Position numbers and translations under genes: made by a program
Source of the DNA: Thioalkalivibrio thiocyanoxidans ARh2
GTDB taxonomy: Bacteria; Pseudomonadota; Gammaproteobacteria; Ectothiorhodospirales; Ectothiorhodospiraceae
DNA: 64,000 bases
Reading direction: 5' to 3'
Assembly: GCF_000385215.1 (NCBI RefSeq)
Contig: NZ_ARQK01000061.1
Coordinates: forward strand, 1 to 64,000
The notes under the pieces: model-generated
The model's database searches: none
What the model was told of the DNA's origin: nothing
Seen by the model: only the letters and a program-made list of their open reading frames with translations
Part shown: positions 1-64,000 of the stretch, in pieces
Layout of the letters: each line of letters begins with the position of its first letter
Numbering within the stretch: the first letter of the stretch is position 1

Positions 1-116
1 ACAACGGCTGTCCTGACGTTCGTGCCAATGGTTGGAGGCAAGGTGTTCCGACATCCTGGGCACGCGCGGCCTTCGGCCCTGGCGTGCCGCGCCCGCAAGC
101 GGGCGCCAGACCCCAT

Positions 117-203
117 CGTAGGATGTGATGAGCGCAGCGAATCGCATCAGGGTTGCCCCGACGTTGGCATGGTGCGTTTCGCTGCGCTCAACGCACCCTA
201 CGG
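117..203. repeat. Long imperfect inverted repeat, REP-like
   Basis: The left arm (117-151) and right arm (170-203) are imperfect reverse complements. Both contain the core GAGCGCAGCGAA or its complement TTCGCTGCGCTC and end in GTAGG/CCTAC. About 18 bases separate the arms. The RNA would fold into one long hairpin. The look is that of a dispersed intergenic palindromic (REP/MITE-like) element rather than an operator. I see no transposase nearby. Confidence 0.6.
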
Positions 204-407
204 CGTACGGGATAGCCAGAAGTGCTGGAACACCTTCTGTTTTGATCTTCCCTCCCGATATGAGCCCCTTGTGGAGGGCGTGACAGGCCGGACGATTCAA
301 AATAGACACGGGGCGCTGACTGTCTGAGCGAAGCGAGTTTCAGCGCCGCCAGCCTGGCGCGTCCGGAGCAAGGTTCCTGGGCGAATCCCGGGCGTGTTTA
401 TTGGTCA

Positions 408-436
408 CTTCTTTGCACGAGCAAAGAAGCCCGTTT
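408..436 (+). terminator. Hairpin followed by T tract
   Basis: CTTCTTTGC (408-416) pairs perfectly with GCAAAGAAG (421-429) around the loop ACGA, and CCCGTTTTT follows. It could terminate rightward transcription entering the window, or it could be part of a dispersed repeat. No upstream gene on this strand is visible to confirm either. Confidence 0.45.
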
Positions 437-490
437 TTGATTGAAAACTGGCGCGGCGCGCTCGCGAGTGAGTGCTCGGCAGTATGCGGG

Positions 491-607
491 CCGAAGGCAC
501 GTAAACACCGGATGCTGAACCAGGGCCAGCCTCAACAAGGCAGGCGGTCGACCGCAGGTACGTAAGTACCAGACGGCGAACGAGGGCCAGCCTAAACGGT
601 GCGGAGG
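491..607. repeat. Two degenerate tandem units, period 61 bases
   Basis: ACGTAA at 499 and 560, and AGGGCCAG at 522 and 583, recur with the same 61-base spacing, with partial matches between them. This gives two diverged tandem copies just downstream of the suhB stop. No coding capacity is shared between the copies. Confidence 0.5.
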
Positions 608-658
608 CGCGGGCGCGCCTGAGCGTTAGCCCGGCAGGGCGATCGAAGGGAGGAGGGC

Positions 659-1471
659 TCAGTCGTTCGTTTGGGCGGCGCGTTCTTTTTCGGCCTGGTG
701 CAGGCGCTGCAGCATGGCCTTGAGGACCTTCGGGTTGCCGGCGACGACATCGCCGCGGCGCAGCACGTCCGGGTTGCCGGCCCAGTCACTGACGACACCA
801 CCGGCCTCCTGCACCAGCAGCAGGCCTGCCGCGATGTCCCAGGGCTGCAGGCCCATCTCCCAGAAGCCATCGAAGCGCCCGCAGGCAACCCAGGCCAGAT
901 CCAGCGCGGCGGAGCCGGGGCGGCGCACACCGGCGGTACCCGGCACGAGGTGGCGCAGGCTGCTCAGGTAGCGTTCCAGATCCTGCCCTTCGCGGAAGGG
1001 GATGCCGGTGCCCAGCAGGGCGCCGTTGAGGTCCTTGCGGTCGGATACGCGGATGCGGCGGCTGTTGAGGAACGCCCCGGCACCCCGCGTCGCGGTGAAC
1101 AGCTCTTCCTTCAGCGGGTCGTAGACCACCGCCTGTTCCAGCCGTCCCTTGTGCTTGAGTGCTATGGAGATGCCGTACTGCGGGATCTCGCGCAGGTAGT
1201 TGGTGGTGCCGTCCAGCGGATCGATGATCCAGACGTACTCCGCGTCGGCCCCGTCCTGCTGCCCGCCTTCTTCGGCCATGATCGTGTGGTCGGGGTAGGC
1301 GCGGCGCAGCGTCTGCACGATCGCCTGTTCGGCGGAGAGGTCAACATCCGACACCCAGTCGTTGCGGGCCTTCTCGCGCGTGTTCATGCGATCCGGTCGT
1401 CCCCAGGCGCGGGTGGTGATGCGTCCGGCCTCGCGGGCCGCCGATACCGCCGTGTTCAGCATGGGGTGCAT
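659..1471 (-). CDS. suhB: Inositol-1-monophosphatase family protein SuhB
   Basis: A 270-residue Mg2+-dependent phosphatase of the inositol monophosphatase family; E. coli SuhB has 267 residues. The metal-binding signature WIIDPLDGTTN lies at residues 81-91, the upstream acidic EEGG at 67-70, and a WDIAAG motif near the C terminus supplies the last metal ligand. In E. coli SuhB also works with Nus factors on rRNA transcription, which is a known family role and not shown here. The frame stays open upstream to 1702, but that part is out-of-character low-complexity sequence. I chose the ATG at 1471, which gives the family start MHPML. The gene is divergent from trmJ, as in many gammaproteobacteria. 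Confidence 0.93.
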   Translation of the reverse strand: MHPMLNTAVSAAREAGRITTRAWGRPDRMNTREKARNDWVSDVDLSAEQAIVQTLRRAYPDHTIMAEEGGQQDGADAEYVWIIDPLDGTTNYLREIPQYGISIALKHKGRLEQAVVYDPLKEELFTATRGAGAFLNSRRIRVSDRKDLNGALLGTGIPFREGQDLERYLSSLRHLVPGTAGVRRPGSAALDLAWVACGRFDGFWEMGLQPWDIAAGLLLVQEAGGVVSDWAGNPDVLRRGDVVAGNPKVLKAMLQRLHQAEKERAAQTND

Positions 1472-1620
1472 GGAGTGTCTCCTGGTGTTCTGCGGGGTGT
1501 CCCGCGGGTGCGCGCACGCGCCGCGGAAAGGCCGCGAACAATACACAAGCGGCTCATTTTTGGGAAGTCGCGGGCACCGGTGTGTACAATCCGGCGGCTT
1601 GAACGAAGGGGATTCCACGA

Positions 1621-2358
1621 ATGGAGCAACGCCTGGGCCGGGTGCGGGTCGTGCTGGTCGGCACAACGCATCCCGGCAACATCGGCTCCGCCGCGCGCGC
1701 AATGAAGGCGATGGGGATTACCGATCTGGTGCTGGTGGCGCCGGAGCGGTTTCCGCATGCCGATGCCACGGCGCTGGCCTCCGGGGCCGATGACCTGCTG
1801 GCGCGGGCCCGGGTGGTGGACGACCTGGCGGCTGCGGTTTCGGACTGTGTGTGGGTGATCGGCACCAGCGCCCGGCTGCGCACGCATTCCGTGCCCGTGC
1901 TGGGCCCGGACGTCGCGGCCGGACAGGTGCTGACGCATGCGTCCGAGGGGCCGGTCGCGCTGGTGTTCGGGCGCGAGCACAGCGGGCTGACCAACCCCGA
2001 GCTGGATCACTGCAATGCCTTTGTCCAGATCCCGACCGTCCCGGATTTCAGCTCCCTGAACCTCGCCGGCAGCGTGCAGGTGATGACCTACGCGCTGCGC
2101 ATGGCGGCCCTGGCCGGGGAGTCGGTCGCGGAATCAGTCGAGCCCGAGGATGCGCGCGACCCGCGAGCGACCCAGGCGGAGATGGAGGGCTTGTTCAGCC
2201 ATTTCGAGCGGGCGCTGACGACCATTGAGGTGCTTGACCCCGGGAATCCGCGCCATCTGATGCGGCGTCTGCGCCACCTTTATATGCGCGCGGGGCTCAG
2301 TGCCAGCGAGGTGCGCATGCTGCGCGGCATATTGACGCACACGGAGCGTGGCCGCTGA
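1621..2358 (+). CDS. trmJ: tRNA (cytidine/uridine-2'-O-)-methyltransferase TrmJ
   Basis: A 245-residue SPOUT-class methyltransferase that 2'-O-methylates position 32 of certain tRNAs using S-adenosylmethionine. The N-terminal motif HPGNIGSAARAMKAMG, the middle GREHSGL and the C-terminal knot segment around IPTVPDFSSLNLAGSVQV are the three family motifs. The ATG at 1621 follows GAAGGGGA. A possible -10 TACAAT lies at 1585-1590. Its position between suhB and cysE/iscR matches the gammaproteobacterial order, which supports TrmJ over other SPOUT enzymes. Confidence 0.93.
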   Translation: MEQRLGRVRVVLVGTTHPGNIGSAARAMKAMGITDLVLVAPERFPHADATALASGADDLLARARVVDDLAAAVSDCVWVIGTSARLRTHSVPVLGPDVAAGQVLTHASEGPVALVFGREHSGLTNPELDHCNAFVQIPTVPDFSSLNLAGSVQVMTYALRMAALAGESVAESVEPEDARDPRATQAEMEGLFSHFERALTTIEVLDPGNPRHLMRRLRHLYMRAGLSASEVRMLRGILTHTERGR

Positions 2359-2379
2359 GGCGGGGCGCGCATGGAAGTG

Positions 2380-2404
2380 ATACCTTAGTAAATGACTCAG
2401 GAAT
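2380..2404 (+). promoter_or_regulatory. Candidate IscR type-1-like box upstream of cysE
   Basis: A 25-base imperfect dyad begins ATACCTTA and ends TCAGGAAT. By eye it matches about 20 of 25 positions of the E. coli IscR type-1 consensus. It lies just before the cysE start. A second, better copy precedes iscR. This is inference from motif similarity only. Confidence 0.4.
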
Positions 2405-2415
2405 GAGGCCGGACC

Positions 2416-3243
2416 ATGTTTGACAGGATGCGCGAGGACATTCGCTGCGTGTTCGCACGCGACCCCGCTGCCCGCAACGCCTTCGAGGTGGTGACGGCGT
2501 ATCCCGGTCTGCATGCGCTCTGGTATCACCGGCTGGCGCACTGGCTGTGGAAGCATCGTATGCGCTGGCTGGGGCGGGTGATTGCCAACTTCAGCCGCTG
2601 GGTGACCGGGATCGAGATCCATCCGGGCGCGAAGATCGGGCGGCGGTTCTTCATCGACCACGGCATGGGCGTGGTGATTGGCGAAACGGCCGAGGTCGGC
2701 GACGACTGCACGATCTACCACCAGGTGACCCTTGGTGGCACCAGCTGGGAAGGGGGCAAGCGCCACCCGACACTAGGCAACGAGGTGGTCATCGGCGCGG
2801 GGGCCAAGCTGCTCGGCCCGATCCACGTGGGTGACCACGCGCGCATCGGATCGAATGCCGTGGTGCTGAAGGATGTCCCCGCGGACGCGACCGCGGTGGG
2901 AATCCCGGCGCGGGTCATCGGTCCGCGGCCGGAGCCGGACCCGCGGTTTCAGCAGATGGCCGACCGCATGGGCTTCGATGCCTATGGCGTGGCCCGCGAC
3001 ATGCCCGACCCGGTGGCCAACGCGATTCACCGGATCGTGCATCGCGTGCACGAACTGGACGAGCGCATGGATAAGGCCTGCCAGGCCCTGAAGCGTGCGG
3101 GGATCGACCCCGGCGAGGTGGTGGGCGATGCGGACTCGGGGCCGATCGAGCCCTGCGATCTGGAGGGGCTGGAGCCGGACGAATGCGAGGTCCCCCAGCC
3201 TGCGGAAAGCCAACAAGAACGTAAACAGCAGGGGAATACTTGA
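2416..3243 (+). CDS. cysE: Serine O-acetyltransferase CysE
   Basis: A 275-residue enzyme that acetylates serine with acetyl-CoA, the committed step of cysteine synthesis. It has a helical N-terminal domain followed by the left-handed beta-helix of hexapeptide repeats (for example [12 protein letters not shown] and [13 protein letters not shown], residues about 60-85, then [15 protein letters not shown]). After the catalytic helix it carries about 90 extra residues ending in an acidic tail, so it is of the extended bacterial type. Sitting directly before iscR it would supply cysteine, the sulfur donor for IscS. The stop codon overlaps the IscR-like box in front of iscR. Confidence 0.94.
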
Positions 3244-3260
3244 TCGTTTTGGTCAGGTAT
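3236..3260 (+). promoter_or_regulatory. IscR type-1-like operator before iscR
   Basis: A 25-base dyad starts ATACTTGA and ends GGTCAGGTAT. By eye it agrees with 22 of 25 positions of the E. coli type-1 IscR site. It overlaps the cysE stop codon and lies 41 bases before iscR, where autoregulation by [2Fe-2S]-IscR is expected. A TATTCT at 3258-3263 could be part of the promoter, but I cannot pair it with a good -35. Confidence 0.7.
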
Positions 3261-3300
3261 TCTAAGCTGCGCGGCAAATGAGCAGGAAGCAGACACAGCC

Positions 3301-3795
3301 ATGAAACTGACGACCAAAGGGCGCTACGCCGTCACCGCCATGCTGGACGTGGCGATGCACACCAAGAACGGCCCGGTATCGCTGGCCGAGGTGGCACGAC
3401 GCCAGAAACTGTCATTGTCCTACCTGGAGCAGCTTTTTTCCAGGCTGCGCCGGCAGGGACTGGTGAACAGCAGTCGCGGCCCGGGCGGTGGCTATGCGCT
3501 GAGTCGGGAGCCCGAGGGTATCTCGGTGGCCGAGATCATCGTCGCGGTGGACGAGCCCGTGGATGTCACGCGCTGCGGCGGCAAGGCCAACTGCAATTCC
3601 GAGTCGCGCTGTCTGACGCATGACCTGTGGACCGATCTCAGCCAGCAGCTCTACGACTTTCTCAGCAACCGGACGCTGGCGGATGTCCTGGAGCGGCATC
3701 AGGCGCAGATGGCACAGGATGGCGTGAAAGAAGTGGTCATGCATGGCAACGCCCTGAAGGGCGGTGCAACGAAATCGAGCAATGCGACCGCCTGA
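3301..3795 (+). CDS. iscR: Fe-S cluster-sensing regulator IscR
   Basis: A 164-residue Rrf2-family winged-helix regulator that carries a [2Fe-2S] cluster and controls Fe-S assembly genes. The N-terminal wHTH starts [16 protein letters not shown]. The cluster ligands are the three Cys and one His in [21 protein letters not shown] (about residues 91-107), spaced as in E. coli IscR. It leads the isc operon and has a matching operator at 3236-3260. The C-terminal 15 residues are low-complexity and poorly conserved. Confidence 0.96.
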
Positions 3796-3822
3796 GGCGG
3801 CTGCGTAAGGAGTGAACGCATA

Positions 3823-5046
3823 ATGAGTGACCTGAAACTGCCCATCTACCTGGACTACTCCGCGACCACGCCGGTCGACGAGCGTGTGGCCGAGAAGATG
3901 ACCGGCTGCCTGACCAAGGACGGCCTGTTCGGCAACCCGGCATCGCGCAGCCACAGCTTCGGCTGGGGTGCGGAAAAGGCCGTGGAGAATGCCCGTGAAC
4001 AGGTCGCCGCGCTGGTTGGCGCCGACCCGAAGGAGATCATCTGGACCTCCGGCGCCACCGAGTCCGACAACCTGGCGATCAAGGGTGCCGCGAATTTCTA
4101 CCAGCGCAAGGGCAAGCACATCATCACGGTCAAGACCGAGCACAAGGCCGTGCTGGACACCGCGCGCCAGCTGGAACGCGAGGGCTTCGAGGTCACCTAT
4201 CTGGGCGTGAAGGACAACGGCCTGGTGGACCTGCAGGAACTCAAGGACGCGATCCGCGACGATACGATCGTCGTTTCCGTGATGCACGTGAACAACGAGA
4301 TCGGCGTGATCCAGGACATCGAGGCGATCGGCAATGTCTGCCGCGAGCACGGGATCGTGTTCCATGTGGACGCGGCCCAGTCCGCCGGCAAGGTCGCAGT
4401 CGACCTGTCCAAGCTCCCGGTGGACCTGATGAGCTTCTCCGCGCACAAGGTCTACGGGCCGAAGGGCATCGGTGCGCTGTACGTGCGCCGCAAGCCGAGG
4501 GTGCGCATCGAGGCGCAGATGCACGGCGGTGGCCACGAGCGCGGCATGCGCTCCGGCACGCTGGCGACCCATCAGATCGTCGGCATGGGCGAGGCCTTCC
4601 GCGTCGCCGGCGAGGAAATGGGCACCGAACTCGAGCGCATCCGCATGCTGCGCGACCGCCTGTGGGCGGGCCTCGACGGCATGGAAGAGGTCTACCTGAA
4701 CGGCGACGCCGAGCAGCGGGTCGCACACAACCTGAATGTCTCGTTCAACTTCGTCGAGGGCGAGAGCCTGATCATGGCGCTGCGCGACATCGCCGTATCC
4801 TCCGGCTCGGCCTGTACCTCGGCGAGCCTGGAGCCGTCCTACGTGCTGCGCGCACTGGGCCGCGACGACGAGCTGGCACACAGCTCGATCCGCTTCTCCA
4901 TCGGTCGCTACACGACCGTCGAGGAGGTCGACCACACGGTCGAGATCGTGCGTGCCGCGGTCGCCAAGCTGCGCGAGCTCTCCCCGCTGTGGGAGATGTA
5001 CCAGGACGGCATCGATCTGAGCACCGTCGAGTGGGCGGCCCACTAG
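3823..5046 (+). CDS. iscS: Cysteine desulfurase IscS
   Basis: A 407-residue PLP enzyme that takes sulfur from cysteine as a persulfide and passes it to IscU. It starts [13 protein letters not shown]. The PLP lysine lies in [12 protein letters not shown] (around residue 212) and the mobile catalytic cysteine in [17 protein letters not shown] (around residue 331). Length fits group I NifS/IscS (404 in E. coli). It follows iscR by 27 bases and leads the assembly genes. Confidence 0.97.
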
Positions 5047-5100
5047 GCCACCGGCTCGATACCACGAACGCAACGCGTACTACGCAACAGGAGAACGGTC

Positions 5101-5511
5101 ATGGCTTACAGTGACAAGGTTCTGGACCACTACGAAAATCCGCGCAACGTCGGCAGCTTCGACAAGAACGACGACTCCGTCGGCACCGGCATGGTCGGCG
5201 CCCCGGCCTGCGGCGACGTGATGAAGCTGCAGATCAAGGTCAACGACGACGGCGTGATCGAAGACGCCAAGTTCAAGACCTACGGCTGTGGCTCGGCCAT
5301 CGCCTCCAGCTCGCTGCTCACCGAGTGGGTGCGTGGCAAGACCCTGGAAGAGGCGAGCCAGATCAAGAACACCCAGATCGCCGAAGAGCTGGCCCTGCCG
5401 CCGGTGAAGATCCACTGCTCCGTGCTGGCCGAGGACGCGATCAAGGCGGCCATCTCCAACTATCAGGAGCGGCACGATCAGGGCGAGCAGGCCGAGCAGA
5501 AGACCGCCTGA
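5101..5511 (+). CDS. iscU: Fe-S cluster scaffold IscU
   Basis: A 136-residue scaffold on which [2Fe-2S] and [4Fe-4S] clusters are built. The three conserved cysteines are present in [23 protein letters not shown] and [16 protein letters not shown], together with the HscA recognition sequence LPPVK. It lies between iscS and iscA as expected. The C terminus is a few residues longer than in E. coli (128 residues), with a Gln/Glu-rich tail. Confidence 0.97.
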
Positions 5512-5518
5512 GGTGCCT

Positions 5519-5842
5519 ATGGCGATTACACTCACCGAACCGGCGGCCGAGCGCATCCAGAGCTTTCTTGCCCAGCGTGGCAAGGGGGTAGGCGTGCGCC
5601 TCGGGGTCAGGACGACCGGCTGCTCGGGCATGGCCTACGTGGTCGAGTTCGCGGACGATATCGAGGATACCGACACGGTGTTCGAGGATCGTGGCGTGAA
5701 GCTCGTGGTCAATCCGAAATCGCTGGTCTATCTGGATGGCACCGAGCTGGACTTTGGCAAGGAAGGCCTGAACGAGGGTTTCAAGTTCAACAACCCGAAC
5801 GAGAAGGCCCGGTGCGGCTGCGGTGAAAGCTTCAGCATCTGA
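5519..5842 (+). CDS. iscA: A-type Fe-S carrier IscA
   Basis: A 107-residue A-type carrier that receives and delivers Fe-S clusters. The three ligand cysteines are in [11 protein letters not shown] and in the C-terminal [13 protein letters not shown] six bases upstream (5513) would add two residues. The ATG at 5519 gives the family start MAITLTEPA, so I chose it. The gene begins seven bases after the iscU stop, which suggests translational coupling. Confidence 0.95.
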
Positions 5843-5857
5843 CTGATGCACGCATCC

Positions 5858-5905
5858 GGGGTGGTGCATGGTGGTTGCCTGGCAGCCACTGTCCCACCCC
5901 GTTTT
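5858..5905 (+). terminator. Attenuator-like hairpin between iscA and hscB
   Basis: GGGGTGG (5858-5864) pairs with CCACCCC (5894-5900), and an inner arm TGGTTGCC/GGCAGCCA lies between them. GTTTT follows. It sits in the only sizeable gap inside the isc operon (118 bases) and could reduce hscBA-fdx-iscX transcription relative to iscRSUA. Confidence 0.45.
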
Positions 5906-5960
5906 GCGTTGGGCGCCCGTGCCCGATGCCAGTCTCTCGTTGCGAGGACAACAGGACGTC

Positions 5961-6485
5961 ATGACCGACCCCTTCGAGCAGTTTGACTTGCCGGTCGCCT
6001 TCGAGATCGATCGTCAGCAGCTGGCCGAGCGCTTCAAGCGCCTGCAGGCCGAGCTGCACCCCGACCGCTTTGTCCGCCAGGGCGACCAGGCGCGGCGCAT
6101 GGCCGCGGCCATGGCGGCCGACGTCAACGAGGCCTACGCGATCCTCGACGATGACTACCGCCGTGCGGTGGCGTTGCTGGAGCGCGCCGGCATCACGTTC
6201 GATGCCGAACGCGATACCAGCCAGAACATCGAGTTCATCGAGGCCCAGATCGAGTGGCGTGAACGGCTGGAAGAGGCCGAGACCGCTGGCGACCGCGAGG
6301 AACTGGACGCGGTGGGGATGGAGCTGGAAAAGGCGCGTGACGAAGCGCGCTCGAAGGTCGCCGAGGCCCTGGCCGATCCGGCGTCACCCGGGACGCAGGC
6401 CAAGGATCGTGTGCTCGAACTGCGCTTTTTCGATCGCCTGCTGGCCGAACTGAAACGAACCCGACAGAACCTGGCGCGCGGCTGA
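5961..6485 (+). CDS. hscB: Fe-S assembly co-chaperone HscB
   Basis: A 174-residue J-type co-chaperone that brings IscU to HscA. The J domain shows the HPD tripeptide in QAELHPDRFVRQ (about residues 31-42), followed by the three-helix IscU-binding domain. The frame extends to 5868. I chose the ATG at 5961 because it gives the family start (M)TDPFEQFDLPVAFEID and follows GGACAACAGGA. E. coli HscB has 171 residues. Confidence 0.94.
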   Translation: MTDPFEQFDLPVAFEIDRQQLAERFKRLQAELHPDRFVRQGDQARRMAAAMAADVNEAYAILDDDYRRAVALLERAGITFDAERDTSQNIEFIEAQIEWRERLEEAETAGDREELDAVGMELEKARDEARSKVAEALADPASPGTQAKDRVLELRFFDRLLAELKRTRQNLARG

Positions 6486-6515
6486 GCCGCCGCCGTGTGA
6501 AGGAGCCGAATTTCG

Positions 6516-8399
6516 ATGGCGTTACTGCAGATCACCGAACCCGGAGCCGACTCCGCCCCGCATCGGCGGCACCTGGCGGCCGGGATCGACCTCGGCACCA
6601 CGCATTCGCTGGTCGCCACCGTGCGCAGTGGCGTGGCCGACACCCTGCCGGACGAGCAGGGTCGGCATATTCTGCCTTCGGTTGTGCACTACGCGCCGGA
6701 TGCGGTGAGCGTCGGGCACGCGGCGGCTGCGCATGCGGCGGATGATCCGCACAACACCATTGCCTCGGTCAAGCGCCTGATTGGCCGCGGTGCGGCAGAT
6801 GTGGCCACACTGTCCGGGGAGTTGCCGTTTCGGCTGAAGACCGGGGACTCCAGCGTTCCGCGGATCGAGACGGCTGCCGGGGACAAGACGGCGGTGGAGG
6901 TCTCGGCCGACATCCTCCATACGCTGCGCGAACGCGCCGAGGCCACACTCGGCGACGAGCTGGAAGGCGTGGTCATTACCGTGCCCGCGTACTTCGACGA
7001 CCCGCAGCGCCAGGCGACGCGCGATGCGGCGCAACTGGCGGGCCTGAACGTCCTGCGTCTGATCAGCGAGCCGACCGCCGCGGCCGTGGCCTACGGGCTG
7101 GACCAGGGCGAAGAGAGCATCATTGCGGTCTATGACCTGGGTGGCGGGACGTTCGATATCTCCATCCTGCAGCTGCGCCGGGGCGTGTTCGAGGTACTGG
7201 CCACCGGGGGCGATTCCGCCCTGGGCGGCGACGACATCGACCGCGCGATCGCCGACTGGCTGCTGAACCAGGCCGGGATGACCGGCGAGAGCGACCCGCA
7301 GCGCCTGCGCCGCGTGCTGCTGGCCGCGCGCGAGGCCAAGGAGGCCCTGACCGACGCCGAGAACACCCGCGTCGAGGTCGCGCGCGCCGATGGTTCGATC
7401 CACGCGGCGGAGCTCGACCGCGCGACGCTGGTGGAACTGGCCCGGCCGCTGCTGGACCGTACGATGGCCGCCTGCCGCCAGGTGCTGGAGGATGCCGACC
7501 TGGCGCCGGACGCGATCGACGAGGTCGTACTGGTCGGTGGTTCCACGCGCATGCCGGCGGTCCGCGACGCGATGGAAGCGTTCTTTGGCCGCACGCCGCA
7601 CGCCGGGATCGATCCCGATCGCGTGGTGGCCATCGGGGCGGCCCAGCAGGCGGACATCCTGGCCGGCAACAAGCCCGATACCGAGCTCCTGCTGCTGGAC
7701 GTGATCCCGCTGTCGCTGGGGCTGGAGACGATGGGAGGACTGGTCGAGTTCATCATCCCCCGAAACACCACGATCCCGGCCACCCGCGCTCAGGATTTCA
7801 CCACCTTCAAGGACGGCCAGACCGCGATGTCGCTGCATGTGGTGCAGGGCGAGCGTGATGTGGTCGATGCCAACCGCTCGCTGGCGCGCTTCACCCTGTC
7901 CGGTATCCCGCCGATGGTGGCCGGGGCCGCGCGCATCCGCGTGACCTTCCAGGTTGACGCCGACGGGCTGCTGAACGTGACCGCGCGCGAGCAGACCCAG
8001 GGCGTGGAGGCGCATATCGAGGTCAAGCCGAGCTACGGCCTGACCGATAGCGAGATCGAGCAGATGCTGCGCGATTCCGCCTCCTCCGCGCGCGAGGACA
8101 TGGAGGCGCGGCGCCTGCGCGAGGAGCAGGTCGAGGCCGACCGCGTGCTCGAGGCGCTGGATGCCGCGCTGGAGACGGACGGCGATCGCTACCTCGAGGC
8201 CGAGGAGCGCCAGACCATCGAGCAGGCGCGCGACGCGCTGCGCGCCGAACGCGAGAAGGGTGCCGATCCCGACGCCATCGAGGCCGCGCGCAAGCGCGTG
8301 GAGCAGGCCTCCGAGGCCTTTGTCGCGCGGCGCATGAATGACAGCATCCGGCGCGCGCTCGCCGGACACAACGTTAGCGAATACGACGCAGGGAACTGA
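6516..8399 (+). CDS. hscA: Hsp70-type chaperone HscA
   Basis: A 627-residue specialised Hsp70 that uses ATP to release Fe-S clusters from IscU. The ATPase domain opens [14 protein letters not shown] and contains [14 protein letters not shown] and [15 protein letters not shown]. The substrate domain starts near residue 395 ([14 protein letters not shown]). The N-terminal extension before the ATPase domain is typical of HscA and absent from DnaK. Context (hscB upstream, fdx downstream) confirms the assignment. Confidence 0.96.
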
Positions 8400-8403
8400 C
8401 AAC

Positions 8404-8742
8404 ATGCCCCAGGTAATCTTTCTGCCCCACGAGGAAATCTGCCCGGAGGGGGCCTCCATCGAGGCCGAGCCGGGCATCAGCATCTGCGATCTCGCCCTGA
8501 AAAACGGGATCGAGATCGAGCATGCCTGCGAGAAGTCCTGCGCCTGCACGACCTGCCACGTGTACGTGCGCGAGGGTTTCGACAGCCTTGAGGAGCCGAC
8601 CGAGGACGAGGAAGACATGCTGGACAAGGCCTGGGGTCTGGAGCCGGATTCCCGGCTCTCCTGTCAGGCGCTCGTGGCCGACACTGATCTGGTGGTCGAG
8701 CTGCCGAAATACACCATCAACCAGGTCTCCGAGAACCACTGA
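8404..8742 (+). CDS. fdx: ISC-system [2Fe-2S] ferredoxin
   Basis: A 112-residue adrenodoxin-type ferredoxin that supplies electrons for cluster assembly. The ligand cysteines are in HACEKSCACTTCHVYV and SRLSCQALV. The start at 8404 gives MPQVIFLPHEEICPEG, the usual start, and lies four bases after the hscA stop. The acidic segment EEPTEDEEDMLDKAWGL is the normal partner-binding helix. Confidence 0.96.
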   Translation: MPQVIFLPHEEICPEGASIEAEPGISICDLALKNGIEIEHACEKSCACTTCHVYVREGFDSLEEPTEDEEDMLDKAWGLEPDSRLSCQALVADTDLVVELPKYTINQVSENH

Positions 8743-8752
8743 GGGCACGGCT

Positions 8753-8956
8753 ATGAAGTGGACCGATACTCAGGAAATCGCGATTCAGCTGGCGGACGAG
8801 CACCCGGACGTGGACCCGCGCAACATCAACTTCATGGATCTGCGCCAGTGGGTCATGGAGCTGCCGGAGTTCGACGACGACCCGAACCGCTCCGGTGAGC
8901 GCATCCTCGAGGCGATCCAGGCCGCCTGGATGGACGAGGCCGACGTCGACGACTGA
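8753..8956 (+). CDS. iscX: Fe-S assembly protein IscX (IscS-binding)
   Basis: A 67-residue acidic protein of the IscX/YfhJ family, which binds IscS and iron and modulates the desulfurase. It starts MKWTDTQEIAIQLADEHPDVDP and contains the family motif NFMDLRQWVMELPEFDDDP. It ends the isc operon ten bases after fdx, and its stop lies one base from the convergent transporter. Confidence 0.94.
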   Translation: MKWTDTQEIAIQLADEHPDVDPRNINFMDLRQWVMELPEFDDDPNRSGERILEAIQAAWMDEADVDD

Positions 8957-8957
8957 G

Positions 8958-10775
8958 CTATTCGCCAGGCGTCGCCGGATGAGGCTGTTCGGCCTCCTCC
9001 TGCTGGTGGCGCCATAGCCGCGCGTAGGCGCCGTTCAGGGCCAGCAACTCGCGGTGCGTGCCGCGTTCGACCACATGGCCGTGCTCCATCACCACGATCT
9101 GTTCGGCGTCGATCACGGTCGACAGCCGATGCGCGATCACGAGTGTGGTGCGCCGCGCCGAGACCTCGTTCAGCGCGCGCAGGATCGCCTTCTCCGAGCC
9201 CGAATCCAGTGACGAGGTCGCCTCGTCGAAGACCAGGATCGGTGGATCCTTCAGCAGCATGCGGGCGATCGCGATGCGCTGTTTTTCCCCGCCCGAGACC
9301 TTCAGCCCCCGTTCCCCGACGATCGTATCCAGCCCGTCCGGCAACTGGGCGATGAAGTCGTCCAGGTGGGCGAGGCGTACCGCGCGGCGGATCGCCTCCT
9401 CGTCCGCGCCCGGCTGGCCGTAGGCGACGTTGTAGCGGATGGTGTCGTTGAACAGCACGGTGTCCTGCGGGACGACACCAATGGCGCGACGCAGGCTGGC
9501 CTGCGTGACCTCGCGTATGTCCTGGCCGTCGATGGTGATGCGCCCGCCGTCCACGTCGTAGAAGCGGAACAGCAGGCGCGCCAGGGTGGACTTGCCGGCC
9601 CCGCTGGGGCCAACCACGGCCAGCTTGTGCCCGGCCGGAATCTCCAGCGAGACGTCCTCGAGGATCTGCCGGCTGGCGTGGTAGCCGAAATTCACATGCT
9701 CGAATCGTACCGTGCCCGCGCGGACCGCGAGATCGGGGGCACCCGGGCGATCCTCCACCTGAACGGGCTTTTCCAGCAGGCCGAACAGCCGTTCGATGTT
9801 GGCCAGTGACTGGCGAATCTCGCGATAGACGAAGCCGAGGAAGTTCAGCGGCATGAACAGCTGGATCATGTAGGCGTTGACCATCACCAGATCCCCCAGC
9901 GACATCTCGCCGGCCGCCACCTGGCGCGTGGCCAGCAGCATGATCACGGTGATCGCGGCGGCGATGATCAGGGCCTGCCCGGAGTTCAGCAGAACCAGCG
10001 ACAGGACGTTCTTGGTGCGCGCCTGTTCCCAGGCGGCCAGCCCGCGGTCGTAGCGCTCGGCCTCGAAGGACTCGTTGCCGAAGTACTTGACCGTCTCGTA
10101 GTTCAGCAGGCTGTCGATCGCGCGGGTGTTGGACTCGTTGTCGCGCAGATTCGCCTCGCGCACGAAGCGTGTGCGCCATTCCGTGATCCAGATCGAGAAC
10201 GCGATGTAGACCGCGACCGCCACCAGCACCGTGACCATGAATACCGGCCCCACGGCGATCAGCAGGATCACCGCGACCAGCACGATCTCGATCAGGGTCG
10301 GCAGGATGTTGAATACGGTAAAGCGCAGCAGGAAGCTCATGCCGCTGGTGCCGCGCTCGATGTCGCGCGCCAGGCCGCCGGTCTCGCGCGCAAGGTGAAA
10401 ACCCAGCTCCAGGCGGTGCAGGTGCTGGAACACGCGCAGCGAGGCGCGGCGCATCGCGCGTTCGGCTACGCGCACGAATACCGCATCGCGCAGCTCGCCG
10501 AACAGCGTGCTGCCAAAGCGCAGCAGACCGTAGCCGATCACCAGGGCGACCGGTACGGCCACCAGCGCCTCGGTATCGGCGTCCTCGAAGTGCTCGACGA
10601 TGTACTTCAGTGCCAGCGGGATCGCGACCGTGGCCAGCTTGGCCAGGCCCATCAGCACAAGCGCCAGGATCAGCCGCCCGCGAAACTCCGCCAGATAGGG
10701 CAGCAGGCTCTTGAGGATGCGCCAGTTTACCGCCCCGGGCGGCGGGGCATCCGGATGTGTCGTGTGGCCGCGCAT
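8958..10775 (-). CDS. Atm1/HMT1-type ABC exporter
   Basis: A 605-residue half-transporter with one membrane domain of six helices (about residues 35-320) and one ATPase domain. The ATPase has Walker A GPSGAGKST, signature VSGGEKQRIAIARM and Walker B ILVFDEATSSLDSGSE. The sequence resembles the Atm1/ABCB7/HMT1 branch, which exports glutathione-bound sulfur or metal compounds from the Fe-S assembly compartment. Its position tail-to-tail with the isc operon fits that role, but substrate is inference. It starts immediately after the stop of the diguanylate cyclase gene, so the two probably form one transcript. Confidence 0.85.
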   Translation of the reverse strand: MRGHTTHPDAPPPGAVNWRILKSLLPYLAEFRGRLILALVLMGLAKLATVAIPLALKYIVEHFEDADTEALVAVPVALVIGYGLLRFGSTLFGELRDAVFVRVAERAMRRASLRVFQHLHRLELGFHLARETGGLARDIERGTSGMSFLLRFTVFNILPTLIEIVLVAVILLIAVGPVFMVTVLVAVAVYIAFSIWITEWRTRFVREANLRDNESNTRAIDSLLNYETVKYFGNESFEAERYDRGLAAWEQARTKNVLSLVLLNSGQALIIAAAITVIMLLATRQVAAGEMSLGDLVMVNAYMIQLFMPLNFLGFVYREIRQSLANIERLFGLLEKPVQVEDRPGAPDLAVRAGTVRFEHVNFGYHASRQILEDVSLEIPAGHKLAVVGPSGAGKSTLARLLFRFYDVDGGRITIDGQDIREVTQASLRRAIGVVPQDTVLFNDTIRYNVAYGQPGADEEAIRRAVRLAHLDDFIAQLPDGLDTIVGERGLKVSGGEKQRIAIARMLLKDPPILVFDEATSSLDSGSEKAILRALNEVSARRTTLVIAHRLSTVIDAEQIVVMEHGHVVERGTHRELLALNGAYARLWRHQQEEAEQPHPATPGE

Positions 10776-11774
10776 TCAGGCGCTTTCGACGCGGTTGCGG
10801 CTGGCGCGCTTGGCCGCGTACAGCGCCTGATCGGCACGTGCGATCAGGGTTTCCGCGGTGTCGCCCGGCTGGCAGGTGGCCACACCGAAGCTCGCGGTCA
10901 GCGGCGGGTCGGTCCCGAAGTCATGCGCCGCGATCACCTGGCGCAGGGCCTCGGCGAGATTCGCGGCCTGCTTGGCCGTGGTATTGGGGCAGAGGATCAG
11001 AAACTCTTCGCCACCCCAGCGCGCGGCGGTATCGGAGCTGCGGATGCGCTCGCGCAGGAGCCGTCCGGTCTCGCTCAGGACATGGTCGCCCCGAGCGTGC
11101 CCCTGCTGGTCGTTGATGGTCTTGAAGTGATCCAGATCCATCAGGATCGCAGTCAGGGGGCTCGCGTCGCGGCGGGCCCGCAGGATCGCTTCCTCGATGG
11201 CATGGTTACCCTTCAGGCGGTTGTGCAGACCCGTGAGAGGATCCGTGGTGGCCAGGCGCTCGAGGTGCTCTTGGGCGGCTTCCAGGTCGCGCGTGCGTTC
11301 GCTGACCATGCGCTCAAGCACCTGGGCGCGGTCCTCCAACTCCTTGATCGGGTAGGGCTCGTCGGCCCCGTGGACGGTGGCGGGGAACGAGCCGTGCAGG
11401 TGCGCCAGACGCCAGCCGTCGTCTGTGCGCCGAAAAACCAGGGTGCCCCTCAACTCGTTGAGCTTGACCTGCTGTCCGTGGATCCGGGTGTGCATCGCGA
11501 AGGTGATCATCGCGATCGCGACCTCCGGGTGCGGAAAGGTCACGTGTTCGCGCTGGATCGTGTAGTCGAAGGACTCCGGCGCCTGCTCGATATCGCGCCG
11601 AATAACCGAAGCGGCCTCCGCGGGCGAGAACGCCGCCTCGTCCATGCCGGTGCCGAAGCCGCAGAGCGTGTCGGTATGAAGTGCGAGCAGCTGATCGAGG
11701 TCCCGCTGCCGCAACCAGGCATCCAGGTACTCGCGGACCGCGCTGCGGACTTCCTCGTCAACCGAATTGGGCAT
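10776..11774 (-). CDS. Diguanylate cyclase with N-terminal SnoaL-like domain
   Basis: A 332-residue protein. Residues 1-130 look like a SnoaL/DUF4440 (NTF2-fold) domain ([24 protein letters not shown] ... [18 protein letters not shown]). A short helical linker (about 140-170) follows, then a GGDEF domain (about 170-330) that makes cyclic di-GMP. The active site is WGGEEF, and RSSD lies five residues before it, which is the product-binding inhibitory I-site. No membrane segment is seen, so it is cytoplasmic. The NTF2 fold could sense a small ligand; which one is unknown. Confidence 0.85.
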
Positions 11775-11961
11775 GCTTTCGGGCCATCACGTCTGGTGGT
11801 GGATGCGGGTCGGGCGGGGTGGTGACCAATGTACACGGTGGTGCTGGATTCGTACCAGTTGCGACCGGAGAGAGTGCCCGGACGGGCCGGGCCGTTTCGA
11901 GGCTTGCAGCCTTGCCGGGCATTCGGCAGGCTTCGGTGTTTGCCAACCCCTGGAGCTTCTC

Positions 11962-13842
11962 TTGGAACCGACACGTCTCGCCGCCGGGCACGCGCAGGGA
12001 AGCGCTCCGGCCATTGCGCCGCTGGACATCCTGCGCGAGACCTTCGGCTATTCCGATTTTCGTGGCCAGCAACAGGCGATCATCGAGCATGTGATCGCCG
12101 GTGGCGATGCCGTGGTGCTGATGCCTACCGGCGGCGGCAAGTCGCTGTGCTACCAGGTGCCGGCACTGGCCCGCCCGGGCTGTGCGGTGGTGATCTCGCC
12201 GCTGATTGCGCTGATGCAGGACCAGGTGGCGGCCTTGCGCCAGAACGGGGTGGCCGCGGCCAGCCTGGATTCCGGTCAGGACGCCGAGACCGCGCGCGGT
12301 GTGCTGGCCGCACTCCATGCGGGCGACCTGGATCTTCTGTACCTGTCCCCGGAACGTCTGTTTGCCTCGGGCATGCTGGAACGCCTGCAGGGGATTGAGC
12401 TGGCCCTGTTCGCAATCGACGAGGCGCACTGCGTGTCCCAATGGGGCCACGATTTCCGCCCGGAATACGGCCAGCTCGCGGTGCTGGCCGAGCACTTCCC
12501 GGCTGTCCCGCGCATGGCGCTGACCGCCACGGCCGACGGGCCGACCCGCCAGGAGATCCGCGAGCGGCTGCGGCTGGAACAGGCCCGCGCATTCATCAGC
12601 TCCTTTGACCGCCCCAATATCCGCTATCGCGTGGCCCAGGCCGATGGAGGGCGCGCGGGTGCCCCGCGCGATCGGCTGCTGCGCTTTATCCGCGAGGAGC
12701 ACGCGGGCGAGGCGGGCATCGTCTATTGCCTGTCGCGCAAGAAGGTCGACGCCCTGGCCGAGTGGCTGGCGGAGCAGGGGGTTCCGGCGCTGCCCTACCA
12801 CGCGGGCCTCTCCGCCCGCACACGCACGGAGAACCAGACCCGCTTCCTGCGCGAGGAGGGTGTGATCATGGTGGCCACGATCGCGTTCGGCATGGGGATC
12901 GACAAGCCCAATGTCCGGTTTGTCGCGCACATGAACCTGCCCAAAAGCCTGGAAGGCTACTACCAGGAGACCGGGCGCGCAGGGCGCGATGGGCTGCCGG
13001 CCAATGCCTGGATGGTCTACGGCCTGCAGGACGTGGTGACCCTGCGCCAGATGCTGGAGGGCTCGCAGGCCGGCCCTGAGCGCCAGCGCATCGAGCAGCA
13101 GAAACTGGACGCGATGCTGGGCTTCTGCGAGATCACCAGCTGCCGCCGCCAGGCGCTGCTGGCGTACTTCGACGAACACATGCCGGAGCCCTGCGGGACC
13201 TGCGACAACTGCACGGACCCGCCCGCGACCTGGGATGCCAGCGTGCCGGTGCAGAAGCTTCTGTCTTGTATCTACCGTACTGGCGAGCGCTTCGGGGCCG
13301 GGCATGTGATCGACGTGCTGCGGGGTTCTTCGAGCGAGCGTCTGCAACGGCTGGAGCACGACCGACTGAGTACCTACGGGATCGGCACCGAGCTGGACAA
13401 GATGCAGTGGCGCGGGGTGGTGCGCCAGTTGCTGGCCCGTGGACTGCTCCGGCTGGACGACGCGGGTCACGGCGGCTTGCGCCTGGATCCCTCCTGCCGG
13501 GGCGTGCTGCGCGGAGAGGAATCCATCCATCTTCGCGAGGAGCAGGCCCGCCCGGCGCGCCCGGCCAGGCCCGCGCGCCGCGATACCGCCCGCAGCGTAT
13601 CCGCGATGGATCCGGAAGATCGCAGCCTTTGGGAACGTCTGCGGGCGCTGAGAACCGAACTGGCACGCGAGCAAGGCGTGCCGCCGTATGTGATCTTTTC
13701 CGACGCCACACTGCTGGAGATGGTGGCCAGCGCGCCGCGTACGCCGGAGGAGATGGCCGGGATTACCGGGGTGGGGCAACACAAGCTCGAGCGCTACGGC
13801 GATGCGTTCATCCGGGCCATCGAGGGGCATTTCGGGCTATAG
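11962..13842 (+). CDS. recQ: ATP-dependent DNA helicase RecQ
   Basis: A 626-residue 3'-5' helicase for recombination repair. Motif I is [13 protein letters not shown] and motif [17 protein letters not shown]. The helicase C-terminal domain contains [16 protein letters not shown] zinc site uses [10 protein letters not shown] ... CGTCDNC. An HRDC domain closes the protein (about residues 545-620). The frame is open back to 11767, overlapping the neighbour. I chose TTG at 11962 because GGAG lies six bases before it and the protein then matches RecQ length (609 in E. coli). Confidence 0.92.
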
Positions 13843-13898
13843 TGGTGCAAACGCCGGGACAGGCCCAATAACAAGACGACGACATCCGGGGAGACCGC

Positions 13899-14654
13899 GT
13901 GAGCCATACCCCTTTCCTGAAAGATTTCTACGAACTCCGGGATGGCCAGGTGGTGGTCACGCCCGAGCAGGGCAGCGAGTTCGCCAAGACGCTGGCGGGC
14001 GACTTCAACCCGATCCATGACGCCGACAACCGGCGTTTCTGCGTGCCCGGCGATCTGCTATTCGCGCTGGTGCTGGATACGTTCGGCGCGAGCGCGAGCA
14101 TGCATTTTCGCTTCACCGGAATGGTGGGCGGACACGTGCCCCTGATCTTCCCGGAGCGCCCGGGCGATGCGTTTGCCATTACGGCGGACGGCGGCAAGAG
14201 CGTGATCGAGGTCGAGCGCTCCGGGCGTGTGATCGATGATCCGGATGTGATCGAATCGCTGATCCGCAGCTACGTCAGCTTTTCCGGGCAGAACTTCCCG
14301 CATGTGCTCGTGCCGCTGATGGAGAAACACGGGGTGATGGTGAACCCCAAGCGCCCCCTGGTGATGTACGAGCGCATGGGTTTCAGCCTGCCGGAGCCGC
14401 TGGCCGCAACGGCCGGCGTCCCGGAGCCGCGGCTCAAGGACGCGGTGATGACCGTGAACGGCAAGCGCGGCGAGATCCGCCTCGACTACGAGCTGGTGAT
14501 CGACCAGGCCGTGGTGGCAGAAGGCAGCAAGCACCTGGTGCTCAGCGGGCTGCGCCCGTACGACGCCGCGGATGTCGAACAGCTGGTGGCCGACTACGAG
14601 AGCTGGAAGGCCGCCTACACTGGCGAGGCCCGCGCACGGCGGGTGGTCGGCTAG
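13899..14654 (+). CDS. DUF3581 family protein with MaoC-like motif
   Basis: A 251-residue protein that I recognise as the gammaproteobacterial DUF3581 family. Function is unknown. The segment AGDFNPIHDADNRRFCVPGD (about residues 33-52) resembles the hydratase motif of MaoC/hot-dog enzymes (GD.NPiH), so an acyl-CoA hydratase-like fold is possible. The GTG start is supported by GGGGA seven bases upstream. It is 56 bases after recQ, same strand. No signal peptide or membrane helix. Confidence 0.75.
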   Translation: MSHTPFLKDFYELRDGQVVVTPEQGSEFAKTLAGDFNPIHDADNRRFCVPGDLLFALVLDTFGASASMHFRFTGMVGGHVPLIFPERPGDAFAITADGGKSVIEVERSGRVIDDPDVIESLIRSYVSFSGQNFPHVLVPLMEKHGVMVNPKRPLVMYERMGFSLPEPLAATAGVPEPRLKDAVMTVNGKRGEIRLDYELVIDQAVVAEGSKHLVLSGLRPYDAADVEQLVADYESWKAAYTGEARARRVVG

Positions 14655-14713
14655 GTCCGCAAACTCCGAATGCTTCGGAATCGCTATGTGGGCAACCTAC
14701 TGAGAGATCACAC

Positions 14714-15103
14714 CTAGTCGGCGGTGTCGCGCGCGTGTTCCGCCAGGATGTCGCGCGGGATGATCGCCAGCGTCTCCTCGTGCGTGGCACGCAGGAACAC
14801 CCCGGGTGCACAGCCCGCCTTGTAGGCCTCCAGCCAGCGCCCCGCACAAAGACACCAGCGATCCCCGGCCTTCAGACCCGGGAACCCGAATGCCGGGTTG
14901 GGTGTGCTGAGGTCGTTCCCTTTCGCGCGCGAAAACTCCAGAAATTCCTCGGTCAGTTCGGCACAGACGGTATGAATACCCTGGTCGTCGTGGCCGGTGG
15001 CGCAATCTCCATCGCGATAGAAACCGGTGACGGGATCGGTACCGCAGGGTTCCAGCGGGCGACCAAAGACGTTGCGGGATTCGAAACGCTGCATCGTCAG
15101 CAT
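14714..15103 (-). CDS. DUF2237 family protein
   Basis: A 129-residue protein matching the DUF2237 family by NVFGRPLEPCGTDPVTGFYRDG, HTVCAELTEEFLEFSRAKGNDLSTP and FPGLKAGDRWCLCAGRWLEA. Five cysteines are present, including CLC; metal binding is possible but not established. The start could also be the ATG three codons later. Function unknown. It is divergent from the small secreted protein at 15317. Confidence 0.85.
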   Translation of the reverse strand: MLTMQRFESRNVFGRPLEPCGTDPVTGFYRDGDCATGHDDQGIHTVCAELTEEFLEFSRAKGNDLSTPNPAFGFPGLKAGDRWCLCAGRWLEAYKAGCAPGVFLRATHEETLAIIPRDILAEHARDTAD

Positions 15104-15316
15104 CTCCTGGTGAATGAAATCACTGGCAGGATAACGAACTCGTCAGTGTGCCGAGCGGTTCCTGCACATGTGACGAGAGTTCACCCCGGCGCGGCAGCCT
15201 GGGGCCTCGTTCTGGGGGTGAGGAACGTGAAGAGATCGGCAGTTCTTCGGATGGACCGGAACGGTGCGCCCTTTGGGAGGCCTCATGGGCAGGAATCCAC
15301 ACAAGGAGTTGGTGAC

Positions 15317-15634
15317 ATGAAGTCGAAGAAACGTTGGGTACTGGCGGTAGCGCTCAGCGCGTTGTTCGCAGTGGGTGGCGCACAGGCGCAACCGGGTCCT
15401 GGTGGTCCGCCGGGAGCTTCGCCCGGGGCCAGTGGCGATACGCCGGCCGGGGGCAACCCGCCGCCGGGCCATGGCGGGACACCTCCGGGGCAACAGCGCG
15501 GGGGCAGTAGCCCGGACCTGCCGGCGCCGCCGGAGGCCCCGGGATCGTCCGGCCCACCCTCGCCGGGGGATGGCCCGTTGCCAGATCCATCCGACCTGCC
15601 CGAGCCGCCGACGCCGCCGACGCCCGACCTTTGA
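15317..15634 (+). CDS. Small secreted Pro/Gly-rich protein
   Basis: A 105-residue protein with a clear Sec signal peptide (MKSKKRWVLAVALSALFAVGGAQA, cleavage after AQA). The mature part of about 80 residues consists almost wholly of Pro, Gly, Ser, Asp and Ala, with repeated PPG and PPTP runs, ending in acidic Pro-rich sequence. AAGGAG lies nine bases before the ATG. The mature part should be disordered and could sit in the periplasm or cell envelope. I recognise no family. Confidence 0.65.
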   Translation: MKSKKRWVLAVALSALFAVGGAQAQPGPGGPPGASPGASGDTPAGGNPPPGHGGTPPGQQRGGSSPDLPAPPEAPGSSGPPSPGDGPLPDPSDLPEPPTPPTPDL

Positions 15635-15812
15635 TCGGAACGTCGCCCGCTGCACAGCGCGGCGGGCGGCGGGGCTCATCAGGACCGAACAGGGTGCGGT
15701 GGCGCCCATCACACCCACTGCACAGGGGCGTCGCAACGCCGTGCGCGCGCACATTTTCGTCAACAAAGGGCAGCCGAGCCTCCTGGAGTACCAGCACGCG
15801 CGTGAATATTGA

Positions 15813-16391
15813 TCAGCGTTTTACTGCGCCCAGTACGCGCATCTTGTCCAGCCAGCGCTGGCGCGAGGCGGCATCGCCTCCGGCCTGCCCGATCAGGGTG
15901 TGGCGCACGGGGCCGAAGCCACAAAACCTAAAGACGTTGCGCTCCAGGCTCTTCAGACTGTGGGCGCGGTAGAACCAGCGGTAGACCGGCGCCGGCATGC
16001 CCATGGTGACGACGATGCGCACCGAGCGGCCCCTGAGTCGCGTATGGCGCAACTGGTTCATGTCGCCGTCGGCCACAAACGATGGCCGAAAGACCTGCTC
16101 CAGAAAGCCCTTGACCAGCGCCGGCATGTCGCCCATCCACAGCGGATAGATCAGTACCAGGTGGTTGGCGACCTCGATCAGCTCTTGTGCTTCGAGGATT
16201 GCGGGGGGCACGGTCTCGTCCAGGAACTCGGCCTGGCTGCGCAGCAGCGGGAAGTCGCGCTGGGCGATCGGAAACGAGTCCACTGCAAGGCCCGCACCCT
16301 CGGCACCCTCGCGGTAGGCGTCGGCCAGCGCATGATCGAAGTGGCCTTCGGCCGGGTCCGGATGGCCCTGCAGGATCAGGATGCGTGTCAT
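15813..16391 (-). CDS. Flavodoxin-fold NAD(P)H:quinone reductase family protein
   Basis: A 192-residue protein of the NQO1/MdaB/KefF group. It starts MTRILILQGHPDPAEGHF, the FMN/FAD phosphate loop. IYPLWMGDMPALVKGFLEQVF is the typical middle motif, and MPAPVYRWFYRAHS resembles the flavin-contacting region. It probably reduces quinones with NAD(P)H in the cytoplasm. It stands alone, convergent with the secreted protein and divergent from the SbtA gene. Exact substrate is not visible. Confidence 0.8.
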   Translation of the reverse strand: MTRILILQGHPDPAEGHFDHALADAYREGAEGAGLAVDSFPIAQRDFPLLRSQAEFLDETVPPAILEAQELIEVANHLVLIYPLWMGDMPALVKGFLEQVFRPSFVADGDMNQLRHTRLRGRSVRIVVTMGMPAPVYRWFYRAHSLKSLERNVFRFCGFGPVRHTLIGQAGGDAASRQRWLDKMRVLGAVKR

Positions 16392-16545
16392 CGCCCAGTC
16401 TCCGGCTGTCCAGCAACAAACCTTTCACCCCGAGCGTAACGCATCATGGGGGCAGCCTGGTGGGCGCAAACCTGAAGGTGCGCGTTGGTCTCGGTTTCCC
16501 TAGGATGTTGGCAATACCAGCACGTTGTAACGGAGACGGGTTGAA

Positions 16546-17493
16546 ATGGCTTTTGATCCGGTAGTTCTGTTCTTCCTGCTCGGGGCGATCGCCGGGTTGG
16601 CCAAGTCGGATCTCAAGATCCCGATGGCGATCTACGAGGCGCTCTCGATCTATCTGTTGCTGGCCATCGGTTTGCATGGCGGCGTGAAACTGGCGGAAAG
16701 TGAGCTGGTGCCGCTCATCCTGCCCGGCCTTGCGGTGCTGGCGGTCGGTTCCCTGATCCCGCTGCTGGCGTTTCCGGTACTGCGCTGGCTGGGGCGCATG
16801 CCGCGCGCGGATTCGGCCTCTATCGCCGCGCACTACGGCTCCGTCAGCGTGGTGACGTTCTCGGTGGCGGTCGCCTTTCTCGCGGCCCGCGGCATCGACT
16901 ACGAGGGCCACATGGTGGTCTTCCTGGTGCTGCTGGAGATGCCGGCGCTGGTGATCGGCATCCTGCTGGCGCGCATGGGTAGCAAGGGGCCGGTGCAGTG
17001 GGGCAAGACCATGCACGAGGTCTTTTTCGGCAAGAGCATATTCCTGCTCGCGGGTGGGCTGGTGATCGGCTTCGTGGCCGGCCCCGAGCTGATGGATCCA
17101 CTGGAGCCGATGTTCTTCGATCTGTTCAAGGGCGTGCTGGCCCTGTTCCTGCTCGAGATGGGGCTGGTCGCGTCCAGTCGCATTGCGGAGGTGCGCCAGT
17201 ACGGGGTGTTCCTGGTCGTCTTCGCGATCGTGATGCCGGTGGTATCAGCGGTTCTGGGAATCCTGCTGGGTTGGGGGCTTGGCATGAGTCTGGGGGGCAC
17301 GCTCCTGCTGGCAACGCTGTACGCCAGTGCTTCCTACATCGCCGCGCCAGCCGCCATGCGTATCGCGGTCCCCAAGGCCAATCCCGCGCTGTCGATTGGT
17401 GCCTCGCTGGGGGTGACCTTCCCGTTCAATATCTTCCTGGGCGTCCCGCTGTACTTCTGGATGGCCCAGTGGCTCTATTCGCTGGGAGGCTAG
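16546..17493 (+). CDS. sbtA: Sodium-dependent bicarbonate transporter, SbtA family
   Basis: A 315-residue membrane protein with about ten helices in two inverted halves, matching the SbtA (DUF897) family. Cyanobacterial SbtA imports bicarbonate with sodium. Family features are FFLLGAIAGLAKSDLKIP at the N terminus, AHYGSVSVVTFSVAVAFL in the first half, GFVAGPELMDPLEPMFFDL between the halves, and LYASASYIAAPAAMRIAVP in the second half. It is followed three bases later by a PII-like partner. In a carboxysome-containing autotroph it would be part of the CO2-concentrating mechanism. Confidence 0.88.
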   Translation: MAFDPVVLFFLLGAIAGLAKSDLKIPMAIYEALSIYLLLAIGLHGGVKLAESELVPLILPGLAVLAVGSLIPLLAFPVLRWLGRMPRADSASIAAHYGSVSVVTFSVAVAFLAARGIDYEGHMVVFLVLLEMPALVIGILLARMGSKGPVQWGKTMHEVFFGKSIFLLAGGLVIGFVAGPELMDPLEPMFFDLFKGVLALFLLEMGLVASSRIAEVRQYGVFLVVFAIVMPVVSAVLGILLGWGLGMSLGGTLLLATLYASASYIAAPAAMRIAVPKANPALSIGASLGVTFPFNIFLGVPLYFWMAQWLYSLGG

Positions 17494-17496
17494 GCG

Positions 17497-17787
17497 ATGC
17501 AATCGGACGAGATGCTGTTGTTGACGGTGGTGGCGGAAGCGATCCTCGAGGATATCCTGATTGACGAGGTGCGTCGCCAGGGTGCGGCCGGCTATACGGT
17601 GACCGACACCCGCGGCTGGGGCAAACATGGCAAGCGCCGGGGTAACTGGCGCCAGGGGGGCAACATCAAGCTGGAGGTGGTCGGTTCCGCGGAGTTGTGC
17701 GATCGCATTGCCAGACAGTTCAAGGAGCAGTATGAGGCGGATTACGGCCTGTTGATGTTCACGACTCCGGTGACGCTCAAGAACTGA
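17497..17787 (+). CDS. sbtB: PII-like bicarbonate-uptake regulator, SbtB type
   Basis: A 96-residue PII-like protein. It starts LLLTVVAEAILEDILIDEVRRQG, has a T-loop-like segment (TRGWGKHGKRRGNWRQGGNIKLEV) and ends after MFTTPVTLKN without the Cys-containing C-loop of some cyanobacterial SbtB proteins. It begins three bases after sbtA, so the pair is coupled. SbtB binds adenine nucleotides and gates SbtA in cyanobacteria; transfer of that role here is by family and context. Its 3' end overlaps thpR by eleven bases, tail to tail. Confidence 0.82.
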   Translation: MQSDEMLLLTVVAEAILEDILIDEVRRQGAAGYTVTDTRGWGKHGKRRGNWRQGGNIKLEVVGSAELCDRIARQFKEQYEADYGLLMFTTPVTLKN

Positions 17788-18313
17788 GCCGGGTCCGTGC
17801 GATGACCTTGTAGGGACCGGGGTTTCCGCCCTGTCCGGACTCGATCAGCGCGACCTCGTCTGCGTCCCAGTGAATGGGGCGTTCGGGGTGTTCGCGTCCG
17901 GGTGCGCGTGCAAAGCGGCGCAGGGTGATGTGTGGCCGGAAGGGGGGCCCCTCCGGCGCGGCGCCGCAGGCCTCTGCCAGTCTTCGCGCCCGTACGGCCA
18001 ACTCGCTCAGCGCGGAGGGCGTCTCGGATGGGCCAATCCAGCTGACGCGCGCTCCTTTGAAGAAACCCAGCTGATCCAGCACAAGTGTGAAGGCCTCACC
18101 CTTCAAGGTGGTGATTCCCTGGCCGATGCAGTCGGCCTGCGTGGCGGGGATGGTGCCGGCAAAGGCCAGGGTCAGATGCAGGTGGGCCTTCGGTACGGCC
18201 CGTCCCGGGCCGCCCAGGCGTTGCGCCTCCTCGTCCAGCATCCCGCGTGTGGCCTCGTCGGGCCACAGCGCGAGGAAGACGCGGCGCGGGTCACTCAAGT
18301 CGTTTCTCCTCAA
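17777..18313 (-). CDS. thpR: RNA 2',3'-cyclic phosphodiesterase ThpR/LigT
   Basis: A 178-residue 2H phosphoesterase. The two catalytic HxTx motifs are HLTLAFAG (about residues 45-52) and HITLRRFA (about 129-136). The N-terminal VFLALWPDEATR is the family start. E. coli ThpR has 176 residues. It hydrolyses 2',3'-cyclic phosphates at RNA ends; physiological substrates are poorly known. It is convergent with sbtB and 27 bases downstream of the response regulator gene. Confidence 0.9.
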   Translation of the reverse strand: MRRNDLSDPRRVFLALWPDEATRGMLDEEAQRLGGPGRAVPKAHLHLTLAFAGTIPATQADCIGQGITTLKGEAFTLVLDQLGFFKGARVSWIGPSETPSALSELAVRARRLAEACGAAPEGPPFRPHITLRRFARAPGREHPERPIHWDADEVALIESGQGGNPGPYKVIARTRLSS

Positions 18314-18340
18314 GCCGATGCGGCCACAAGCCCATCCCGC

Positions 18341-19654
18341 TCAGGGCCGGGGAAGGTTCTCGCGCTGGCGGCGTTCCCACAGGGTCTTGCGGCTGATCCC
18401 CAGGGCACGTGCAAGTTCGGTCTCGGTCATCCGGTCCTGGTTCTGCTGCACGAAGCGGCGGAAGTAGTCATTGAGGCTCGATCCTCCGGTCGTTGCGTCA
18501 CCATTGCCCGGAGCCGGGGTGAGTCCCAGGTGATCCGGTTCGATCCTGCCATCCGGGCTGAGCACCCAGCCGCGTTCCAGGGCATTGGCCAGTTCGCGCA
18601 CATTGCCTGGCCAGTCGTGGGACTCGAGTGATTGCAGGGCGGCTTCGGTGAGCTCGGGGCGCGGCCCGCTGTGCGTCGGGAAGCCCGCGAGAAAGTGCCT
18701 GGCCAGCGCGGGGATATCCTCGCGCCGTTCGCGCAGCGGGGGAATGGACAGCTCCAGTACGCGCAGACGGTAGTACAGATCGGCGCGAAACGTCTGTGCC
18801 TCGATCATGGCCTCCAGATCGCGATGGGTGGCGGCCAGCAGGCGGACATCTACTTTCAGGTTTTCGTTGGCACCGACCGGGCGGATCTCGCCGTCCTGCA
18901 ATACGCGGAGCAGGCGGGCCTGCGCGGCCGGCGCCAGTTCGCCGATCTCGTCCAGAAACAATGTGCCGCCATGGGCGGCCTGGATCAGGCCGGTGCGCGC
19001 CTTCACCGCGCCGGTGTAGGCGCCCTGGGCATGGCCGAACAGCTCGGCTTCGACCAGACCTTCGGGAATGGTCGCGCAGTTGACTGCGATGAACGGCCCG
19101 GCGGCGCGCGGGCTGAGTCGATGCAGGGCGCGCGCCGCCAGTTCCTTGCCGGTGCCCGATTCGCCGCGCAGCAGTACGGTGGACTGGGTGGTCGCGACCC
19201 GGCGGATCTGATCGCGCAGGCGCTGGATGGCCGCACTGTCTCCCACCAGGCCCAGACGATCGTCCTTGGCATCGCGGTCGCTGCCTGCCGTCGTTGCGGC
19301 GGGGGCCCCGGCCCGCAGCGCTGCGCGCAGCGTGAGCAGCAGGGCATCGTGATCGAATGGCTTGGCGATGTAGTCGGCAGCTCCTTCTTTCATCGCGGCG
19401 ACCGCGGAAGGGACCGAGGCGTAGCTGGTCATGATGACGGTGGGGGTATGCCCGCCCTCGGCGAGGAGTTCGATGCCTTCGCCATCGGGCAGGCGCAGAT
19501 CCACCAGCATGAGATCCGGGGGGGCGTCCCGCAAAGCGGTGCGGGCACTGGCAAGATCCTCGGCCAGGCATACCTGGAAGTCGTGGTGCTCCAGAAACCG
19601 GCGTACCGCGCGGCGAATCGGTGCTTCATCGTCAACCAGAAGGATGCGCGTCAT
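18341..19654 (-). CDS. NtrC-family sigma-54 response regulator, CbrB-like
   Basis: A 437-residue response regulator. The receiver domain has DDE at 8-10 and phosphorylation site D52 (VDLRLPDG), with the conserved Lys in IAKPF near residue 97. The AAA+ domain has Walker A GESGTGKE (163-170) and LFLDEIGE as Walker B. Its sigma-54 contact loop reads GAYTGA (210-215) instead of GAFTGA. The C terminus is a Fis-like HTH (TETELARALGISRKTLWERR). It overlaps the kinase gene by four bases, so the two form a cognate pair. Targets are unknown. Confidence 0.9.
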   Translation of the reverse strand: MTRILLVDDEAPIRRAVRRFLEHHDFQVCLAEDLASARTALRDAPPDLMLVDLRLPDGEGIELLAEGGHTPTVIMTSYASVPSAVAAMKEGAADYIAKPFDHDALLLTLRAALRAGAPAATTAGSDRDAKDDRLGLVGDSAAIQRLRDQIRRVATTQSTVLLRGESGTGKELAARALHRLSPRAAGPFIAVNCATIPEGLVEAELFGHAQGAYTGAVKARTGLIQAAHGGTLFLDEIGELAPAAQARLLRVLQDGEIRPVGANENLKVDVRLLAATHRDLEAMIEAQTFRADLYYRLRVLELSIPPLRERREDIPALARHFLAGFPTHSGPRPELTEAALQSLESHDWPGNVRELANALERGWVLSPDGRIEPDHLGLTPAPGNGDATTGGSSLNDYFRRFVQQNQDRMTETELARALGISRKTLWERRQRENLPRP

Positions 19655-22611
19655 GTGGTGTCCCCATCGGGGTTGTGTCGCGGCAGGATCAGGACAAAGC
19701 GTGCCCCGCCTTCCGGGCGGTTAACGGCCATCAGGGTACCACCGTGGTCGCGAACGATGCTGTAGGCGACAGGCAGACCGAGGCCGGTGCCCTGGCCGGC
19801 GGGCTTGGTGGTAAAGAATGGCTCGAACAATCGCTCCAGAGTCGATTCCTCGATGCCCGGCCCACGGTCGTCGATGATCAGCTGGACATTGCTGCCGCGG
19901 GTGCTGGCGCCGATCGAAACGACCGCGTTCGGCGGCGAGGCCTGTTCGGCATTGGTCAGCAGGTTGATGAACACCTGCAGTAGTGTCGCATGCGAGCCGC
20001 GCAGGTAAAGGCCTTCCAGGCCCGTCAGTTCGAAGCGCAGGTCCTTGCGCCCGGCCAGGCGCGTGAGCCGGATCGCTTCGTTGACGATCGCGTCCAGCGC
20101 GATGGTTTCAAAATGCCCGGCGGACGGGCCCTCGTCGGCGTGTGCGAAGGTGACGAGCGACTGCACGATGGCGTTAATGCGGCGTGTCTGCGCGAGGATG
20201 TCTTCGGCGGTGCCCCGGATCTCCGCGGTATCTTCCTCGAGGGGGAGGTTTTGTGCCAGCGAGGCGATGCCGGTCAGCGGGTTGCCGATCTCGTGCGCGA
20301 CCCCGGCGGCGAAGCGCCCGATCGAAGCCAGGCGATCGCCGTGGGCAATCTCGGATTCCATTTGCGCGCGTTCGGTGATGTCCTCAATCAGGACGATGCG
20401 TCCCTCGAGCCGCCCATGCTCGTCCTGGAGTGCAGATTTGTGGAGGTTGAGTCGCCGGTTGCCGTTCGGCAGGTCCACGTTGAGTTTGTACCACTGGCGA
20501 TCCGGACTCTCGATAAAGGCGGTCAGCAGTCCTGCCCATGGGCTGTCGAGTTGCTGGATATTGCACCCAACGGCCTTGTCGGTGCTGATGGCCGTCAGTT
20601 TGGCCAGGGCCTGATTCCAGCCGGTGATCTCGCCGGTCGTTCCAAGGCTTGCGACCCCCAGCGGGAGTTCATGAAGGATCTGGCGATGGAAGCGGCGCAG
20701 GGCATCCAGTTCGGCTGCCAGGCCCGACAGGGGCAAGGCCCGGGTCTCGAGCTGTTCCTCCACCCGGCGCAGGCTCTCGCTGAGAGTGTGGCGCCCCGCG
20801 GCATCCAGACGCAGGTGCTGGTCCACAATCATGCGTGCAAGGACCGGTCCCAGCAGCCCCGACAGGTTGCGTTCGATACGCTCGCGCAGGTTGCGCAGGT
20901 CGCCGCGCGAGCGCGTGTGTCGCGGCAGCCCGAGTTCGTCAAGGGCGCGCTGTACCTCATGGCGGGCAGCACTGGCGCCCAGGGTGGCGCCCAGCGCGTT
21001 TTCCATCTCGCCTACGTCGCCGGCAAGTGGCAATCCACCGCCAGATCCGGCCGATTCGTTGGGGCAACAGGCGCGCCCGGCCTCGGACTCCTCGCGGTTG
21101 GGCTGCGTCAGCAGCGAGCCGAGCACAAAGAGGATGGCGTTCGTGCCGAGACTGCACATCAGGGCAAAGGTCCATGGGTCCAGTGCCTCGGCCCGGAGCA
21201 GGGCCTGCGGGTCCGGGTAGCCGGTGACAAAACCGGCCTTGGCCAGCAATGGCAGCACCAGCGTCAGTGCCCAGCCGGCAATCCCCGCGCAGAGGCCGAG
21301 CAGGAAGCCCACGCGGTTCGCCTGTTTCCACAGCATCAGCCCGATCAGTCCGGGCAGTAACTGGGCCACGGCGGCAAACGAAATCAGCCCCAGCTGGGCC
21401 AGGCCCTCCACGACCTGCAGCAGGCCGTAGAACGCATAGCCCAGGCCAATGATGAGCACGATCCAGAAACGCCGACCCCACAGCAGGCGGGAGTAGAGGT
21501 TGGCCTGAGTGCTGTGTTCTTCGTGCAGCCGTGTGAGCGGCGACAGGTAATTGGTCCCCATATGCGCCAGGGCCAGCGTGGTGACGATCATCATCGCGCT
21601 GGCGGCCGAAACCCCCCCGATGAACACCAGGAGGGCCAGTGCCGGTGAATCGAGCATGCCCGCAATGCCGATCGCGTAGTAGTTGGTGTCGATGCCGAGG
21701 TCTGCCGCCTCGCCGGCCCAGTAGAGCACCGGCATCGGCAGGTTCAGCAGCAGGAGGAAGGCAGGAAAGGCCCAGGCGGCCCGGTTCAGTGCTGCCGGGT
21801 TAATGTTCTCGGTAAAGAGCATGTGGAACTGGCGCGGCAGCAGGAAGGCGGCGGCGAATGCCAGGATCATCATCGCGAACCAGCCGCCCTCGCGCACCGG
21901 TGCGTAGAGCGCGTCTACTGCCTCCGGGTTTTCGGCGAGCCAATTGTTCAGCCCGGAGAACCCGCCGAACACCGCATACAGGGCGACGGCGGTAATACCG
22001 AGGATCGCCAGGAGCTTCACGATGGACTCGAATGCGATGGCCAGCACCAGTCCGGCGTGTTTCTCGCGAGGGGCGATGTGGCGTGCCCCGAACAGGATGG
22101 CGAACAGGGCAATGGTGGCGCTAAACGTCAGGGCAAGCAGGTGCGGGGGGGTCTCGGCGGTCAGTACGCCGGCGGATTCCGCGACGGCCTTTATCTGGAG
22201 CGCGATGTACGGGAGCACGCCGGCCAGCATGAACAGCGCGACGACGGGGCCGGTCCACCGGCTGCGATAGCGAAAGGCGAACAGGTCTGCCAGCGAGGTG
22301 AGTTGCTGCTCGCGGGTCAGACGCAGGATCGGCCGCAGCAGCCACGGGGTGGCGGCGAAGGCGAGGGTCACGCCCAGGTAGATCGTCAGGTAGAGATAGC
22401 CGTGGTCCGCGAGGAAGCCGAGGTTACCGTAGAAGGTCCAGGACGTGGCATAGACTCCGAGCGACAGGCTGAACACCCAGCCATTGGCCGCGATGCGACC
22501 GATGCGCGGGACCCGGTCGGCCAGGAAGGCAATCCCGAACAGCAGGGCCAGATAGGCCACGCCGACGGCGTAGATCAGCCCCAGGCTAAGGGTCACGGCG
22601 ACCCCCGACAA
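19651..22611 (-). CDS. SSS-transporter-fused sensor histidine kinase, CbrA-like
   Basis: A 986-residue membrane kinase. Residues 1-500 form a sodium:solute symporter-like domain of about 13 helices, including the family segment GVYATSWTFYGNLGF. A linker and a PAS domain (about 650-760) follow. The kinase core has H-box GVAHEIGNPLTG, N-box NLLTNAEQA, DDRGPGIEE and GTGLGLPVAYSI. CbrA of Pseudomonas has the same order. The frame begins with TTG at 22611; GTG at 22596, preceded by GGGGG, is an alternative start. It overlaps the small membrane protein upstream. Ligand is unknown. Confidence 0.88.
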   Translation of the reverse strand: MSGVAVTLSLGLIYAVGVAYLALLFGIAFLADRVPRIGRIAANGWVFSLSLGVYATSWTFYGNLGFLADHGYLYLTIYLGVTLAFAATPWLLRPILRLTREQQLTSLADLFAFRYRSRWTGPVVALFMLAGVLPYIALQIKAVAESAGVLTAETPPHLLALTFSATIALFAILFGARHIAPREKHAGLVLAIAFESIVKLLAILGITAVALYAVFGGFSGLNNWLAENPEAVDALYAPVREGGWFAMMILAFAAAFLLPRQFHMLFTENINPAALNRAAWAFPAFLLLLNLPMPVLYWAGEAADLGIDTNYYAIGIAGMLDSPALALLVFIGGVSAASAMMIVTTLALAHMGTNYLSPLTRLHEEHSTQANLYSRLLWGRRFWIVLIIGLGYAFYGLLQVVEGLAQLGLISFAAVAQLLPGLIGLMLWKQANRVGFLLGLCAGIAGWALTLVLPLLAKAGFVTGYPDPQALLRAEALDPWTFALMCSLGTNAILFVLGSLLTQPNREESEAGRACCPNESAGSGGGLPLAGDVGEMENALGATLGASAARHEVQRALDELGLPRHTRSRGDLRNLRERIERNLSGLLGPVLARMIVDQHLRLDAAGRHTLSESLRRVEEQLETRALPLSGLAAELDALRRFHRQILHELPLGVASLGTTGEITGWNQALAKLTAISTDKAVGCNIQQLDSPWAGLLTAFIESPDRQWYKLNVDLPNGNRRLNLHKSALQDEHGRLEGRIVLIEDITERAQMESEIAHGDRLASIGRFAAGVAHEIGNPLTGIASLAQNLPLEEDTAEIRGTAEDILAQTRRINAIVQSLVTFAHADEGPSAGHFETIALDAIVNEAIRLTRLAGRKDLRFELTGLEGLYLRGSHATLLQVFINLLTNAEQASPPNAVVSIGASTRGSNVQLIIDDRGPGIEESTLERLFEPFFTTKPAGQGTGLGLPVAYSIVRDHGGTLMAVNRPEGGARFVLILPRHNPDGDTT

Positions 22612-22759
22612 AGGCCAGGGCGACCACGAGGATGAACGCCGCCCAGCCAGCGAACGGCCACCACCAGGCCGGCGTCAGGTGTGCGACCCAGATTACCAGT
22701 GGACTCAGGAACAGCAGGGCCCCGAGCAGGGTGACCAGGATCGCGCGTGAGGCACCCAC
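22586..22759 (-). CDS. Small membrane protein overlapping the sensor kinase start
   Basis: A 57-residue frame with GTG start at 22759, GAGG eight bases upstream, and stop TAG at 22586. The protein has two hydrophobic segments (ILVTLLGALLFLSPLVIWVAH and WAAFILVVALAFVGG) joined by a Trp-rich turn (TPAWWWPF), then a positive tail GGRRDP. Its 3' end overlaps the kinase reading frame by 26 bases if the kinase starts at TTG. Placement and size recall CbrX, the small coupled gene before cbrA in Pseudomonas. The frame had to be found by hand translation of the minus strand. Confidence 0.7.
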   Translation of the reverse strand: MGASRAILVTLLGALLFLSPLVIWVAHLTPAWWWPFAGWAAFILVVALAFVGGRRDP

Positions 22760-22851
22760 TGTCAGCGCCTCGGTGGGGTGTGAAGCCGCGCGCCACGGGT
22801 CACATGGGGTGGCGCGGTTGCTGTAATAGGGGCGGGCAGCATGGCGGCAGT

Positions 22852-23793
22852 CTACCCTGCGTGATCGCGGGCGGGCACTTCCGTGGCAAGTGGCAGGCGC
22901 GCAGCCATAGGGTGTCCGGTCAGCTGATCCAGGGCCTCGGCCAGTTGTGTGGCCGGGCGGTCGGGACGGTCACGATCGCTGGGCGACAGTCCGATGCAGT
23001 CCAGAACGGAGGCGACCTGGGCACGGGCGTTGTCCTCGCGCAGCTCCTTGGCGCCCGTTGCCTTCGAAAGTTTGTGGCCGCGTCCGGCGACCAGCACGGG
23101 GTGGTGCGCGTAGCGCGGCAGGGGGGCGTCCAGGGAGCGGTAGAGCTGCATCTGACGCGGGGTCGACCCGAGGAGGTCGACCCCGCGCACGACGTCGGTT
23201 ACGCCCAGCTCGAGATCATCCACGACGGTGGCCAGCTGGTAGGCAAACAGCCCATCCGCGCGGCGGATCACGAAGTCGCTGCCCAGGGCCTCCAGGTCGA
23301 AGGCGACGGGGCCCAGGAAGCGGTCCTCCACGAGCCAGTGCGACTGCAAGGCACGGGCGCGAATGGCGCGCGGTGGACGCCCGGCGGGCGGGCCATGACG
23401 GCAGGTGCCGGGGTAGATCGGGCCTTCCCAGCCCGGCTTGCCGTGGTGGGCAAGGTCACGCCGCGAGCAGGCGCAGCCAAATGCCAAGTCCCGCTCCAGT
23501 AAGTGCTCGAGCGCGGCCTGGTAGGTCGGGGTGCGATTGCTCTGGCGGGTGACCGGGCCGTCCCAGTCCAGGGCGAAGGCTTCGAGTGCCGAAAGGATCG
23601 CGGACTCCGCGCCGGTCTGGACGCGCGGAGTGTCGACGTCGTCGATACGCAGGTGCCAGCGGCCACGGTGGCTGCGGGCATCCAGCCAGGAGATGACGGC
23701 GGCGAGCAGGGAACCCGCATGCAGCGGGCCGGAGGGAGTGGGGGCAAAGCGCCCCACGTAGGGGGCACCCTGCCGGGGGCTGGCGGTGGTCAT
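22852..23793 (-). CDS. gluQ: Glutamyl-queuosine tRNA(Asp) synthetase
   Basis: A 313-residue paralogue of the glutamyl-tRNA synthetase catalytic domain that adds glutamate to queuosine 34 of tRNA(Asp). The HIGH-like motif is FAPTPSGPLHAGSL. The zinc site is formed by CACSRRD and a following YPGTCRHG. The KMSKS-like loop is HKLSKATGAK. It lacks an anticodon-binding domain, which separates it from GltX. It lies directly downstream of dksA on the same strand, an arrangement common in gammaproteobacteria. Confidence 0.92.
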   Translation of the reverse strand: MTTASPRQGAPYVGRFAPTPSGPLHAGSLLAAVISWLDARSHRGRWHLRIDDVDTPRVQTGAESAILSALEAFALDWDGPVTRQSNRTPTYQAALEHLLERDLAFGCACSRRDLAHHGKPGWEGPIYPGTCRHGPPAGRPPRAIRARALQSHWLVEDRFLGPVAFDLEALGSDFVIRRADGLFAYQLATVVDDLELGVTDVVRGVDLLGSTPRQMQLYRSLDAPLPRYAHHPVLVAGRGHKLSKATGAKELREDNARAQVASVLDCIGLSPSDRDRPDRPATQLAEALDQLTGHPMAARLPLATEVPARDHAG

Positions 23794-23823
23794 GGCACAG
23801 CCATCCTGCCGCCGGATGACCTG

Positions 23824-24276
23824 TTAGGCCATCTGCTTTTCCTTGATCTCGGCCAGCTGCTTGCAGTCGATGCACATCGTGGCGGTCGGGCGTGCCTCGA
23901 GGCGGCGGATGCCGATCTCGACGCCACAGGTCTCGCAGTAGCCGTAGTCCCCGGTGTCGATTTTGCGCAGGGCCTCGTCGATCTTCTTCGACAGCTTGCG
24001 CTCGCGATCGCGGGCACGCAGCTCCAGGCCAAACTCCTCTTCCTGGGTCGCGCGGTCGGCCGGGTCCGCGAAGTTCGCGGCGTCCTGACGCATGTGGCCC
24101 ACGGTACGGTCGACCTCTTCGGCCAGCTCCTGGCGCCATGCCCGCAGCAGGCTGCGGAAATGATCGAGCTGATCCGGATTCATGTACTCTTCGTCCGGTT
24201 TCGGCTCGTAGGGCGCGATGCCTCCGGCAACCATGTGCTTGGTGGAGGGGTGGTCCTGATTCTTGTCAGCAGCCAT
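23824..24276 (-). CDS. dksA: RNA polymerase-binding transcription factor DksA
   Basis: A 150-residue factor that enters the RNA polymerase secondary channel and works with ppGpp in the stringent response. The coiled-coil tip has D71 and D74 in DPADRA. The zinc finger has four Cys at 114, 117, 135 and 138 (CETC ... CIDC). The frame extends to 24312. I chose ATG at 24276 because GGAGAGA lies just upstream and the start then matches E. coli DksA (151 residues). It is followed by gluQ. Confidence 0.95.
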   Translation of the reverse strand: MAADKNQDHPSTKHMVAGGIAPYEPKPDEEYMNPDQLDHFRSLLRAWRQELAEEVDRTVGHMRQDAANFADPADRATQEEEFGLELRARDRERKLSKKIDEALRKIDTGDYGYCETCGVEIGIRRLEARPTATMCIDCKQLAEIKEKQMA

Positions 24277-24414
24277 GCGGGCATTCTCTCCGGCTGGAAA
24301 AATAAGGCGCACTTAGTACCAGAGACAGTGCGCCCGGGCAAGTCCCGTGCCAGGGTTTTTGTACGGGCCCGGGGGCGAATCCCTCTTTATCAGACACATA
24401 TCAAAGGAGTTCGG

Positions 24415-25191
24415 ATGCAGGAACTGAAGGCCTTGATCTTCGATGTCGACGGCACACTGGCCGATACCGAGCGTGATGGTCACCGCGTAGCCTTCAACCA
24501 GGCATTTGCCGAGGCCGGCCTGGACTGGGAATGGAGCGTGGAACGCTACGGCCAGTTGCTACGCGTGACGGGAGGCAAGGAGCGCATCCGCCAGTACCTT
24601 GCGGAGGATCACCCCGAACGCCTGGCCGAACCCGGCATCGATCAGCGCATCCGCGAGCTGCATGCGGCCAAGACCCGGCATTACGTGGCGCTTCTGGAGA
24701 CGGGCGCGATCCCCCTGCGGCCGGGGGTTGAACGCCTGCTGGACGAGGCAGCGGCCGCCGGTCTGCGACTGGCGATTGCCACCACGACGACGCCGGAGAA
24801 TGTCACCGCGTTGCTGGAGGCCACGCTGGGGGAAGAGGGGCCGTACCGCTTCGAGGTGATCTCGGCCGGTGATGTCGTCCCGGAGAAAAAGCCCGCACCA
24901 GACATCTTCCGGCACGCCCTGGAGGCAATGGATCTGCCACCGGAGGCCTGTCTGGCCCTCGAGGACTCGGACAACGGCGTGCGCGCGGCCCGGGGCGCGG
25001 GTCTGACCGTGGTGGTCACGACCAACGACTACACGCGGGAGCAGGACTTCAGCGGGGCGCTGGTTGTCCTGGACGGTTTCGGTGAGCCGCAGCATCCGGC
25101 AACGGTGCTCCGAGGGCCGGACTTGCCGGGCCCCTGCGTGGATGTGGAGGCACTCCGCGGATGGGCCGCCGTGGCGCAAGGGGGGCGTTGA
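24415..25191 (+). CDS. HAD hydrolase, CbbY-like sugar phosphatase
   Basis: A 258-residue HAD phosphatase. The nucleophile motif is IFDVDGTLADTE, motif II Thr lies in AIATTTTPENV, the Lys in VVPEKKPAPDIF and the acidic motif in LALEDSDNGVRAA. It resembles CbbY, which in autotrophs removes xylulose-1,5-bisphosphate, a RuBisCO inhibitor. That role fits this genome but is inference, because the gene is 18 kb from the RuBisCO operon. AAAGGAG precedes the ATG at 24415; the open frame further upstream is not coding-like. Confidence 0.78.
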   Translation: MQELKALIFDVDGTLADTERDGHRVAFNQAFAEAGLDWEWSVERYGQLLRVTGGKERIRQYLAEDHPERLAEPGIDQRIRELHAAKTRHYVALLETGAIPLRPGVERLLDEAAAAGLRLAIATTTTPENVTALLEATLGEEGPYRFEVISAGDVVPEKKPAPDIFRHALEAMDLPPEACLALEDSDNGVRAARGAGLTVVVTTNDYTREQDFSGALVVLDGFGEPQHPATVLRGPDLPGPCVDVEALRGWAAVAQGGR

Positions 25192-25329
25192 GCCCGGCCC
25201 GCACGGCCGCACGGGCGGCGGTCATTATCTCGGGCCGTACGCAGGAGGCAGTCGGTAGCAGGGCCGCCAGCCTGTTGCGATGACTGTCGTCGTGCCATGC
25301 CGGATGAGTGGCACGGGTAACCCGGACCG

Positions 25330-27036
25330 TCAAGGAGACTCGCCTCCTTTGGCAGCACTCCTGGAATCGGTACCTGCTCGGGGCAGTGACCGACGCTGCC
25401 AGTGGACCGGCAGCATCTCCGGGGCGTGGGTGACGAGCACGCACTGGCGTTGCTCCAGCCATGGCTGCAGAGACTCCAGCACGCGGCGCTGCGTAGAGAG
25501 GTCGAGGCCGGAGAAGGGTTCGTCGAGCAGCACGATCGGACGATCCTGCAGCGTCAGCGCGGCGAGGGCCAGGCGCTGGCGCTGGCCGCCGGAGAGACGG
25601 CGCCCGCCTTCCCCGATGCGTGTATCCAGGCCCTCGCTGCTGGAGGCCACCCGGCTGGCCAGGTCGACCCGGTGCAGGGCGTCCCACAGGGCCTCGTCGG
25701 GGTGCGAGCCCCTTTCGGGCGCCAGGATGTCGCGGATGCGGGCGTCCGGCAGGTGGACGGACTGCGGCAGATAGCTGATACGGGCATAGCGCTGGTCGGG
25801 ATCGATGCGCTCGATCGCGGTGGCATCGAGCAGGACCGAGCCGGCTAGCGTTGGTTGCTCGCCGGCCAGTGTGTCCAGCAGCGTGCTCTTGCCGCGTCCG
25901 CTGGGGGCGGTGACGACCAGCGGCATACCGGGCTCGAGGGCGAGATCCAGCGGAGCGGACAAGGGGCGGTGGGATTCGAAACCGATAACCAGGCCCTGCG
26001 TCGAAAGCCGCGGGGAACCGTCTGGGGCGGGGTACCCCGCTTTGCCCTGACGATCTGGGGACGCCTCGACAATGTGACGCACGCGTTGGGCCGCCTCCAG
26101 GCTTTCGCCGGTGCGCCACCAGGCACCGGGGAGGCTGCCCAGTACCTCGCCCAGCCCAAGCGTCATCAGCGGTAGCAGGACCGCCACCGGACCGGAGATG
26201 AGGCCCTGCATATACCAGTGCAGGGCGAGCAGCAGCATCAGCAGCGAGGACACGGCTACTGCTGCCTGCACGACCGGGTCCGCCAGGGCGCCTACCGACT
26301 CCTGACGGGTCAGGCGGCGGGCATGGTCGGCATGCCGGGCGCGCAGGGCCTGTTCGGTCTCGGCGGCGCGCTGGAAGGCGATCAGCTCCGCCAGCCCGCC
26401 GATGTAGTCGGACAGGGCGATCCGCTCATTGGCCCGGGCTTGTACCAGTTCGCGACTGTGGCGTTGCCCGAGCCATGCGAGCAGCAGCGAGACCAGAAGG
26501 GTGAGGCCGCCGGCTGCCACCAGCAGCGCGGCTGCCGGCCACGGGGCCAGCCAGAGCGCCAGGGTCAGGGTGATCAGCAGGCTCAGCACGGCGGCGACGA
26601 TCGGGCCCACCACCCGCAGCGGCATCGCATCCAGGGTATCGATATCCCCGGTCAGGCGGGTCTGCAGGTCACCGCTGCGGTAGGTGCGGATCCAGTGTGC
26701 GGGGCGCGCGGCGAGACCAGCAAAGGTCCGGCTGCGCAGGTCGGCCAGGCTGCGCAGCACCGCCTCGTGACTGACCACGCGTTCGGAATAGCGCGCCAGC
26801 GTGCGGCTGATCGCCGCGGTGCGAATGCCGCCCGAGGGGACGTACAGGTCCAGGGTGGCCAGGACGCCGGCCCCGGCCAGGGCGGTAGCGGTGATGAACC
26901 AGCCCGACAGGGCGAGCAGCACGATACCGGCGATCCAGGTCAGGGCCAGGAGCGCCCAGGCGCCCCAGTACCAGAACCGGCGCTGGCGAAACACCGTGCG
27001 CACGAAGTGCAGATCGCAGCGCCAGTCCTTATGCAT
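25330..27036 (-). CDS. cydC: Cytochrome bd assembly ABC transporter subunit CydC
   Basis: A 568-residue half-transporter, partner of CydD, which exports cysteine/glutathione for cytochrome bd assembly in E. coli. The N-terminal membrane domain carries the CydC-like stretch ALSGWFITATALAG. Walker A reads APSGRGKST, the signature RLSGGQRQRLALAAL and Walker B IVLLDEPFSGLDL. The frame is open upstream inside cydD, but the ATG at 27036 gives MHKDWRCDL and overlaps the cydD stop by eight bases. A short inverted repeat covers the stop codon. Confidence 0.9.
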   Translation of the reverse strand: MHKDWRCDLHFVRTVFRQRRFWYWGAWALLALTWIAGIVLLALSGWFITATALAGAGVLATLDLYVPSGGIRTAAISRTLARYSERVVSHEAVLRSLADLRSRTFAGLAARPAHWIRTYRSGDLQTRLTGDIDTLDAMPLRVVGPIVAAVLSLLITLTLALWLAPWPAAALLVAAGGLTLLVSLLLAWLGQRHSRELVQARANERIALSDYIGGLAELIAFQRAAETEQALRARHADHARRLTRQESVGALADPVVQAAVAVSSLLMLLLALHWYMQGLISGPVAVLLPLMTLGLGEVLGSLPGAWWRTGESLEAAQRVRHIVEASPDRQGKAGYPAPDGSPRLSTQGLVIGFESHRPLSAPLDLALEPGMPLVVTAPSGRGKSTLLDTLAGEQPTLAGSVLLDATAIERIDPDQRYARISYLPQSVHLPDARIRDILAPERGSHPDEALWDALHRVDLASRVASSSEGLDTRIGEGGRRLSGGQRQRLALAALTLQDRPIVLLDEPFSGLDLSTQRRVLESLQPWLEQRQCVLVTHAPEMLPVHWQRRSLPRAGTDSRSAAKGGESP

Positions 27037-28687
27037 CGCGCGCGTCTCCGAGGGCGAGGATGCGCTGGCATCGGCGCCGGACCGCTGCCTCGTGACTGGC
27101 CACAACCAGCGTGAGCCGATGTCGGTGGGCGAGCTCGAACAGGGTGTCCAGCAGCGCGTGTTCGGTCTCGTGGTCGAGCGCACTGGTCGGCTCGTCCAGC
27201 AGCCATAGCCGATGCGCGGACAGCAGGCCGCGGGCAATGGCGACGCGCTGGGCCTGCCCGCCGGAGAGGCCGCGGCGCTGCTCGCCGATGGCCGTATCCA
27301 GCCCGTCGGGGAGTTCTGCGGCCTGCAGGGGCAACCCGGCCTGGCCCAGGGCGTTGGCCATCTCGGCGTCGGGGATGGTGTCGCCACGCGCCAGTTGCAG
27401 GTTCTCGCGCAGGGTCCCGTGGAACAGGTGAGCGTCCTGGCCGATCCAGACAAAGTGCTGCGCGTCTGCATGGCGGTGCACCCGACCCCCATCCGGCACG
27501 AGGAAGCCGGCGCAGAGGGCGAGCAGTGTGGACTTGCCGGCGCCGCTGGGCCCGGTGATCGCGATGGATTCGCCCGGCTGGATGGCCAGCGTGGTCCTGG
27601 CCAGCGCCGGTTCCGTCTGGCCGGGATAGTGCACGCTGACCTCCTCCAGGACGAGCAGGTCTTCGGAAGGGGCGGCCTGCGGCCGGGCATCGTCCGGCGC
27701 GGCCGTGCTGACGGGCTCCGCCAGCGGGGCCAGGGCCTCGGCGGCGGCGAGGGCGCCGGCCCGGTCGTGATAGCTCTGCGCGAACTCGCGCAGCGGCAGG
27801 AAATATTCCGGGGCCAGCAGCAGGACGAACAGCCCGGTGAACAGGGTCAGGTCCACCGCCGGGCCGTAGTCCAGGGCCCCGAACAGGGCGAAGCCGACAT
27901 AGATTGCGACCATGCCGATGGCCACGGCGCTGAAGAACTCCATGACCGCCGAGGAGAGGAAGGCCACGCGCAGGGTGCGCATGGTCAGCCGGCGCTGCTG
28001 GTGGCTGCGTTCCACGACCTCTGCCTCGGTCGCGTCGAGTACGCGCGCCCGGCGCAGCCAGTCGAGGGCGCGGATGCGGTCGAGGAAATGGCCGGCGAGG
28101 CGGTCTTCCTCCTCCTGTTGCTGGCGATGGATCTGCTCCGCCCCCATGCCGACGATCGCCATGAAGGCCGGGATCAGCGGGGCGGCGAACAGGAGCAGTA
28201 GTCCAGCCAGCCAGTCGAGCCAGAACACGGTGATCAGAATGGCCAGCGGGATCAGGATCACCGCCTGCATGGCAGGCAGGTAGCGCGCGTAATAGCCAGT
28301 CAGATCCTCGCCGCGCGCCTGAAAGCGTTCGATCCACTCGCCGGTGGTGGCCTGCGTCGCGAGCCGCGCCGGACCTGTTTCACGCGCTCGACGCAACAGC
28401 TCTCTGCGCAGGCGGCCCTTGACATCGTGGGCCAGGCGCTGGCCGGCCAGGTCGCGCAGGGCCTGGGCGGCGTAACGCAGCCCGATCAGCCCAAGCCCGC
28501 CCAGCAGTACCGCCGTCCAGTCCAGGCGATCGGGTTCGAACAGCGCCCGGTGAACGGCCAGGGCGATGATGCCGGCCACTCCGATCGTGGCACCCGCGGC
28601 GATCAGGGAACCCGCCGCGGATAGCCAAAGCCAGTGTCGATGGGGGTGAGCGCGCTGGCGCAGCCACTCCCTGGCAGTCGGCTTCAT
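27029..28687 (-). CDS. cydD: Cytochrome bd assembly ABC transporter subunit CydD
   Basis: A 552-residue half-transporter with six membrane helices (about 20-300) and an ATPase domain with Walker A GPSGAGKST, signature GLSGGQAQRVAIARGL and Walker B LWLLDEPTSALDHE. The stretch PLIPAFMAIVGMGAEQ is typical of CydD. It lies between sqr (79 bases upstream) and cydC (eight-base overlap). Its nearness to cydAB, only 2 kb away across the divergent promoter region, supports the cytochrome bd role. Confidence 0.9.
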   Translation of the reverse strand: MKPTAREWLRQRAHPHRHWLWLSAAGSLIAAGATIGVAGIIALAVHRALFEPDRLDWTAVLLGGLGLIGLRYAAQALRDLAGQRLAHDVKGRLRRELLRRARETGPARLATQATTGEWIERFQARGEDLTGYYARYLPAMQAVILIPLAILITVFWLDWLAGLLLLFAAPLIPAFMAIVGMGAEQIHRQQQEEEDRLAGHFLDRIRALDWLRRARVLDATEAEVVERSHQQRRLTMRTLRVAFLSSAVMEFFSAVAIGMVAIYVGFALFGALDYGPAVDLTLFTGLFVLLLAPEYFLPLREFAQSYHDRAGALAAAEALAPLAEPVSTAAPDDARPQAAPSEDLLVLEEVSVHYPGQTEPALARTTLAIQPGESIAITGPSGAGKSTLLALCAGFLVPDGGRVHRHADAQHFVWIGQDAHLFHGTLRENLQLARGDTIPDAEMANALGQAGLPLQAAELPDGLDTAIGEQRRGLSGGQAQRVAIARGLLSAHRLWLLDEPTSALDHETEHALLDTLFELAHRHRLTLVVASHEAAVRRRCQRILALGDARDA

Positions 28688-28766
28688 CGTGCGCGGACGA
28701 ATGGGGTTCGGGCACGGTACAACCGGCGCGGCGAGAGCGCGACTGTCGACATGGGTCAGCGTCCCC

Positions 28767-30158
28767 CTAGCGCAGGTAGCGCCCGCGCAGCATGTTGAAG
28801 TACAGCGGCTTGATCATGTGCACCTTCAGGCGCCACCACATCCAGCTGGGTTCTCCCTGGTCGATGAAGCCGAAGGTGGGGACCTCCTCCAGGGTGTAGT
28901 CGAATTCCACCAGGGCGGCCTTGCCCACTTCGGTGATCAGCGGGCAGGAGGTGTAGCCGTCGAACTCGCGCGACGGCTCGCGATCCTGCAGCACATCCAC
29001 CAGGTTGTCCGGCATCACCGCGCCGTGGGAGCGCACGGTCGATGCGGTCTTGCCGATGGCGGTGGCGACCACGTCACCGGCGCCGAAGACGTTCGGATAG
29101 CGCGCGTGCTGGAGCGTGCGGTCGTCGACCGCCAGCCAGCCGCCATCGGCCAGCGCGCCATCCTCCACGGCCAGGCCGGCCTCGCGCACGAAGCCGTGGG
29201 CCCGCATCGGTGGCGTGACATGCAGATAGTCGTAGTCGACCGTCTCCTCGTTGCCGTTCGTCCCGCGGAAGGTGGCTTGGCGGGCGTCAACATCGACCGC
29301 GGTCAGGAATCCATCCTGGTTCACGGCGATGTCGTGCTCGGAGTAGAGGTCACGCACCATCGTGTCGAAGCGTTCCACGCTGAACAACCTGTCGGCCCCG
29401 GTGTGATAGTGGAACTCGGTCCCGCCGCGCTGGCCGGCTCGCTCCAGCAGGCTGTTGGCGATCAACGCGGCCTTGATCGGCGCGCCGGCACACTTGATGG
29501 GGGTCCCGGGGATGGTGAAACGTGCCACGCCGCCGTTCTCGCCGAACGCCTGAATCTGCTCGTAGGCATCCCGCGCGGCCTCGGCGCTGGCATAGATGCT
29601 GGTCAGGCCGGTCCGGCCGATGTCCTCGCGGCGCAGGCCGTCGATCGCCTCGTAGTCCAGGTGCAGACCGGTGGCGACCACAAGGAAGTCGTAGTCCAGG
29701 CGTTCGCCATCGACCGTCTCGACCTGCTGCGAATCGGGGTCGATGGCGGCCACGCCGGAGCGAACCCAGTCGACCCCGCGCGGGATATACCGTTCGGTGC
29801 GCCGCTGAACCTCGCCGATCGAATAGACGCCGGAGGCGACCAGGGTCCAGCCGGGCTGGTAGTGATGGATCTCGCTTGGTTCGACCACCGTGATGCGTGC
29901 CCCGTCGAGCAGGCTGCGCAGGCGGGCGGCCATGGTGAGGCCGGCGGCGCCGCCGCCCAGCACGACGATACGAGCACGGGTGGAAACTGCCGCGCGCACC
30001 GGCGCAGCCTGCATGCCGGTGGCCGATGCCAGGCCCGCGGCCCCGGCGATCTTCAGGAAGTCGCGCCGCGACAGGCCGCTGCGTTCAAGGGCATCGGCGA
30101 CCGCCTCGCTCGTGCGATTCGGGTGGGGATGCTCGTTCCGGTTTTCGCGCTGGGACAT
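28767..30158 (-). CDS. sqr: Sulfide:quinone oxidoreductase, Cys pair of type II, Tat signal
   Basis: A 463-residue FAD protein that would oxidise sulfide and pass electrons to quinone. It has the dinucleotide motif VVLGGGAAGLT (residues 66-76). The active-site Cys pair is C223 in GTPIKCAGAPIK and C405 in GYTSCPLITE, the arrangement of type II enzymes such as the human one. The third Cys of type I enzymes is not evident. The N terminus carries a twin-arginine motif SRRDFLKIAGAAG (residues 30-42), implying export to the periplasmic face. It heads an operon with cydDC from a predicted sigma-54 promoter. Confidence 0.85.
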   Translation of the reverse strand: MSQRENRNEHPHPNRTSEAVADALERSGLSRRDFLKIAGAAGLASATGMQAAPVRAAVSTRARIVVLGGGAAGLTMAARLRSLLDGARITVVEPSEIHHYQPGWTLVASGVYSIGEVQRRTERYIPRGVDWVRSGVAAIDPDSQQVETVDGERLDYDFLVVATGLHLDYEAIDGLRREDIGRTGLTSIYASAEAARDAYEQIQAFGENGGVARFTIPGTPIKCAGAPIKAALIANSLLERAGQRGGTEFHYHTGADRLFSVERFDTMVRDLYSEHDIAVNQDGFLTAVDVDARQATFRGTNGNEETVDYDYLHVTPPMRAHGFVREAGLAVEDGALADGGWLAVDDRTLQHARYPNVFGAGDVVATAIGKTASTVRSHGAVMPDNLVDVLQDREPSREFDGYTSCPLITEVGKAALVEFDYTLEEVPTFGFIDQGEPSWMWWRLKVHMIKPLYFNMLRGRYLR

Positions 30159-30246
30159 GCTGAATCTCCATGGTCCGGCACCGCGGTCCGGCGGTGCAGT
30201 CTTGGTCGGCAGGAAGATGCCTGCCTTGCCTCGGTTGCAAAGGTCT

Positions 30247-30262
30247 TACAAGTTGCATGCCA
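30247..30262 (-). promoter_or_regulatory. Sigma-54 promoter for sqr-cydDC
   Basis: On the minus strand the sequence reads TGGCAT-GCAAC-TTGTA, matching the -24/-12 consensus TGGCAC-N5-TTGCA with correct spacing. Transcription would start near 30235, about 77 bases before the sqr ATG, which has GGAG seven bases upstream. Confidence 0.7.
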
Positions 30263-30317
30263 AGCCGCGAAAGCCGCGTGGGCGTGCCTGTTGCGGTGAA
30301 GGATGCCATTGCGGACT

Positions 30318-30329
30318 GCCAAATCTGGC
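30318..30329. promoter_or_regulatory. Palindrome GCCA-AATC-TGGC
   Basis: A perfect 4+4+4 dyad that lies about 150 bases upstream of the predicted cydA start and about 90 bases upstream of the sqr start, distances usual for enhancer sites of sigma-54 activators. Confidence 0.45.
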
Positions 30330-30344
30330 GGGCGCTGGTGTCGG

Positions 30345-30362
30345 GCTGCCGGAAATGGCAGC
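30345..30362. promoter_or_regulatory. Palindrome GCTGCC-GGAAAT-GGCAGC
   Basis: A perfect 6+6+6 dyad sharing TGCC/GGCA half-sites with the neighbouring palindrome at 30318-30329. Two related dyads 27 bases apart suggest binding of a dimeric activator to both, shared by the two divergent promoters. Confidence 0.5.
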
Positions 30363-30449
30363 TGTGAGACCCCGCCGGGCATCCGGGATGCGTGGCTCCT
30401 CATGTCGCCGGGCGCTGCAGGGCGCATGTCGAGCGGGGTTCGGGCTGAC

Positions 30450-30465
30450 TGGCACGGTACTTGTT
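30450..30465 (+). promoter_or_regulatory. Sigma-54 promoter for cydAB
   Basis: TGGCAC-GGTAC-TTGTT matches the -24/-12 consensus, with the -24 hexamer perfect and spacing correct. The start of transcription would be near 30476. The cydA ATG at 30519 has GGAGGA six bases upstream. Confidence 0.75.
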
Positions 30466-30518
30466 AGGTGGCTGGTGATGCGCCCGGTCCGGCGCACCCC
30501 TCACAGTGGAGGATAGTC

Positions 30519-31925
30519 ATGGAGCTCGACCCGGTACTGCTATCGCGAATCCAGTTTGCATTCGTGGTTTCATTTCACGCCATCTTTCCGGTCTTCACGA
30601 TCGGGCTGGCTTCGTTTATCGCCTTCCTCGAATTCCGCGCCTGGCAGACCGGCGAGGCGCTCTACACACAGATCTCGAAGTTCTGGATCAAGATCTTCGC
30701 GGTCGTATTCGGGATGGGGGTGGTCTCCGGCCTGGTGATGTCGTTCCAGTTCGGGACCAACTGGAGCGCATTCTCCTATGCGACCGCCAACTTCCTCGGC
30801 CCGGTCCTTTCCTATGAGGTATTGACGGCCTTCTTCCTCGAGGCGGCCTTCCTCGGCGTGCTGCTGTTCGGCCGTGACCGGGTACCGCAGGGTGTGCATC
30901 TGTTCTCGGCGCTGATGGTGGCGCTGGGTACCTTCATCTCGTCGTTCTGGATCCTGGTCGCGAACAGCTGGATGCAGACGCCGGTGGGCTTCGAATTGCA
31001 GGACGGTGTCTTCCATGTGAGCTCGTGGATCGAGGCGATCTTCAACCCGAGCTTCTGGCCTCGATTCTTCCATATGGGCCTGGCCTCGCTGCTGACCGCG
31101 GGCTTCGTGGTCGCCGGCGTCTCGGCCTGGTACCTGCTGCGCGAGCGCGATGTGCTGGTCAATCGCAAGGCGCTGGGTACCACGATGTGGGTGCTGCTGC
31201 TGGCGGCGCCGGCCCAGCTGGTGGTGGGCGACATCCATGGCCTGAACAGCTTCGAGCATCAGCCGACCAAGGTCGCGGCGATGGAGGGCGTCTGGGAGAC
31301 CGAACGCGGGGCGCCGTTGCTGCTGTTCGCGATCCCCGACGCGGCCAACGAGACCAACCACTTCGAGATCGGCATCCCGAAGATGGCCAGCCTGATCCTG
31401 ACCCACGAGATGGACGGTGAGGTTCCCGGCCTGCTGGAGGTGCCCGCCGAGGAGCGCCCGCCGGTCGGGATCGTCTTCTGGTCGTTCCGCATCATGATCG
31501 CGATCGGCCTGGTGATGATTGTCTTTGCCCTGGCCGGGGCCTGGCTGCGCTTCCGGCGCCGGATGTACGGCTCTCGGCGCTTCCTGAAGGGGCTGACGTG
31601 GATGATTCCGGCACCGTTCGTCGCGGTGCTGGCCGGCTGGTTCGTGACCGAGACCGGTCGTGCACCCTGGCTGGTCTACGGCGTGATGACCCACGCCGAG
31701 GGCGTCACCCCGGCGCTGACCGGTGGCATGGCCCTGTTCACGCTGATCGGCTACGTGCTGGTTTACGCGGCCGTATTCACCGCGGGCGTCTATTACCTGA
31801 TCCGTATCGTGCAAAAGGGACCGGAGACCGCCGAGGTCCGGCACGCCCCGGCCCACGCGAAGCGGCCCCTGTCGGCGGCCGATACCTCGATCGACGATGC
31901 CGCCACCGGCGGTACAAGGAGCTGA
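30519..31925 (+). CDS. cydA: Cytochrome bd/CIO-type quinol oxidase subunit I
   Basis: A 468-residue membrane protein, the quinol-oxidising and haem-bearing subunit of a bd-type terminal oxidase. The high-spin haem ligand is H20 in VVSFHAIFPVF; another His in FHMGLASLLTAG is the b558 ligand candidate. The Q-loop is short, as in cyanide-insensitive (CIO) oxidases. The usual GRQPW motif reads GRAPW here (GWFVTETGRAPW). The start at 30519 follows GGAGGA; an upstream in-frame start is possible but lacks family similarity. It is followed by cydB three bases later. Confidence 0.93.
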   Translation: MELDPVLLSRIQFAFVVSFHAIFPVFTIGLASFIAFLEFRAWQTGEALYTQISKFWIKIFAVVFGMGVVSGLVMSFQFGTNWSAFSYATANFLGPVLSYEVLTAFFLEAAFLGVLLFGRDRVPQGVHLFSALMVALGTFISSFWILVANSWMQTPVGFELQDGVFHVSSWIEAIFNPSFWPRFFHMGLASLLTAGFVVAGVSAWYLLRERDVLVNRKALGTTMWVLLLAAPAQLVVGDIHGLNSFEHQPTKVAAMEGVWETERGAPLLLFAIPDAANETNHFEIGIPKMASLILTHEMDGEVPGLLEVPAEERPPVGIVFWSFRIMIAIGLVMIVFALAGAWLRFRRRMYGSRRFLKGLTWMIPAPFVAVLAGWFVTETGRAPWLVYGVMTHAEGVTPALTGGMALFTLIGYVLVYAAVFTAGVYYLIRIVQKGPETAEVRHAPAHAKRPLSAADTSIDDAATGGTRS

Positions 31926-31928
31926 TCC

Positions 31929-32933
31929 ATGGAAACCACGCTTGATATCACGCTGATCTGGGTGGTGATTATCGCCGTCGGCATCATCGCCTACGTGCTG
32001 ATGGACGGGTTCGATCTGGGGGTCGGGATCCTGTTCCCGTTCGCCCCGGGCGAGACCTCGCGCGATGTGATGATGAACTCGGTTGCCCCGGTATGGGATG
32101 GCAACGAGACCTGGTTGATCCTCGGCGGGGCGGGGCTGCTGGCGGCCTTCCCGCTGGTGTACTCGGTGTTCCTGCCGGCGCTCTATATTGGTGTCTTTCT
32201 GATGCTGGCCGGCCTGATCTTCCGCGGGGTGGCCTTCGAGTTCCGCTTCAAGGCCAACAAGTCGAAGGGCCTGTGGAACGTGGCCTTTGCCGTGGGATCC
32301 GCGGTAGCCGCGTTTGCCCAGGGGGCCGTCGTGGGAGCCTATATTCAGGGCTTCGAGATGGAGGGATTGAGCTTCGCCGGCGGACCGCTGGACTGGCTGA
32401 CGCCGTTTACCGTGCTGACCGGCATCGGGCTGCTGGCGGGCTATGCGCTGCTGGGCGCGACCTGGCTGATCGTCAAGACCGATGGCGAGACCCAGGCCTT
32501 TGCCTACCGCGTGGTGCCCGGTCTGCTGGCCCTGGTCCTGCTGGTGTTCGCGGCGGTGAGCCTGATTACGCCGTTGATCGACCCGAAGGTGATGGAACGC
32601 TGGATGGGTACCTGGCAGTACCTGTGGGTGCTTCCGGCGCTGGCACTGTTCTCCGCCTGGATACTGATCCGCGCGGTACGCCGGCGTGACGAGGGGATCC
32701 CGTTCGTGGCGACCATCGCGCTGTTCATCACGACCTATCTGGGGTTGCTGGTCAGCAAGTGGCCCTACGTGGTGCCGCCGGACTACACCTTCTGGGACGC
32801 GGCGTCGTCGCCCGATGCGCAGCTGTTTATCCTGGTTGGTGCGCTGTTCGTGATCCCGATCATCCTCGGGTACACCGCCTGGACGTACTGGGTCTTCCGC
32901 GGAAAGGTGACGCCCGAGACCGGGTACCACTAG
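31929..32933 (+). CDS. cydB: Cytochrome bd/CIO-type quinol oxidase subunit II
   Basis: A 334-residue membrane protein with about eight helices, the partner of CydA. It starts with the characteristic [19 protein letters not shown], followed by [20 protein letters not shown]. It begins three bases after cydA. No CydX-like small subunit is seen in the 22 bases before the next gene. Cytochrome bd oxidases resist sulfide, which fits its pairing with sqr. Confidence 0.95.
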
Positions 32934-32955
32934 GCGGGATCCGGAGAGACCGGCC

Positions 32956-34431
32956 GTGATGCCACTGAACGTACCTCGGTTGAGCGTGTCTATTGGGCAG
33001 AGTCATCGGAGGACCACCGCAGCGGCGCCTCCCCTGGATATCTGGCCCATGCGAGAAGACGTGACGATCAGGCGACTGGCGATTCCATGTGGCGACGAGA
33101 CGGAGCTCTCGGCGATTCGACAGGTACTGGAGGCCTTTCGCGAGCCCTCGATCCTGCTGTCGCCCGATTACCGGATCCTGGCGGCCAATACGGCCTATCA
33201 GGAGGTCTATGGCACGGACGCCGATGGTTCCTCCCGCGCCTGCCATGAGGCGTCCCACGGCTATCAGCGGCCGTGCGACGAGGCCGGCGAGGCCTGCCCG
33301 TTGCAAGCGGCACTCGCCAGCCGACGCCGGGAGCGTGTCCTGCATGTTCATCACACGGCGCAGGGGCGCGAGCACGTGGACGTGGAGCTGACGCCGATCC
33401 TGGGACCGGGGGGCGAGGTCCGATATTTCGTCGAGCGACTCCACCATCTGCCAGTGTCCAGCCCGCAGGACGGGGCCACCGGGCTGGTCGGGCGTTCGCG
33501 GGCGTTCAATACCATGCTGGGCATGATCAGTCGTGTGGCACCGAGCAATGCCTCGGCGCTGCTACTGGGCGAGTCCGGTACCGGCAAGGAGCTGATTGCC
33601 CGGGCTATCCACGAAGAAAGCCCGCGCCGTGACAAGCCCTTTGTCGCGGTCGAGTGTTCCGGGCTGACCGAGTCCCTGTTCGAGAGCGAGTTGTTTGGCC
33701 ACGAGAAGGGGGCCTTTACCGGGGCGGCCTCGGCCAAGGTCGGCCTGGTCGAGGCCGCGGCCGGCGGCACGCTGTTCCTGGATGAAGTGGGCGACATCCC
33801 GCTGGGGCAGCAGGTGAAGCTGTTGCGCCTGCTGGAGACGCACGCCTACCGCCGGGTCGGGGGGATCGAGTCTCGGAGTGCGGATTTTCGACTGGTTTGC
33901 GCCACTCACCGGGATCTGGAGGCCATGGTGCGGACTGGCCAATTTCGCGAAGACCTGTTCTACCGGATCAATACCTTCCCGATCGAGGTGCCGCCACTGC
34001 GTCAGCGCAGCGGCGACATCCCGCTGCTGGTCGAGGCCATGCTGGATCGCTCCGAGCTGGTGCCGCGTCCGACCATGGACCACGCCACCATGCGACTCCT
34101 GGAGGGGTATGCCTTTCCCGGTAACGTACGCGAGCTGCGCAACATCCTGGAACGCGCGGCCCTGCTGGCGGATGGTGGCCCGATTCGGCCGGAGCACCTG
34201 CCAGAGCCGGTGCGCCGGCAGGCCGCGCGCGCGGAGGCGGGTGCGGCCGGAGAGGGTTACGCGGAGTTGGTCCATCCGCGGGAACTGCGTCCTCTGGAAG
34301 AGATCGAGCGCGAATATCTGCGCCACGCCCTGGCGGTACACCAGGGTGATCGGCGGAGCCTCGCGCGCCGGCTGGGCCTGAGCGAGCGCAGCCTGTACCG
34401 GCGCTTGCGGGAACTGGATCGAGACGACTGA
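32956..34431 (+). CDS. Sigma-54 activator with Cys-rich PAS domain
   Basis: A 491-residue activator. A PAS domain (about residues 50-165) contains C96, H101, C107 and C114 in a compact [12 protein letters not shown] ... CPL motif, which could bind a metal or act as thiol switch. The AAA+ domain follows, with Walker A GESGTGKE (205-212), GAFTGA (252-257) and [11 protein letters not shown] Fis-type HTH ends the protein ([22 protein letters not shown]). No receiver domain is present, so sensing is direct. GGAGAG precedes GTG 32956/ATG 32959; ATG 33049 is another possible start. It follows cydB by 22 bases and probably activates the sqr/cydA promoters. Confidence 0.88.
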
Positions 34432-34668
34432 GCCGGCGGCCCCAGGTACGGGTTCTGACGGGCCACCTGCGGCGAGTGTCCCCGTCTGCGCAGTATCCCT
34501 CGGTCGGAGAAACATGAAGCGCGCGTGGTGCTGCAAGGCCCCAGGAGCTGCATAGCAACAACTCCCGAACACCAGGAGGGCCGCGCCCGGCCGGCCGGAC
34601 CATAGTGATGTGATGCACCAGGCATCAGAAATACCGAATATTCCCAACCACCAACACGAGGTGAACTG

Positions 34669-35325
34669 ATGAAAAAGACGACCATTGCACTGTCTCTCTC
34701 GGCCGCGCTGCTGGCCGCACCGCTCACGGCGGCAGCCGAGTCGCTTTCGTTTGGCGAGGAGCAGACCGTTCGCGCCATGGCGGGCGGCAATGTCGGACAG
34801 GCCATTGCGAGCATGATGGAGGCCGAGTCGCTGGCCGTGGTCAACAACCGTTCCGCGATCTGTGGCGCGCTGACCGGCGGTCTCGGGGCCGGGATGCTGG
34901 CCGCCAACCCGGAGGCCGGGTTCAGCATCGCGGGCATGGAAGGGCCCGAGGATGCCGCCGACGCAGTAGCGGCGATTGGTGACGCCGAGGTGACCTATCT
35001 CGCCTTTGGCGCCGGCGCCAGCCGTGACGACAACGTAGCCCTGGCCCACGCCCTGCTTGGCGAGCTCGCGAAGGCCGAGTGGGACGGCACGTTGATGCTG
35101 CATATCTCCACCTGGATGCAGCAGCAGGTACAGGCCGCGGCGGAGATGGACGAGGCGGTTGCCGAATACCTGACCGGGCGCCCGATGGTCGCGCTGATGC
35201 CCGACATGGAAGCCGGCGAGGCGGTGATGCTGCGCGTGTCCTTCGACGGCTCGGAATTCACCACCGAGGAGATGGGGCGCCAGCCGATGCGTGACGACCT
35301 GGCCGAGCTCTTTCGCCGCATGTAG
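34669..35325 (+). CDS. Secreted protein of unknown function
   Basis: A 218-residue protein with a Sec signal peptide (MKKTTIALSLSAALLAAPLTAAAES). The mature part is acidic and Ala/Met-rich, with one Cys in NNRSAICGALTGG. It has Gly/Ala-rich segments and an alternating helix pattern towards the end. I recognise no family. GAGG precedes the ATG. It stands alone between the sigma-54 activator and the peroxiredoxin, with 237 upstream bases in which I find no clear promoter. Confidence 0.75.
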   Translation: MKKTTIALSLSAALLAAPLTAAAESLSFGEEQTVRAMAGGNVGQAIASMMEAESLAVVNNRSAICGALTGGLGAGMLAANPEAGFSIAGMEGPEDAADAVAAIGDAEVTYLAFGAGASRDDNVALAHALLGELAKAEWDGTLMLHISTWMQQQVQAAAEMDEAVAEYLTGRPMVALMPDMEAGEAVMLRVSFDGSEFTTEEMGRQPMRDDLAELFRRM

Positions 35326-35383
35326 TGACGGGTGGGTCGCTCGGGGCGCCGTCTGCCCTTGTTGCAGACCGTCTTAGGTACCG

Positions 35384-35436
35384 GCTATCGCGGCCTTAGA
35401 GAATTAGTAATGGCTAATGCAGTGGGGTCGCGATAC
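35384..35436. promoter_or_regulatory. Dyads upstream of the peroxiredoxin gene
   Basis: TATCGCG (35386-35392) and CGCGATA (35429-35435) are inverted copies flanking the smaller dyad TTAG-TAATGG-CTAA (35404-35417). They sit 70-120 bases before the peroxiredoxin start and may be regulatory. No known factor is assigned. Confidence 0.3.
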
Positions 35437-35507
35437 CTTGGTTTCCACGGGGAGCCGAGACGGCCCCGAAACTTGCAAACCATTGATTAGCGAGAAAGGA
35501 GTACATC

Positions 35508-36134
35508 ATGGCACTTCGACTGGGTGATACCGCCCCGAACTTTCAGATTGACACCACCAAGGGCAAGATCGATTTCCACGAGTGGATCGGCGATTCCTGG
35601 TGCTTCTTCTTCAGCCATCCCGCCGACTTCACGCCGGTGTGCACCACCGAGATGGGCCGCACTGCCCAGCTCGCGCAGCAGTTCGCGGAGCGCAACGTGA
35701 AGCCGCTGGGCCTGTCCACGGATACCGTCGACGAGCACAACAAGTGGATCGAGGACGTCAACGACACCCAGAACACCACGCTGGAGTTCCCGATCGTTGC
35801 CGACGCCGACAAGAAGATCTCCGAGCTCTACGAGATGATCCACCCGGGCGAGAGCGAGACCGCCGCGGTGCGTTCGGTCTACATCATCGACCCGAACAAG
35901 AAGATCCGGCTGATGATGACCTACCCGATGTCGGTGGGCCGTAACTTCGACGAGATCCTGCGTGTGATTGATGCACTGCAGATCGGTGACCAGCACGGTA
36001 TCGCCACGCCGGCCGACTGGACCCCGGGTGATCGCGTGATCATCCCGCCGACGGTCAGCAACGAGGACGCGCAGAAGAAGTTCCCGCAGGGCTTCGAGGA
36101 GATCCGCTCCTACCTGCGCTACACCCAGGTCTGA
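35508..36134 (+). CDS. 1-Cys peroxiredoxin, Prx6 type
   Basis: A 208-residue peroxidase that reduces hydrogen and organic peroxides. The peroxidatic Cys is C45 in HPADFTPVCTTEMG. The length, the C-terminal arm (TPADWTPGDRVIIPPTV) and absence of a resolving Cys in the usual place indicate the Prx6/1-Cys group. AAAGGAG lies before the ATG at 35508. Two hairpins follow the gene. Confidence 0.93.
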   Translation: MALRLGDTAPNFQIDTTKGKIDFHEWIGDSWCFFFSHPADFTPVCTTEMGRTAQLAQQFAERNVKPLGLSTDTVDEHNKWIEDVNDTQNTTLEFPIVADADKKISELYEMIHPGESETAAVRSVYIIDPNKKIRLMMTYPMSVGRNFDEILRVIDALQIGDQHGIATPADWTPGDRVIIPPTVSNEDAQKKFPQGFEEIRSYLRYTQV

Positions 36135-36151
36135 TCCCGATCCGGGGCTTT

Positions 36152-36182
36152 GGTGCCCGCCCGCCACCAGCGGGCGGGCACC
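36152..36182 (+). terminator. Strong hairpin after the peroxiredoxin gene
   Basis: GGTGCCCGCCCGC pairs perfectly with GCGGGCGGGCACC around CACCA (13-bp stem). It is not followed by T residues, so it may stabilise the mRNA end, with the T-rich hairpin at 36201 terminating. Confidence 0.7.
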
Positions 36183-36200
36183 GATCCCGCGACCTTTCCG

Positions 36201-36225
36201 AGGCCCCTTCATGGGGCCTTTTTTC
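36201..36225 (+). terminator. Intrinsic terminator
   Basis: AGGCCCC-TTCAT-GGGGCCT followed by TTTTT, a standard rho-independent terminator that would end the peroxiredoxin transcript. Confidence 0.85.
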
Positions 36226-36498
36226 GTTCGGGGCCCGGCGCGACCGTGTACGGTGGACCCTGCCGGCGACCGGTTGAATGTCAAGCGTCTGCGGTACATG
36301 CCGCCGTTGCGGCGGGCTGTGGAGAGGCAAGATCCAGTGGTCTCGCGCGACCTCCAGGGAGGCGACGGCGCCGCGAGGTCCTGGGCAACGAGTCGGTGGA
36401 CGACCTCCAGGGAGACGCGCATGTGAAGCGGGACCGCGGAACCCTGTCCGACGGTGGCGAGTCCACCGGTTTGTATGGAGACCACAGGAGTTCGCGGG
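36226..36498. other. Gene-free region before the DJ-1-like gene
   Basis: With the two hairpins this makes a gap of about 360 bases. Open frames here lack family similarity. The only structure I see is the 13-mer CGACCTCCAGGGA repeated at 36348-36360 and 36401-36413. The promoter of the next gene is presumably here, but I cannot place it. Confidence 0.5.
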
Positions 36499-37173
36499 AT
36501 GAGCAAGACGATATTGATGGTGGTGACGAGCCACGACGAGATCTCCCCTGGCAAGGCGACCGGGGTGTGGTTCGACGAGTTCGCGGTGCCCTATGACCGC
36601 TTCCGCAAGGCCGGCTTCGAGATCAAGGTGGCCAGTCCCAAGGGCGGGCCCGTTCCCCTGGACCCGAAGAGCCTGGAGGCAAGCCATCCCGGGGTGGCGG
36701 CCGTGGCGGCGCAGGAGGCGCTGGATGACACCATCCAGCTCGACGAGGGTATGCATCACGATGCCTATGCCGCGATCTTCTTCCCCGGCGGGCACGGGAC
36801 GATGTTCGATCTGCCGGACAACCCGCACGTTCAGCGCCTGGTCGGTGAATTTCTGGAAAATGACAAGGTCGTGGGGGCGGTGTGTCACGGACCGGCCTGT
36901 CTGGTTGGCGCGATGCTTGCGGACGGCAGCCCGGCAGTAAAGGGGCGCAAGGTGGCTGCGTTCACCAACAGTGAGGAGAAGGCGGTGCAGCTTGATCGCG
37001 CGGTGCCCTTTCTGCTGCAGGATCGCCTCGCCGAGCTGGGCGGGGAGGTCGAAACCGCCGAGGACTGGGCCGACCATGTGGTGGTGGATGGCAAGCTGGT
37101 GACCGGGCAGAACCCGCAATCCAGCAAGAGCGTGGCGGACGCGATCGTACGGCTCGTTCGCGAATCCAGCTGA
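36499..37173 (+). CDS. DJ-1/PfpI superfamily protein
   Basis: A 224-residue protein of the class I glutamine amidotransferase-like fold. The nucleophilic Cys is C129 at the nucleophile elbow GAVCHGPACL, and FFPGGHGTMFDLPDN matches the glyoxalase III/chaperone-like group (Hsp31-related). Likely roles are detoxification of methylglyoxal or protein repair; the exact activity is not visible. CAGGAG precedes the ATG. A perfect GC-rich hairpin ends the transcript. Confidence 0.85.
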   Translation: MSKTILMVVTSHDEISPGKATGVWFDEFAVPYDRFRKAGFEIKVASPKGGPVPLDPKSLEASHPGVAAVAAQEALDDTIQLDEGMHHDAYAAIFFPGGHGTMFDLPDNPHVQRLVGEFLENDKVVGAVCHGPACLVGAMLADGSPAVKGRKVAAFTNSEEKAVQLDRAVPFLLQDRLAELGGEVETAEDWADHVVVDGKLVTGQNPQSSKSVADAIVRLVRESS

Positions 37174-37191
37174 CAACGCGGCCTGGAGCAT

Positions 37192-37228
37192 ACGGCCGGG
37201 GCCCACGGGCCCCGGCCGTCTTTATTTC
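37192..37228 (+). terminator. Intrinsic terminator
   Basis: ACGGCCGGGGCCC and GGGCCCCGGCCGT are perfect complements separated by two bases, followed by CTTTATTT. This terminator separates the DJ-1-like gene from the TetR/RND operon. Confidence 0.85.
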
Positions 37229-37234
37229 TGTGAC

Positions 37235-37264
37235 TTTGAACACGGTTCAAATATTGGCGCCAAT
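37235..37264. promoter_or_regulatory. Double palindromic operator before the TetR gene
   Basis: TTTGAAC-ACG-GTTCAAA (37235-37251) is a perfect dyad, followed at once by the perfect 12-base palindrome ATTGGCGCCAAT (37253-37264). They lie 17-46 bases before the TetR start, the usual place for self-repression. Confidence 0.7.
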
Positions 37265-37280
37265 TCGTTAGGGTGCGCGG

Positions 37281-38030
37281 ATGGGAACCCAGCACCGCCG
37301 GCAGCGCGAGCGCGAGGCGCGCGAGACACTTTTTGTCGAAAAGGCCCACGAGCTGATCCGCTCGGAGGGCCTTTTGGCATTGCAGATGTCGCGTCTGGCG
37401 GCCGCCTGCGAGTACGCGACCGGCACGCTGTACCAGCATTTCAACTCCAAGGAAGATCTTCTGGCGGCCGTGGCGACCCGGACGACGCGCCAGCGCGCGG
37501 AGCTGTTCCGGCGCATTCCGGGGCTGGCGCTGGGAACCCGTTCACGAATGCTGGCGATGGTGCTGGCCGATATCGATTTCGTGCAGGCGAATCCGGACTA
37601 CTATCGCCTGACCCAGTTCGTGACGACGGAGGTGATCTGGGCGAGCACATCGGAGGTGCGCCGGCAGGAGCTGCTGGAAGCCGCCAAGCCGATCAGCGAG
37701 GCCGTGACCGCGGTGGTGGCCGAGGCGCGGGCCAACAAGGACCTGCCGCCCGCGCAGGAGATGGGCGACGAGGAGATGGGGCTGGGCCCCTGGGCGCTGA
37801 ACACCGGGATGCAGGCGCTTGCGAATGCCCAGGGGCTGCTGGATGCCTACGACATCCACCGCCCGTATGAGCACCTGATCCGCCACACCCATGCACTGCT
37901 GACCGGCTGGCGCTGGGAGCCGCGGATCGATCCGGACGAACCCTCGGTGGTGCGTGCCGAGACGGAGCGGGTGCGCGCGGCCCTGCGCGAGCGTGTACAT
38001 GAATCAGCACTCCCCAAGGAAACCCGATGA
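37281..38030 (+). CDS. TetR-family repressor of the RND pump
   Basis: A 249-residue regulator. The N-terminal HTH is visible in LQMSRLAAACEYATGTLYQHFNSKEDLL (about residues 35-62), the strongest TetR signature. The C-terminal ligand domain is all-helical and unassigned. It overlaps the membrane fusion protein gene by four bases (ATGA), so repressor and pump are one operon, and the double palindrome upstream is the probable operator. Confidence 0.9.
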   Translation: MGTQHRRQREREARETLFVEKAHELIRSEGLLALQMSRLAAACEYATGTLYQHFNSKEDLLAAVATRTTRQRAELFRRIPGLALGTRSRMLAMVLADIDFVQANPDYYRLTQFVTTEVIWASTSEVRRQELLEAAKPISEAVTAVVAEARANKDLPPAQEMGDEEMGLGPWALNTGMQALANAQGLLDAYDIHRPYEHLIRHTHALLTGWRWEPRIDPDEPSVVRAETERVRAALRERVHESALPKETR

Positions 38031-39139
38031 GCAAGCGATTTTTCCTGATGCTGCTGGGCGTGGCGGTCGTCCTGGGCGGCATCTTCGGCTTCAAGGCCTT
38101 CGTCGACCAGCAGATCGCGGAGTACTTCGACGAGATGCCGGAGCCGACGGCAACGATCAACGCGGCAACGGTGGAGACCGATCGCTGGGCCCCGCAGCTG
38201 CGTGCGGTGGGGGATCTGGAGGCGGTGCAGGGGGCCACCCTGAGCTTCGAGGCGCAGGGCATTGTCGATCGCATCCATTTCGCCAACGGGGCTTTCGCGG
38301 AGGCCGGCGAGACACTGGTCGAGCTCGATACCGAACTGGACGAGGCAGAGCTGGAAAGTCTGCGCGCCGAGGCGCAGCTGGCGGCGCGCGAGCTGGAACG
38401 TGCGCGGGGTCTGGTGCAGCGCAACGACATCTCCGACTCGGAGTTCCAGCGCCGTGCGACCGAGGCACAACAGGCCGAGGCGGCGGTCAAGGCACAGGAT
38501 GCCCGTATTCGCCAGAAGCGTCTGCGTGCGCCCTTTGACGGGCAGCTGGGCATTCGTCAGGTCAACGAGGGCCAGTTCGTCGGGCCGGGCGATCCGATCG
38601 TGGTGCTGGAGGCGCTGGACCCGCTGTATGTGAATTTCACGCTGCCCGAGCGTCGGCTGGCGAATGTCGAACTGGGTCAGGAGGTCGAGGTGACCGTGGA
38701 TGCCTACGGCGAGACCTTCGAGGGGCAGATCACTGCGATCGAACCACGCGTACGCGCGGCCTCCCGCATGTTCAGGGTACAGGCGATGATTCCGAACGAG
38801 GACCATCGGCTGCGCCCAGGCCAGTTCGCCCGGGTCACGCTGCAGCGTGGCGAGCCGGAGGAGGGCCTGGTGGTCCCGCAGACGGCGATTCGCTTCGCGC
38901 CCTGGGGCAATTCGGTGTTCGTGATCTTTGAAGACGATGACGGCGACAAGCGCGTGGAACAGCGCCTGGTGGAGATCGGCGAGCGCCGGGGTGACCTTGT
39001 GCGCGTTGTGGATGGCCTGGAAGAGGGCGACGAGATCGCGGTCAGTGGCCTGCTCAAGCTGCAGAACGAGACCCCCGTGAAGATCACGGAGGATGCCCAG
39101 CCGGATGCCGAACGCGATCCGCGGCCGACCAATCGCTGA
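38027..39139 (+). CDS. RND efflux periplasmic adaptor (membrane fusion protein)
   Basis: A 370-residue adaptor with an N-terminal membrane anchor (FFLMLLGVAVVLGGIFGF), a lipoyl half-motif before and after a helical hairpin (RAPFDGQLGIRQVNEGQFV), a beta-barrel and a membrane-proximal domain. It links the inner-membrane RND pump to an outer-membrane channel. The hairpin is short (about residues 105-165). It overlaps the TetR gene and precedes the RND gene by 14 bases. Confidence 0.92.
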   Translation: MSKRFFLMLLGVAVVLGGIFGFKAFVDQQIAEYFDEMPEPTATINAATVETDRWAPQLRAVGDLEAVQGATLSFEAQGIVDRIHFANGAFAEAGETLVELDTELDEAELESLRAEAQLAARELERARGLVQRNDISDSEFQRRATEAQQAEAAVKAQDARIRQKRLRAPFDGQLGIRQVNEGQFVGPGDPIVVLEALDPLYVNFTLPERRLANVELGQEVEVTVDAYGETFEGQITAIEPRVRAASRMFRVQAMIPNEDHRLRPGQFARVTLQRGEPEEGLVVPQTAIRFAPWGNSVFVIFEDDDGDKRVEQRLVEIGERRGDLVRVVDGLEEGDEIAVSGLLKLQNETPVKITEDAQPDAERDPRPTNR

Positions 39140-39153
39140 GCGGGCCCGCGACG

Positions 39154-42100
39154 ATGCGCTTCACCGATATCTTCATCCAGAAGCCCGTGCTGGCCACTGT
39201 GGTCAGCCTGTTCATCCTGCTGTTCGGGGTGCGGGCGGTGTTCGACCTGAACGTGCGTCAGTTCCCCGAAGTACAGAACGCGGTGGTCACGGTCAGCACC
39301 GCCTATATCGGCGCGGATGCGGACCTGGTGCAGGGATTCATTACCACGCCGATGGAAAGCGAGATCGCCGAGGCGGAGGGGATCGACTACATCGTATCCA
39401 GCAGCCTGCCGGGGATGAGCACGGTGCAGGCGTTCCTGGAGCTGGATTATGACCCGAACGAGGCGCTGACGCAGATCTCCGCCCAGGTGGACAAGATTCG
39501 CAGCGATCTGCCTTCGGAGGCCGAGGACCCGGTCGTGGACCTGTCGGTGGGTGACGATGTCGCGGCGATGTACCTGTCGTTCTATTCCGATCGGCTGTCC
39601 AACAACCAGACCACCGACTACCTGATCCGCGAGGTGCAGCCGGAACTGGCCACCGTGAACGGTGTGCAGAGGGCCGAGATCCTCGGTGACCAGAGCTTTG
39701 CGATGCGTGCCTGGCTGGATGCCGACCGCATGGCGGCCTACGGCGTGACCGGACGCGATGTCCGGTCGGCGCTGGAGGGCAACAATGTCCTCTCCGCGGT
39801 GGGGCAGACCAAGGGCTCGATGGTGAGCCTGGACCTGACCGCGGATACCGACCTGCAGACCCCGGAGGCCTTCGAGGAACTGATCCTGTTCGAGCAGGAT
39901 GGCGACCTGGTGCGCCTGGGCGATATCGCCGAGGTGGAACTGGGCTCGGAGAACTACGACACCTCGGTGCGCTTCAATGGCGAGGCGGCGACTTTCATCG
40001 GCATCGAACTGGCGCCGGATGCCAATGCCCTGGAGGTGATCGCCGAGGTCCGCGAGATCTTCGACGAGCGCATCGAGCCGCGCCTGCCCTCGGGGCTGGA
40101 GGGCGAGATTGTTTACGACTCCACCGATTACATCGAGAGTGCGATCGACGAGGTGCTGACGACGATCGCGCTGGCGCTGTTGATCGTGCTGGTGGTGATC
40201 TATCTGTTCCTCGGATCGTTGCGCAGTGTGCTGATCCCGGCGGTGGCGGTGCCGCTGTCCCTGATTGGGACCTTCATGCTGATGCTGCTGATGGGGTTCT
40301 CGCTGAACCTGCTGACCCTGCTGGCGATGGTGCTGGCGATCGGCATTGTGGTCGATGACGCGATCATCATGCTGGAGAACATCTCGCGGCATATCGAGGA
40401 GGGCATGTCGCGCATGGATGCGGCGCTCCGGGGCGCGCGCGAACTCGCCTGGCCGATTGTCGCGATGTCGACCACCCTGGTGGCGGTCTTCCTGCCGCTG
40501 GGCTTCATCGGGGGGCTGACCGGTACGCTATTTATCGAGTTCGCGTTCACCCTTGCGGCGACGGTTGTGATCTCGGGGATTGTTGCGATCACGCTGTCGC
40601 CGATGATGTGCTCGAAAATCCTGCGCGATGGTGCGGTGGAGCGACGCGGGCGCATCGAGTCGTGGCTGGACGCGCGCTTCGACAGCCTGCGCGAGCGCTA
40701 TCGCCGGCGGCTGCACGGGGCGCTGAACGACCGTTTCACCATTGCCGTGTTCGGCGCCATCGTACTGGTGTCCTGCTACTTCCTGTTCGTGACCTCGCAG
40801 ACCGAGCTCGAGCCACAGGAGGACCAGGGTTTCGCCTTCTCGATCATGGAGGGCGATGCCTACATGGGGATCGACTATCTGGAGCGCAACACCGCGCTGA
40901 CCGACGGCTTCTTCGACCGCATCCCCGAGCTCGACAACATCTTTATCGTGAACGGCTTTGGCGGCGGGCCCGGCATGGCCGGGGCGACCAACCAGGCCCT
41001 GGGTGGCTTTGTGATGTCGCCCTGGGATCAGCGCGAGCGCTCGACCGCGAAGATCCTCGAAGAGGACCTCCAGCCGGCACTGGAGGGGCTGCCGGCCCTG
41101 GAGGTGTTCGCGATTCAGCCGCCGCAGCTGCCCACCCCGGGGCAGGGTGCACCGGTCAGTGTGGTGTTCGGCTCCACCAGCTCGTTCGAGGAGCTGAACG
41201 AACTGAGCGAGGAGATCAAGGACCGTGCAATGGCCACGGGCCGTTTCATATTTCTGGATACCGATCTCAACTTCGACCAGCCACGGGTCGATCTGAAGAT
41301 CGACCGCGAGCGTGCCTCGCAGCTTGGCATCGACATGGCGACGCTCAATGCCGACCTGGCGACCTATCTCTCCGGTGGGTTCGCCGGACGGTTTGCGATG
41401 GAGAACCGCAGCTACCGCGTGATCCCGCAGGTCCAGCGTTCCGACCGCCTGACGCCGGAGCAGCTGGAAGAGCTGTACACGCGCACTGCGGACGGCGAGC
41501 CGATACCGTTGTCCAGTATCGTGACGCTGGAGGAGACGGTCACGCCGCGCCAGCTCAACCGCTTCCAGCAGTTGAACGCGGTGACCCTGCAGGGGGTGCC
41601 ACGGCCCGGCGTCACGCTCGGGGAGGCGCTGGACATCATCGACCGGATTGCCGCCGAGGTGCTGCCGCCCGATGTGAACGTGGACTACGCCGGCGAGTCG
41701 CGGCAGCTGAAGGCCGAGGGTGGGGATCTGGTCGTCACGTTCTTCTTCGCGCTGGTCGTGATCTTCCTGGTGCTGGCCGCGCAGTTCGAGTCGTTCCGTG
41801 ATCCCTTGATCATTCTGACCACGGTGCCGATGTCGATCGCCGGCGCCCTGATCTTCATCAGCCTGGGTGTGACCTCGCTGAACATCTATACACAGGTGGG
41901 GCTGCTGACCCTGATCGGCCTGATCGCCAAGCACGGCATCCTGATCGTGGAGTTCGCCAACCAGTTGCAGCGTCAGGGGCGTCCGCTGCGCGATGCGATC
42001 GAGGAGGCGGCCAGCCTGCGTCTGCGGCCGATCCTGATGACGACCACGGCGACCGTGGTGGCGATGGTGCCGCTGTTGCTGGCCACCGGTGCTGGTGCCG

Positions 42101-42255
42101 GCTCGCGCTTCGCGATGGGGCTGGTGATTGCGGCGGGCATGGCGATCGGCACGCTCTTCACGCTGTTCGTGGTGCCGGCCATCTATACCTACGTCGCGCG
42201 CGATCACTACGCCGACACGCTGAGGGCGCAGGAGACCGACGCGGCCCAGGCCTGA
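39154..42255 (+). CDS. RND-family efflux transporter, HAE1 type
   Basis: A 1033-residue inner-membrane pump driven by protons. Twelve helices in two halves flank two large periplasmic loops. The proton-relay Asp pair is in IGIVVDDAIIMLENI (about residue 408), with PVAVPLSLIGTF before it, and the second half has GLIAKHGILIVEFAN. It fits the hydrophobe/amphiphile exporter branch rather than metal (CusA) exporters, as no Met-rich substrate motifs are seen. No outer-membrane channel gene follows, so a TolC-like protein encoded elsewhere is needed. Confidence 0.93.
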   Translation: MRFTDIFIQKPVLATVVSLFILLFGVRAVFDLNVRQFPEVQNAVVTVSTAYIGADADLVQGFITTPMESEIAEAEGIDYIVSSSLPGMSTVQAFLELDYDPNEALTQISAQVDKIRSDLPSEAEDPVVDLSVGDDVAAMYLSFYSDRLSNNQTTDYLIREVQPELATVNGVQRAEILGDQSFAMRAWLDADRMAAYGVTGRDVRSALEGNNVLSAVGQTKGSMVSLDLTADTDLQTPEAFEELILFEQDGDLVRLGDIAEVELGSENYDTSVRFNGEAATFIGIELAPDANALEVIAEVREIFDERIEPRLPSGLEGEIVYDSTDYIESAIDEVLTTIALALLIVLVVIYLFLGSLRSVLIPAVAVPLSLIGTFMLMLLMGFSLNLLTLLAMVLAIGIVVDDAIIMLENISRHIEEGMSRMDAALRGARELAWPIVAMSTTLVAVFLPLGFIGGLTGTLFIEFAFTLAATVVISGIVAITLSPMMCSKILRDGAVERRGRIESWLDARFDSLRERYRRRLHGALNDRFTIAVFGAIVLVSCYFLFVTSQTELEPQEDQGFAFSIMEGDAYMGIDYLERNTALTDGFFDRIPELDNIFIVNGFGGGPGMAGATNQALGGFVMSPWDQRERSTAKILEEDLQPALEGLPALEVFAIQPPQLPTPGQGAPVSVVFGSTSSFEELNELSEEIKDRAMATGRFIFLDTDLNFDQPRVDLKIDRERASQLGIDMATLNADLATYLSGGFAGRFAMENRSYRVIPQVQRSDRLTPEQLEELYTRTADGEPIPLSSIVTLEETVTPRQLNRFQQLNAVTLQGVPRPGVTLGEALDIIDRIAAEVLPPDVNVDYAGESRQLKAEGGDLVVTFFFALVVIFLVLAAQFESFRDPLIILTTVPMSIAGALIFISLGVTSLNIYTQVGLLTLIGLIAKHGILIVEFANQLQRQGRPLRDAIEEAASLRLRPILMTTTATVVAMVPLLLATGAGAGSRFAMGLVIAAGMAIGTLFTLFVVPAIYTYVARDHYADTLRAQETDAAQA

Positions 42256-42557
42256 TCCTTGCCGTCCAGGCCTCACGTGCCCGGATGAGCGGCCCCGATC
42301 CAGGCGCCGACCAAAAGGCATGCATTGCCTGCGGTCATGGACTACAATCAGCCACCGCATTCCCTGCTTCGGTCGCCGTGCAGGCACCGAGCGCTGATGC
42401 GAACCGAACCCCTATGCCGCTGCGCGGAGTATTGCGGAGCGGTCTTTCTATAAACGAACGTCTATTGGTCGTATCTAGATTATTTATTTGTTATTAGCAG
42501 TGCACCTTCCTAATCTAGGCGACCGTCACGATTAACCAACGCGTAGGAGAAAGCCAC
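42256..42557. promoter_or_regulatory. Upstream region of the carboxysome operon
   Basis: About 300 bases without a gene. The last 110 bases become AT-rich (42440-42540), in contrast to the GC-rich surroundings. A possible promoter is TTGGTC (42465-42470) with TGTTAT (42489-42494), 18 bases apart. The T/A-rich stretch 42478-42497 could include a CbbR (LysR-type) site, but I cannot define its half-sites. GTAGGAG precedes cbbL. Confidence 0.45.
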
Positions 42558-43979
42558 ATGGCCGCCAAGAAGTACTCCGCGGGCGTCAAGGATTACCGCG
42601 AAACCTACTGGATGCCGGAATACATGCCGCTGGATACCGATCTGCTGGCATGTTTCAAGATCACCCCGCAGCCGGGCATCGACCGCGAAGAAGCCGCGGC
42701 TGCCGTGGCCGCCGAGTCTTCGACCGGTACCTGGACCACGGTGTGGACCGACCTCCTGACCGACATGGACTACTACAAGGGTCGGGCGTACATGATCGAG
42801 GACGTCCCGGGTGACGACGAGTCCTTCTACGCGTTCATCGCCTACCCGATCGACCTGTTTGAAGAAGGCTCGATGGTGAACGTGTTCACCTCGCTGGTTG
42901 GTAACGTGTTCGGCTTCAAGGCCATCCGTGCCCTGCGTCTGGAAGACGTGCGCTTCCCGATCGCCTACGTGAAGACCTGCGGTGGTCCGCCCTCCGGTAT
43001 CCAGGTCGAGCGTGACCGCCTGAACAAGTACGGTCGTCCGATGCTGGGCTGCACCATCAAGCCGAAGCTGGGTCTGTCCGCGAAGAACTACGGCCGTGCC
43101 GTGTACGAGTGCCTGCGTGGCGGCCTCGACTTCACCAAGGACGACGAGAACATCAACTCGCAGCCGTTCATGCGCTGGCGTGACCGCTTCGAGTTCGTGC
43201 AGGAAGCGACCGAAAAGGCCGAAGCCGAAACGGGCGAGCGCAAGGGTCACTACCTGAACGTCACCGCGCCGACCCCGGAAGAGATGTACAAGCGTGCCGA
43301 GTTCGCCAAGGAAATTGGCGCGCCGATCATCATGCACGACTACATCACCGGCGGCTTCTGCGCCAACACGGGTCTGGCCAACTGGTGCCGCGACAACGGC
43401 GTGCTGCTGCACATCCACCGTGCGATGCACGCGGTGCTCGACCGTCATCCGAAGCACGGTATCCACTTCCGTGTGCTGGCGAAGATCCTGCGCCTGTCCG
43501 GTGGGGATCACCTGCACACCGGTACCGTGGTCGGCAAGCTGGAAGGCGACCGTGCCGCGACCCTGGGCTGGATCGACCTGCTGCGTGAATCCTTCATCCC
43601 GGAAGACCGCTCGCGCGGCATCTTCTTCGATCAGGACTGGGGTTCCATGCCGGGCGTGTTCGCCGTGGCCTCCGGTGGTATCCACGTCTGGCACATGCCG
43701 GCCCTGGTCTCCATCTTCGGCGACGACTCCGTGCTGCAGTTCGGTGGCGGTACGCTGGGCCATCCGTGGGGCAACGCCCCGGGTGCGGCGGCCAACCGCG
43801 TCGCGCTGGAAGCCTGTGTCCAGGCGCGTAACGAAGGTCGGGACATCGAGCGCGAAGGCAAGGAGATCCTGACTCAGGCGGCGCAGCACAGCCCCGAACT
43901 CAAGATCGCCATGGAAACGTGGAAAGAGATCAAGTTCGAGTTCGACACCGTCGACAAGCTGGATACCCAGCACAAGTGA
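42558..43979 (+). CDS. cbbL: RuBisCO large subunit, form IA
   Basis: A 473-residue catalytic subunit that fixes CO2 on ribulose-1,5-bisphosphate. Catalytic and carbamylation sites are intact: TIKPKLGLS (Lys 175 equivalent), [12 protein letters not shown] (carbamylated Lys), HRAMHAV, and [10 protein letters not shown] (loop 6 Lys). Sequence and placement before csoS2 mark the carboxysomal form IA enzyme. A hairpin follows between cbbL and cbbS. Confidence 0.98.
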
Positions 43980-43987
43980 TCGTCCGA

Positions 43988-44017
43988 GCACGGGCGGCGC
44001 TAGCGCGTCGCCCGTGC
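43988..44017 (+). other. Hairpin between cbbL and cbbS
   Basis: GCACGGGCG (43988-43996) pairs with CGCCCGTGC (44009-44017), enclosing the perfect palindrome GCGCTAGCGC. No T tract follows, so it is likely an mRNA-stabilising or processing element, not a terminator. Confidence 0.6.
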
Positions 44018-44048
44018 CCAGAAAGAACCAGAGCACAGGATTACCGAC

Positions 44049-44381
44049 ATGTCTGATATCCAGAACTTCAAGCAGTCGCAGAAGTACGAGACCTTCTCCT
44101 ACCTGCCGGAGATGAATGCCGACCAGGTGCGCAAGCAGATCGAATACTGCCTCGCGCAGGGCTGGAACCCGGCGATCGAGTTCAGCGAGAAGGAAAATTC
44201 CATGTCCCATTACTGGTACATGTGGAAGCTGCCGTTCTTCGGCGAGCAGTCCGTGGAAGCGGTGCTGTCCGAGATCGAAGAATGCCGCCGCTCCAACCCG
44301 GGCATGATGGTGCGCTTCATTGCGTACGATAACTACGCCCAGAGCCAGGGCATGGCCTTCGTGGTCGACCGCGGTCGCTAG
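44049..44381 (+). CDS. cbbS: RuBisCO small subunit, form IA
   Basis: A 110-residue small subunit that caps the L8 core. Family landmarks are [20 protein letters not shown], the region [15 protein letters not shown] and the C-terminal [19 protein letters not shown]. It follows cbbL by 69 bases. In alpha-carboxysomes L8S8 is packaged by the N-terminal domain of CsoS2. Confidence 0.98.
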
Positions 44382-44398
44382 GACCCCGGTTCGGTGGT

Positions 44399-44423
44399 GG
44401 CCGGGTGCGTGTGGCACCCGGCC
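44399..44423 (+). other. Hairpin between cbbS and csoS2
   Basis: GGCCGGGTGC and GCACCCGGCC form a 10-bp perfect stem around GTGTG, directly after cbbS and without a T tract. It may protect the cbbLS part of the transcript and set the ratio of RuBisCO to shell proteins. Confidence 0.6.
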
Positions 44424-44473
44424 TGTCCATCAAGCGTTATTACCGTTGCTGCCGCCAACTGTAAGGAAGTGCC

Positions 44474-47400
44474 ATGAGTAATCCGACATCCGCGTCTGAA
44501 GGTCTCTCGGGTCGCGAACTCGCCCGGGAACGGCGCAAGGCCATGTCTCGTAATGGCAAGGCCGCCGTGAAGTCGACCGGCCAAAACAAGGGATCGCGTT
44601 CCGCCGCGGCCGCGCAAAAGGCGCGCCAGGCCGAGCGTGCTTCCGCACCGGCCCCCCAGGCGCGGGAGCCGGAATCGCACTCCAGCGAATCTCAGCCGTC
44701 GCCCTCGTTCGAGGTCGACAGCAGCGCCCGTGAGCGCCGCCCGGAACCGGGCGCGCACGCCGGCGCCTCGAACGGCCGCCAGGCTGCCCTCGAGCGTCGC
44801 CAGAAAATGGCGCGCCAGGGCAAGAAGGCGGTCGGTCGTTCCAACACCCGTGCCCGCGCACTCGGCGGTCTGGCTCGCGGCGGCGCCGACCGCTCGCGTC
44901 AGCTCGAGGCGCTGTCGCAGAGCCAGGGCATGGAGATCGACTGTTCCCACATGAGCGGTCGCGAGATCTGCCGTCTGCGCCGGCAGGCGCTGGCGACTGA
45001 GGGCAAGAAGGCCATGGCCGCGGAGCCGCGCCGGGAAGACCTGCTGAAAGGGCAGGGCTCCTTCTCGGAAGACGCACAGGAAGAGAAGCAGGGCTGTGGC
45101 TGTGGCTGCAAGGGCGAGAAGTCCGAGCGCGACGATGGCTACAGCGCGGACTCCAGCGATCGCGACACTGTGGTGGAAAGCGGTCTCGACACGCTTTGCG
45201 AGAAGGTGGAGTCCGGCGGCGAGGCGGCGGGTCCTCACCCGATGATTTCCGAGGTCCGTGCGATCTGCATGGCCCGTCGCGAGGCGATGGCCCAAAACGG
45301 CAAGCGAGCAACCAAGCGCCGTTTCAACGGCTCGAAGGGTCGCGGTGCCATGCCGCAGGAAGGTGCCTGGAAGGCCGCGAAGCGCAAGGGCATGTCCACC
45401 CGCGAGGTGGCACGCCAGCGTCGCCAAGAACTGTGCACCATTGGTCGCGGTTCCTCGGATCCGGGACGTCCCTGTGGACGCCCGCGCCACCAGGCAAGCG
45501 AGGCCCCGCCGAAGGTGGAAGAAGGCACGACGCTTGCGGGCGGCCACGTCAGTGGGACCCAGGTCGAGAGTACCCGAAGCGTGACCGGCGCCGAAGCGGG
45601 CAGCTGTTCGAACATTACGGGTACCGAGTACCTCGGGCTGGAACACTACGAGCGCTACTGCAACGTGCGCCCGAATGCCAATCCGGCCAAGGTCGGCCAC
45701 TCCCATACCAGCCGTGGCCAGGAGGTCAGTGGTACGGAGGTCGGCCGTTCGGCGCGAGTGACGGGTGACGAGTCCGGTTCCTGCGAGGCGATCACCGGGA
45801 CCGAGTATCTCAGCAGCGAGCAGTACGAAGGCTTCTGCGGGACTCGCGCGCCGTCGACCAAGCCGCGCACCAGCGTGATGATGACCAGCCACGGCGAGGG
45901 TGTCTCCGGCACCAGTGTCGGCCGCAGCCCGCGTGTAACCGGTGACGAGTCCGGCTCCTGCCGCGACATTACCGGTACCGAATACCTGAACACGCAGGCC
46001 AGCGAGGTGCCCTGCAGCGCGGGAAAGTCCAACGGAGCGCCGATGAAGGTCGGCGTCATGCACACGCTTCGCGGTCGTGAACTGACCGGGACCGAAGTCG
46101 GGCGCTCCTCGCGAGTCACGGGCGACGAATACGGCAGCTGCAAGCCGGTCACCGGGACCGAATACATCGGTACGGAACAGTTCAAGGGCATGTGCGGTAC
46201 GCGCCCGGAGCCGACGCCGGCCAAGGTGCAGGAGCTGCACACGATGGAAGACCAGAGCGTGACGGGTACGGCCGTGGGTCGCAGCCCGAAGGTGACCGGT
46301 GACGAGTCCGGATCCTGCCGGCCGCTGACGGGTACGCCGTACTATAACCAGGCGGATTTCGGCGACCTCTGCGATCGTCCGGCCGCCGGCGGTGTGCCCA
46401 AGGTCGGGGTGATGCACACGCTGCGGGGCCGGGAAGTCTCCGGCACGCAGGTCGAGAGCTCGCTGCGCGTGACGGGTGATGAATACGGCGGCTGCAAGCC
46501 GATCACTGGAACGGAATATGTCGGCTCCGAGCATTACGACGCCTTCTGTGGCACCCGTCCGCAGGCCGGTCCGGAGAAGGTCTCCGTGAGCCGCACCTGG
46601 AATCAGCAGAACGTCTCCGGCAGCGCCGTGGGTCGGTCGGCCCGAGTGACGGGCGACGAATACGGTGCGTGCAAGCCGGTTTCGGGTACGCCGTATATCG
46701 GTGCTGACCAGTACGACGCCTATTGCGATCCGCGGGACGCCCAGACGGCGCAGACCCGAGTGGCCGAGCGCCACGCGACGCCCGCGCATCCGGTCTCCGG
46801 CAGCCAGCCGGGTTATGACGAGCGGGTGACCGGCACTGAACGCGGAGCATGCCAGGACGTCTCGGGTGCACCCTATGTTGGCGCCAACGAGTTCGCTGCG
46901 ACCTGTCCGACGGCGGCGAGCAGCCTGCATCCGCGGCTGCGTCCGGAAGGGCAGGCCGCCGTGGCCGCGCCGGTCGCCGAAGTGCCGGCCCACGAGATGC
47001 CCAACGCCGGGTTCAGTGTGCAGAGTCCGGCCCGCGAGGCCTGGGCGCGCCGCGAACGCCGCGTAACCGGGACCGCCTATGGCGCGTCGGGTGGTATTAC
47101 CGGCCCGATCAACAAGGCCACGGGCCTGGTGTCGGGTACGGAAGAGTTCCGCTATCAGCCGGATCGCCACCAACCGGTGCCGGCCCAGGCCGAAGAGGCC
47201 CCGAAGACGGGTGCCGAGCGCGTGACCGTCAACGGGAGCAGTAACGGGGTGACGATCACTGGCGATGACTGGGGCCGTGGCAACAGCGTGACGGGTACTG
47301 AAGGGTTCTCCACGCGCCGGAATGCGACGCAGAAGGGCAACCCGCGGGGCGAGGGCCGGAGCGCCTATGTCAACCGCGAGCTGGAGCGCAAGGAAGTGCC

Positions 47401-47479
47401 AATGAGCAAGATCACCGGTTCCTCCGGGAACAGCGGCAGCGGCTCTCTGGTAACCCTGTCCGGCGGTGCCCGCGGCTAA
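44474..47479 (+). CDS. csoS2: Carboxysome assembly scaffold CsoS2
   Basis: A 1001-residue, largely disordered scaffold. The N domain (about 1-330) has four to five basic RuBisCO-binding repeats such as SGRELARERRKAMSRNGKAA and SGREICRLRRQALATEGKKA. The middle region (about 355-815) has eight repeats of about 60 residues built on V(S/T)GT..., RVTGDE(S/Y)G.C and ITGTEY, each ending in a conserved Cys. The C domain anchors the shell and ends GSGSLVTLSGGARG. It is longer than the Halothiobacillus protein (about 870) because of extra middle repeats. A CGCGC-rich Cys cluster (GCGCGCKGEK) lies in the N domain. Confidence 0.96.
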   Translation: MSNPTSASEGLSGRELARERRKAMSRNGKAAVKSTGQNKGSRSAAAAQKARQAERASAPAPQAREPESHSSESQPSPSFEVDSSARERRPEPGAHAGASNGRQAALERRQKMARQGKKAVGRSNTRARALGGLARGGADRSRQLEALSQSQGMEIDCSHMSGREICRLRRQALATEGKKAMAAEPRREDLLKGQGSFSEDAQEEKQGCGCGCKGEKSERDDGYSADSSDRDTVVESGLDTLCEKVESGGEAAGPHPMISEVRAICMARREAMAQNGKRATKRRFNGSKGRGAMPQEGAWKAAKRKGMSTREVARQRRQELCTIGRGSSDPGRPCGRPRHQASEAPPKVEEGTTLAGGHVSGTQVESTRSVTGAEAGSCSNITGTEYLGLEHYERYCNVRPNANPAKVGHSHTSRGQEVSGTEVGRSARVTGDESGSCEAITGTEYLSSEQYEGFCGTRAPSTKPRTSVMMTSHGEGVSGTSVGRSPRVTGDESGSCRDITGTEYLNTQASEVPCSAGKSNGAPMKVGVMHTLRGRELTGTEVGRSSRVTGDEYGSCKPVTGTEYIGTEQFKGMCGTRPEPTPAKVQELHTMEDQSVTGTAVGRSPKVTGDESGSCRPLTGTPYYNQADFGDLCDRPAAGGVPKVGVMHTLRGREVSGTQVESSLRVTGDEYGGCKPITGTEYVGSEHYDAFCGTRPQAGPEKVSVSRTWNQQNVSGSAVGRSARVTGDEYGACKPVSGTPYIGADQYDAYCDPRDAQTAQTRVAERHATPAHPVSGSQPGYDERVTGTERGACQDVSGAPYVGANEFAATCPTAASSLHPRLRPEGQAAVAAPVAEVPAHEMPNAGFSVQSPAREAWARRERRVTGTAYGASGGITGPINKATGLVSGTEEFRYQPDRHQPVPAQAEEAPKTGAERVTVNGSSNGVTITGDDWGRGNSVTGTEGFSTRRNATQKGNPRGEGRSAYVNRELERKEVPMSKITGSSGNSGSGSLVTLSGGARG
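45541..46920 (+). repeat. Eight tandem ~180-base units inside csoS2
   Basis: The start of the VSGT element recurs at about 45541, 45720, 45899, 46080, 46256, 46435, 46614 and 46794, a period of 176-181 bases. These encode the CsoS2 middle repeats. The last unit is more diverged. Such an array is open to unequal crossing-over that changes repeat number. Confidence 0.85.
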
Positions 47480-47508
47480 GCGGCGAGTAAGGAGGCAATA
47501 CGACCACG

Positions 47509-49074
47509 ATGGTGCGCCGAGGCCGCCGCAAGACTTCTCCGTTTGGCACGCGCTACGCGACGCCGCGGGGAAGTGCCGTCCGGTCGCCGGCAACGCCAGG
47601 GTCGAGCACGGGTACCGCGCAGCCTCTGGTGAGCGCGGTGCCGCCCAAGGCAAAGGCCCCGGTGGAACCGACCGTGCTGAAACCCGGGCATCCGCTCGCG
47701 GATGTCGCCGACAACGAACGGCTGTACGCGTTCGAGAGCGGTTTTCGCGATCGGTTTGCGAATCTGGTGCCGGTACTGAAAGAGGTCCACGCGCTGCAGC
47801 ACGAGCGGGACTTCGAGGAAAAGGCGCAACGGATTGTCGAGGACAACCTCGGGTATCGGTTGCCGGAACGCGTCCTGGAGGATGCGTGGATCAATGATCT
47901 GGATACGCGCGAACTGTACCTGCACGGCACGTTCGAGCTGTTCGATCAACTGGTCAACGAATACTGGGCGGGTCGGGATGACCTGGTGGACGAGGCGGAA
48001 CGCGCGATTGCGTATTTCCTCGACTGCGACTTCCACGAAGTGGACATCTCGCCCTGTTCCGACGGGCGGCTGTTGAGCCTGCGGCGCTTTATTCTGCGCC
48101 TGCCGGACCTGGCCGTTCGGGTAAAGAGTTATGCCGGGGCGCAGTTCGACATCGAAGAGGATGTGCGCCACTGGACGAAACGCGAGCTGTTGCGGTTTCG
48201 CGAGGGGCGGCCGACCACGGCGGATGTGCCGAGTCGGTACCTGAAGATCGCGGCGTATCACTACAGCAGTGCGGACCCGCATCACCAGGGGTGTGCGGCG
48301 CACGGCAACAGCGAACGGGATGCAGCGGATGCCGCGCTGCGGCAGCTGCGGGCGTTTCGTCAGGCGATCGAGAACACCTACTGCTGTGGGGCCTCGGTCG
48401 ACACGCTGCTGATCGGTGTGGATACGGATACGGATGCGGTGAAGATCCATATCCCGGACGCGGATACGCGGATGAGTCTGTACCGCTTCGTGGACAGCGC
48501 GAAGGTGTATCGGGAGACGCAGGACCTGAATGGCCGTGACGCAGAGCTGCGCGTCTATCAGGCGATCCAGGACGCGATCCACCAGCAGGGCTGGGGACAC
48601 GGCAACGGGGGACCGCACGAGGGGATGCTTCGGCTAATCTCGCGGCTGCTGCTGAATAATATTTCGCAGCTCGATTACGTGGCGCGCTACCACAACGGGC
48701 ATTACGCCGACGTGGGCCACCGCGAGCGGGTGATCATCGTCGGCCAGGAAGTCGAGGAGATGCAGGTACGCAACTTTGCCTACTTCGCGCATCTGGAGAC
48801 GATGGAAGAGGGCGCCCACGGGATGGACGTGGGGGTGAACAAGATCTTTCGGCAGCTGAATGTCGAGCGGGGTCTGCCGGTACCGGTGGTGATCCATTAC
48901 CGCTACGACCGCAAGGTGCCGGGGTCGCGCGAGCGGGTCGAGGCGCGCTGCCGGCGGATTCGCGACCAGATCATGGCGCGCTACCGCGAACTGGCCGAAA
49001 AGGGCCTGATCGGGTGCCACATGGTGATTCGCGACAAGCGCAGCGGCAGCCAGCTGGAACCGCTCGCCGGTTGA
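47509..49074 (+). CDS. csoSCA: Carboxysomal carbonic anhydrase CsoSCA
   Basis: A 521-residue epsilon/beta-type carbonic anhydrase (older name csoS3) that makes CO2 inside the carboxysome. Zinc ligands are C183 (PCSDGRLLS, with D185 and R187), H251 and C262 (GCAAHG), in the same spacing as the Halothiobacillus enzyme. The first 50 residues are basic and disordered, like the segment that binds RuBisCO there. A GTG or ATG start near 47509 follows AAGGAGG. It lies 29 bases after csoS2. Confidence 0.96.
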   Translation: MVRRGRRKTSPFGTRYATPRGSAVRSPATPGSSTGTAQPLVSAVPPKAKAPVEPTVLKPGHPLADVADNERLYAFESGFRDRFANLVPVLKEVHALQHERDFEEKAQRIVEDNLGYRLPERVLEDAWINDLDTRELYLHGTFELFDQLVNEYWAGRDDLVDEAERAIAYFLDCDFHEVDISPCSDGRLLSLRRFILRLPDLAVRVKSYAGAQFDIEEDVRHWTKRELLRFREGRPTTADVPSRYLKIAAYHYSSADPHHQGCAAHGNSERDAADAALRQLRAFRQAIENTYCCGASVDTLLIGVDTDTDAVKIHIPDADTRMSLYRFVDSAKVYRETQDLNGRDAELRVYQAIQDAIHQQGWGHGNGGPHEGMLRLISRLLLNNISQLDYVARYHNGHYADVGHRERVIIVGQEVEEMQVRNFAYFAHLETMEEGAHGMDVGVNKIFRQLNVERGLPVPVVIHYRYDRKVPGSRERVEARCRRIRDQIMARYRELAEKGLIGCHMVIRDKRSGSQLEPLAG

Positions 49075-49090
49075 GCTAACGGGACACGGA

Positions 49091-49342
49091 ATGAAGATCT
49101 GCAAGGTAGAGAAGACGCTGGTTTCGACCAACCGGATCCGGGATCTGGGCCACCGTCCCTTGCTGGTGGTGCAGGAGAAGGCCGGCGGGCCGCGCACGGT
49201 AGCGGTGGACGCGGTCGGCTGTGTCCCCGGGGACTGGGTGATCGTGGTGGGTTCGTCCGCCGCACGCGAGGCCGCGGGGAGCAAGGAATACCCCAGTGAT
49301 GCGACGATCGTAGGGATCATCGACTACTGGGAGGAGCAGTAG
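49091..49342 (+). CDS. csoS4A: Carboxysome pentameric vertex protein CsoS4A
   Basis: An 83-residue EutN/CcmL-fold protein that forms pentamers closing the shell vertices. It starts MKICKVEKTLVSTNRI and has the family motif GDWVIVVGSSAAREA. ACGGGACACGGA precedes the start. It lies 16 bases after csoSCA and four bases before csoS4B. Confidence 0.96.
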   Translation: MKICKVEKTLVSTNRIRDLGHRPLLVVQEKAGGPRTVAVDAVGCVPGDWVIVVGSSAAREAAGSKEYPSDATIVGIIDYWEEQ

Positions 49343-49346
49343 CTCC

Positions 49347-49679
49347 ATGGAAATTATGCAGGTGCAGGACGAACTGGTGGTGACCCGTCGCGTGGACGGA
49401 CTCAAGACCATGTCGCTGCGCGTGCTGGTGGATCAGAAGGGCGCGCTCAGCGTGGCCGTGGATCCGGTCGGTGCACACCCGGGTAACTGGGTGTTCACGA
49501 TCTCTGGATCGGCCGCGCGCTACGCGCTCGATGACCCCAAGGTGACAACCGATCTGACGATCGGCGGCATCATCGACCACTGGGACGATGGTGGCAGAAA
49601 GACGGAAGGGTCGAAGGACATGGCTGGACAAGACCAGGCCGATGCACAGCGCTCTGCTAGTACCCACAAGGCGGCTTGA
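49347..49679 (+). CDS. csoS4B: Carboxysome pentameric vertex protein CsoS4B, extended
   Basis: A 110-residue vertex protein, paralogue of CsoS4A (MEIMQVQDELVVTRRVDGLK; GNWVFTISGSAARYA). The fold should end near residue 82; about 28 more residues (KTEGSKDMAGQDQADAQRS..., Gln/Ala/Ser-rich) extend it. Usual CsoS4B proteins have about 81-83 residues, so the tail is unusual. The gene ends 44 bases before the first csoS1. Confidence 0.93.
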   Translation: MEIMQVQDELVVTRRVDGLKTMSLRVLVDQKGALSVAVDPVGAHPGNWVFTISGSAARYALDDPKVTTDLTIGGIIDHWDDGGRKTEGSKDMAGQDQADAQRSASTHKAA

Positions 49680-49723
49680 GCGTCATTTTAATTGGAAAAA
49701 CTGTAACTCCAGGAGAAAGAGAA

Positions 49724-50023
49724 ATGGCAACTGAACGTTTTGGTGTGGCGCTGGGCATGATTGAAACCCGCGGTCTGGTGCCGGCGATCGAAGCCGCCGA
49801 TGCGATGACCAAGGCCTCGGAAGTACGCCTGATCGGTCGTCAGTTCGTCGGCGGCGGCTACGTGACCGTTCTGGTGCGTGGCGAGACCGGTGCCGTGAAC
49901 GCCGCCGTGCGTGCCGGTGCGGATTCCTGCGAGCGTGTGGGCGACGGCCTGGTGGCTGCGCACATCATTGCCCGCGTGCATTCGGAAGTGGAAAGCATCC
50001 TGCCCGAGCAGGTTGAAAAGTAA
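49724..50023 (+). CDS. csoS1C: Carboxysome hexameric shell protein CsoS1, copy 1
   Basis: A 99-residue single-domain BMC protein that tiles the shell facets. It starts MATERFGVALGMIETRG and contains the pore loop region FVGGGYVTV. I placed the start at 49724 (AGGAGAAAGAGAA upstream); the frame to 49676 is spurious. The core of about 88 residues is identical to copies 2 and 3 apart from one or two residues. Letter assignment follows position in the usual order and is tentative. Confidence 0.95.
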   Translation: MATERFGVALGMIETRGLVPAIEAADAMTKASEVRLIGRQFVGGGYVTVLVRGETGAVNAAVRAGADSCERVGDGLVAAHIIARVHSEVESILPEQVEK

Positions 50024-50054
50024 TTCATCAGTAACGCTTGATAGGAGTTGAGTA

Positions 50055-50348
50055 ATGGCTAGCGAAAACTTTGGTGTGGCCCTCGGCATGATCGAGACCC
50101 GTGGTCTGGTGCCGGCGATTGAAGCCGCCGATGCGATGACCAAGGCCTCGGAAGTGCGCCTGATCGGTCGTCAGTTCGTCGGTGGCGGTTACGTGACCGT
50201 TCTGGTGCGTGGCGAGACCGGTGCCGTGAACGCTGCGGTGCGTGCCGGCGCGGATTCCTGCGAGCGTGTGGGCGACGGCCTGGTGGCTGCGCACATCATT
50301 GCCCGTGTGCATTCCGAGGTGGAAAACATCCTCCCGGAAAAGCCGTAA
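50055..50348 (+). CDS. csoS1A: Carboxysome hexameric shell protein CsoS1, copy 2
   Basis: A 97-residue BMC shell protein (MASENFGVALGMIETRG ... VENILPEKP), almost identical to copy 1. It follows by 31 bases with GATAGGAG before the ATG. Very high DNA identity among the three copies suggests recent duplication or gene conversion. Subscript is tentative. Confidence 0.95.
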   Translation: MASENFGVALGMIETRGLVPAIEAADAMTKASEVRLIGRQFVGGGYVTVLVRGETGAVNAAVRAGADSCERVGDGLVAAHIIARVHSEVENILPEKP

Positions 50349-50367
50349 GTCCCTACCGGGGATGAAC

Positions 50368-50394
50368 GCCGCCGCGGCCGATCGGCCCGGCGGC
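50368..50394 (+). other. Hairpin between csoS1 copies 2 and 3
   Basis: GCCGCCGCGGCC pairs with GGCCCGGCGGC around GATC with one bulge, followed by CCGTTTGTAAAA. It may be an attenuator or mRNA-stability element that lowers expression of copy 3 and later genes. Confidence 0.5.
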
Positions 50395-50416
50395 CCGTTT
50401 GTAAAAGAGGTTAGCA

Positions 50417-50731
50417 ATGGCGAGCGAAATTTCTGGTGTGGCCCTGGGCATGATCGAGACCCGCGGTCTGGTGCCGGCAATTGAAGCGGCGGATGCGATG
50501 ACCAAGGCCTCGGAAGTGCGCCTGATCGGTCGTCAGTTCGTCGGTGGCGGTTACGTGACCGTTCTGGTGCGCGGCGAGACCGGTGCCGTGAATGCGGCGG
50601 TGCGTGCCGGTGCGGATTCCTGCGAGCGTGTGGGTGACGGCCTGGTGGCTGCGCACATTATTGCCCGCGTCCACTCCGAAGTGGAAAGCATCCTGCCGAA
50701 GGCCCCGACTGCCGACGGCTCGGCCAGCTGA
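50417..50731 (+). CDS. csoS1B: Carboxysome hexameric shell protein CsoS1, copy 3 (extended)
   Basis: A 104-residue BMC shell protein (MASEISGVALGMIETRG) with the same core and a short Ser/Ala tail (PKAPTADGSAS), like CsoS1B with its C-terminal extension. AAAAGAGG precedes the ATG at 50417. It lies 68 bases after copy 2, downstream of a hairpin, and ten bases before the ferritin-like gene. Confidence 0.94.
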   Translation: MASEISGVALGMIETRGLVPAIEAADAMTKASEVRLIGRQFVGGGYVTVLVRGETGAVNAAVRAGADSCERVGDGLVAAHIIARVHSEVESILPKAPTADGSAS

Positions 50732-50741
50732 GGCAGCCTCG

Positions 50742-51167
50742 ATGGCGGATCCGCGGATCGTGGGTTACCTGAACCGGGCGGTGGCGCATGAGCTGTCCGC
50801 GGTTCAGCAGTATCTGGCCCAGGCGCGATTGACCGCAATGTGGGGCATGCGCGATGTCAGCGAATGCCTGCGGCGGGACGCCCAGGAGGAACTGGACCAT
50901 GCGGATCGATTCATGACCCGCATGTTTCACCATGGGGTGGCCCCGAACGGGAGCCAGCTGGCACCCGTGCGGCTGGGACGCTCGATGGCCGAGTTGCTGG
51001 AACGCAACCGCGAGCTGGAGATGGAGGCCGTGCGCCTGTATGACGAGGCGGCGGTGTACTGTCGGCGCGTGGGTGCCGCGGGGGACGCCGAGCTGTTCGA
51101 GAGCATCCTGGAGGATGAGCTTGAGCATGTACGGGAGATCGACGCACAGGATGCGGCCGTTCGTTAA
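50742..51167 (+). CDS. Carboxysome-associated bacterioferritin-like protein
   Basis: A 141-residue four-helix ferritin-like protein. Metal ligands are placed in VAHELSAVQQY (Glu), DAQEELDHADR (Glu, His) and a late EDELEHVREID (Glu, His). Such a gene follows csoS1B in many alpha-carboxysome operons; its role there is unknown. The frame upstream overlaps csoS1B and I chose ATG at 50742. It could also be called Dps/rubrerythrin-like. Confidence 0.82.
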   Translation: MADPRIVGYLNRAVAHELSAVQQYLAQARLTAMWGMRDVSECLRRDAQEELDHADRFMTRMFHHGVAPNGSQLAPVRLGRSMAELLERNRELEMEAVRLYDEAAVYCRRVGAAGDAELFESILEDELEHVREIDAQDAAVR

Positions 51168-51199
51168 GGACGTGCCGGTCCAACGTTCTGGAGTAGTAC

Positions 51200-51481
51200 A
51201 TGGCGGATAGCGATCTCGTGGTGCCGGCCGGCTGGGAGCCGGGCAAGGGCTCCTCGGCGACCATCAGCAAGCAGTTCACCTTTGACCGTTACGGCATCAC
51301 TCGCGAGTTTCTCGATCGGGTGGCCGAGCTGTCGGAGGAGGATGGCTATCATCCCAATATCAGTTTCGGTACGACGTATGTGAACATCACCATTGATGCG
51401 CGCGACGGCGACCGGATTGGCGAGGCGGATCAGCGTTTCGCGCAAGAGGTGGATCGGCTGGCCAGCGAAACGACTGGTTGA
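51200..51481 (+). CDS. Carboxysomal RuBisCO assembly factor acRAF (PCD-like)
   Basis: A 93-residue protein with the pterin-4a-carbinolamine dehydratase fold. In alpha-carboxysome operons this member is the RuBisCO assembly factor acRAF. Residues FLDRVAELSEEDGYHPNISF and TYVNITI follow the family. The usual PCD catalytic His cluster is reduced (only YHPNIS remains), which fits a chaperone role. It lies 33 bases after the ferritin-like gene. Confidence 0.85.
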   Translation: MADSDLVVPAGWEPGKGSSATISKQFTFDRYGITREFLDRVAELSEEDGYHPNISFGTTYVNITIDARDGDRIGEADQRFAQEVDRLASETTG

Positions 51482-51545
51482 CCGACCATCACGTCAGAGT
51501 CCACGAGCCGGACCCGTCCGGTTCCTGGCCCTAGGAGGCTGATAC

Positions 51546-52181
51546 GTGGGTTCCCGGGTATTCGCGGTAGTCAATCAGAAAGGGGGTACTGGCAAGACCA
51601 CCCTCTCCATGAACCTCGCCGCCGGTCTGGCGCGCCGAGGGCGTACCCTGGTGGTCGATGCGGATCCGCAGGCGTCGGCCGGCCAGTGGGCACGGATGTC
51701 CTCGGACGAGCGTCCGTTTCCCGCCTCCGTGTTCGCGGTCGCAGGTCCGCTGGACCGCGAACTCAAGGCGCTTCGCAAGGATTACGATCACATCGTGGTG
51801 GACTGTCCGCCGACCCTGGAGGGCGGGGCGGTCACGGCTGCCCTCGCCGGCTCGGATGTGGTGCTGATCCCCGTTCTGCCATCCCCCGTCGATCTTTGGG
51901 GCAGCGTCCGGATGGGCCGCGGTCTGGAGGAGGCGCAGATGAAGAACCGGTCGCTGCGCCCCTATATCGTGGTCAATCAGCTCGAGGTCCGCAGTGCGCT
52001 GTCGCGCGCGATGAAGCATGCACTGATGGAGATCGACATACCCGCGCTGGAACAATCGCTCCGGCGGCGGGCCATCTATCGGCGTTCCGCGCTGGAAGGC
52101 TGTTCCGTGTACGACCTGGGCAAACCGGGCGAACCGGCGGCGGCCGAGATCGAAGCCATCATCGAGGAGGTGTCGCAATGA
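51546..52181 (+). CDS. mcdA: Carboxysome-positioning ATPase McdA (ParA family)
   Basis: A 211-residue ParA/MinD ATPase that distributes carboxysomes along the nucleoid. The Walker A is NQKGGTGKTTLS with the signature Lys at residue 12, Walker A' is VVDADPQASAGQW, and the C-terminal part ends with a helical segment. GTG start at 51546 has a perfect AGGAGG seven bases upstream. Its stop overlaps the start of mcdB (ATGA), so the two are coupled. Confidence 0.92.
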   Translation: MGSRVFAVVNQKGGTGKTTLSMNLAAGLARRGRTLVVDADPQASAGQWARMSSDERPFPASVFAVAGPLDRELKALRKDYDHIVVDCPPTLEGGAVTAALAGSDVVLIPVLPSPVDLWGSVRMGRGLEEAQMKNRSLRPYIVVNQLEVRSALSRAMKHALMEIDIPALEQSLRRRAIYRRSALEGCSVYDLGKPGEPAAAEIEAIIEEVSQ

Positions 52182-52588
52182 GCAATCTGCAAGACAAGCT
52201 GGCGGCCGGCGTGCGCAGCGCCCGCGAAGACCAGGACAAGGACAGCAACACCGCGGCGGACAACGCGCCGAAGAAGGACACCAGCGCGACGCCCGCGAGC
52301 ACGCAACCACATCAGGCAGCGAGCACCAAGGCGGCCGCAACCAAGAAGGCCGCTACGCCCAAGGGGACAGCCCGCAAGACGGCAACCCGCAAGGGGTCTG
52401 CGACCAAGCGGAAGGCCCCGGCCAAGAAGCCGGCCGCACAGTCCACACGCAAGACGTCGGCCACGAAGTCCAGCGGCTCGGCCGCGAGCCGGCGCGGCGG
52501 CGCACCCGAACTGGATCCGGGCAAGGCGAAGGCGACGGCCGACGAACCGTGGAAGAACCTGCACCCGAATCGTATCTGGCCGGACTGA
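52178..52588 (+). CDS. mcdB: Carboxysome-positioning adaptor McdB
   Basis: A 136-residue, highly charged, disordered protein dominated by Lys, Ala and Thr (about residues 45-105). It ends NRIWPD, matching the C-terminal Trp conserved in McdB proteins. McdB sits on the carboxysome and stimulates McdA. The gene overlaps mcdA by four bases and is followed by a strong terminator. Assignment rests on context, composition and the terminal Trp because sequence conservation is low. Confidence 0.85.
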   Translation: MSNLQDKLAAGVRSAREDQDKDSNTAADNAPKKDTSATPASTQPHQAASTKAAATKKAATPKGTARKTATRKGSATKRKAPAKKPAAQSTRKTSATKSSGSAASRRGGAPELDPGKAKATADEPWKNLHPNRIWPD

Positions 52589-52603
52589 GCCACGGCGTTT
52601 CGG

Positions 52604-52650
52604 GGCCGGGGCTGGGCGGGGTGCAGATCATCCCGCCCCCCGGCCTTTTT
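52604..52650 (+). terminator. Intrinsic terminator after mcdB
   Basis: GGCCGGGG (52604-52611) pairs with CCCCGGCC (52638-52645), with an inner GGGCGGG/CCCGCCC stem, followed by TTTTT. It splits the locus: cbbL to mcdB on one side, cbbQ-cbbO on the other. Confidence 0.85.
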
Positions 52651-52668
52651 GATTGAGGAGTCTGGGCA

Positions 52669-53472
52669 ATGCAAGACGATCTGCGCGATCACCTGATCAC
52701 GGACGAGCCGTACTACCAGCCGGTCGCGGACGAGATCGAGCTGTACGAGGCGGCGTACTCGGTGCGCATGCCGATGATGCTGAAAGGGCCGACGGGCTGC
52801 GGGAAGACCCGCTTCGTCGAGCACATGGCCTGGAAGCTCGGCAAGCCCCTGATCACTGTAGCGTGTAACGAGGACATGACGGCTTCCGATCTGGTCGGCC
52901 GTTATCTGCTCGATGCCGACGGTACGCGCTGGCAGGACGGTCCGCTGACCCTGGCGGCGCGCCACGGGGCGATCTGCTATCTCGACGAGATCGTGGAGGC
53001 CCGCCAGGACACCACGGTGGTGATCCACCCGCTGACCGACAACCGCCGCGTGCTGCCGCTGGAGAAGAAGGGTGAGATGGTCCAGGCCCATGCGGACTTC
53101 CAGGTCGTCATATCGTACAACCCCGGCTACCAGAGCCTGATGAAGGATCTGAAGCAGTCGACCAAGCAGCGCTTCGGCGCGCTCGATTTCGACTACCCCG
53201 ATCACGAGACCGAGGCGAAGATCGTCGCCCACGAGGGCAAGATCAACGAGGAGATGGCCGGCAAGCTGGTCAGTGTGGCCGAGCGGGCGCGGAACCTGAA
53301 GGGTCATGGCCTGGACGAGGGCATCTCCACCCGCATGCTGGTCTACGCCGCCTCTCTGATTGCCAAGGGTGTGGAGCCGCTGGGTGCCTGCCGCATGGCC
53401 CTGGTGCGGCCGATCACCGACGATCCGGACATGCGCGACGCGCTGGATTCGGCCGTCACCACGTTCTTCTAG
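52669..53472 (+). CDS. cbbQ: RuBisCO activase subunit CbbQ (MoxR-type AAA+)
   Basis: A 267-residue AAA+ ATPase that with CbbO removes inhibitory sugar phosphates from RuBisCO. Walker A is GPTGCGKT (residues 40-47), Walker [12 protein letters not shown] and sensor region VISYNPGYQ. It begins 19 bases after the terminator and is followed by cbbO 22 bases later. Related NorQ proteins act on NO reductase; the RuBisCO context decides here. Confidence 0.94.
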
Positions 53473-53494
53473 CGCAGCTCGGGGCGCCCAACCC

Positions 53495-55816
53495 ATGAGC
53501 ATCCATCTGGAGGACTACCAGGACCTCCTCGACGATCTGGGGAACCACGCCGCGGAGGTGCTGGAGAGTTCCTGGCAGGAGGCCAGTCGCGCCTTCAGCG
53601 CCAGCGGGCTCAAGCGCTACTACCTTGAAGGCGCCCGCAGTCTCCAGGCCCTCGGGCGCGGTTCGGAGATGGTCGTCGCCTTCGTACAGGAGGCGCCGGC
53701 ACTGGCCCAGGAGCTGGGCGAGGATGCGGTTGCGGAACTGCTCAGCTCCGCGATCAAGATGTATTCCAAGACCTCCGCGGCGGTCATCACTCTGGTGATC
53801 GAGACCAGCCCGGTCGCGGCTCAGCGGCTTGGCGACTATTCGCTGTTCGAAGGGTATTTGCGCCTGCTGGATAACCTGCTCGGGCAAGCGCCGCGCGGCG
53901 TACGGCCGATGCTGGAGCACCTGGACGAGCTGCTGACCCACCTGACGCTGGGCGGGCTGCGGCGCTGGGCGACGTGGGGCGCGCAGGCGCACCGCACGGA
54001 CCTCGAGGCCCAGATTGCCTACTTTGGCCTGGAGTCGCCGGAGTCGCGTTCGGTGTTCCAGAAGGAGCGCCGGGGCACGCTGTTCGTCGACGTGCAGCGC
54101 CGGATCAACCTCTACCTGCGCTCGCTGTGGGCGCGTGATTTCTTCATGCGCCCGACCAGTGGCGACTTCGAATCGCGCGAGGGGTATCGTCCGTACATCG
54201 AGGGCTTCACGATCTTCCTGCCGGATGCCTACGACGATGTCGAGGGCCTGACCGGGCTGGACCTCTATCGCGCGGCGGCCGCGCACGCGGCGTCCCATGT
54301 GGTGCACACCCGCGAGATGCAGCCGGAGGAGGGGCCACGGGGCGTGGTCGGCATCCTGACCGAGCTGTTCGAGGACGCGCGCATCGAGGCCCTGGCGATC
54401 GCCGCGTTCCCGGGTCTGCGCCAGATCTGGGTGCCGCTGCACACCGCCACGGCGGAGGATGGCGAGACGCCGCAGGCATTGCTGGCGCGCACCGCGCGCG
54501 CCCTGCTGGATCCGGATTATCACGACCCGCATCCGTTCGTGCAGAAGGCCGTGAGTGCTTTTGCGGAACGGGTAGAGGACCTCGAGGCCGCAGGCCTGGC
54601 CCGCGAGTTGGCCGAGGCGCTGGCGACCGAGTTCCCCGAGCAGGGCTATATGAACCCGGCCAAGGTCGCGCCGGATGTCCTCTATCGCGACGACAACCGC
54701 TATCTCTGGAACTTCGGGCGTGAAGAGGAAGAGGCGGAGGTCCTGGCCGCGCACGGCTCCGGACAGGAGCGCTTCTACGTCACCCCGATGGAGATGATCA
54801 ACACGCTGGATGTGCCTAACGCCGGCGACGATGCCCAGCAGATCATGGTGCTGGCGACCGAGTGGTTCCGCGACGGCGAAGACGAAAGCATCAACCAGCA
54901 GGAGGGCAAGGAGCCGATCTCGCTGCCGTTCCACTATCACGAGTGGGACTACCAGATGCAGCTGGAACGGCCGCACTGGGTCACGCTGCTGGAGCGGCGC
55001 CCGCGAAAGGGCGAGATCGAGGAGATCGAGGCCATCTACGACAAGCACAAGCCGCTGGTCTCGCGCCTGAAGTTCCTGATCGAGGCGATGCAGCCCCAGG
55101 GCGTGCAGCGCATGCGCAAGCAGCCGGAGGGTGACGAGCTGGACGTGAACGCGCTGGTCGAGGCGCAGATCGATGTCCGCATGCGCCGTCAGCCCGACGA
55201 GCGCATTTATGTGCGCAATCTGCGCCATGTGCGCGATCTCTCCGTGCTGGTGCTACTGGACCTGTCGGAGTCGACCAACGAGACGATCGGCGACGGCGAG
55301 ACGACCGTGGTGCAACTGGCGCGCGAGGCGGCCACGCTGCTGTCCGGTGCGATCTCGCGCATTGGCGACCCGTTCGCCATCCACGGCTTCGCCTCCGACG
55401 GACGCCACGACGTCGAGTACTACCGCTTCAAGGATTTCGATGCCCCGTTCGACGACACCGCGAAGGCGCGTCTCGCCGGGATGAAAGGCCAGCTGTCCAC
55501 CCGCATGGGAGCGGCCATCCGCCATGCCGGCCAGTTGCTGCACAATCAGGGCACGGCGAAAAAGCTGCTGCTGATCATCACCGACGGCGAACCGGCGGAT
55601 ACGGACGTGCGTGATCCGCAGTATCTGCGTCAGGACGCGAAGCGGGCGGTAGAGGAGGTCGGGCGCAAGGGGGTCTATACCTTCTGCATGAGCCTCGACC
55701 CGCAGGCGGACGAATACGTCGAGCGTATCTTTGGGGCCCAGCACTTCATGGTGCTGGACCAGATCGAGCGGCTCCCGGAAAAGCTCCCGATGCTGTACGC
55801 GGGCCTTACGCGGTAA
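53495..55816 (+). CDS. cbbO: RuBisCO activase subunit CbbO (VWA domain)
   Basis: A 773-residue adaptor. The N-terminal half is helical and binds the CbbQ hexamer; the C-terminal von Willebrand A domain binds RuBisCO. Its MIDAS motif LLDLSESTNET lies near residue 587, with a later SLDPQADEY. The frame extends to 53360 within cbbQ; I chose ATG at 53495, just after cbbQ, which gives MSIHLEDYQDLLDDLG. No clear Shine-Dalgarno is visible. Confidence 0.93.
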   Translation: MSIHLEDYQDLLDDLGNHAAEVLESSWQEASRAFSASGLKRYYLEGARSLQALGRGSEMVVAFVQEAPALAQELGEDAVAELLSSAIKMYSKTSAAVITLVIETSPVAAQRLGDYSLFEGYLRLLDNLLGQAPRGVRPMLEHLDELLTHLTLGGLRRWATWGAQAHRTDLEAQIAYFGLESPESRSVFQKERRGTLFVDVQRRINLYLRSLWARDFFMRPTSGDFESREGYRPYIEGFTIFLPDAYDDVEGLTGLDLYRAAAAHAASHVVHTREMQPEEGPRGVVGILTELFEDARIEALAIAAFPGLRQIWVPLHTATAEDGETPQALLARTARALLDPDYHDPHPFVQKAVSAFAERVEDLEAAGLARELAEALATEFPEQGYMNPAKVAPDVLYRDDNRYLWNFGREEEEAEVLAAHGSGQERFYVTPMEMINTLDVPNAGDDAQQIMVLATEWFRDGEDESINQQEGKEPISLPFHYHEWDYQMQLERPHWVTLLERRPRKGEIEEIEAIYDKHKPLVSRLKFLIEAMQPQGVQRMRKQPEGDELDVNALVEAQIDVRMRRQPDERIYVRNLRHVRDLSVLVLLDLSESTNETIGDGETTVVQLAREAATLLSGAISRIGDPFAIHGFASDGRHDVEYYRFKDFDAPFDDTAKARLAGMKGQLSTRMGAAIRHAGQLLHNQGTAKKLLLIITDGEPADTDVRDPQYLRQDAKRAVEEVGRKGVYTFCMSLDPQADEYVERIFGAQHFMVLDQIERLPEKLPMLYAGLTR

Positions 55817-55829
55817 CCGGTCGCCACGC

Positions 55830-56852
55830 ATGGCCCAGTCCCCGACGCCGAAGGAGTCGAGCCTCCCGCAAGTGATGCTCAAATCGGAGCTGCCGGCGCA
55901 CCTGATCCGGCACGCCACGCTGCGTCAGCTGCAGGTGTTCGAGGCGATCGTGCGCCTGGGGAGCTTTACCCGCGCGGCGGAAGAGCTGCATCTGACCCAG
56001 CCGACCGTCTCGATCCAGATCAAGAAGCTCTCCACGGCGCTGGGGCTCCCGCTGTTTGAATACGTGGGGCGCAAGGCCTTCCCGACCGAGGTCGGGCTGC
56101 TGCTGTACGACACCTGCCGCGAGATGCTCGGTGCGCTGACCAACCTCGAGATGAAACTGGCCGAGATGCACGGCCTCAAGCGCGGGCGTCTCCGCCTGGC
56201 GGTGATCACCACGGCGCAGTACTTCGCGCCCAGCATCCTCGGGCAGTTCGCCCGGCGGTATCCGGATATCGAGCTGTCTCTGGAAGTCAGCAACTTTGAC
56301 CGGGTGCTGGACCGGCTGTCGAACAATGACGATGACCTCTACATCATCGGGCATGTGCCCGAGCGACTGACCGATGTCGCCGTGCACCCGTTCGCTCCGA
56401 ACCCGCTGGTGGTGATGGCGAGCCGCGACCACCCGCTGGTGGGTCGGCGCAATATCCCGCTGAAGGAGCTGGAGCAGGAGACGTTCCTGATGCGCGAGCC
56501 CGGCTCGGGCATCCGCGAGGCGACGCTCAAGCTGTTCCAGGAGCACGGGATCAGCCCGCCCGTGCGCATGGAGCTGGGCAGCAACGAGGCGATCAAGCAG
56601 GCAGTGATCGGTGGCCTGGGGATTGCCGTGCTGTCGCTGCACACCCTCAGTGCCGAAGGGGCCGAGGGTCCGGTGGCACTGCTGGATGTCGAGCACTTCC
56701 CGATCCATCGCCAGTGGCACATCGTCTACCCGAAGAAGAAGGTCCTGTCGGTCGTCGCCCAGACCTTTCTCGACTTCGCGATCCAGGACGAGGCCCGGGT
56801 GCGCGGGCAGGTCGAGGACCTGCTGGCCGCGTTCAAGGCCCAGGCCGGCTGA
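55830..56852 (+). CDS. cbbR: LysR-family regulator CbbR
   Basis: A 340-residue LysR-type regulator that controls RuBisCO/carboxysome genes in response to metabolites. HTH: LRQLQVFEAIVRLGSFTRAAEELHLTQPTVS. The C-terminal effector domain begins around residue 120 (RLAVITTAQYFAPSI). ATG at 55875 would shorten the N terminus by 15 residues. In most organisms cbbR is divergent from cbbL; here it lies at the end of the locus, same strand, 13 bases after cbbO. Confidence 0.87.
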   Translation: MAQSPTPKESSLPQVMLKSELPAHLIRHATLRQLQVFEAIVRLGSFTRAAEELHLTQPTVSIQIKKLSTALGLPLFEYVGRKAFPTEVGLLLYDTCREMLGALTNLEMKLAEMHGLKRGRLRLAVITTAQYFAPSILGQFARRYPDIELSLEVSNFDRVLDRLSNNDDDLYIIGHVPERLTDVAVHPFAPNPLVVMASRDHPLVGRRNIPLKELEQETFLMREPGSGIREATLKLFQEHGISPPVRMELGSNEAIKQAVIGGLGIAVLSLHTLSAEGAEGPVALLDVEHFPIHRQWHIVYPKKKVLSVVAQTFLDFAIQDEARVRGQVEDLLAAFKAQAG

Positions 56853-56885
56853 GTGGCCGCCCTGACAGGCCCGCAAGGGGCCCTT

Positions 56886-57040
56886 GGGAAACGCTGATTG
56901 ATCGGCGTTTCCCTGCGGCACAGGGACGTGCCGCCGGAATCGACCGCCGTAGGCGGTTGAGTACGGCGCAAGCTGCAAACTGCGTTTGCGGCGCCGCGTG
57001 CGCTGAGAAAGCCGGGATGGCTTTATTCAGCGCTTTCTTT
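56886..57040 (+). terminator. Hairpins after cbbR
   Basis: GGGAAACGC and GCGTTTCCC form an inverted repeat near 56886-56914. A second hairpin (57000-57033) pairs GCGCTGAGAAAGCC with GGCTTTATTCAGCGC around GGGAT and is followed by TTTCTTT. The second fits an intrinsic terminator and lies only 50 bases before the next gene, so it may also influence that gene. Confidence 0.6.
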
Positions 57041-57090
57041 AAAATTCACGCTTTACCCGGCCGCCATCGGCCCGAGTGGGAGAACACGCA

Positions 57091-57657
57091 GTGAGTACCG
57101 TGACCCGTCCGCGTATCAGCGGCACCCAGTTCATCAACGCCGACGAGGCCCCGCGTTCGCGCCTGAGTCTGAGCGCCTCGCACCGCGACCAGCATCACCC
57201 GGTGACCGGGACGGGCAGCGATATGCTCGCCGGCGCGATCGATACCCCGCCGAACGAGAGCTGCGTGGTCTGTGCCCCGGCCACGCGTCGCCTGGCCGAG
57301 GAGCTGTTCGACGCCTGGAACGACGCCCTGCAGACGGGCGATGCCCGCCGTGTGACCGAGCTGTACGCCGACGACGCGGTCCTGCTGCCGACCGTGTCCA
57401 ATGTCCCGCGCACCAACCATGCCGAGATCCAGGACTACTTCGAGCATTTCCTCGAGAAGAAGCCCTACGGCACCATCAACACGCGCAATGTGAAGCTCGG
57501 CTGCAACAAGCTGACCGACGCCGGCACCTATACCTTCCGCGTAAGCGACGGCAACGAGACGCAGGAAGTCCCCGCGCGCTACACCTTCGTCTACGAGAAC
57601 CGCGACGGGAAGTGGCTGATCGTGCACCATCACTCCTCGATGATGCCGACCGCCTGA
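57091..57657 (+). CDS. SnoaL/CaMKII-AD-like protein with CsoS2-like N-terminal motifs
   Basis: A 188-residue cytoplasmic protein without signal peptide. Residues 1-60 are disordered and carry ISGT (9-12) and VTGT (38-41), like motifs repeated in CsoS2 (VSGT and VTGT/ITGT), plus a Cys pair in ESCVVCAP. Residues 62-188 form an NTF2-like domain of the SgcJ/EcaC or CaMKII-association type (FDAWNDALQTGDARRVTELY ... GKWLIVHHHSS). GTG at 57091 has GGGAG eight bases upstream; a GTG at 57076 is less likely. Lying beside the carboxysome locus, it may be a cargo or shell-bound protein. That role is inference. Confidence 0.8.
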   Translation: MSTVTRPRISGTQFINADEAPRSRLSLSASHRDQHHPVTGTGSDMLAGAIDTPPNESCVVCAPATRRLAEELFDAWNDALQTGDARRVTELYADDAVLLPTVSNVPRTNHAEIQDYFEHFLEKKPYGTINTRNVKLGCNKLTDAGTYTFRVSDGNETQEVPARYTFVYENRDGKWLIVHHHSSMMPTA

Positions 57658-57725
57658 TCCGGTACGGCCGTGCAGTGAGGCCGCGCCGCCAGTTTCGGGC
57701 GGCGAACACGTTCAGAGGCAGCGAC

Positions 57726-58208
57726 ATGACTTCATACCCCGTCGCGGCGCTCGCCGCCGCACTCCTCGTGCTGGTTTCCGGTACTGCCTCGGCTGGCAGC
57801 GGCGACGCGCGCGAAATGGTCTGCGCACCGGTCGACCAGGACCTGGCGCTGGAGCGGTTCGAAACCTGGAACGATGCCCTGCAGACCGGCGATGCGGCTC
57901 GCGTGACTGAACTCTACGCCGAGGACGCCGTATTGCTGCCCACGGTCTCCAGGGTCCCGCGCACGAACCACGCAGAGATCCAGAATTATTTCGAACATTT
58001 CCTCGAGTCGAGGCCCTACGGGACTATCGACTCCCGCAACGTAAGGCTCGGCTGCAACCAGCTGACCGATGTCGGGATCTACACCTTCCGGATGACGGTG
58101 GACGGCGAGACCGAGGAAGTCCAGGCGCGCTACACCTTCGCTTACGAGCACCGTGACGGGCAGTGGCGGATCGCGCATCACCATTCCTCGAAGATGCCCG
58201 CTGACTGA
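57726..58208 (+). CDS. Periplasmic SnoaL/CaMKII-AD-like paralogue
   Basis: A 160-residue protein with a Sec signal peptide (VAALAAALLVLVSGTASAG). The mature domain is strongly similar to the preceding protein (ETWNDALQTGDAARVTELYAED; QWRIAHHHSSKMP), clearly a tandem duplicate. The N-terminal motif segment of the first copy is replaced by the signal peptide, so the paralogues occupy different compartments. It begins 68 bases after the first copy. Function unknown. Confidence 0.82.
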   Translation: MTSYPVAALAAALLVLVSGTASAGSGDAREMVCAPVDQDLALERFETWNDALQTGDAARVTELYAEDAVLLPTVSRVPRTNHAEIQNYFEHFLESRPYGTIDSRNVRLGCNQLTDVGIYTFRMTVDGETEEVQARYTFAYEHRDGQWRIAHHHSSKMPAD

Positions 58209-58247
58209 ACGGGCCTGGAGACTGTCCAGCACGGAGGTCCGCCGCGC

Positions 58248-60074
58248 TCAGCCTTCGCGGCCGCGTTCCATTGCCCGAGCGAGGTTGATGCCGCTGGAGA
58301 TCAGGCCCATGTGGCTGAACGCCTGCGGGAAGTTGCCGAGGAAGGCGCCGCTGGCCGGGTCGATCTGCTCCGGCAGCAGCCCCAGGGTGTTGGTGCGGGC
58401 GCACAGCGAGTCGTACAGCTCCATCGCCTCGTCCAGCCGGCCCTGGTCGGCAAGGTTGTCCACCAGCCAGAAGCTGCACAGCAGGAACGCCCCCTCGTCT
58501 CCGGCCAGCCCGTCGGGGGATTCATCGGGGAGATAGCGGTAGAGCAGGCCGTTGCCGGCCCCCAGCCGTTTCACCACCGCAGCGGTGGTGGCCACCATCT
58601 TCGGGTGGTTCGCCGAGATGACGCCGCGCCAGGGCAGGGCGAGCAGGCTGGCGTCGATGCCACCGCGGCCCAGATGCTCGGTCAGGGTCTGGCGTTCCGG
58701 GTCCCAGGCATCGTTGAGGATCGCCTCGCGGATCTCCTGCGCCTCCACCCGCCACAGCTTGCTGTTGCCCGGCATGCCGTGGCTGTCGGCCAGGTCCGCC
58801 CCGCGGTCCAGCGCCACCGCGCACATGGCGGCGGAATAGGTGAACGGCCGCCCCGGGGTGCGCACCTCCCAGATGCCGTGATCCGGCTTTTTCCATTCCT
58901 CGGCGGCCGCGTCGATCAGGCGCCGCAGGCGGTTCCACAAGTGCTCGTCGAGGGTGCCGCCCCAGTTGACCCAGCGGTAGGCGCAGTCGAGGATCTCGCC
59001 GAACACGTCGTGCTGGCGCTGCTCCACCGCGCCGTTGCCCCAGCGCACCGGGCCCGAGCGCCGGTAGCCCTCGAGCCCGGGTTCCTCGCGCTCCGGCTGC
59101 GGCAGGTGGCCGTCGACGTCGTACAGCACCCGCGGCCAGCCGCCGGAGCGGTCCACCGCATCCAGCGCCCAGCCGAGAAAGCCGGCCGCCTCGTGACCCA
59201 TGCCGATATGGCCGATGGCGGAGACCGAGAACGCGGCATCGCGGATCCAGGCGTAGCGGTAATCCCAGTTGCGCGGACCGCCGATGGCCTCCGGCAGACA
59301 GCAGGTGGGCGCAGCGATCATCGCGCCGGTGGCGGTGTAGTCCATCAGCTTGAGGGTGACCGCCGAGCGGCGGACCAGCGCCTCCTGCGGGCCGTGGTAG
59401 TGGAAGTGCTCCATCCAGCGCTGCCAGACGTCGACCGTGGCCTCCACCAGCTGCTCCGGGGTGCGGGCGAGGAAGCGGTGGGTGTGTGAGCCCCACGACA
59501 GCAGCAGATGGTGGCGGGCGCCGGCGGCGAGTTCGTGCACGGCGTCGGTGCTGTCGAGCGGCAGCGAGGTGTCGAGGTTCAGTTCCAGTGCGGGCTGGCG
59601 GTTGGGCATGATCTGCAGGGTCGGCCCGTGTGGCGCGACCCGGGCGCGACCCCAGGGCTCGACACGGATGCGCAGGCGCACGCGGCCCTTCAGCACCTCG
59701 ATGTGCCGCAGCAGCTCCCCGCGTCCGGCCGGGGCATCCTCGGAAAGGTCGGCTCCGGCGCGCAGCGGCAGCGTGTCGGTGATCCGCACGCGTCCCTCGG
59801 GCCCGTCCATTTCGGTGACCAGCACCGCAGTGTCCCCGAGATAGTACTGGCGGGCGGCCACCAGCGGCTCGGGCGCCACGCGGAACACCCCGCCGTGGCG
59901 GTGATCGAGCAGGCCGCAGAACAGCGGCTCGGAGTCGAAACGCGGCACGCACATCCACGAGATGCCGCCATCGCGTCCGACCAGGGCGGCGGTGGTGCCG
60001 TCCCCGATCAGGCCGTGGTCCTCGATCGGCAGGTAGCCGTCTATCCGTTTCAGGGGCGCATCAGGTGCCGTCAC
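58248..60074 (-). CDS. GH15 glucoamylase/trehalase-like enzyme
   Basis: A 608-residue inverting glycosidase of family GH15. Landmarks are the N-terminal IEDHGLIGDGTTAALVGRDGGISWMCVPRFDS, the (alpha/alpha)6 barrel entry NWDYRYAWIRDAAFSV and a catalytic region near REAILNDAWDPERQTLTEHLG. Family members include glucoamylase, dextran glucosidase and bacterial trehalase; which applies is not visible. It follows treZ on the same strand by 42 bases, so a role in trehalose or maltodextrin turnover is likely. Confidence 0.88.
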   Translation of the reverse strand: MTAPDAPLKRIDGYLPIEDHGLIGDGTTAALVGRDGGISWMCVPRFDSEPLFCGLLDHRHGGVFRVAPEPLVAARQYYLGDTAVLVTEMDGPEGRVRITDTLPLRAGADLSEDAPAGRGELLRHIEVLKGRVRLRIRVEPWGRARVAPHGPTLQIMPNRQPALELNLDTSLPLDSTDAVHELAAGARHHLLLSWGSHTHRFLARTPEQLVEATVDVWQRWMEHFHYHGPQEALVRRSAVTLKLMDYTATGAMIAAPTCCLPEAIGGPRNWDYRYAWIRDAAFSVSAIGHIGMGHEAAGFLGWALDAVDRSGGWPRVLYDVDGHLPQPEREEPGLEGYRRSGPVRWGNGAVEQRQHDVFGEILDCAYRWVNWGGTLDEHLWNRLRRLIDAAAEEWKKPDHGIWEVRTPGRPFTYSAAMCAVALDRGADLADSHGMPGNSKLWRVEAQEIREAILNDAWDPERQTLTEHLGRGGIDASLLALPWRGVISANHPKMVATTAAVVKRLGAGNGLLYRYLPDESPDGLAGDEGAFLLCSFWLVDNLADQGRLDEAMELYDSLCARTNTLGLLPEQIDPASGAFLGNFPQAFSHMGLISSGINLARAMERGREG

Positions 60075-60116
60075 GAAGGCGTTCCTCCTCGCAGATTCGC
60101 TGGTGGGCCGGGGTGC

Positions 60117-61862
60117 TCACGCGGCAGGCGGCTCCCCGAGGATCGCGACCGACTCGCCGGGAAGCTGCAGGCGGTCGCCTTCATGCAGGATGCCCGGTTC
60201 CGACCCGAGCAGCACGCGCCAGCCGGCGGCTTCGGGGCATTCCAGCTGCCGCGCCTGAGGGCCGAGGTTGCAGGCCACCACCAGTCCCGGGCGTTGCATC
60301 CGCAGCCAGCGCCGGGGTTCGTCGAAACGTACGCGGATGGCCTCCAGGCGGTCGTCGGCGAAGGCCGGATGGCGGCGGCGCAGGGCGATCAGCTGGCGGT
60401 GCCACTGCAGGATCGCGGCATGCGGCGGGCGGCGGTGCTCCGACCAGTCGAGGCGCGAGCGGTCGAAGGTGGTCGCGGCCTGCGGGTCGGGGATCTGCTC
60501 CGGCGCCCAGCCGAAGGCGGCGAATTCGCGTCGCCGGCCCTCGCTGACGGCGCGCCCCAGCTCGGGGTCGCCATGGTCGGTGAAGTACAGGAACGGGCTG
60601 GTCGCGCCCCATTCCTCGCCCTGGAACAGCAGTGGCACGAACGGGCTGGTCAGCACCAGCGCGGCACCGACCTTAAGCAGACCCGGCGAGAGCAGGTGGC
60701 TGCTGCGGTCCCCGGTGGCGCGGTTGCCGATCTGGTCGTGGTTCTGCAGGCAGCCGACGAAACGCCGCCCGGGCTGGTCCGCCGCGGGGCGGCCGTGCCG
60801 CCGGCGGCGGAAGGGCGAATAGCGGCCGTCGTTGGCGAGGCCGCGGGTCAGCACCCGGGCCAGGTCGGCCAGCCCGCGAAAGTCCATGTAGTAGCCGTCG
60901 GACTCGCCGGTCAGCGCGGTGTGCAGCGCGTGATGGAAATCCTCGTTCCACTGCGCGTCCAGCCCGTAGCCGCCGGCCTCGACCGGCCACGCCACGCGCG
61001 GGTCGTTGCGGTCGTTCTCCGCGATCACCACCAGGTGCCGGCCGAGCTGGCGCCCGAGGCGCTGCACCTCGCCGGCGAGCTGCTCGAGGAAGTGGGTGGC
61101 CGAGGTGTCGACGATCGCGTGCACCGCGTCGATGCGCAGGCCGTCGATGTGATAGTCGCGCAGCCACATCAGGGCATTGTCGATGAAGAAGCGGCGCACG
61201 CTGTCGCTGTCCGCGCCGTCGAGGTTGACCGCGTCGCCCCACGGGGTGTGGTAGCGGTCGGTGAAATACGGGCCGAACTGCGCCAAGTAGTTGCCGTCCG
61301 GGCCGAGGTGGTTGTAGACCACGTCCAGCAGCACCGCGATGCCGCGGCGGTGGCAGGCGTCGACCAGGCGTTTCAGGCCGTCGGGCCCCCCGTAGGCGTG
61401 GTGCGGGGCGTACAGGTCGACCCCGTCATAGCCCCAGCCGCGGGCGCCGGGAAACGCCGCTACCGGCATCAGCTCCAGGTGGGTGATGCCGAGTTCGGCC
61501 AGATGGCCGAGGCGGTCGATCACGCCGTCGAAGCTGCCCTCCGGGGTGAAGGTGCCGACGTGGATCTCCTGGATCACCGCCGCGGCCAGCGGCGGCGCCT
61601 GCCAGGCGGCGTCGTTCCAGACGAAGCGGGAATGGTCCAGCCAGCGCGAGGGGCCGTGCACGCCCTGCGGCTGCCAGGCGGAACGCGGGTCGGGGAACGG
61701 GCCGTTGCCGTCGACGCGGAAGGCGTAGTCGCTGCCATGCGCCAGCCGCGAGGTCTGCAGCGACCACCAGCCCTCGCCCTGGCGGTCCATCGGCATGCGC
61801 CTGCCGCCGCACTCCAGCTCGATCTGGTTCGCCTGCGGGGCCCAGACGCGCACGCGGGTCAT
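60117..61862 (-). CDS. treZ: Malto-oligosyltrehalose trehalohydrolase TreZ
   Basis: A 581-residue GH13 enzyme that releases trehalose from maltooligosyl-trehalose. The N-terminal beta-domain starts MTRVRVWAPQANQIEL. Catalytic residues are Asp in GLRIDAVHAIVD, Glu in VIAENDRND and Asp in CLQNHDQIGNRA. ATG at 61862 overlaps the treY stop (ATGA), so the pair is translationally coupled. An upstream open frame is not TreZ-like. Confidence 0.94.
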   Translation of the reverse strand: MTRVRVWAPQANQIELECGGRRMPMDRQGEGWWSLQTSRLAHGSDYAFRVDGNGPFPDPRSAWQPQGVHGPSRWLDHSRFVWNDAAWQAPPLAAAVIQEIHVGTFTPEGSFDGVIDRLGHLAELGITHLELMPVAAFPGARGWGYDGVDLYAPHHAYGGPDGLKRLVDACHRRGIAVLLDVVYNHLGPDGNYLAQFGPYFTDRYHTPWGDAVNLDGADSDSVRRFFIDNALMWLRDYHIDGLRIDAVHAIVDTSATHFLEQLAGEVQRLGRQLGRHLVVIAENDRNDPRVAWPVEAGGYGLDAQWNEDFHHALHTALTGESDGYYMDFRGLADLARVLTRGLANDGRYSPFRRRRHGRPAADQPGRRFVGCLQNHDQIGNRATGDRSSHLLSPGLLKVGAALVLTSPFVPLLFQGEEWGATSPFLYFTDHGDPELGRAVSEGRRREFAAFGWAPEQIPDPQAATTFDRSRLDWSEHRRPPHAAILQWHRQLIALRRRHPAFADDRLEAIRVRFDEPRRWLRMQRPGLVVACNLGPQARQLECPEAAGWRVLLGSEPGILHEGDRLQLPGESVAILGEPPAA

Positions 61863-64000
61863 GCGGTTTCCTCTTCGCGTTCGAGCAGTGCCACCGGAAA
61901 TGCGTCGAGGAGCTTCGCCACCGGCCGGTCGCCGCCCTCGAACGTCTCGCCCGACAGGCGGTTGTGCCAGACGCCGGGCGGCAGCCCGAGCCGGGTGTCG
62001 CGCCAGTCGCCCGCCAGCCCGAGCACCAGGCGCGGCACCAGCACCAGGGCACCTTCCCCGCGCAGGTAGGCCACCGCGTGCCTGGCGCGCTCGCCGGTCG
62101 CGCCCAGCGGGGTGTAGGCCGCATCCGGGCGGAACCATTCCGGGTGCCGGCGGCGCAGGGCCAGGGCCTGTTGCACCACCCACTGCTTGGGCAGGCCCTC
62201 GTCGGCACGGGCACTGATCTGTGCCGGGGTCAGGTGACCGAGCTCCTCCAGCAGTTGGTGCCGGGTTTCGAAGTCCACCGGACGGCGGTTGTCCGGATCG
62301 ACCAGGCTCAGGTCCCACAGCTCGCTGCCCTGGTAGATGTCGGGTATCCCTGGAGCGGTGAGCTTGATCAGGGTCTGGGCCAGGCTGTTGGTGCGGCCGG
62401 GGCCGACCAGGGGCTGCAGGAACGACTCCAGCGCGCTGCGAAATCCTGCATCCTCCAGCGTCCCGCTCACGAACTCGCGCAATGCCTGCTCGTAGTCCTC
62501 CTGGGGGTGGGTCCAGCTGGTGTGCTGCTTGGCCTCGCGCACGGCCTTTTCCATGTAGGCCGTCATGCGCTCGGCGTCGATCGGCCAGGCGCCCAGCAGC
62601 GTCTGGTAGTACAGGTATTCGGTAGCCGGTTCTGGCCATTCGCCGGTGCGGTGGCGGGCGTTGTGACGCATCCAGCGACGCACGGTCTGCGCCCATGCGC
62701 CCGGAATCTCGGAGAGCAGCACCAGGCGCGCGCGCACGTCCTCGCTGCGCTTGGTGTCATGGGTGGAGGTGGCCAGCATCGCCTCCGGGTGGCGGGCGCG
62801 GGCCCGGGCACTGGCGTGGTGGAACTCGTCCACCGACACCCCGAAGCTTCCGGGGTCGCCGCCGACCTCGTTGAGCGGCGTCAGCCGGTGGAAGCGATAC
62901 AAGGCGGTGTCCTCCACCCCCTTGGCCATTGCCGGTCCGGTCAACTGCTGGAAGCGCAGGGCGAGTTCGGTCTCGCGCTCGCCGGGGATGCGCAGGAGCA
63001 ACAGGTCGCGCAGGAACTGCAGCAGCTCGCTGTCCAGTGCGGCGCTGCGCTCGGCCGCCTGTTCGATCGCGGTCTCCACGCAGCCGACGTCGGCCGCCGT
63101 CACCCCGCCTTCGCGCGGGCTCACGTAGGTACGGTAGACGGGGAAGCAGGAGACCACCTCCAGCAGGGCAAGGTACAGCTCGTGGCGGGTGTAGTCGCGG
63201 TGGCGGCGGTGGCGCTCGCAAATGTCCACGAACAGCGCACTCAGCCGGTTGAGCTCGCTGCCGAGCAGATCCTCCAGGACCTGGCGCTTGGATGCATAGA
63301 CCAGCCCCGCGTAGTCGGTGTCCTCGCCGGTGAGGTCCTCGAACAGCCGGGTCAGCGGCGCCTCGCCCGCCGGGTCCACGAACAGCCCCTGCACACGGTT
63401 GAGAAAGTCGTAGCCGGTGGAGCCGGCGATCGGCCAGTCGTCGGGCAGTGACTCACCCGGTTCGAGGATCTTCTCGGCGACGATCCAGGTGTCCGGGCAG
63501 ACATGGGCCAGTCGGCGAAAATACTCGGCGGGGTCACGCATGCCGTCCGGGTGATCGACTCGCAGACCGTGCACCGAGCCTTCGTCCACCCAGCGGATCG
63601 GCAGGGCGTGCACCGCCTGGAAGACCTCTTCGCGTTCTTGTCGCAGCCCGGCCAGGTCGTTGATGTCGAAAAAGCGGCGGTAGCCGAGGTCGCGTCCGGC
63701 GGTGCGCCACCAGGCCAGGCGGTAGTTCTGCCGCTCGATCAGCGCGTCCAGCGCATCGGGGTCCTGGTTGATTCGCTCCACCTCGGCTGCGATTGCCTCG
63801 GCGGCCGCCGGATCCTGGCTGGTGGTGTCGTCCAGCAGCTGGCGGATCACGGCCTGGTCGCGGTGGCGCCGGGTGGCAGAGTCACGCGCGGTCAGCTCGG
63901 GTTGTGGCAGGCGCGCGCAGGATTCCGCGAGAAAGCCCAGCAGTTCGATGCCCGTGGCGCGACAGACGCGGTAGAGCAAGTCGTTCAGCGAAGACGGGTC
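61859..64000 (-). CDS. treY: Malto-oligosyltrehalose synthase TreY (5' end cut)
   Basis: 713 residues of a GH13 isomerase that converts the reducing end of maltodextrins to trehalose; the N-terminal part (a few hundred residues less than full length, full enzymes have about 700-900) lies outside the window. Present are HGLRVDHPDGMRDPAEYF (nucleophile Asp), TWIVAEKILEPGE (acid Glu) and ATSTHDTKRSEDVRAR (transition-state Asp). Frame runs to the last base (DPSSLNDLLYRV). It heads the treY-treZ-GH15 operon. Confidence 0.94.
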   Translation of the reverse strand, partial: DPSSLNDLLYRVCRATGIELLGFLAESCARLPQPELTARDSATRRHRDQAVIRQLLDDTTSQDPAAAEAIAAEVERINQDPDALDALIERQNYRLAWWRTAGRDLGYRRFFDINDLAGLRQEREEVFQAVHALPIRWVDEGSVHGLRVDHPDGMRDPAEYFRRLAHVCPDTWIVAEKILEPGESLPDDWPIAGSTGYDFLNRVQGLFVDPAGEAPLTRLFEDLTGEDTDYAGLVYASKRQVLEDLLGSELNRLSALFVDICERHRRHRDYTRHELYLALLEVVSCFPVYRTYVSPREGGVTAADVGCVETAIEQAAERSAALDSELLQFLRDLLLLRIPGERETELALRFQQLTGPAMAKGVEDTALYRFHRLTPLNEVGGDPGSFGVSVDEFHHASARARARHPEAMLATSTHDTKRSEDVRARLVLLSEIPGAWAQTVRRWMRHNARHRTGEWPEPATEYLYYQTLLGAWPIDAERMTAYMEKAVREAKQHTSWTHPQEDYEQALREFVSGTLEDAGFRSALESFLQPLVGPGRTNSLAQTLIKLTAPGIPDIYQGSELWDLSLVDPDNRRPVDFETRHQLLEELGHLTPAQISARADEGLPKQWVVQQALALRRRHPEWFRPDAAYTPLGATGERARHAVAYLRGEGALVLVPRLVLGLAGDWRDTRLGLPPGVWHNRLSGETFEGGDRPVAKLLDAFPVALLEREEETA

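Follow-up and report, generated by a model that had tools for sequence, protein, structure and literature searches.

An iota-class carbonic anhydrase with CsoS2-like motifs in a disordered N-terminal tail, encoded beside the carboxysome locus of Thioalkalivibrio thiocyanoxidans ARh2 and a putative carboxysome cargo

The open reading frame at positions 57091–57657 of the stretch of T. thiocyanoxidans ARh2 DNA analysed here (64,000 nucleotides, the window) lies beside a carboxysome locus, and raises the question of why a protein with an NTF2-type domain should carry short motifs of the kind found in CsoS2. A reading made from the sequence alone (the sequence-only reading) had placed ISGT at residues 9–12 and VTGT at residues 38–41 of this protein, csoS2 about 10 kb upstream and cbbQO-cbbR next to it; translation of the frame and annotation of the locus bore this out. 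The gene order in the window is the cso block (cbbLS, csoS2, csoSCA, csoS4AB and the csoS1 genes), cbbQO, cbbR and the tagged gene, with the following features:

44474..47479, + strand: csoS2 (PF12288, E 6e-177)
47509..49074, + strand: csoSCA, encoding the usual beta-type carbonic anhydrase of carboxysomes (TIGR02701, E 2e-186; matches to all three Pfam domains)
49091..49342, + strand: csoS4A pentamer gene (gene order kept in relatives; named from the locus order)
49347..49679, + strand: csoS4B pentamer gene (gene order kept in relatives; named from the locus order)
49676..50731, + strand: three csoS1 hexamer genes (homologues of PF00936 genes in the locus of G099, a Thiomicrospira-type genome)
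52669..55816, + strand: cbbQ and cbbO (CbbQ_C and VWA domains)
55911..56852, + strand: cbbR, immediately before the tagged gene (LysR domains; CbbR is the best-scoring NCBIfam model, below its cut-off)

Between cbbR and the tagged gene a run of inverted repeats was seen at 56886–57010, parts of which recur at four other sites of the genome with 84–96% identity, and which probably represents a small repeat dispersed in the genome. A search of 56800–58300 for sigma-70 promoter and terminator patterns gave no match. Between a pterin-dehydratase-like gene and cbbQ (51531–52588) a long plus-strand frame is 73% conserved, versus 98% for its neighbours (comparison with locus L003), and a different frame may contain the actual gene of this interval.

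The tagged protein was examined as a folded domain and an N-terminal extension. For the gene and its domain the features are:

57091..57657, + strand: tagged iota-carbonic anhydrase gene (188 aa, GTG start; matches to CaMKII_AD, TIGR02246 and 7c5x)
57277..57651, + strand: folded NTF2/CaMKII-AD carbonic anhydrase domain, residues 63–187 (pLDDT mostly >90; structural matches 3h51, 7c5v and 7c5x)
57625..57639, + strand: HHHSS motif, residues 179–183 (H180, H181, S182 and S183 without variation in 30 members, with and without the tag)

An alternative GTG start of the frame is found at 57076. Pfam CaMKII_AD (PF08332) matched residues 71–186 with E 8e-22, and the SgcJ/EcaC model TIGR02246 matched the protein with E 3e-19, both above cut-off. 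In the AlphaFold2 model, obtained with an input alignment of 30 window and locus sequences, pLDDT was below 50 for residues 1–26 and 28–49 and above 90 for most of residues 60–188, so that model and Pfam limits both uphold the separation of the N-terminal 60 residues from the NTF2/CaMKII-AD fold that had been proposed. The nearest solved structure in the structure comparison was 3h51 (54% identity, Z 22.1), after which the iota-carbonic anhydrases showed the highest identity among solved structures (23–27%), with 7c5v and 7c5x at Z 16.2 and 16.1 and identities of 23–26% (26% for 7c5x). Since many NTF2 folds reach about equal Z, the fold alone does not decide the identity of the enzyme; the family profile, however, matched the solved iota-carbonic anhydrase 7c5x in a profile search (E 6e-14) and the HHSS of the tagged protein aligns with the HHSS of 7c5x, and by these sequence matches the domain belongs to the iota-carbonic anhydrase family. 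The catalytic residues of metal-free iota-carbonic anhydrases are Thr106, Tyr124, His197 and Ser199 (PMC8425729). T101 and Y116 of the tagged protein are invariant and are candidates, by conservation, for the catalytic Thr and Tyr, and the enzyme is presumed to be active.

The extension and the CsoS2 segment that it resembles are as follows:

57091..57267, + strand: disordered N-terminal tag, residues 1–59 (low pLDDT; confined to the CsoS2-associated clade)
57115..57126, + strand: tag motif 1, ISGT, residues 9–12 ([IV][TS]G[TS] in 19/19 aligned sequences)
57166..57186, + strand: tag element SLSASHR, residues 26–32 (S26 and R32 invariant; spacing as in T-x-S-G-G-A-R at the CsoS2 C-terminus)
57202..57213, + strand: tag motif 2, VTGT, residues 38–41 ([IV][TS]G at the same place in 31/33 orthologues)
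47411..47473, + strand: extreme C-terminal peptide of CsoS2, ITGSSGNSGSGSLVTLSGGAR, which the tag resembles (apart from the tag, nothing else in the window fits the two-part pattern)

Orthologues were classed as tagged by motif 1, motif 2 playing no part in the selection, and the two exceptions for the second triplet near residue 38 were one protein with VSG at residue 23 and one lacking any second triplet, the second copy of the Thiomicrospira-type genome. Over 19 diverse sequences, columns 9–12, 15, 26, 32 and 51 were constant in residue class. The conservation of the motifs, one of the checks that the sequence-only reading had called for, was thus found, for motif 2 independently of the selection.

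That reading had compared the tag with the middle repeats of CsoS2, and this likeness stands in part. Motif 1 does resemble a CsoS2 middle-region motif (ISGTQFINAD versus VSGTPYIGAD), whereas the conserved S26 and R32 fit the extreme C-terminal peptide better. After the first triplet the tag has an invariant S and, six residues on, R; the same arrangement is seen in the CsoS2 C-terminal peptide, [IV]TG[SG][SA]GNTxxGxx[IV]TxSGGAR. A two-part pattern, [IV][TS]G[STGA]-x(8-14)-[VIL][ST]x[SG]xxxR, drawn up after both proteins had been seen, occurred once per protein, at the C-terminus, in all six CsoS2 proteins inspected whole. It was present in 13 of 19 tags and its looser version in 19 of 19, the chance per sequence, given motif 1, being 0.3% and 3%, respectively. 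Nothing beyond the tag and the CsoS2 C-terminus was matched in 76,000 aa of window frames and in 516,000 aa of other loci, the latter enriched for these genes. An early match of the tail to a VTGTEG-RNxS module of CsoS2 was dropped, as the extreme C-terminal peptide aligns better.

Residue weights taken from CsoS2 only gave significant scores for the tags of the Thiomicrospira lineage (matched by 0, 2 and 20 of 1000 shuffles), and a non-significant one for the window tag (233 of 1000). The hhalign comparison of the tail with CsoS2 gave P 0.1 for the last 95 residues, 0.009 for the part preceding them, 0.04 for the middle region and 0.85 for the N-terminal region, with 0.56 for a reversed control; a hidden Markov model of the CsoS2 C-terminal peptide failed to separate the tags from shuffles, and PF12288 (CsoS2_M) had no match in the tagged protein. 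Ungapped 10-mers of the tail were significant against the CsoS2 of the same genome in some species only. Profile comparison thus gave no proof that the tail is homologous to CsoS2, and the Thiomicrospira lineage is the only one in which its likeness to the extreme CsoS2 C-terminus is clear statistically. Searched against its own genome, the tail profile (A2) found the gene itself and CsoS2 at E 3.5, and nothing else. In 60 CsoS2-positive genomes no further tagged cargo was found, the clear matches being only CsoS2 and iota-carbonic anhydrases; the profile used there was built from CsoS2 C-terminal peptides and Thiomicrospira-type tags, so that the latter were themselves in it, and it missed the tag of the window.

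Of 20 relatives that came up when genome contigs were scanned, the 19 from Thioalkalivibrio, Halothiobacillus, Guyparkeria and gammaproteobacterial MAGs carried the tag, and a single one, from Pseudomonas, did not. In a sample of 47 genomes of the order the tagged form was present in 18, all of them CsoS2-positive, and in none of the 10 CsoS2-negative genomes (Fisher p 0.004), one of which (G011) has an untagged relative; 19 of the 37 CsoS2-positive genomes were devoid of the tagged gene. In a sample of 369 genomes of the class nine of the ten tagged genomes were CsoS2-positive (G000, G020, G203, G313, G386, G406, G099, G162 and G237; class-wide Fisher value 2e-6), and in the tenth, G104, which is 84% complete, CsoS2 was not found and a BMC shell gene was present. 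None of the eight class genomes with strong untagged members has CsoS2 (versus 9/10 of the tagged; Fisher p 0.0002 within the family). As the genomes share ancestry, all three Fisher values make the association look stronger than it is. Across the phylum sample, the strong matches outside the own genome all started at profile position 30 or later, so that none was of the tagged form. A hydrophobic, secretory-type N-terminus occurs in many untagged relatives and in no tagged one.

The tagged proteins, together with a tandem copy in the window, form one clade split from the untagged relatives at 97/98 support. In the Thioalkalivibrio loci the tagged gene adjoins cbbR about 10 kb from csoS2. In Guyparkeria-type genomes and in G162 it lies outside the cso locus, and the distance to csoS2 reaches 82 kb in G162 and 726 kb in G313, with the tag kept in both; judged from these gene positions, the tag is not explained by neighbourhood to the cso locus alone. 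The proposal of a carboxysome cargo or shell-associated enzyme is thus well supported by genome association, the tagged form tracking CsoS2 and the untagged relatives not; nor was the same extension common, in the genomes sampled, in organisms that do without carboxysomes.

The tandem copy follows the tagged gene directly:

57726..58208, + strand: tandem paralogue, same domain, with a hydrophobic leader replacing the tag (72% identity; leader hydropathy 3.07)

It is the only second copy among the 47 genomes of the order, and it falls inside the tagged clade, its exact placement there not being settled by the tree. From its leader it is probably periplasmic, and it looks like a duplicate in which the tag was lost and a secretion signal gained. 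The tandem copy, like the iota-carbonic anhydrase identity, the presence of csoSCA in the locus and the 29-residue spacing of the triplets, lay beyond the earlier reading.

In calling the cargo unrecognised that reading was only partly right. According to papers that cite Wieschollek 2024 (PMC12628692, PMC12646314 and PMC12918739), an iota-carbonic anhydrase has been found in the carboxysomes of Thiomicrospira and is the carboxysomal carbonic anhydrase of that genus, and csoSCA is absent from all Thiomicrospira carboxysome loci (PMC9164163). The enzyme class and its carboxysomal role are thus already known from Thiomicrospira. A description of the tag as a targeting peptide, or of its coexistence with CsoSCA, was not found in the literature and both look new, although Wieschollek 2024 may already describe the tag. 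In the Thiomicrospira-type genome G099 two tagged iota-carbonic anhydrase genes flank a BMC shell gene within the carboxysome locus (C1:1793345-1795817, L071), the second copy being the one that has no second triplet.

CsoSCA, on the other hand, is encoded in the window and in all genomes of the order with the tagged form, and the carboxysome here may hold two unrelated carbonic anhydrases. It is absent from G162 and G099; the other tagged genomes searched (G104 aside) have it. G162 has a carboxysome locus (C34; L073, L074), csoSCA nowhere in its genome and the tagged iota-carbonic anhydrase 82 kb away from csoS2, and this enzyme is a candidate for its missing carboxysomal carbonic anhydrase.

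In CsoS2 the [IV]TG triplets contact CsoS1A via His79, and the extreme C-terminus, within fragment F3 (Glu829–Gly869), is buried between one pentamer and two hexamers (PMC10484944). Replacement of VTG by AAA weakened or abolished the binding of CsoS2 to the shell and greatly reduced growth in air (PMC11365436). We infer encapsulation, shell docking and an F3-like mode of docking for the tagged protein, and regard it as probable that an iota-class carbonic anhydrase is packed into the alpha-carboxysome by a shell-docking tail, beside CsoSCA in Thioalkalivibrio. The disordered tail of about 50 residues would serve as the encapsulation peptide, its [IV][TS]G triplets and S-x-x-x-x-x-R element docking on the inner surface of the CsoS1/CsoS4 shell as the C-terminal fragments of CsoS2 do; mimicry of the last segment of F3 is the likeliest mode. 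The folded domain would interconvert bicarbonate and CO2 near Rubisco, acting beside CsoSCA in Thioalkalivibrio and relatives and in its place in Thiomicrospira.

Other readings of the same data were weighed against shell docking. The tail of a carboxysomal iota-carbonic anhydrase might instead bind Rubisco or CsoS2, which would account for the conserved serine and arginine element that [IV]TG alone leaves unexplained and would parallel the N-terminus of CsoSCA, reported to bind Rubisco (PMC12646314, PMC12918739). The triplets, however, are the shell-binding motif of CsoS2, and no significant likeness of the tail to the N-terminal, Rubisco-binding region of CsoS2 was seen in any of ten species, so that we consider this unlikely. 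The gene adjoins cbbR outside the csoS2-csoS1 block, as would suit a cytosolic iota-carbonic anhydrase whose tail motifs were inherited and have no targeting role. Such a tail would hardly be conserved over several families and absent from relatives that have no CsoS2, and a carbonic anhydrase active in the cytosol would deplete the pool of bicarbonate that a CO2-concentrating mechanism builds up; a cytosolic role is accordingly judged highly unlikely.

As NTF2 folds have many functions, and CaMKII hubs and ketosteroid isomerase also match the domain, the protein might also be a carboxysome component of other chemistry, or a structural one. We hold this to be decidedly unlikely in view of the identity to iota-carbonic anhydrases that comes next after 3h51, the retained HHSS and the Thiomicrospira relative reported as the carboxysomal carbonic anhydrase. 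As for a chance match, two [IV][TS]G triplets arose in 0.4% of shuffles of the 60-aa tail and a pair of [IV][TS]GT in 0.0025%, so that two triplets are expected occasionally in a proteome, in a few proteins per genome. It is the conservation of the motifs across divergent lineages, while neighbouring residues of the tail vary, that points to more than chance, and coincidence is hardly credible.

How enzymes reach the alpha-carboxysome shell remains a matter of debate in the case of CsoSCA, and only CsoS2-C was found in the literature as a native peptide used as an encapsulation tag. The chances seem about even that the tail is a portable natural alpha-carboxysome encapsulation peptide, copied from or converged on the extreme C-terminus of CsoS2 and working even far from cso, and that Thioalkalivibrio, Guyparkeria and relatives have two unrelated carboxysomal carbonic anhydrases. 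If so, a natural tag of about 25–50 residues on a small soluble enzyme would be useful for loading shells, and would offer a sequence handle with which to look for the carbonic anhydrase missing from carboxysome genomes devoid of csoSCA, such as G162. It also raises the question of why some sulfur oxidisers retain two carbonic anhydrases.

Among known systems, the match to 3h51, a Xanthomonas CaMKII-AD protein, is limited to the domain and leaves the tag unmatched. CsoSCA is likewise a carboxysomal carbonic anhydrase and, according to the literature, is targeted by a disordered N-terminal peptide, but its family is unrelated to the iota class; it has been reported to be recruited via Rubisco, or else to the shell, for which no binding peptide has been defined (PMC12646314, PMC12918739). 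With F3 of CsoS2 the tag shares disorder, occurrence in the same genomes and [IV][TS]G[ST] followed by [ST]-x-[SG]-x-x-x-R at matching spacing; the segment is C-terminal in CsoS2 and N-terminal in the tagged enzyme, where it has 1–3 additional loop residues and is attached to an enzyme in place of the rest of CsoS2. The triplets of CsoS2, 28 [IV][TS]G in the protein of the window, recur about every 8 residues, whereas the two of the tag start 29 residues apart. The closest counterpart is the carboxysomal iota-carbonic anhydrase of Thiomicrospira, which through the G099 copies belongs to one clade with the window protein (97/98); these copies bear the same kind of tag within a carboxysome locus, and the window gene likewise lies beside one, directly after cbbR. 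Thiomicrospira, however, is devoid of CsoSCA and Thioalkalivibrio has both enzymes, so that here the iota-carbonic anhydrase is no replacement for CsoSCA.
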